IMG/VR virus record: IMGVR_UViG_3300014962_000046
Coordinates: 3,010-24,713 of that record
From: a virus
Strand: one strand, 5' to 3'
DNA: 21,704 nucleotides
In this document: positions 1 through 21,704 of the stretch, in pieces
How the letters are laid out: the number at the start of each line of letters is the position of its first letter
How positions within the stretch are numbered: the first letter of the stretch is position 1
Notes under the pieces: model-generated
Told to the model about the DNA's origin: nothing
Seen by the model: the letters and a program-made list of their open reading frames with translations, nothing else
Database searches by the model: none
Program-made: the position numbers and the translations under genes

Positions 1-2
1 TG

Positions 3-182
3 TGCAACCTGGCGCCGGTGGTGGCCGAGGACGCTATCGAAACGATAGTGGCGGGCGTGCGGCGGGAGGCGGGGGGCGGAAGGAACGCGGCGGAGCCGAT
101 CGCGGCCGGGAGGCGGACGGGGCTGGGGCCGCTGGCGCTGCTGCGGGGGCTGTGGGGGCTGGCGCGGGTGTGGCTGGAGTAG
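3..182 (+). CDS. C-terminal end of an upstream phage gene (5' truncated), unknown function
   Basis: The frame open from base 3 to the TAG at 180-182 gives 59 residues, beginning CNLAPVVAEDAIETI and ending LARVWLE. Almost every third codon position is G or C, as in the neighbouring real genes, so this frame is coding and the overlapping frame starting at base 2 is a shadow. The visible part has an acidic helix-like start, an Arg/Gly/Ala-rich middle and a hydrophobic Leu/Trp end. Lying directly before the scaffold gene, it could be the tail of a portal, minor head or maturation protein, but no diagnostic motif remains and I do not recognise it. The true start lies outside the window. Confidence 0.6.
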   Translation, partial: CNLAPVVAEDAIETIVAGVRREAGGGRNAAEPIAAGRRTGLGPLALLRGLWGLARVWLE

Positions 183-252
183 TCCGGGCCGCGATCCCGC
201 GCGCGTGCTAGACTGGTCGCACAACCGAGACGAGTGGCGACGGGCCACTGCG

Positions 253-286
253 CGACACCGGGACGGTGTCGGCAGGGTCCGTTTTT
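253..286 (+). terminator. Perfect 8-bp hairpin plus T run upstream of the scaffold gene; possible terminator or attenuator
   Basis: The arms CGACACCG (253-260) and CGGTGTCG (264-271) are perfectly complementary around a 3-base GGA loop. A TTTTT run follows at 282-286. The ten bases between stem and T run are more than a canonical intrinsic terminator has. A weaker 4-bp alternative, GGAC (261-264) with GTCC (277-280), ends right before the T run and would compete with the long stem. This sits in the 136-base gap 183-318, the longest non-coding stretch in the window. It could end transcription from upstream genes, attenuate it, or form a leader structure for the head genes. No convincing promoter was found in the gap. 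Confidence 0.35.
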
Positions 287-318
287 CGTTGGCGGCGGGA
301 TGCCGCGGCGAGGGAACG

Positions 319-852
319 ATGGACGACATCACGACCACGGCGGCCGAGGAGATCTCGGCGGCCGAGACGGCGGAGGCGCCGCAGCCGGAGAGCGCGGACG
401 CGCTGAAGGCGGCGCTGAAGGCGGAGCGGGACGCCCGCCGCAAGTTCGAGCGGGAGCTCAAGGCCACGGCCGCGAGGCTCGGCGAGTTCGAGATGGCGCA
501 GAAGAGCGACCTCGAGCGGCTGATCGCGGAGCGGGACCAGCTGAAGGAGCTCACCGCGGCACAGGAGGCGCAACTGCGCCGGACGCTCACGGAGACGGCG
601 GTGCGGGACGCCGCCGAGAGCGCCGGGGCACGCAACGGCCGGCTGGTCTGGAAGCTCGTGAAGGACGACCTCGAGGTCACCGACACGGGCGAGGTGGCCA
701 ACCTGGCCGAGGCGATCGCGCAGGCGCGGAAGGACGCGCCCGAGCTCTTCGGCCCCGCGGGGCGGTCCGATGCGGGCAAGGGCACGGGGGCGAGCCACAC
801 GGCGCCGACGATGACCGACCTCATCCGCCAGCGGGCGGGCTACACGACCTGA
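319..852 (+). CDS. Capsid scaffolding protein
   Basis: This is a 177-residue protein. The ATG at 319 is preceded by GAGGG at 310-314, whereas the longer frame from 205 has no good ribosome site and runs through the hairpin. The N-terminus is acidic and Ala/Thr/Glu-rich. Residues of about 30-95 form a highly charged helix rich in Glu, Lys, Arg and Ala, expected to be a coiled coil. A variable tail ends TDLIRQRAGYTT. Acidic helical proteins of this size directly before the major capsid gene are typical scaffolds, which shape the procapsid and are then lost. The neighbouring capsid protein begins without a long N-terminal delta domain, which fits the use of a separate scaffold. No protease is visible in the window. 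The assignment rests on composition and position, not on a catalytic motif. Confidence 0.8.
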   Translation: MDDITTTAAEEISAAETAEAPQPESADALKAALKAERDARRKFERELKATAARLGEFEMAQKSDLERLIAERDQLKELTAAQEAQLRRTLTETAVRDAAESAGARNGRLVWKLVKDDLEVTDTGEVANLAEAIAQARKDAPELFGPAGRSDAGKGTGASHTAPTMTDLIRQRAGYTT

Positions 853-867
853 CCGGCGCGTCGCCGG
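853..867 (+). other. Hairpin between the scaffold and major capsid genes
   Basis: CCGGCG (853-858) and CGCCGG (862-867) pair perfectly around a CGT loop, starting at the base after the scaffold stop codon and ending 25 bases before the capsid ATG. There is no T run, so it is not a standard terminator. It could block 3' decay of the scaffold message or mark an RNA processing point that raises capsid over scaffold expression; both roles are inference. Confidence 0.35.
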
Positions 868-892
868 CAGGTGGGAAGGGGAAGCCGACTAC

Positions 893-1840
893 ATGCCGTA
901 CGACAGCCTGATCAACCGGACCGACACCCAGGCGCTGATGCCGGAAGAGGTGTCGGCCAGCCTGATGACCAACCTGAGCGCGCAGAGCGCCGCGCTGCAG
1001 CTGTTCACCCGCCTCGCGGTGGGCCGCGCCCAGACCCGGTTCCCGGTGCTGGCGAGCCTGCCCTCGGCCTACTGGGTGGACGGCGACACCGGGCAGAAGC
1101 AGACCACCGACATGGCGTGGTCGAACGTGTACCTGAACATCTCGGAGATCGCCTGCATGGTGCCGGTGCCGGACGCGGTGATCGCGGACGCGGCCAACGA
1201 CGTGTGGGGGATGGTGCAGCCGGCGATCGAGGCCGAGTTCGCGCGCGTGCTCGACTCGGCGGTGTTCTTCGGGACCAACAAGCCGAGCATCCAGCCGGAC
1301 GCGATCGTGACCAAGGCGACCGCGGCCAGCCACACGGTGGCGCGGGGCACCAACGCGGCGAACGCCGGCGGCATCGCCGAGGACATCAACGACCTGATGG
1401 CGAAGATCGAGGCGGACGGCTACGACCCGAACGGGTTCGTGGCGAACCGCACCTTCCGCCAGCACCTGCGCGGGGCGCGCGACGCGGAGGGCCAGCGGCT
1501 GCTGGACATCAACGGCCGGGTGGACTCGGTCGAGGGGCTGCCGGTGGTGTACGGGATGCCGGGGCTGTGGCCGACCGGCACCAGCGCCGCCGAGCTGATC
1601 CTTGGCGACTTCACCAAGGCGGTGATCGGCGTCCGCCAGGACATCACGTTCCAGGTGTTCGACCAGGGCGTGATCCAGGACGGCACCGGGGCGATCCGCT
1701 ACAACCTCATGCAGCAGGACATGAAGGCGATGCGCGTGGTGATGCGCGTGGGCTGGCAGGTCTCCAACCCGCTGACGTGGGAGGAGTCCACCGCGGCCAA
1801 CCGCTACCCGTTCGCCGTGCTGCTGAGCCCGGCCAGCTAG
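893..1840 (+). CDS. Major capsid protein, HK97 fold
   Basis: This 315-residue protein forms the icosahedral shell. The ATG at 893 follows a purine-rich GGGAAGGGGAAG stretch. The N-terminal arm (residues 1-45) leads into RTRFPVL-like strand sequence (AQTRFPVLASLPSAYWV), as in the E-loop and N-arm region of HK97-type capsid proteins. It is followed by the helix DVWGMVQPAIEAEFARVLDSA with FFGTNKP after it, matching the family's long spine helix and its downstream turn. The C-terminal third has the usual strand-rich order (QDITFQVFDQG, then MRVVMRVGWQV). About 300 residues is normal for family members that lack a fused delta domain. It lies directly after the scaffold gene, as expected. No protease site is evident from sequence alone. 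Confidence 0.93.
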   Translation: MPYDSLINRTDTQALMPEEVSASLMTNLSAQSAALQLFTRLAVGRAQTRFPVLASLPSAYWVDGDTGQKQTTDMAWSNVYLNISEIACMVPVPDAVIADAANDVWGMVQPAIEAEFARVLDSAVFFGTNKPSIQPDAIVTKATAASHTVARGTNAANAGGIAEDINDLMAKIEADGYDPNGFVANRTFRQHLRGARDAEGQRLLDINGRVDSVEGLPVVYGMPGLWPTGTSAAELILGDFTKAVIGVRQDITFQVFDQGVIQDGTGAIRYNLMQQDMKAMRVVMRVGWQVSNPLTWEESTAANRYPFAVLLSPAS

Positions 1841-2043
1841 TGGACGCGGAGGAGTCGGCGGCGCAGCGGCGCCGGCTGGCCCGTTCCGAGTTCCGGGCGC
1901 GGATGCGCGGGGAGCTCGAGGGGGACGCGGCCGCGGCCGCCGGCTTCGACGAGGACTGGCGCCCGGTGCTGGCGGCGATCGCCGACCGCGACCGGGCGGA
2001 CGAACCGGACGAGCCCGGGGTGGCCGGGGTCGTCAACCTCTAG
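1840..2043 (+). CDS. Small charged protein translationally coupled to the capsid gene, unknown function
   Basis: A GTG at 1840 overlaps the last base of the capsid TAG (TAGTG), and the frame runs to the TAG at 2041-2043, giving 67 residues. Codon third positions are strongly G/C. There is no Shine-Dalgarno sequence before the GTG, so translation would depend on ribosomes finishing the capsid gene. The protein is Arg/Glu/Asp/Ala-rich, starting MDAEESAAQRRRLARS, with an FDEDWRPVLAAIADRD segment and an acidic Pro-containing tail. Its stop codon overlaps the AGGAGG ribosome site of the next gene. Small proteins here in related gene orders include head accessory and connector proteins, but I do not recognise this one. 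Confidence 0.6.
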   Translation: MDAEESAAQRRRLARSEFRARMRGELEGDAAAAAGFDEDWRPVLAAIADRDRADEPDEPGVAGVVNL

Positions 2044-2055
2044 GAGGACCACCAG

Positions 2056-2463
2056 ATGCCAGAGACCGCACCGCACGTGCAGATCATCCAGGCGGCCGTG
2101 CCCGCCACCGCGACCGCGGGCAACGCGGCCAGCTTCGTGATCGGCAAGGCGCCGTTCGCGGCGAAGGTGACCGCGGCGAGCTACATCGCCGCCGGCAACA
2201 TCACCGGGCACGCCAGCAACAACCGGGTGTTCTCGGTGATCAACGCCGGGGCGGCCGGCTCCGGCTCCACGTCGGTGGCGGCGGTGACCACGAACACCAG
2301 CAACGACTTCACGGCCTTCGACGAGAAGGCGCTGGCGCTCTCGGGCACCGCGGCGAACCTCGAGGTGGCGGCCGGCGACGTCCTGAAGTTCAGCTCGGCG
2401 GTGGGCGCCAGCGGCGTGGCCGACCCGGGCGGCGTCGTGACCGTCACCCTGAGCGGGATCTAG
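2056..2463 (+). CDS. Probable capsid decoration (head surface) protein
   Basis: This is a 135-residue protein with an ATG at 2056 behind a perfect AGGAGG at 2042-2047, predicting high expression. The sequence is Ala, Val, Thr, Ser and Gly-rich and strand-like throughout. It has a polar N-terminus (PETAPHVQIIQAAVPATAT), a central NNRVFSVINAGAAGSG segment and an acidic EVAAGDVLKFSSAVGASG turn, and ends VVTVTLSGI. A small, nearly all-beta protein made in high amounts directly after the major capsid gene is characteristic of decoration or head-fibre-base proteins that bind the outside of the shell. No specific family motif is decisive. It could also be a structural domain of another head accessory. 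Confidence 0.6.
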   Translation: MPETAPHVQIIQAAVPATATAGNAASFVIGKAPFAAKVTAASYIAAGNITGHASNNRVFSVINAGAAGSGSTSVAAVTTNTSNDFTAFDEKALALSGTAANLEVAAGDVLKFSSAVGASGVADPGGVVTVTLSGI

Positions 2464-2466
2464 GAC

Positions 2467-2859
2467 ATGAACGCGAGCGAGGCGCGGGCGCGGATCGAGG
2501 ACGAGACGCAGTGGGCGACGGCCCCGGCGCTGAGCGTCGGGGAGGTGGACCGGCTGCTGGCGCGGTCGCAGGTGGCGGACTCGCAGGGGCGGGAGCCCGG
2601 CTCGAGCGGCTACGTGGCGACGCACTCGGCCTCGTCGGTCCGCGCCTCGATCGCGTCCGGGTGGCGGATGAAGGCGGCGAAGGCGTCGGCGCTGTTCGAC
2701 GTGAAGGCCGGGGACGTGGAGGCGAAGCGCAGCCAGATCGCGGCGGGGTGCATGGCGATGGCGCGGCGCTACGGCGGCAGCGGGCTCGGGCTGGGCGACG
2801 GGCCGGGCGGCATGGGGACGATCACGGTGGGCACGGCGCTGTCGGAGGCGGGCTCGTGA
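2467..2859 (+). CDS. Head-tail connector (adaptor) protein, probable
   Basis: This is a 130-residue protein with an ATG at 2467 behind a weak TAGGAC stretch. The start (MNASEARARIEDETQWATAP) and the helix LSVGEVDRLLARSQV are followed by a second helical part (SGWRMKAAKASALFDV, then VEAKRSQIAAGCMAMARRY). The C-terminus is Gly-rich. This all-alpha pattern of an LSxxEVDxLL helix plus a K/A-rich helix with FDVKAGD and a final MA-RR helix matches the adaptor proteins that sit under the portal. Its place between head proteins and the next connector genes agrees. It overlaps the next gene through GTGA, indicating coupled translation. The exact family is inferred from pattern and order. Confidence 0.65.
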   Translation: MNASEARARIEDETQWATAPALSVGEVDRLLARSQVADSQGREPGSSGYVATHSASSVRASIASGWRMKAAKASALFDVKAGDVEAKRSQIAAGCMAMARRYGGSGLGLGDGPGGMGTITVGTALSEAGS

Positions 2860-3233
2860 GCGACGCCTGGCTGACCACGCTGGACGGGGCGGAACTGGCG
2901 GCGCTGAACCAGACCGGGTTCCGCACCAAGGTGGCGGTGGCCGGCGGGGTCAGCCTGGTGCTGTACCGCGACGTGGAGATGGACGGCACGGCCGCGGCGC
3001 TGCCGGCGACGACGGTGCTGGTGGAGTTCCGGGACCGGCTGCCGCAGGCGCAGACTGCGGGGGCGGTGAACCTGCAGCTGCAGCGGGCCGACCTGAGCGC
3101 GATCGCGCCGTGGGACGTGCGGCCGGGCGACCGGTTCACGCTGCCGGACGGGACGGCGGGGCGGGTGAGCGTGGTGCCGCCGGCGCGGCTGGGGGTGCAG
3201 ACGGCGCAGGCGGACCTCGAGGTGTGGCGCTGA
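2856..3233 (+). CDS. Head closure (stopper) protein, probable
   Basis: This is a 125-residue protein. The GTG at 2856 is chosen because GGAGG lies at 2844-2848 and the GTGA overlap with the preceding stop is the same coupling seen elsewhere here. The longer frame from 2511 is a shadow of the preceding gene. The protein is strand-rich. A PWDVRPGDRFTLPDGTAGRV segment near residues 87-107 looks like the barrel core common in stopper and closure proteins, which contain a statement of the form 'on-demand D-x-F' followed by a short loop and strand. Gene order (adaptor, this, HK97 gp10-like, terminator) supports a head-completion role, plugging the portal until the tail is joined. Confidence rests mainly on context. 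Confidence 0.55.
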   Translation: MSDAWLTTLDGAELAALNQTGFRTKVAVAGGVSLVLYRDVEMDGTAAALPATTVLVEFRDRLPQAQTAGAVNLQLQRADLSAIAPWDVRPGDRFTLPDGTAGRVSVVPPARLGVQTAQADLEVWR

Positions 3234-3598
3234 TGGCGTCGCGGGGGTTCCGCTGGGAGGCGCCGCCGACGCGGCTCGTCGCGTCGCTCGGAAAGTACGA
3301 CGCGGCGGTGACGAAGGGCGCGCACCAGATCGGCGACGTGTACGCCGCGAAGATGGAGAGCTTCGCCAAGAGCACCGCGCCGTGGGCGGACCGGACGGGG
3401 GCCACGCGGCAGAGCCTGACCGGGACGACCGAGAAGAGCGCGACGCTGATGAAGATCTGGCTGTTCGGCGACACGCCGTACCTGCCGTTCCTCGAGCTGG
3501 GGACGCGGACCATGCGGCCGTACCCGGTGATCTGGCCGACGATCAGCGCGCACGCCAAGCCGCTGATGGACGACCTGCGGCGGCTGGTGGAGGGATAG
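3233..3598 (+). CDS. HK97 gp10-like neck/tail-completion protein
   Basis: This is a 121-residue protein with an ATG at 3233 overlapping the previous TGA (TGATG) and a GAGGTG ribosome site at 3219-3224. The key feature is YLPFLELGTRTMRPYPVIWP near residues 82-101. It matches the HK97-gp10-like pattern of an aromatic residue, then E-x-GT, then a Pro-aromatic-Pro segment. Members act in the neck, between the head connectors and the tail terminator. The N-terminal half has the usual helix (VTKGAHQIGDVYAAKMESFAK) followed by APWADRTGATRQSL, also typical (the W-x-D-R-TG-A-R-SL motif). Length is normal for the family. Confidence 0.82.
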   Translation: MASRGFRWEAPPTRLVASLGKYDAAVTKGAHQIGDVYAAKMESFAKSTAPWADRTGATRQSLTGTTEKSATLMKIWLFGDTPYLPFLELGTRTMRPYPVIWPTISAHAKPLMDDLRRLVEG

Positions 3599-5908
3599 AT
3601 GGCCGAGCTGCACGCCGCGATCGTCGCGTACCTGCAGGCCGACGCGCAGCTGACGGGGGCGCAGCCCGGCGGGCTGGGCTTCCTGGTGTTCGACCGCTGG
3701 CTGGTGCCGGGCAACGGGCCGGGGAGCACGCCGACGGCGTTCGACGCCACGCAGGGCGGGCGGCTGAAGCGCTGCATCGTGGTGCTCGACGGCGGGGAAG
3801 TCACCAACCCGAGCCCGAGCATGGCGGGATACCGGCTGTGGGACAGCTTCCCACAGGTGTACGTGTTCGCGGAGGCGAACGCGGCGGGGCGCTCGGCGCT
3901 GGAGCGGGCGGACGCGCGGATCGAGCGGCTGCTGGGGCAGTGGAGCCTGCTGCTGACGGACGGGTCGCTGGTGTCGTTCGAGCGGGAGAGCCGGACGAGC
4001 CTGGGCGACAGCGAGGCGTTCCCGGGGAACGCGGCGACGACGAGCCGGTACCGGGCGACGGCGGCGCGCGAGGACGGGGCGGAGCCGATCGACCCGACGA
4101 GCCCGTTCTTCGGGACGACGGGGCCGACCGGGCCGATGGGACGGACCGGGCCGACGGGGCCGCAGGGGATCCCGGGGGCGGCGGCGAACCAGGGCGCGAC
4201 GGGGCCGACCGGGCCGTTCGGGCCGACGGGGCCGCAGGGAACGACCGGGGCGGACAGCACGGTGGCGGGACCGACCGGTCCGGTGGGGCCGACCGGGCCG
4301 CAGGGCGCCGCGGGGCCGCAGGGGGCGATGGGGCCGACGGGGGCGCAGGGGCAGCAGGGCATCCAGGGCGCGCCGGGCGTCTCGACGGTGATCGTGGGGT
4401 CGGTGGCGACGCCAGCGCAGCTGCAGACGCCGTACACGGGCGAGGTCGGGGACGCGTTCATCGCGGACAGCGACGGCGACCTGTACGTGTGGACGGCGGG
4501 CGGGACGTGGCTGTCGGCGGGGCAGATCGTGGGGCCGCAGGGGCCGGCTGGCCCGCAGGGCGTGGTGGGGCCGCAAGGGCCGGCGGGCGCGACCGGGGCG
4601 ACGGGGCCGGTGGGACCGCAGGGCGTGGCCGGGCCGCAGGGAGCCGCGGGGCCGATCGGGCTGACCGGGGAGACGGGCGCGACGGGACCGGCCGGGCCGC
4701 AGGGACCGGATGGACCGCAGGGCGCGGCCGGGGCGCAGGGTCCCGCCGGCAGCGACGGCAGCACCGGGCCGACGGGTCCGCAAGGCGCTGCCGGAGCGGT
4801 GGGCGGCATCGGCGCGACCGGTCATGCCGGACCGCAAGGCGCCGCCGGCTCCGATGGCGCGACCGGTCCGACCGGACCAGCCGGCATCGAGGGCATCGCG
4901 GGGCCTCAGGGTCCGGACGGACCTCAGGGAGCCGACGGCCCACAGGGCCCGCAAGGAGCCGATGGACCTCAGGGCGCGGCGGGCGCGACCGGGCCCACTG
5001 GCGTGGCCGGCCCGCAAGGCGGGGACGGTGCACAGGGTCCGACCGGACCCACCGGGTCCGTCGGGCAACAGGGAGCGGCCGGACCCATCGGCATGACGGG
5101 CGACGCCGGACCCACCGGTCCTCAAGGCATTGCCGGGACACAAGGCCCGGCGGGTTCGCAAGGACCGCAGGGCGCGGACGGCGCCGCCGGGCCCACGGGA
5201 GCGCAGGGGGCTGCCGGGACGGCCGGCGCGGACGGCGCCACGGGACCCACCGGTCCGTCCGGAGCGCAGGGAGCCGCAGGTGCGGCCGGAGCGGACGGCG
5301 CCACCGGACCGACGGGGCCGGTCGGGGCGCAGGGCGTGGCTGGTCCGCAGGGAACGGCCGGGGCGGACGGCGCGACCGGTCCCACCGGGGCGGCGGGGCC
5401 GCAGGGCGCCGCGGGTGCCGCCGGGGCAGACGGCGCGACCGGTCCGACCGGCCCGGTTGGTCCGCAGGGCGTGGCCGGGCTGCAGGGAGCCGCGGGAGCC
5501 AATGGCGCGACCGGAGCCACCGGACCGACCGGGCCGCAGGGAACGGCGGGAGCCAATGGCGCGACCGGAGCCACCGGACCGACCGGGCCGACCGGCACGT
5601 CCGACTACAGCGCCAGCGTCAACGCGCAGACGGGCACGTCCTACACCATCGCGTCGACCGACAACGGCAAGGTCGTCACGTTCAACAACTCGGCCAGCAT
5701 CGGGGTGACGGCCGCGACGGGACTGGCGACCGGGTTCAACTGCGTGCTCGTGCAGCTCGGCGCCGGCCAGGTGACGGTCAACGCCGGGGCGGGCGTCACG
5801 CTGAACGCGCGGGCCTCGTGGAAGAAGCTGGCCGGGCAGTACGCGGCGGCCACGCTGATCGCCTACGACACCAGCACCTACGTGCTGAGCGGGGACACCA
5901 CGTCATGA
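3599..5908 (+). CDS. Tail terminator-like domain fused to a long collagen-like fibre with an adhesin-type C-terminal domain
   Basis: This is a 769-residue protein. The ATG at 3599 directly follows the previous TAG, with GGAGGG at 3589-3594. Residues 1-165 resemble a tail terminator or completion protein: an N-terminal helix ([17 protein letters not shown]), strands, a long second helix ([18 protein letters not shown]) and a final SRYRATA strand. They also stand where that gene is expected. Residues 172-260 are Gly-X-Y repeats with two breaks. Residues 261-311 form a globular insert containing [15 protein letters not shown]. Residues 312-668 are about 119 uninterrupted Gly-X-Y triplets dominated by GPT, GPQ, GAT and GAD. 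Residues 670-769 are a strand-rich domain ([14 protein letters not shown] to TYVLSGD) also present in the protein at 20813-21481. The terminator call is moderate; the collagen call is certain. Confidence 0.8.
4112..4378 (+). repeat. Collagen-like Gly-X-Y block 1
   Basis: These codons encode residues 172-260 of the fibre protein. Gly recurs at every third residue except at two short breaks, around AAANQG and ADSTVAG. GPT and GPQ triplets dominate. At about 0.29 nm rise per residue, a triple helix of this block would be roughly 25 nm long. The breaks would introduce flexible points near the attachment end. Confidence 0.9.
4532..5602 (+). repeat. Collagen-like Gly-X-Y block 2, uninterrupted
   Basis: These codons encode residues 312-668, with Gly at every third position and no break over 119 triplets. 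There is almost no basic residue, while Asp recurs as GAD, GPD and GSD. As a triple helix it would be about 100 nm long. The later part uses more varied synonymous codons (GGA, GGT, GGC, CCC, CCT) than the earlier part, which is mostly GGG CCG. That reduces DNA identity between repeats. Confidence 0.93.
5492..5590 (+). repeat. Exact 45-bp direct repeat within the collagen region
   Basis: Bases 5492-5536 and 5546-5590 are identical over 45 bp and offset by 54 bp, so the unit length is a whole number of Gly-X-Y triplets. Each copy encodes an [15 protein letters not shown]-type segment. It looks like a recent in-frame duplication and could expand or contract the fibre by recombination or slippage. 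Confidence 0.85.
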
Positions 5909-6657
5909 CGCTGAGCATGGCGGCGGCCGGCAGCAGCATCGGGCCGCGGTGGACGCCGCTGCAGTTCGGCTCCAGCCTCATCCTGTGGCTCGACGGCAAG
6001 GACACCGGGACCATCGCCGCCACGTCGGGACGGGTCACGCAATGGGACGACAAGAGCGGCAAGGGCAACCACGCGACGCAGACCACCGCATCCGTTCGCC
6101 CGAGCTATACGGCCGGCAACGAGTACGTGACCTTCGACGTGCAGGACTACCGGCTCGACACCCCAATTTCCGGGTCCACCCGCACCGAGACCGCGCTGGC
6201 CGTGGTGCGTCTCACGTTGGGCCTAATCAACAGCACCATCCTCGGGCCGTCCTTGGCCGGCGGCCGCCAGTGGCGGATGAGCGATGTTTCGCCGTTCAGC
6301 GTCTCCTACCTCAAGTCCGGCGTCGAAGTCCTGCATCAGGGAACCACGGCGGTGCAGACCGGGTCGGACGCCGTGTTCCTGTCGCGGGCCAGCGCCACTG
6401 AAATCCGGGTCGGGTACAACGGCAACTGGAGCACCGGCAGCAACTCGGTGACGCTGGACGGCGGTTCGACCACGCGCATTGGAGCGCGGCACAACAACAA
6501 CAACCAGAGCCTCAGGGGACGCATCTACGAGCTGTTCGTCACCAACAGCACGATGGGCGACGACGACCTGCGCCTCGCCGAGGGCTACCTCGCCCACCGT
6601 TGGGGCCTCACCGCGGACCTGCCGAGCGACCACCCGTACAAGAACATCCGGCCGTAG
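5905..6657 (+). CDS. Lectin-like (concanavalin A/LamG-type) fibre-associated protein
   Basis: This is a 250-residue protein. The ATG at 5905 overlaps the fibre gene's TGA (ATGA), and GGGGA lies about ten bases upstream. Near residues 23-66 are [30 protein letters not shown] and VRPSY. The C-terminus reads [20 protein letters not shown] followed by DHPYKN. These paired motifs are characteristic of jelly-roll LamG/lectin-type domains in phage adhesion proteins and secreted bacterial proteins. The expected role is binding surface glycans, probably as a partner or tip of the collagen fibre encoded just before it. Codon use is less uniformly G/C-ending than in neighbours (ATT, TTG, CTA, GTT, TTT and GAA occur), which suggests a separate origin. 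The fold is recognised by pattern; the ligand cannot be told. Confidence 0.75.
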
Positions 6658-6668
6658 GAGGGCACGAC

Positions 6669-7004
6669 ATGGCGACGTTCACGTTCGCGATTCCGGACAG
6701 CGAGGCGGCGCGCATCGCGGCGGCGGTGTGCGCCTCGCAGGGCTACGGGCCGAGCGGCCCGGCCGACGCGACGCAGTTCACGGCCGGCTACGTGTTCCGG
6801 CACCTCGCGGGCATCGTGATCGGGCAGGAGGCGGCGCAGGCGGCGGCGCAGGCGGCGGACGCGGTGCGGACGAACGCGACGGACCCGCTGGCGCAGGCGC
6901 TGCTGACGCCGGTGGCGCCGCCCGCGCCTGAGCCGTCGCCGGGGCCGCAGGGGCCGACCGGCGAGAGCGGCCCGACCGGGGCGATCGGCGGGCCGCGGCG
7001 GTGA
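6669..7004 (+). CDS. Small protein with a short collagen-like tail, unknown function
   Basis: This is a 111-residue protein with an ATG at 6669 behind GGAGGG at 6657-6662. Residues 1-80 begin MATFTFAIPDSEAARIAAAV and continue with a helical region (QFTAGYVFRHLAGIVIGQEA, then Ala/Gln-rich). A Pro-rich hinge (PVAPPAPEPSPGPQGPTG) leads to a short Gly-X-Y end, ESGPTGAIGGPRR. A small helical domain plus collagen tail beside a long collagen fibre suggests an assembly partner, anchor or trimerisation helper for the fibre, which is inference. Similar small proteins with the FTFxIPD-type start occur near phage tail and fibre genes, mostly without assigned function. The next gene's GTG overlaps its stop by 4 bases. 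Confidence 0.65.
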   Translation: MATFTFAIPDSEAARIAAAVCASQGYGPSGPADATQFTAGYVFRHLAGIVIGQEAAQAAAQAADAVRTNATDPLAQALLTPVAPPAPEPSPGPQGPTGESGPTGAIGGPRR

Positions 7005-7393
7005 ACACGGTGCGCGTGCGGTGGGAGGGGCATCCGAGCCCGTTCGACGACCCGGCGATCGTGCGGGCGATCGCGGAGGGGCGGGCGCCGCTGCCGCTGG
7101 TGGAGCGGCTGCGGCGGTTCGAGCACATGGAGCGGATCTCGGCGGTGCCGGGGCGCAGCGAGTTCGTGATCGGGCCGGCGCACGGGTTCACGCGGACGTA
7201 CGTGTGGGGGCCGGACGTGTTCGAGCAGGAGATGGAGCGGGCGGACTGGGAGCTGCTGCGGGGGAACCCGTGGGACGGCCCGATGTTCCGCGAGGCGACG
7301 CCGCACCCGCGCTGGCCGCTGGGCCGGGACGGGTGGCGGCGATTGATGGAGGCGTTCGACCGGAAGCCCAGTCCCGCTGGGCGGCCGCGATGA
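7001..7393 (+). CDS. Conserved-looking hypothetical protein, basic, Trp-rich
   Basis: This is a 130-residue protein starting at the GTG at 7001 (GTGA overlap with the previous gene) and ending at the TGA at 7391-7393. Third positions are strongly G/C. It contains VRVRWEGHPSPFDDPAIVRA, an acidic/basic helix, a strand-like EFVIGPAHGFTRTYVWGPDV centre and several Trp-containing elements (WELLRGNPWDG and HPRWPLGRDGW). There is no signal peptide, membrane segment or known catalytic motif. I do not recognise it. Its place between the fibre genes and the tail tube gene suggests a minor neck or tail component or an assembly factor. Confidence 0.6.
   Translation: MNTVRVRWEGHPSPFDDPAIVRAIAEGRAPLPLVERLRRFEHMERISAVPGRSEFVIGPAHGFTRTYVWGPDVFEQEMERADWELLRGNPWDGPMFREATPHPRWPLGRDGWRRLMEAFDRKPSPAGRPR
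7366..7382 (+). other. Small hairpin over the ribosome-binding region of the 7390 gene
   Basis: GCCCAG (7366-7371) and CTGGGC (7377-7382) pair around TCCCG, ending 7 bases before the ATG at 7390. The gene has no good Shine-Dalgarno sequence, and the only G-rich stretch is inside the right arm. Translation of the next gene may therefore depend on ribosomes arriving from the upstream gene, which overlaps it by ATGA. Confidence 0.3.
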
Positions 7394-7656
7394 CGACGCC
7401 GGGCGAGTGGCCGTGGGAGCCGGCGGCGGCCGAGCTCCCGTTGCGGTGCCTGAGCCTGGCGGGGGTGATCGAGCTCGACGCGGCGGGCGCGCCGCAGGGC
7501 TTCAGGCGGAGGTGCCGTGACCGTCGGTGCTGCCCGCCGCGACCGGGATACGCGGCCTACCACCGCTGGGCGCTGGTGGGCGAGGGAGCGGGCGGGTACG
7601 TGACCGCGTACGTGCCGCTGCGGCCGGTCGAGGAGTTCCTCGACCGTGGCGAGTAG
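7390..7656 (+). CDS. Small Cys/Arg-rich hypothetical protein
   Basis: This is an 88-residue protein. The ATG at 7390 forms an ATGA overlap with the previous stop; the longer upstream frame is a shadow. Four cysteines cluster in LRCLSLAG and RRRCRDRRCCPPRPGY, about 25 residues apart, with several Arg. A strand-rich end reads VTAYVPLRPVEEFL. The cysteine spacing could bind metal or form disulphides, but there is no full zinc-finger pattern. It lies 15 bases before the tail tube gene. I do not recognise the family. A minor structural or assembly role is possible from its place in the operon. Confidence 0.55.
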   Translation: MTTPGEWPWEPAAAELPLRCLSLAGVIELDAAGAPQGFRRRCRDRRCCPPRPGYAAYHRWALVGEGAGGYVTAYVPLRPVEEFLDRGE

Positions 7657-7671
7657 ACGAGGGAGGCAGGG

Positions 7672-8217
7672 ATGCCGCTGACGAACACGGCGGGAGAGAT
7701 CCCGTACAGCATTACCGACTGCAAGGTGTACCCGTACACCGCGGGGTCGCCGGGCACCATGACCGACGTGCCCGGCATCCGCCGGGTGGAGATCTCGGCG
7801 CAGATCGAGGAGGCCGAGCACCGCGGCGACAACAGCGTGCTGGCGGTGGCCGCGTCGATCTCCAGCTTCGACCTCACCCTCGAGGTGGGGCGGATGAACG
7901 TGGACGCGATCTCGCTGCTGGCCGGCGGCACGGTGACCAGCACGGGCACCACGCCGAACCAGGTGCGGACGCTGACCCGCAAGAGCACCGACGTGATCGC
8001 GGACTACCAGATCAAGGCGGCGGCGCCGAGCAAGTCCGCGGACGCGGGCGTCGCGGTGATCGTGCTGCCGCGCTGCCAGTGGGTGGGCGGCCCGAGCTAC
8101 TCGATGGCGGACAACGAGTTCCCCGTGATCGAGATCAGCGCGCGGGCGATCCCCGACAGCAGCAGCGTGCTCTACAAGTTCGAGCAGTACGAGAGCAGCA
8201 GCTACGCGCTGAGCTAG
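7672..8217 (+). CDS. Major tail (tube) protein
   Basis: This is a 181-residue protein with an ATG at 7672 behind GGGAGG at 7661-7666, a strong site suited to a protein needed in hundreds of copies. The pattern fits siphovirus tube proteins: an N-terminal arm, then GIRRVEISAQIEEAEHRGDN (strand followed by a charged loop), then ISSFDLTLEVGRMNVDAISLL (strand then helix), a central extended segment, and strands up to FPVIEISARAIPD. The order of an 'x-x-G-D' loop, strand with alternating polar residues and L-x-x-L-x-G helix is the usual one. It lies just before the tail chaperones and tape measure, exactly where expected. The tube carries DNA and surrounds the tape measure. A G/C hairpin starts at its last base. 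Confidence 0.85.
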   Translation: MPLTNTAGEIPYSITDCKVYPYTAGSPGTMTDVPGIRRVEISAQIEEAEHRGDNSVLAVAASISSFDLTLEVGRMNVDAISLLAGGTVTSTGTTPNQVRTLTRKSTDVIADYQIKAAAPSKSADAGVAVIVLPRCQWVGGPSYSMADNEFPVIEISARAIPDSSSVLYKFEQYESSSYALS

Positions 8218-8250
8218 GCGGCCCGCGGCCGCCGGCATGATGCGGGCGGC
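8217..8250 (+). other. Two overlapping, mutually exclusive G/C hairpins after the tail tube gene
   Basis: Hairpin 1 pairs GGCGGCC (8217-8223) with GGCCGCC (8227-8233) around CGC, starting at the last base of the stop codon. Hairpin 2 pairs GCCGCC (8228-8233) with GGCGGC (8245-8250) and GCAT (8235-8238) with ATGC (8240-8243), leaving one G-G mismatch and a one-base centre. Both need 8228-8233, so only one can form. No T run follows. Possible roles are message stabilisation of the tube gene or a switch limiting read-through to the chaperones. Confidence 0.45.
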
Positions 8251-8290
8251 GGGGGGCGGGCGGAACGACGGACGGGCTCGGGGCGCGAAG

Positions 8291-8302
8291 GCGCAGGGAG
8301 CG
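8291..8302 (+). repeat. Intergenic motif copy A (before the chaperone gene)
   Basis: The 12 bases GCGCAGGGAGCG are identical to 9209-9220 in the gap before the tape measure. A related version ending GGAGCGTGGGA occurs at 21523-21533. Here the GGGAG part doubles as the ribosome site for the ATG at 8308. Confidence 0.4.
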
Positions 8303-8307
8303 TGGGA

Positions 8308-9021
8308 ATGACGGAGACGGTGGACATGCAGGGCGAGGCCGGGGCGGGTGGCGCCTCGGCCTCCGCCGTGCCTGGCGGCACTGCTGACGGCGGGTTCCGG
8401 CCGGCGGTGAGCCGGGCGCAGGCGCTGGCGATGCGGCAGGCGGAGCGCGAGGGCGTGCCGTTCTGGTGCCACAAGACGGGGTTCGAGGCGCGGGTGAAGC
8501 TGCTGAGCCTGGCGGACAGCACGATGCTGGCGGGAATCCCGCCGGCGCTGCAGGGGCAGCTGACGGCGAGCCTGGCGGGGGCGGACCGCGCGGGCGGCCG
8601 CGGGCGGGGCTTCGCGGAGCTGCTGCGGGCGGTGGGCGAGGACGAGGCGCTGGCGAACGCGTTCTGCATCGCGGGGTTCGTGTCGCCGCGGCTGGTGCTG
8701 ACCGAGGAGGAGCTCGACGGGTCGGACGACTGCTGGGTCGTGACGGACCTGCACGTCGAGGAGCGGAAGAAGTACCTCGGGCTGGTGATGGGGACGGAGC
8801 GGGAGGAGATGGCGAAGATCGCCTCCTTTCTCCGTGAAAGGGTGGCAGGCGATGCAGCTGGTGGAGCTGTGCCGGCTGCCGCAGCGGCCGAGCGGGCTGC
8901 TGGAGATGGAGGCGGCGGGGTACGGGCCGAAGGCGCGGCTGGCGTTCGATCTCGCCGTGGTGTCGTTCGCGAACCGGTTCGAGGCGATGCGGCAGGAGAC
9001 GGTGGAGCGGCCGGCGCCTGA
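8308..9021 (+). CDS. Tail assembly chaperone, upstream (G-like) frame
   Basis: The ATG at 8308 is preferred to the GTG at 8302 because GGGAG at 8296-8300 is correctly spaced for it. The real coding part runs to about 8830 (174 residues). It is helical, with a variable Gly/Ala N-terminus, then RAQALAMRQAEREGVPFWCH, a KLLSLADSTMLAGIPPALQG helix and an acidic LTEEELDGSDDCW region. After TTT at 8827-8829 the frame stays open to 9021, but its codon third positions lose their G/C bias and the product becomes Ala/Gly/Arg junk. The coding signature moves to the +1 frame there. Position between tail tube and tape measure, with a frame change, is the hallmark of the lambda gpG/gpGT type, which coats and matures the tape measure. 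The fusion would have 294 residues. Confidence 0.75.
   Translation: MTETVDMQGEAGAGGASASAVPGGTADGGFRPAVSRAQALAMRQAEREGVPFWCHKTGFEARVKLLSLADSTMLAGIPPALQGQLTASLAGADRAGGRGRGFAELLRAVGEDEALANAFCIAGFVSPRLVLTEEELDGSDDCWVVTDLHVEERKKYLGLVMGTEREEMAKIASFLRERVAGDAAGGAVPAAAAAERAAGDGGGGVRAEGAAGVRSRRGVVREPVRGDAAGDGGAAGA
8824..8835 (+). other. Candidate programmed +1 ribosomal frameshift site
   Basis: In the upstream frame the codons are TCC TTT CTC CGT. A Phe tRNA on TTT (8827-8829) can move one base forward to TTC (8828-8830) with better pairing, after which reading continues TCC GTG AAA GGG in the downstream frame. A UCC-UUU-C context is also used for the +1 shift of influenza PA-X. A -1 shift is excluded because that frame hits TGA at 8835-8837. 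The downstream frame is open only from 8789, so the shift must occur in this short zone. A -2 shift remains possible. Confidence 0.55.
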
Positions 9022-9193
9022 GCGAAAGAAGGCGCGGCCGACGGTGCGGGTGCCGCGGTATTCCGAGGCGGAGCTGCTGGCGATGCTGGGCATCGACGCG
9101 GGCGCGGAGCCAGATGCGGGACTCGGGGCTATGCCCTGGTTTCAGGCGCCGACCGACGACGACTGGGCGGCGGTCTGGGGAGACGATGCGTAG
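8834..9193 (+). CDS. Tail assembly chaperone, downstream (T-like) frame
   Basis: This frame encodes about 119 residues up to the TAG at 9191-9193, with near-perfect G/C third positions from 8834 on. There is no ribosome site before the GTG at 8834, where the upstream bases are pyrimidine-rich; this argues for entry by frameshift. An independent start at the ATG 8852 behind AAAGGG is the alternative. The sequence WQAMQLVELCRLPQRPSGLL, then FDLAVVSFANRFEAMRQE, a Pro/Arg hinge and YSEAELLAMLGID with an acidic end (DDDWAAVWGDDA) fits the T half of gpGT-type chaperones. These link the G half to the tape measure and tube subunits. The tape measure follows 42 bases later. Confidence 0.7.
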   Translation: MKGWQAMQLVELCRLPQRPSGLLEMEAAGYGPKARLAFDLAVVSFANRFEAMRQETVERPAPERKKARPTVRVPRYSEAELLAMLGIDAGAEPDAGLGAMPWFQAPTDDDWAAVWGDDA

Positions 9194-9195
9194 GG

Positions 9196-9220
9196 TGCCG
9201 GGCGCGGTGCGCAGGGAGCG
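9196..9220 (+). repeat. Intergenic element copy B (before the tape measure gene)
   Basis: Twenty-five bases starting TGCCGGGCGC and ending GGAGCG match 21505-21529, before the putative holin, except for one 2-base insertion and one 2-base deletion. Both copies end about 15-16 bases before the next ATG. It also shares 12 bases with copy A at 8291-8302. It could be a regulatory or RNA-processing signal, or a remnant of duplication. Confidence 0.45.
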
Positions 9221-9235
9221 GCGAGGGGGCTGAGC

Positions 9236-12200
9236 ATGGACCTGGGGACCGCGAGGGGACTGATCGAGATCGGGTTCGACCGCAAGGGCGTCGACGCGGC
9301 GAAGGCGGCGATGGCCGACCTCGGCACCGCCTCCGCGACGCTCGGCAGGGCGGTCGACGACGTCGGGCTGCGGCTTGCCGCGTTCGGCGCGGCCGCGACG
9401 GCGCCGTTCGCGATCGCAGTCACCGCCGCGGCGGACTTCGATGCGCAGCTGAACGCGATCGCGGCGGTGGGCGGGGCGGCGGCGCAGGCCAGGCTGGCGG
9501 AGATCGAGCAGGCCGCGCTGGACATGGGGGCGTCCACCAGGTTCAGCGCCTCCGAGGCCGCGGCCGGAATGGAAGAGCTGATCAAGGCGGGCCTGCCGGT
9601 GCAGGACGTGCTGGACGGGGCCGCCCAGTCGGCGCTTGACCTGGCGGCGGCCACGGGCACCAGCGTGCCGCAGGCCGCAGAGATCATGGCCAACGCGCTC
9701 AACGTGTTCGGCGACTCGATGACCGGGTTCAACACCGCGGGCGAGAAGGCGGTCGCGATCAGCAACCTGTTCGCCCAGGCGGCCAACGCCTCGGCCACGG
9801 ACGTCGGCGAGCTCGGGCAGGCCTTCTCGCAGGCCGCGATCGTGGCGGAGCAGTTCGGGATCCCGGTGGAGGAGCTGACGGCCCAGTTCGGCATCTTCGC
9901 CAACGCCGGGCTCAAGGGCAGCGACGCCGGAACCAGCTTCAAGACCATGCTGCTGGCGATGCTTGACCCGACCAAGGAACAGGCCGCGGCGATGGAGGAG
10001 CTGGGCATCAGCTTCTTCGACGCGCAGGGCGAGTTCATCGGGCTGGAAGGAGTTGCGGGGGAGCTGCAGGGCGGGCTCGCCGGGCTGACCGAGGAACAGC
10101 GGCAGACGGCACTGGCGGTGCTGTTCGGGACCGACGCGGTGCGGGCGGCGAGCATCGTCTACGCCCAGGGCACCAGCGGGATCGACGAGTTCAGCGGGGC
10201 GATGGAGGCCGCGGGCACCGTGGCGGAGCAGGCGGCAACGCGGAACTCCGGCCTGCGCGGGTCGCTGGAGGAGCTGCGGGGGGCGGCCGAGTCACTGGCG
10301 ATCTCGGTCGGCAAGGAACTGATCCCGATCATCCAGCCGGTGGTGGAAGGGTTCACGGACCTGATCCGCAAGCTGAACGACGCGCCGCCGGCGCTGAAGG
10401 CGCTGGTTGGCGGGATCGGCGGCGCCGCCGCCGTGCTCACCGCGATCGGTGGGGCCACGCTGCTGTTCGCGGGGCAGGTGGCAGAGTCGGTGACGGCGCT
10501 CAAGACATTCAAGACGGCGCTCGATGCGGCGAAGGCCAGCAGCGTCATCCTGAACGGCGCGCTCGGTCCGATGGGGCTTGCGGTGGCCGGCGTGGTCGCC
10601 GCGATCGGGCTGTTCGCGAAGGCATGGGTAGAGGCGAACCGGGCGGTCGACGAGGCCACGGCGCTGGCCGAGCGGGCCGACGCGGTGTTCGGGTCGCTGG
10701 ACGCGACGCTCTCGGCCAGCGGGCTGCAGGGCTACACGATCCGGTTCGAGGAACTGGCGAGCGCATACCCGCCCGGCATCCGCTCCGCGTTCGACTTCGG
10801 CGACGCGGTGAACGGCTACAACGCGGCGCTGATCGACAGCGCGGAGGCGACGGTCAAGGCGGGCGGCAGCCTCAACGAGTTTGGATCCTTCGTCACCGCC
10901 GCGGACCAGTTGCTCAAAGCCAACCGGGCGACGCTTGACGACCTGACTCCGGCATACCAGGCGTACCAGGCGGCGATCGAGTTCACGGGTCCGGCGCAGG
11001 ACGCGATCCGGGAGTCGCTGGCGCGGCTGACCGAGGAGTTCGTCAAGGGGAAGATCGGGCCGGCCGAGTACGTCGAGCAGGTGAACGCGCTGCTGGCGCT
11101 GGGGCCGGACCTGAACGCGCAGGTCTCGGAGCAGACGAAGCAGCAGGACGCGCTGCGGGCCTCGATCCTGGGCACCAACGCCGCGGTGCGGGAACTGACC
11201 GAGGTCCAGAAGATCCAGAAGGATCTCTCGGCCGACCTCGCGGAGCAGTTGGCCGAAGAGGCGGCCGCCACCGACGACTACGCGGAGCGGTGGCGCAACG
11301 CGACGCGCGACATCAGCACCGGCATCGTCGGCAACGTGGACGACTTCGACGCGTGGATAAAGGCGCAGGAGGAGGCCGGCGTCGCCAGCCGCTACGCCAC
11401 CGAGCTCACGCTCGAGCAGGCGGCGGCGCTGCAGGAGCTGGCCGACGAGCTTGCGGCGGTCGGCGAGGAGATCATCGCGGAGGCGAAGGCGCAGGAGGAG
11501 GCGACGGTCGGGGCGGCGCGGGAGCAGGCGGAGGCGCTGATCCGCGAGGCGGAGCGCGGCGGCAAGGAGCGCGTCAAGGCGCTGGAGCGAAGCGGCAAGG
11601 AGGAGGTGCGGGCCGCGCAGCAGACGGCGAACGACATGATCCGCGAGGCGGAGCGGCAGGAGGCCGAGATCGTGGCGGCGGCCGAGGCGACCGCCGACGC
11701 CCGGATCAAGGCGGCGCAGCGGGCCGAGAAGGAGGGCGTGAACGCCGCCGAGCGCGAGGCGACGCTGGTGATCCGGGAGGCCGAGCGGCAGGAGGCGCGG
11801 ACCGTCGCGGCGGCCGAGCGTGCCGCCGACGCGCAGCTGGCCGCGGTGGAGAAGAACCGCGAGCAGATCGTGGAGGCGGCGCAGCAGCAGGCGGACGGGC
11901 AGATCGAGGCCGCACAGGAAGCCGAGAAGGAGACGGTCGAGGCCGCGGAACGCGCTGCGGACGCGCAGATCGACGCTGCCGAGAAGGCCGCGGAGGCGGT
12001 GGTCGAGGCGGCGCGGGATGCCGCGGAGGCGCAGATCGATGCCGCCGAGGAGTGGGCCGACCGCCAGGTCGAGGCGGCGCGGCGGGCGGAGGAAGCGACC
12101 GTCAAGGCGGCCGAGCGGGCGGCCGATGCGCAGATCCGGGCGGCGGAGCGCGCGGCGGCGGCGCAGGAGCGCGCGATCGAGCGGCGGCTGCAGAAGGAGA

Positions 12201-13969
12201 TCGATGCCGCCGAGCGGCAGCTGCAGATCATCGAGAACCGGATCGATCGCCAGGTCGCCAAGGAGATCGAGGCGGCGCAGCGGGTGTACGACGCGCGGAT
12301 GACCGAGATCGACCAGCTCGCCGACGCGGAGAAGACCACCGCGACCTACGAGCTGAACGAGCAGTACAAGGAGCGCACGCGGTCGGTCGAGGACGCGGCG
12401 GCCGCCGAGATCGCGGCGATCAAGGCGCTCGGCCTGTCCCGGGAGGAGGAGGCGGCGCGGATCCTCGAGATCGAGCGCCGGCTCCAGGACGAGAAGGACC
12501 GCATCAACTACGAGTTGGCGCAGGCCGAGCAGGCGCGGATCGCCGAGATCGAGGCGGCGCGGACCGAGGCGATGCGGGCCGCGGAGGAGGAGCGCGACAA
12601 GATCGCCGAGGCCGCGGCGGAGCGGGCCGAGAAGCGGCTGCAGCGGGCCGAGGAGCGCGCCGCGAAGATCCGGGAGGAGGCGGAGCGCGAGGCGGCGAAG
12701 AAATCCGAGGCAATCAACAACGAGCTCGAGCGGGTGCGCCGCGACGCGGCGCGCGAGACGGCGCGGGTGGCGGCCGAGGCGGCGAAGACGCGGGAGACGG
12801 CCGAGGCGGCGGCCGCGGAACGGGTCGAGGCGATCCGGGAAGAGGCGGCGGCGCGCGTGGAGGCCGCGGAGACGGCGGCCGCGGAGCGGGTCGAGACCGT
12901 CAAGCAGGAGGCGCTGGCGCGGACGGAGGCGGCGGCGGCTGCTGCGGCGGCGCGGCGCGAGGCGGTCGAGACGGCGGCGGCGGAGAACGTCGCCCGGGTG
13001 CAGGAAGAGCAGGCAGCCATCGCGGCCGCGGCCGAGGAGCGCATCAGCAAGGAGCTCGAGGACGCAAAGCGGATCGCGGCGCGCGAGACGGCCGACATCC
13101 GGCGCGAGCAGGAGCGGATCGTCCGTGACGAGGAGCGGGCGCTGGCGAAGGAGACCGCGGACGAGATCCGCACCATCACCGACGAACTGGAGAACGAGCG
13201 ACGCGAGGCGGCGAAGACGACCTCGCTGGTGCGGCGCGCGGCCGACCGTCTGGTGCGGAACGCGGAGCGGGACAACCAGGAGGCCATCCGGGCGGAGCTG
13301 CGCAAGACCGAGGACGAGCACAAGCGGATCAACGACTGGCTGGCGCTGATCACGGAGGCTGCCGGCCGGCTGCGGATCAACACCGAGCGCAGGGTGCACG
13401 ACGAGACAAAGCGGCTGCTTGACGAGGCCAAGAAGAACGCCGGCGAGTCCGGCATGAGCGCCGGCACCGCCTACGGGCAGGGATTCGCCGACGCGCTGCG
13501 CGACATGGGCGACGACATGGCGGCGGCGGCGCGAGCGGCCGCGCGGAAGGTGAAGGAGGCGACCGAGAAGGAGCTGGAAATCTCCTCGCCGTCCAAGTGG
13601 GCAATGCGCATCGGCGGGTACGTCGGCGACGGCCTGCGGTCGGGCCTGCTGGGCGCGATGGCGGACGCAGGAGCGGGCGCCCGGGCGCTGGCCGCGGCGG
13701 TGCAGTCGCAGCTGACGCGGGGGATCGAGGTGGAGCCGATCGCGGCGGGCTACGCGGACATGGCGGCGGCCGGAGTGGCGGCGCGGCAGTCGGCGTTCCG
13801 CAGCGACCTGGCCTACGCGAACCAGCAGGCGCTGGCGATGCCGCAGCAGCTCGAGGCGACGGTGGTGATCGACGGGACGGACATGGGGCGGTTCGTCGTC
13901 GGCACGGCCCTGGCTCCGATCGCCGAGGCGGCGCGGCGGACGGGAACCCGGCGGGAGGCGTGGGCATGA
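9236..13969 (+). CDS. Tail tape measure protein
   Basis: This is a 1577-residue protein with an ATG at 9236 behind GAGGGGG. Residues about 1-375 match the TP901-type core, with LIEIGFDRKGVDAAKAAMAD followed by AADFDAQLNAIAAVGGAAA, and STRFSASEAAAGMEELIKAG then ALNVFGD. Hydrophobic segments at 389-413 and 445-462 could enter the host membrane during DNA injection. Residues 747-1032 are 26 hendecad repeats, followed by further charged coiled coil to about 1400. Near the end, EISSPSKWAMRIGGYVGDGL (1448-1467) is a common tape-measure C-terminal motif. No lysozyme or peptidase motif was seen. At about 0.15 nm per residue the tail should be near 235 nm long. It overlaps the next gene by ATGA. Confidence 0.96.
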   Translation: MDLGTARGLIEIGFDRKGVDAAKAAMADLGTASATLGRAVDDVGLRLAAFGAAATAPFAIAVTAAADFDAQLNAIAAVGGAAAQARLAEIEQAALDMGASTRFSASEAAAGMEELIKAGLPVQDVLDGAAQSALDLAAATGTSVPQAAEIMANALNVFGDSMTGFNTAGEKAVAISNLFAQAANASATDVGELGQAFSQAAIVAEQFGIPVEELTAQFGIFANAGLKGSDAGTSFKTMLLAMLDPTKEQAAAMEELGISFFDAQGEFIGLEGVAGELQGGLAGLTEEQRQTALAVLFGTDAVRAASIVYAQGTSGIDEFSGAMEAAGTVAEQAATRNSGLRGSLEELRGAAESLAISVGKELIPIIQPVVEGFTDLIRKLNDAPPALKALVGGIGGAAAVLTAIGGATLLFAGQVAESVTALKTFKTALDAAKASSVILNGALGPMGLAVAGVVAAIGLFAKAWVEANRAVDEATALAERADAVFGSLDATLSASGLQGYTIRFEELASAYPPGIRSAFDFGDAVNGYNAALIDSAEATVKAGGSLNEFGSFVTAADQLLKANRATLDDLTPAYQAYQAAIEFTGPAQDAIRESLARLTEEFVKGKIGPAEYVEQVNALLALGPDLNAQVSEQTKQQDALRASILGTNAAVRELTEVQKIQKDLSADLAEQLAEEAAATDDYAERWRNATRDISTGIVGNVDDFDAWIKAQEEAGVASRYATELTLEQAAALQELADELAAVGEEIIAEAKAQEEATVGAAREQAEALIREAERGGKERVKALERSGKEEVRAAQQTANDMIREAERQEAEIVAAAEATADARIKAAQRAEKEGVNAAEREATLVIREAERQEARTVAAAERAADAQLAAVEKNREQIVEAAQQQADGQIEAAQEAEKETVEAAERAADAQIDAAEKAAEAVVEAARDAAEAQIDAAEEWADRQVEAARRAEEATVKAAERAADAQIRAAERAAAAQERAIERRLQKEIDAAERQLQIIENRIDRQVAKEIEAAQRVYDARMTEIDQLADAEKTTATYELNEQYKERTRSVEDAAAAEIAAIKALGLSREEEAARILEIERRLQDEKDRINYELAQAEQARIAEIEAARTEAMRAAEEERDKIAEAAAERAEKRLQRAEERAAKIREEAEREAAKKSEAINNELERVRRDAARETARVAAEAAKTRETAEAAAAERVEAIREEAAARVEAAETAAAERVETVKQEALARTEAAAAAAAARREAVETAAAENVARVQEEQAAIAAAAEERISKELEDAKRIAARETADIRREQERIVRDEERALAKETADEIRTITDELENERREAAKTTSLVRRAADRLVRNAERDNQEAIRAELRKTEDEHKRINDWLALITEAAGRLRINTERRVHDETKRLLDEAKKNAGESGMSAGTAYGQGFADALRDMGDDMAAAARAAARKVKEATEKELEISSPSKWAMRIGGYVGDGLRSGLLGAMADAGAGARALAAAVQSQLTRGIEVEPIAAGYADMAAAGVAARQSAFRSDLAYANQQALAMPQQLEATVVIDGTDMGRFVVGTALAPIAEAARRTGTRREAWA
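11474..12331 (+). repeat. 26 tandem 33-bp (11-residue) hendecad repeats in the tape measure
   Basis: From residue 747 to 1032 the protein divides exactly into 26 units of 11 residues. An aliphatic residue occupies position 1 in 24 of 26, often alternating Ile and Val, followed by x-A-A-[EQR] and Ala/Glu/Arg. Examples are VEAAERAADAQ, IDAAEKAAEAV and VEAARDAAEAQ. No insertion breaks the register. An 11-residue period gives a nearly straight helix bundle rather than a supercoiled heptad coil. Confidence 0.9.
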
Positions 13970-15924
13970 CGACCTACGGCAACCGGGTCGCGTCGCCCAC
14001 GGCGTTCGATCGCGTCGGCCCGAACAACAACAACCAGAAGTGCAGCGTCCAGACGTCCGTCACCTCCAGCGCGGCGAGGTGGGTGCGGATCGGCGGCTGG
14101 GTGGAGCGGAAGGCGGCCGACTCGCGGATCGCCTTCGGGGTCTGGTCGGTCGACGCCTCGGGCAGGCCAGAGTCGCTGCTGATGCGCACCGACCGGTTCG
14201 AGCCGCCGGCGACCGGGAAGGTCATCACGATGCCGGTCCGCGACCCGCTGGTGGTGATGGGCGGCACCCGGGTCGGGTTCGGCTTCCTGGTCAGCGCCGG
14301 CGACGTAAGGATCGGCAAGGCGGCGGGAACGGCCTCGGTCTTCCGTCGTGACGCCGGGGAGATGACGGGGTTCGGCGCGGGCGCGGGGACCGACCCGTCC
14401 ACCGCGCCGTGGGCGATCTTCGCGGAGACCGAGGACGTGGTGGCGCCGCCGGACCCATCCCCGTCCCCGGGACCGCCGCCGCCGGTGCCCAACGACTCGG
14501 GCATGCCCCAGCCCATCAACCCGCTGCCGCCGGACACGGTGCAGGACGGCAGCGTCTACATCCGGCCCTACGCGCCGTACGCCACGAACCTGGCGCCGGG
14601 GATCGGGGAGACGTTCGTCAGCCAGGTGCGTCCGACGTTCTCGTGGGACTGCGTGGACTACGCCCGGCGCCCGCTCTCCTGCACCCTGTGGGTGCGGGCG
14701 CTGAACGGGGCGCCCGGCTCGGAGCGCAGCCAGGCCGCGCTGTTCAACGGGCACGGCCTCCGGTGGCAGGTCGCGGGGACGGCGGCGCTGATGCCCGCGG
14801 CCGGATCCTACGAGTGGTGGGTCGAGTCGATGTTCCCGGGACAGGGCGAGTACTACCGGGCCGCGCTGTCCGCCCGCGGTCTCGTCACGTGGACGCCGCC
14901 GGCGACGGTGGCGGTGAGTTCTCCGGTGGAGAACACGGCCGTCGCCACGGTGCGGCCGGACGTGACGTGGACCGTGTCCGGCGGCACCCAGGTGCGGTGG
15001 TCGGCGCGGCTGTACGACGCCGGCAGCGGGGAACTGCTGCGCCAGACGCCGATGGTCGGCGGGCCGCTGGCGACGTGGCGGGTGCCGATCAGCTGGGGGC
15101 TGCGGAACGGGTCGCGCTACGGGCTGGAGATCGAGGTGGACGCGGGCGGCAACGCCGGCGGCGTCTCGCCAAGGAGGACGTTCCGCGTGGAGTACGGGCC
15201 GCCGGCGACGGTGGGCAACGTGGCGGTGATCGCCGCCGCGCTGCCGACCGACGTGGAGACATCGACCGCACGGCTGACATGGAGCCAGACCGCACTGCCG
15301 CCGGCGGAGTTCGCCGGCTACGTGGTGCGGCGGTCATGGGGCGGCGACCCGGAGGTCACCGTCGCCCACATCACGAACCCGGGGCAGCTGCAGTTCTGGG
15401 ACACCGCGTGCCCGGTCAACGTGCCGGTGACGTGGCGCGTGTCGCAGCTGCGCGTCTACAACGCGGTGGTGACCGAGTCCTCCGGCGGCACGGTGACCGC
15501 GACGATCCCGCTCAGCGTCCCCACCCTGTCCAGCGTCTACGACGGCTACACGCGGCGCATCGCCGCGATGTGGACGGCCGACGGCGTGGGGGGCAGCTTC
15601 GTCCGCCCGGAGACGGGCGTGGTGACGTGGGGCAGCGGCGGGCGGCCGACGCTGGTGTCCACGCCGGCGAGCTACGGGAGCTCGACGATGTCGGTGCGGA
15701 TCACGCTGCGGACGGACCAGTTCGCGACGCTGAAGCAGCGGGCTGAGGCGATCCAGGACCTGGTGGAGTCGGGCGACCCGGTGGTGTGGCGCGGCGAGTG
15801 GGAGCGGTACTTCTGCCGGATCGCGTCGTGGTCGTGGGAGCGGGGAGGTGTCGGGCAGCGCATCGTGAACCTGGAGCTCGAGGAGATCGCGTTCGAGGAA
15901 GGCATCGAGATCGACGTCGCGTGA
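13966..15924 (+). CDS. Distal tail-type multi-domain protein (N-terminal beta domain, Pro linker, FN3-like repeats)
   Basis: This is a 652-residue protein with an ATG at 13966 (ATGA overlap) behind GGGAGG at 13953-13958. Residues 1-155 form a jelly-roll-like domain (RWVRIGGWVERKA, then IAFGVWSVDASGRPESLL). A Pro linker (about 158-185, PPDPSPSPGPPPPVP) follows. Then come at least two or three Ig/FN3-like domains, recognisable by RPTFSWD, RPDVTWTVSGGTQVRW and ARLTWSQTALPPAEF starts. The last ~80 residues (from about 575: STMSVRITLRTDQFATLK, PVVWRGEWERYFCRI) resemble the end of siphovirus distal-tail proteins, where a strand pair packs on the hub. Being directly after the tape measure supports a Dit-like role at the tail tip, with extra surface-binding domains. 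The exact family is inferred. Confidence 0.65.
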   Translation: MTTYGNRVASPTAFDRVGPNNNNQKCSVQTSVTSSAARWVRIGGWVERKAADSRIAFGVWSVDASGRPESLLMRTDRFEPPATGKVITMPVRDPLVVMGGTRVGFGFLVSAGDVRIGKAAGTASVFRRDAGEMTGFGAGAGTDPSTAPWAIFAETEDVVAPPDPSPSPGPPPPVPNDSGMPQPINPLPPDTVQDGSVYIRPYAPYATNLAPGIGETFVSQVRPTFSWDCVDYARRPLSCTLWVRALNGAPGSERSQAALFNGHGLRWQVAGTAALMPAAGSYEWWVESMFPGQGEYYRAALSARGLVTWTPPATVAVSSPVENTAVATVRPDVTWTVSGGTQVRWSARLYDAGSGELLRQTPMVGGPLATWRVPISWGLRNGSRYGLEIEVDAGGNAGGVSPRRTFRVEYGPPATVGNVAVIAAALPTDVETSTARLTWSQTALPPAEFAGYVVRRSWGGDPEVTVAHITNPGQLQFWDTACPVNVPVTWRVSQLRVYNAVVTESSGGTVTATIPLSVPTLSSVYDGYTRRIAAMWTADGVGGSFVRPETGVVTWGSGGRPTLVSTPASYGSSTMSVRITLRTDQFATLKQRAEAIQDLVESGDPVVWRGEWERYFCRIASWSWERGGVGQRIVNLELEEIAFEEGIEIDVA

Positions 15925-15940
15925 CGAGGAAGGGACGGAC

Positions 15941-16384
15941 ATGGCGGGAATGAGCTCGTACCTGGAGACCGCGCTGCTGAACGAGGTGTTCCGCACGGCG
16001 GCATACACGAAGCCGACGCGGGTCTACGTGAGCCTGCACGCGGCGGACCCGACCGACGCCGGCACCGGGTCCACGGAGATCACCGGCAACGGGTACACGC
16101 GGGCGGACGCGGGGGTGCCCAACGACACGAACTGGCTGCTCGCCACCGCGCCGTCGGGCGACGGCCGCCAGGTGACCAACGCGGCGCAGGTGAGCTTCCC
16201 GGCTCCGACCGGAAACTGGGTGAGCGGATCCGGCGGCACGACCATCACCCACTTCGGGATCTGGGACGCGGCGACCGGCGGCAACCTGCTGTTCAGCGGA
16301 GCGCTGGGCACGTCGCGCACGGTCAGCGCCGGCGACGGGGCGCCGACGTTCCAGGCGCAGTCGATCCTCGTCCGCCTGAGCTAG
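15941..16384 (+). CDS. Small conserved phage tail/fibre protein
   Basis: This is a 147-residue protein with an ATG at 15941 behind GAGGAAGGG at 15926-15934. It has the features of a widespread phage tail family: a start like SSYLETALLNEVFRTAAYT, then RVYVSLHAADPTDAGTG, GNGYTRADAGV, VSFPAPTGNW and THFGIWDAATGGNLLFSGAL. These follow the common order of helix, VYVALYTxDP strand and THFGIxDA-GNLLFxGxL end. Members are usually annotated as tail fibre or tail proteins and lie among tail-tip genes; the precise role is unsettled. It lies between the Dit-like and hub genes and is probably a minor tail-tip component. Confidence 0.8.
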   Translation: MAGMSSYLETALLNEVFRTAAYTKPTRVYVSLHAADPTDAGTGSTEITGNGYTRADAGVPNDTNWLLATAPSGDGRQVTNAAQVSFPAPTGNWVSGSGGTTITHFGIWDAATGGNLLFSGALGTSRTVSAGDGAPTFQAQSILVRLS

Positions 16385-16387
16385 CCG

Positions 16388-19300
16388 ATGGCCGTCTACG
16401 CCAGGTCCGGGTACATCCTCGGGCCGCTCCGGACCGGGACCGGAACGGTCAGCCTCGGGTTTCGCCCGCGGGCGATCATCGTCTGGGCGGACCGGGACAG
16501 CGCGGACGGCGCATCGGTCAACGGCGGGTCGTTCCACCGTTCGGTCGGCTTCGTGGTGGAGCGGTCCAACGGCACGCTGGAGACGCTGGCGCACGGCACC
16601 GGTCTGGGCGGCGGCTTCTCGGCCGGTGTCGCCACCACGGTCTACGACGTGTTCCGGTCGAGCACCGACGCCACGTTCACGAAGTTCTTCCGGGTCACCT
16701 CGCTCAGCAGCACCGGGTTCTCGTGGGAGGTGACGGAGCCGAACGTCGGCTCCACGTACTTCAACTACGGGTTCCTCGCGCTGGGCGGCACCGACATGCT
16801 GGCCGCGGTCCGGAACGTGGCGATCCCGGCGGGCGCGGCGTCCGGCACCACGGTGTCGATCACCGACCTCGGGTTCACGCCGAAGGCGCTGGTGGCGCTG
16901 CCGGTGGTGTCTCGGTCGACCCAGCCGCGATGGTACCGGACCGGCGGCATCTGGGTGGCCAGCCGTCCCGGGCGCTCGGCCTCGGCGACGCTCAACCGCG
17001 ACCCGACCGGCTACAACTACACGACCTCGGCCAACGCCAACATCGTCCGCTACCAGGCGAAGGCGTCGGAGCACGTCGAGTTCTACCGCGCCACCGCGGA
17101 ATACACCGCGGTGAAGCAGGCGTCGCTCCAGCTGACGGCGATGAACGCGTCGGCGGTGGAATGGACGCTGGACGGCGCGTCGGAGGCCGACACGACGTCG
17201 CGGATGCTGGTGCTGGCGATCGGCGGCGCGACGGTGGCGGCGAACGTGATCCGCCACACCTCCACCAGCGGCAGCGCCAGCCTCGCCACCTCGTACCTGG
17301 TGCAGCCGAAGGCGCTGGTCGCGGTCGGGGCGCCCAACGACGCGGCGACGATGAAGCACCTGGTGGTCGGGTTCGGCGCCGCCCCCGGGCCGTCGTGGTC
17401 CGCCACCTCGCTGACCCAGATCTTCCGCCAGCAGCCAGCGCTGGCCGCTGGCGAGGCCGACGACATCTACCGCGGCACGGCGGCGCCGTTCGCGCTGCCG
17501 GACTTCACGTCGCGGGCGACGCCGGCCTCGTTCGGGTCGTTCGACTGGACCACCGGCACCATCGCGATCAACCACACCCAGCCGTTCACGATCGGCACGC
17601 TGGTGATCGGCGAGGAACTCCCCATCTTCAACATGGGGTCCGGCGCGTCGGTCGCAACCGGGTTCGCCTCCGCGCTGCTGTACAGCGGGCTGACGCTGAT
17701 CGAGACGGCGGCCAGGCCGGTCACGGTCTCCGCGACATCCACCGCGCAGGCGACGGGGTTCGTGCTGACGCCGGCGATCGCCTCCCGCGACAACCCGGCG
17801 ATCGTCACCGCCGGCGCCACGGTCCTCGGCGCGTTCGGCGTCGCCAACAGCCTGCACGGCGCGACCGGGACGGCGACGGCGACCGCCACCGTCTCCGCCG
17901 GCGGCCTGCTCGATCTCGACCAGCTCCTGCCGGACGTCGCGGCGGAGGCGACGACGACGGTCAGCGGCGAGATCACGCCGGCGGTGCTGCTGGCGTTCGC
18001 CGACGCCCCGCTGGTGGTGGAGGCGCGGTCTGCCGTCTCCGGGTACACCGCCTACATCTTCCCCCGCATCCTGCCGTCGCGGCCGGTGGACATCCCGGGC
18101 ACGATCAACCTGGTGATGGATCCCGGGTACGAGTCCGGCGTCGGGTGGGTGCTGTGGTCGGGGGCGCTGACGGCGACCAACGACGCGTGGACCGGCGCGC
18201 AGTCGGCGCGGTGGACGGCGTCGACGTCGGGGCAGCTGCTCTACGTCGAGACGATGCGGGGGATCGCGACGCGGCAGGCCGACACCTACGTCGGCAGCCT
18301 GCGGGTCCGCGGCACGGCGACCGGGATCGGCATCCGGCTGGAGGCGGTGTTCACCGACGGGACGGTGCAGCCGGGAGACGCGGCGACGGTCACGGCGACG
18401 TCGGCGTGGTCGCTGGTGGAGCTGCCGACGGTGACGGTGGCGACCGACCGCACGCTGGACTACCTGCGGGTTCGCGTCGCCAGCGGGGGAGCGGCGACGC
18501 TGGATCTCGACGGCGTGCAGGTCGAGCTCGGCCAGAAGGCGACCGCGTGGTGCAGCGGGGCGCTGGGCGACCCGTCCGGGACGTGGCTCGGCGTGCCGAA
18601 CGCGTCCCCCTCGTGGCGCCAGACGGTCCCGTACTGGACGGGCGGCGTGGCGACGCCGACCGGCGGCCGCGGCGGCGCGCTGCGGGTGGAGGCGAAGCTC
18701 TACCGGGCCACCTACGACAACCGCTTCATCGAGGATCTCAGCGAGTGGGTGGTGTCCGGCCAGGTGACGATGGACACCAACCGGGACGTGACGTGGAGCC
18801 TGGACGCGACGCTGCTGGGCGACGGCTGGGAGCGGCTGACGCCGTACCTCGACTGGGTGGCGCCGTACCTGACGGTGACCTTCCCCGACGGGTCGGTGTC
18901 GCAGGGGCAGCTGGGACTGTACCTGGTGATGGACTCGCCGGTGAGCCGCAGCGAGTACGGCTACACCGTGCAGCTGATGGCGATGGACCCGCTGTGGCTG
19001 CTCGGCGCCCAGGGACTGCCATGGTCGCTGGCCGTCGGCATCAACCACGTCAAGACCACCGTGGTGCGGCAGCTGCTGGAAGGCGCGGTGCTGACCCGGA
19101 GCGACGTGGCCAACGGGGCGAACAACGCGCCGCGCCGCTATCTCCTGCCGACGGCCACGGACAGCGCGAACCAGCCGGCGGTGTTCTCGGAGGCCGCGGA
19201 GTTCGAGCAGGGGGCGTCGCGGCTGTCGGTGATCAACGACATCCTGCTGTCCGCCGGCTGCAGCCCGCTGTACACGACGCGGACCGGGATGTTCACCACG

Positions 19301-19882
19301 CGGCGGCTCAACGACACGCTGGCCAGCCGGTCGCCGGTGCGGACCTACGCCGCCAACGCGCCCGCCGGGTACGAGCTCGGGAACCGGATCGACCGCGGCC
19401 TGTTCGGCGACGTGATCTCGACGGTGGAGACGACGCCGATCGGCGACGGGCTGACCAACGAGATCCTGCTCGTCAACGACCGGCCCGACGCGCCGATGGC
19501 GGTGCGGTACCGGATCACCGACTCCGACAACTACCGGTCATTCGCCGGCGGCTCGACGGGACGCAACCGGCGGGCGACCCGGATGATCGCCAACCGCTTC
19601 CTCGATCACCCGGAGTACGCGGCGCAGGTGGCGCGGGCGCTGGCCGAGTCGCTGTCGCTGAAGAACCGGACGGCGCGGGTGCGGGTGGTGCCGGAGCCGC
19701 ATCTCGACCTCGGGCGCGAGGTGGTCGGCATGGCGGTGTTCGACGCCGACGGGCGTCCGGCGATCACGGGCAAGTGGTACGTCGAGCGGGCGAGCTACGG
19801 GTTCACGCCGTCTGACGCCTGGATGGAGCTGGACCTGGCGAAGGTGTACGGCGTGGTCGGCGTGGCGGAGGTGATCCAATGA
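16388..19882 (+). CDS. Tail-tip hub protein with triplicated N-terminal domain and carbohydrate-binding-like domain
   Basis: This is a 1164-residue protein with an ATG at 16388, four bases after the previous stop and with a weak ribosome site. Three related domains occupy about 8-134, 135-280 and 281-409. Each has an early strand ending in [RP][PK]A[IL][IV] (FRPRAIIVWA, FTPKALVALPV, VQPKALVAVGA) and a final W-containing strand before a [LV]xxGG/E end. A linker follows to about 573. Residues 574-722 begin NLVMDPGYESGVGWVLW and end near VQVELGQKATAWC, a carbohydrate-binding jelly-roll pattern. The last ~400 residues (LYRATYDNRFIEDLSEWVVS, then DVTWSLDATLL, and LPTATDSANQPAVFSEAAEF) resemble gp27-like hub domains, which close the tube. 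No enzymatic motif is evident. The following OB-fold protein is its probable partner. Confidence 0.75.
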   Translation: MAVYARSGYILGPLRTGTGTVSLGFRPRAIIVWADRDSADGASVNGGSFHRSVGFVVERSNGTLETLAHGTGLGGGFSAGVATTVYDVFRSSTDATFTKFFRVTSLSSTGFSWEVTEPNVGSTYFNYGFLALGGTDMLAAVRNVAIPAGAASGTTVSITDLGFTPKALVALPVVSRSTQPRWYRTGGIWVASRPGRSASATLNRDPTGYNYTTSANANIVRYQAKASEHVEFYRATAEYTAVKQASLQLTAMNASAVEWTLDGASEADTTSRMLVLAIGGATVAANVIRHTSTSGSASLATSYLVQPKALVAVGAPNDAATMKHLVVGFGAAPGPSWSATSLTQIFRQQPALAAGEADDIYRGTAAPFALPDFTSRATPASFGSFDWTTGTIAINHTQPFTIGTLVIGEELPIFNMGSGASVATGFASALLYSGLTLIETAARPVTVSATSTAQATGFVLTPAIASRDNPAIVTAGATVLGAFGVANSLHGATGTATATATVSAGGLLDLDQLLPDVAAEATTTVSGEITPAVLLAFADAPLVVEARSAVSGYTAYIFPRILPSRPVDIPGTINLVMDPGYESGVGWVLWSGALTATNDAWTGAQSARWTASTSGQLLYVETMRGIATRQADTYVGSLRVRGTATGIGIRLEAVFTDGTVQPGDAATVTATSAWSLVELPTVTVATDRTLDYLRVRVASGGAATLDLDGVQVELGQKATAWCSGALGDPSGTWLGVPNASPSWRQTVPYWTGGVATPTGGRGGALRVEAKLYRATYDNRFIEDLSEWVVSGQVTMDTNRDVTWSLDATLLGDGWERLTPYLDWVAPYLTVTFPDGSVSQGQLGLYLVMDSPVSRSEYGYTVQLMAMDPLWLLGAQGLPWSLAVGINHVKTTVVRQLLEGAVLTRSDVANGANNAPRRYLLPTATDSANQPAVFSEAAEFEQGASRLSVINDILLSAGCSPLYTTRTGMFTTRRLNDTLASRSPVRTYAANAPAGYELGNRIDRGLFGDVISTVETTPIGDGLTNEILLVNDRPDAPMAVRYRITDSDNYRSFAGGSTGRNRRATRMIANRFLDHPEYAAQVARALAESLSLKNRTARVRVVPEPHLDLGREVVGMAVFDADGRPAITGKWYVERASYGFTPSDAWMELDLAKVYGVVGVAEVIQ

Positions 19883-20802
19883 CGGTCCGGCCGTCCAGCG
19901 AGCACGAGGCGATCGTCCGCATCATCCGCGACATCGTGGAGGACGTGGTGGCGCAGTCGTCGCCGGTGATGGGCACGGTGTCGTGGGTTGAGCCGAACGG
20001 GGCGATCCGGGTGCGGCTGGACCACGAGGAGCAGGTGCGGCGGGTGCCGGTCGCGCGCTCCGCCAGCTCCGCGTTCGCGCCGTTCCAGCGCGTGCTGATG
20101 GTGAAGACCATGGCGAACGAGCTGGTGGCCGTCTGCCCGGTGATCCGTCCGATGATCGAGGGCACGCTGTCGGGGTACTCGACGCCGGCCGCGGACGGCG
20201 CCGATCCGGTCGCCCCGGAGGCGGTGCGGGCGCAGGCCGAGGCGGCCGCGGCGGAGGCGGCGGAGGCGGTCCCGTCGACGGCGGCCGAGCCGCTCGACGC
20301 GGGGTCGGTGACGCGCCGCGAGCTCGGCACGGACGCGGTGGGAACCGGCAACATCGAGCCGGGGGCGGTGACGGCGGACCGGATCGCGGCGGGCGCGGTC
20401 GGGCCGGCGCAGCTGCAGGACCGGGCGGTGACGACGGGCAAGCTGGCGCTGGGGTCGGTGACCCGGGAGACGCTGGCGCCGGGGGCGATCCCGGACCTGT
20501 CGCTGCAGGACGCGTCGGTGGCGACGGCGAAGCTGCAGGACCGCGCGGTGACGACCGGCAAGATCGCGGACGGGGCGGTGACTGGGGCGAAGATCGCGGA
20601 CGGCACCATCCGGCAGGACAAGCTGGCGTTCTCGCCGGCGCTGGCGTCGCACGCGCACGACATGACGGTGGAGTGGGACGACATCCGCCAACTGAAGGTG
20701 CCGGTGGCGACCACCACGGCATCGGGCACGCCGACGTCGCTCACCCTGGAGGCGCTGCTCGAGTTGCTGGTCCGGCAGACGCTGGGCGGAACGGTGGGAT
20801 AG
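19879..20802 (+). CDS. OB-fold spike-like protein with decapeptide-repeat stalk
   Basis: This is a 307-residue protein. The ATG at 19879 (ATGA overlap) has a near-perfect GGAGGTGA at 19867-19874. Residues 1-25 are helical. Residues about 30-92 have the look of an OB-fold (MGTVSWVEPNGAIRVRLD, RRVPVARSASSAFAPFQRV), as in the gp5 N-terminal domain that sits on the hub. An Ala/Glu-rich stretch leads to 11 exact decapeptide repeats at 142-251, of the type GAVTTxKIAD, expected to form a trimeric beta-solenoid or stalk. The C-terminal part contains SHAHDMTVEWDD and ends in a Leu-rich helix. No lysozyme domain is present. By analogy it is the central spike or a fibre base at the tail tip, next to the hub. 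Confidence 0.7.
   Translation: MTVRPSSEHEAIVRIIRDIVEDVVAQSSPVMGTVSWVEPNGAIRVRLDHEEQVRRVPVARSASSAFAPFQRVLMVKTMANELVAVCPVIRPMIEGTLSGYSTPAADGADPVAPEAVRAQAEAAAAEAAEAVPSTAAEPLDAGSVTRRELGTDAVGTGNIEPGAVTADRIAAGAVGPAQLQDRAVTTGKLALGSVTRETLAPGAIPDLSLQDASVATAKLQDRAVTTGKIADGAVTGAKIADGTIRQDKLAFSPALASHAHDMTVEWDDIRQLKVPVATTTASGTPTSLTLEALLELLVRQTLGGTVG
20302..20631 (+). repeat. 11 tandem 30-bp (10-residue) stalk repeats
   Basis: Residues 142-251 of the spike-like protein split without gaps into 11 decapeptides such as GAVTADRIAA, RAVTTGKLAL, RAVTTGKIAD and GAVTGAKIAD. The consensus is [GR]-[AS]-[VI]-T-x-x-[KR]-[IL]-x-x. Such GAVTxxKIxx repeats recur in phage tail fibres and are compatible with a trimeric beta-prism or solenoid shaft. 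Confidence 0.88.
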
Positions 20803-20812
20803 GAGGGGCGGG

Positions 20813-21481
20813 ATGGCGATCGGGTACAGCGACTATCCGGGAGCGGTGGACACCGCGTCGACGCTGCTGCGGGCGCGGGCGCTGCGGTCGACGGCGCTGC
20901 GGTTCCCGGTCGGTGCGACCGACACCGTGGTGCCGCTGATCTCGACCGCCGGCTTCCCGCCGGACGGCGCGGTGCTGGTCGAGGATGAGGTGATCGTCTA
21001 CGCGGGACTGACCGAGACGGACCTCACGGGGTGCATCCGCGGCGCGTTCCAGGACGACGGGTACGGTCCGGCGACCGCGCACGCCATCGGCGCTCCGGTG
21101 ATCCTGGCGCCGCTGGCCGCGCATCACCGGGTGCTCGCGGACGCCGTTGTCGCGGTCCAGCAGCGGGCGAACGCGCTGCTGGGCATCACGGTCAACGACC
21201 AGACGGGAACGTCGTACACGCTCGCGGAGACGGACCGCGGGGCGCTGGTCCGCTGCACCAACGCCAACGCCATCGCGGTCCAGGTGCCAGCCGGACTGGC
21301 GGGCGGATTCCGCTGCCAGATCGTCCAGGGCGGAGGGGGACGGGTGACGCTGTCCGGGGCGTCCGGGGTGGGGATCACCAACCGGCTGGGCTACACGAAG
21401 ACGGCGGGGCCGGCGGCGGTGGTGGAGCTGATCGCGTACGGGGCAAACCTGTACTACCTGACGGGCGACACCGGAGCCTGA
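20813..21481 (+). CDS. Tail-tip adhesin-like protein
   Basis: This is a 222-residue protein with an ATG at 20813 behind AGGAGGGG at 20801-20808, which overlaps the previous stop. Residues about 15-100 have a phage tail-tip type module: TLLRARALRSTALRFPVGAT, then ISTAGFPPDGAVLVEDEVI, YAGLTETDLTGCIRGAF and the AHAIGAPV end, with a GCIRG turn. Residues 124-222 are a separate strand-rich domain (NDQTGTSYTLAETDRGALVR to LYYLTGDTGA). It is paralogous to the last 100 residues of the collagen fibre protein (3599-5908). The expected role is receptor contact or capping of the tip. It is the last structural gene before a probable lysis module. Confidence 0.7.
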   Translation: MAIGYSDYPGAVDTASTLLRARALRSTALRFPVGATDTVVPLISTAGFPPDGAVLVEDEVIVYAGLTETDLTGCIRGAFQDDGYGPATAHAIGAPVILAPLAAHHRVLADAVVAVQQRANALLGITVNDQTGTSYTLAETDRGALVRCTNANAIAVQVPAGLAGGFRCQIVQGGGGRVTLSGASGVGITNRLGYTKTAGPAAVVELIAYGANLYYLTGDTGA

Positions 21482-21504
21482 CCATGGAGACGGCCATGTG
21501 GACA

Positions 21505-21529
21505 TGCCGGGCGCGCGGTGCGCGGAGCG
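21505..21529 (+). repeat. Intergenic element copy C (before the putative holin)
   Basis: This is the counterpart of 9196-9220, differing by two 2-base indels, and continues GTGGGA as copy A does. It lies 16 bases before the ATG at 21546, in a 64-base gap that also has weak inverted repeats (CATGG/CCATG at 21483-21498) without a T run. Confidence 0.45.
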
Positions 21530-21545
21530 TGGGAAGGGACGGGCG

Positions 21546-21704
21546 ATGAAGGGCGGCGGGGCGATCTGGGCGGTGACGGTGATCGTCGTGGCGAGCATCG
21601 CGGGGATCGTGGCGCTGGCCGCGGTGGGGGACAAGGACGCGGCGACGCTGCTGCCGCTGCTGATCGGGTTCCTCGCGCCCACGGTGACGGCGCTGGTGGC
21701 GGCC
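21546..21704 (+). CDS. Putative small membrane protein, possible holin (3' truncated by window end)
   Basis: The ATG at 21546, behind GGGAAGGGACGGG at 21530-21542, opens a frame that is still open at the window end (53 residues visible). The N-terminus MKGGG is followed by a hydrophobic segment (AIWAVTVIVVASIAGIVALA). A short polar turn with GDKDA then leads to a second hydrophobic segment (TLLPLLIGFLAPTVTALVAA). Third positions are strongly G/C. A short positive start and two transmembrane helices joined by a charged turn, immediately after the tail genes, suit a class II holin, which would permeabilise the membrane for an endolysin. No lysis partner is visible, so it could also be another small membrane protein. 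Confidence 0.55.
   Translation, partial: MKGGGAIWAVTVIVVASIAGIVALAAVGDKDAATLLPLLIGFLAPTVTALVAA

Follow-up and report, generated by a model that had tools for sequence, protein, structure and literature searches.

In phage particles, tail terminators are hexamers that end the tail tube and face the stopper (PMC11784142; Douge, PMC13033339). Additional domains are present in some of them, as in contractile tails (PMC11784142), and we found no report of a terminator in which the extra domain is a fiber. The siphophage terminators that we used for comparison (lambda gpU, SPP1 gp17, T5 p142, and the PF11367 and PHROG families) are stand-alone proteins of ~115 to 165 amino acids (aa). The gene described here shares with them its slot in the gene order, the size of its N-terminal part, and, in a low-confidence model, its predicted topology and best structural neighbors, but a fiber of ~600 residues is appended to it.

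Fibers at the phage neck are known from several systems. The neck passage structure of lactococcal phages (TP901-1, Tuc2009, and the 936 group) is a long trimeric neck fiber with a host-surface-type end domain, both of which we predict for the present protein. It is regarded as an accessory device for adsorption (PMC9692632, PMC6669499) and has been proposed to act in first capture (PMC9692632). In contrast to our gene, the neck passage structure is encoded separately (3′ of the receptor-binding protein in P335 phages), has a BppU-like anchor and a coiled coil, and was modeled as six trimeric fibers. The authors of the TP901-1 modeling study (PMC10747895) state that they did not know exactly how such fibers attach to the neck. 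Anabaena myophage A-1(L) has neck fibers of ~100 nm, a length comparable to that of the long collagen block described below, built from trimeric gp82 on a 15-mer ring; the carbohydrate-binding module at the fiber end did not bind to the host of this phage (PMC10966104). The A-1(L) fibers and the fibritin whiskers of T4 and PhiRSL1 differ from our case in that they are separate proteins on a neck ring, present in five, six, or 12 copies, and contain no collagen.

Collagen-like Gly-X-Y repeats are likewise known in phages. The collagen-like proteins of Escherichia coli O157 prophages share these repeats with the present gene but are tail fibers and are not fused to a connector ring, while SPP1 gp12 places collagen away from the tail tip but as trimers bound on the capsid surface (PMC3368898, PMC6316719). 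Thus, neck fibers and phage collagen are each established, and a terminator with a built-in collagen fiber, which the sequence context supports well, would be a new variant of design.

We analyzed a stretch of 21,704 nucleotides (the window; positions 3,010 to 24,713) from IMG/VR record IMGVR_UViG_3300014962_000046, which comprises 24,713 bases, belongs to an uncultured tailed bacterial virus, and may be a genome fragment. At a probability of roughly 75%, we read one gene in this window as a tail terminator with a collagen fiber on its C terminus, i.e., as a fiber anchored at the neck. Compared with neck passage structures and whiskers, the gene has a terminator-like anchor and a collagen shaft, both within one frame; its product may work like such a device without being a member of either group.

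Architecture of the fused gene

The gene (3599 to 5908, plus strand, as are all of its parts) is a single frame of 769 codons that runs from an ATG at 3599 to a stop codon at 5906 to 5908 with no internal stop. A Shine-Dalgarno-like GGAGGG lies just 5′ of the ATG, and the TAG of the upstream gene (3596 to 3598) directly abuts it. An earlier note on this DNA had proposed that one frame joins an N-terminal domain to two collagen-like blocks and an end domain, and the uninterrupted 769-aa product bears this out. A tail terminator-like domain occupies residues 1 to 157 (3599 to 4069); synteny, a stand-alone homologue, Foldseek neighbors, a weak PF11367 match, and hhalign all bear on its identity, as detailed below. 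The domain had been drawn as residues 1 to 165. The domain itself stands, but the fold ends near residue 157, and residues 158 to 171 (4070 to 4111) form a linker to the fiber that is missing from the stand-alone homologue. Collagen block 1 (residues 172 to 262; 4112 to 4384) consists of 8, 7, and 13 triplets (residues 172 to 195, 199 to 219, and 224 to 262) separated by two short breaks. It is followed by a spacer module of 49 residues (263 to 311; 4385 to 4531), by collagen block 2 (residues 312 to 668; 4532 to 5602), and by a C-terminal beta domain of the spike type (residues 669 to 769; 5603 to 5905).

Block 2 had been described as an uninterrupted stretch of ~360 residues. It is indeed unbroken, and its exact length is 357 residues, or 119 Gly-X-Y triplets. 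At 0.286 nm per residue this gives ~102 nm, in agreement with the earlier estimate of about 100 nm. The Pfam collagen profile (PF01391) matched the fused frame with an E value of 3.6e−63, and the chance of 119 consecutive triplets is below 10^−56 even if one third of all residues were Gly. A chance origin of the Gly-X-Y blocks is therefore excluded.

We considered whether an indel or a lost stop codon, introduced by assembly or sequencing, had joined a terminator gene to a separate fiber gene. The sequence comes from a single metagenome contig, and a short string of N lies in the record close to where the window begins. Against such an artifact, there is no N inside the window, the flanks on both sides are homologous to those of a related contig in the same order, and no credible start codon would be available to a collagen gene on its own. 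Third-position GC is also uniform, at 0.96 to 0.98, over the N-terminal domain, the linker plus block 1, the spacer, and the tip. We consider an artifact of this kind very improbable. Assembly collapse in the repeats is a minor worry as well, since the collagen DNA has only one exact repeat of at least 24 bp (45 bp; 5492 to 5536 and 5546 to 5590). Only in 4532 to 5602, the long block, does third-position GC fall to 0.75 to 0.85; it is 0.92 to 1.0 in all other genes checked. This drop may reflect recent expansion of the block or selection against DNA repeats.

Identity of the N-terminal domain

The gene neighborhood is that of a head-tail connector region. Farther upstream are portal-like and MuF-like frames (read from the sequence), a scaffold-like frame, and a capsid gene (PF05065). 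These are followed by an adaptor (2467 to 2859), a head-tail stopper (2856 to 3233, plus strand), and an HK97 gp10-like tail completion or neck protein (3233 to 3598, plus strand; phrog_5, E = 3.1e−12), the last confirming the upstream neighbor named in the earlier note. Downstream of the fused gene lie a gene for a 250-aa virion-type protein (5905 to 6657, plus strand; phrog_10356, virion structural protein, E = 2e−25), whose start overlaps the stop codon of the fused gene (ATGA), a gene for a 111-aa protein with a few Gly-X-Y triplets at its end (6669 to 7004, plus strand), two small genes (7001 to 7393 and 7390 to 7656), the major tail tube protein gene (7672 to 8217, plus strand; phrog_4971, E = 1.8e−27), and a gene for a tape measure protein of 1,577 residues (9236 to 13969; PF10145). 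Separate genes of the tail-fiber type are found near the 3′ end of the contig. A frame at 15941 to 16384 matched phrog_240, “head protein” (E = 5.5e−33), though it sits among tail-tip genes.

We compared this order with that of actinophages having related capsid or tail tube proteins. Muddy, Eileen, Wollypog, and LuckyLeo have the same order of adaptor, stopper, gp10, and tail tube, and in all four the gene after the gp10 position, where the fused gene lies here, is an annotated tail terminator of 130 to 144 aa. Terminator and tail tube genes are likewise separated by two small genes in Wollypog and LuckyLeo. The 7390 to 7656 product is a small cysteine-rich protein (CRDRRCC motif) encoded just 5′ of the tail tube gene; it is weakly similar to Wollypog gp13 and LuckyLeo gp22, and its gene appears to be a conserved, unnamed gene of the neck region. 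Two other frames, assigned by eye, were seen in connector regions of related phages: a glycosyltransferase-like frame between capsid and adaptor genes (L010, 9063 to 10133) and a NUMOD4/HNH homing endonuclease-like frame among the head-tail connector genes (L008, 10182 to 10754).

A key relative of the region is L016, a GTDB contig from a metagenome-assembled genome labeled Proteobacteria. L016 encodes a homologue of residues 1 to 157 that is 49% identical, and this homologue (L016:792-1271) is a stand-alone protein of 160 aa in the same slot, without collagen or linker. The flanking genes are related to those of the window as well: the stopper, which also holds the slot of the stopper in the other relatives, is 37% identical (L016:51-425), the gp10-like protein 39% (L016:427-795), the two small gene products 42% (7001 to 7393) and 39% (7390 to 7656), and the tail tube protein 48% (L016:2349-2906). 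Both the collagen and the gene at 5905 to 6657 are missing between the L016 terminator and tail tube genes, and the 119-aa gene that follows the L016 terminator has no similarity to the 6669 to 7004 protein. The genes at 5905 to 6657 and 6669 to 7004 thus look like two members of an inserted fiber cassette. From this comparison, the terminator would have gained its C-terminal fiber, along with the small cassette, in the lineage of this phage, or the fiber would have been lost from L016.

Profile and structure comparisons gave weaker signals in the same direction. PF11367 (Tail_completion_gp17) matched the N-terminal domain with an E value of 0.0023 and 18.5 bits, under its cutoff of 24.5, and no PHROG matched it. 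The annotated terminators of Eileen, Muddy, Wollypog, and LuckyLeo are likewise without a Pfam match. When the two-sequence alignment of the domain was compared with 20 PF11367 proteins by hhalign, the P value was 8e−5 (probability, 33%), as opposed to 0.2 to 0.7 for control sets of gp10, stopper, and tail tube proteins. AlphaFold2 with the same two sequences gave a model of low confidence (pLDDT, 57; pTM, 0.56) with the topology helix, strands, helix, two long strands. The top Foldseek neighbors of this low-confidence model in the PDB included connector chains of Douge and Bxb1, 2GJV, T5 p142, and lambda gpU, at probabilities of 0.9 to 1.0 and a TM score of ~0.35, with a best E value of 0.012 and none below 0.001. 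The last three of these are terminators according to PMC11784142 or to the structure title. Among the BFVD neighbors, many are annotated as a tail terminator or a tail completion protein, that of Wollypog included. For this model with a pLDDT of 57, the fold neighbors were mostly terminators and included no other fiber anchor.

Each of these lines would be weak singly, but the gene order, the L016 homologue, and the fold neighbors point the same way, and residues 1 to 157 are very probably a tail terminator. The interpretation of the earlier note is supported in this respect, and it is strengthened by the L016 homologue. The domain might instead be a dedicated fiber anchor that resembles a terminator, with the real terminator encoded outside the contig. 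The lack of a match to any curated family would agree with this, and terminator genes can move, since that of the ceduoviruses lies among early genes (PMC12474359). We also looked for a separate terminator gene, and none was recognized on the 24.7-kb contig, which is possibly a fragment. However, the 49% identical L016 protein occupies the terminator slot as a 160-aa protein with no fiber to anchor, and the low-confidence fold model of the domain matches mostly terminators. We therefore regard a dedicated anchor as unlikely and retain the terminator reading.

The domain has few detectable relatives. No direct relative of the N-terminal part was found in INPHARED, PLSDB, or IMG/VR, and none beyond L016 itself in 299 genomes related to that of L016. 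The tail tube protein, used as bait in IMG/VR, returned no relatives, and sequence searches of the PDB with the N-terminal part or with the tip alignment gave no useful match.

Collagen fiber, spacer, and tip

The spacer (residues 263 to 311) recurs in other viral collagen frames, including L026 (several copies), L114, L076, and L045, with phmmer E values down to 2e−8 for a single domain. The tip (residues 669 to 769) was modeled confidently by AlphaFold2 (pLDDT, 94.8), and Foldseek matched the model to the capsid spike of Pseudomonas phage Pa223 (E = 9.5e−7; TM score, 0.82), with T4 gp10-type baseplate proteins and CBA120 TSP4 as further neighbors. All of these proteins are trimeric. A domain of the same type is also C-terminal in several other collagen frames of IMG/VR viruses. 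Since spacer and tip recur in this way and the tip is spike-like, residues 172 to 769 are an ordinary phage collagen fiber, and the unusual part is the anchor. The window has a second copy of the tip: the last ~95 residues of a 222-aa protein (20813 to 21481) are 47% identical to residues 669 to 769, and the phage thus appears to use the same tip in the neck gene and in the tail-fiber region.

An ordinary fiber downstream of a 14-residue linker could also mean that the product is a precursor that is split, either by proteolysis in the linker or by an internal start of the collagen part, with the fiber attached elsewhere, e.g., to the head or the tail tip. The linker lies between the ring and fiber parts, the spacer and tip are of the kind seen in ordinary viral fibers, and there is an in-frame ATG at 4136. 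This ATG, however, has no Shine-Dalgarno-like motif and is inside the first collagen run, and a freed collagen part would have no anchor domain at its start. We find a split improbable and favor a product that remains fused to the terminator.

Proposed arrangement and role of the fiber

The domain order, the synteny, the homology to terminators through a stand-alone relative, and the spike-like fold of the tip are supported by the sequences and by the structure models. From these we infer a ring state, a pairing into trimers, a location in the virion, and a role in adsorption, as follows. Residues 1 to 157 would form a hexameric ring that keeps the tail tube from growing further and joins the tail to the stopper below the head. 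One collagen chain would run outward from each ring subunit, and three neighboring chains would wind into a triple helix held together distally by the spike-type domain. With six subunits and three chains per helix, a ring would carry two fibers, each ~130 nm in total (~24 nm, the spacer, 102 nm, and the tip). These would serve as neck-anchored ancillary adsorption fibers next to the ordinary tail fibers. As ordinary tail-fiber genes are also on the contig, the collagen fiber looks like an extra, and it is most likely a neck fiber beside them.

The tape measure of 1,577 residues, at ~0.15 nm per residue, predicts a tail of ~237 nm, and a neck fiber of ~130 nm would reach a little past the midpoint of such a tail. 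This geometry is more in keeping with first capture, whether of a cell that lies sideways or of extended surface structures, than with main receptor binding.

Some points count against the design. Six chains would have to sort into trimers, which to our knowledge is without precedent for any terminator. T5 p142 with a C-terminal His tag showed aberrant polymerization (PMC11784142), so a C-terminal extension of a terminator is not obviously harmless. The fusion of a terminator domain to collagen was seen on one metagenomic contig only.

If the arrangement is correct, a terminator tolerates a C-terminal extension of ~600 residues, and host-contact parts can be added at the head end of the tail. 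The fiber would then sit at the neck of the particle and not at the tail tip, where such fibers usually sit. A covalent terminator fiber would have its position and copy number fixed by sequence alone and would be present on every tail. It would also pose a clean question of symmetry, with six subunits in the ring and three chains in the fiber.

Other fusions of fibers to connector rings

Our survey covered 120 stretches of IMG/VR with a total of 126 collagen frames, which were classified by PHROGs and Pfam; purpose-made terminator and gp10 hidden Markov models were too weak for this and were dropped. Among the 37 frames of the 126 that had at least 90 residues before the collagen and were tested, no second terminator-collagen frame appeared among the Pfam and PHROG matches listed, the latter covering the 25 commonest of 111 families. 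In a search of 398 genomes with PF11367, the 20 loci read all ended just past the domain. Long frames in G392 and G445 were rejected since their extension is upstream only, and a PF11367 match in G620:C2 was false. No earlier report of a terminator-collagen fusion was found in the literature covered, which included few subscription papers.

A different connector ring did show such a fusion. The frame at 105 to 1784 of L109 (minus strand) begins with T7 tail tubular protein A (PF17212; E = 1.5e−40), followed by collagen and a folded tip. The ring part shares 57% identity with a stand-alone protein of 219 aa from Synechococcus phage S-SRP02. L109 and its relatives thus resemble the present gene in having a connector ring with C-terminal collagen. 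They differ in that the ring is an adaptor of the T7 gp11 type, which is a 12-mer in T7, in that the phages are of another lineage, and in that relatives have non-collagen extensions or none. A scan found 32 IMG/VR loci, including the contig of L109 itself. Collagen was present in 11 of them (L181 to L191). Related rings in L193 to L205 and L209 mostly have non-collagen extensions, in frames of up to 1,306 residues from the start of the match, and where these extensions are long, the ring part is 70 to 93% identical. More distant T7-type rings (L206 to L208 and L210 to L212) are without extension. Judged by these sequences, another connector ring, from a group of phages that is not related to the present one, appears to have acquired C-terminal fibers as well, with a variable extension on a conserved ring. 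We suggest, as a tentative generalization, that fusion of fibers to the C terminus of a connector ring could be a recurrent neck decoration that evolved independently on the terminator and on the podophage T7-type adaptor with its interchangeable extensions. The ring would set the number of fibers, and the fibers would be swapped as those of the tail tip are.

A tail terminator family of 394 positions, phrog_347, was also tried as a source of extended terminators and was set aside, as its matches in the 398 genomes end near positions 85 to 162. Some members of this family, which was noticed through L009 (3593 to 3940), may carry a long C-terminal extension.
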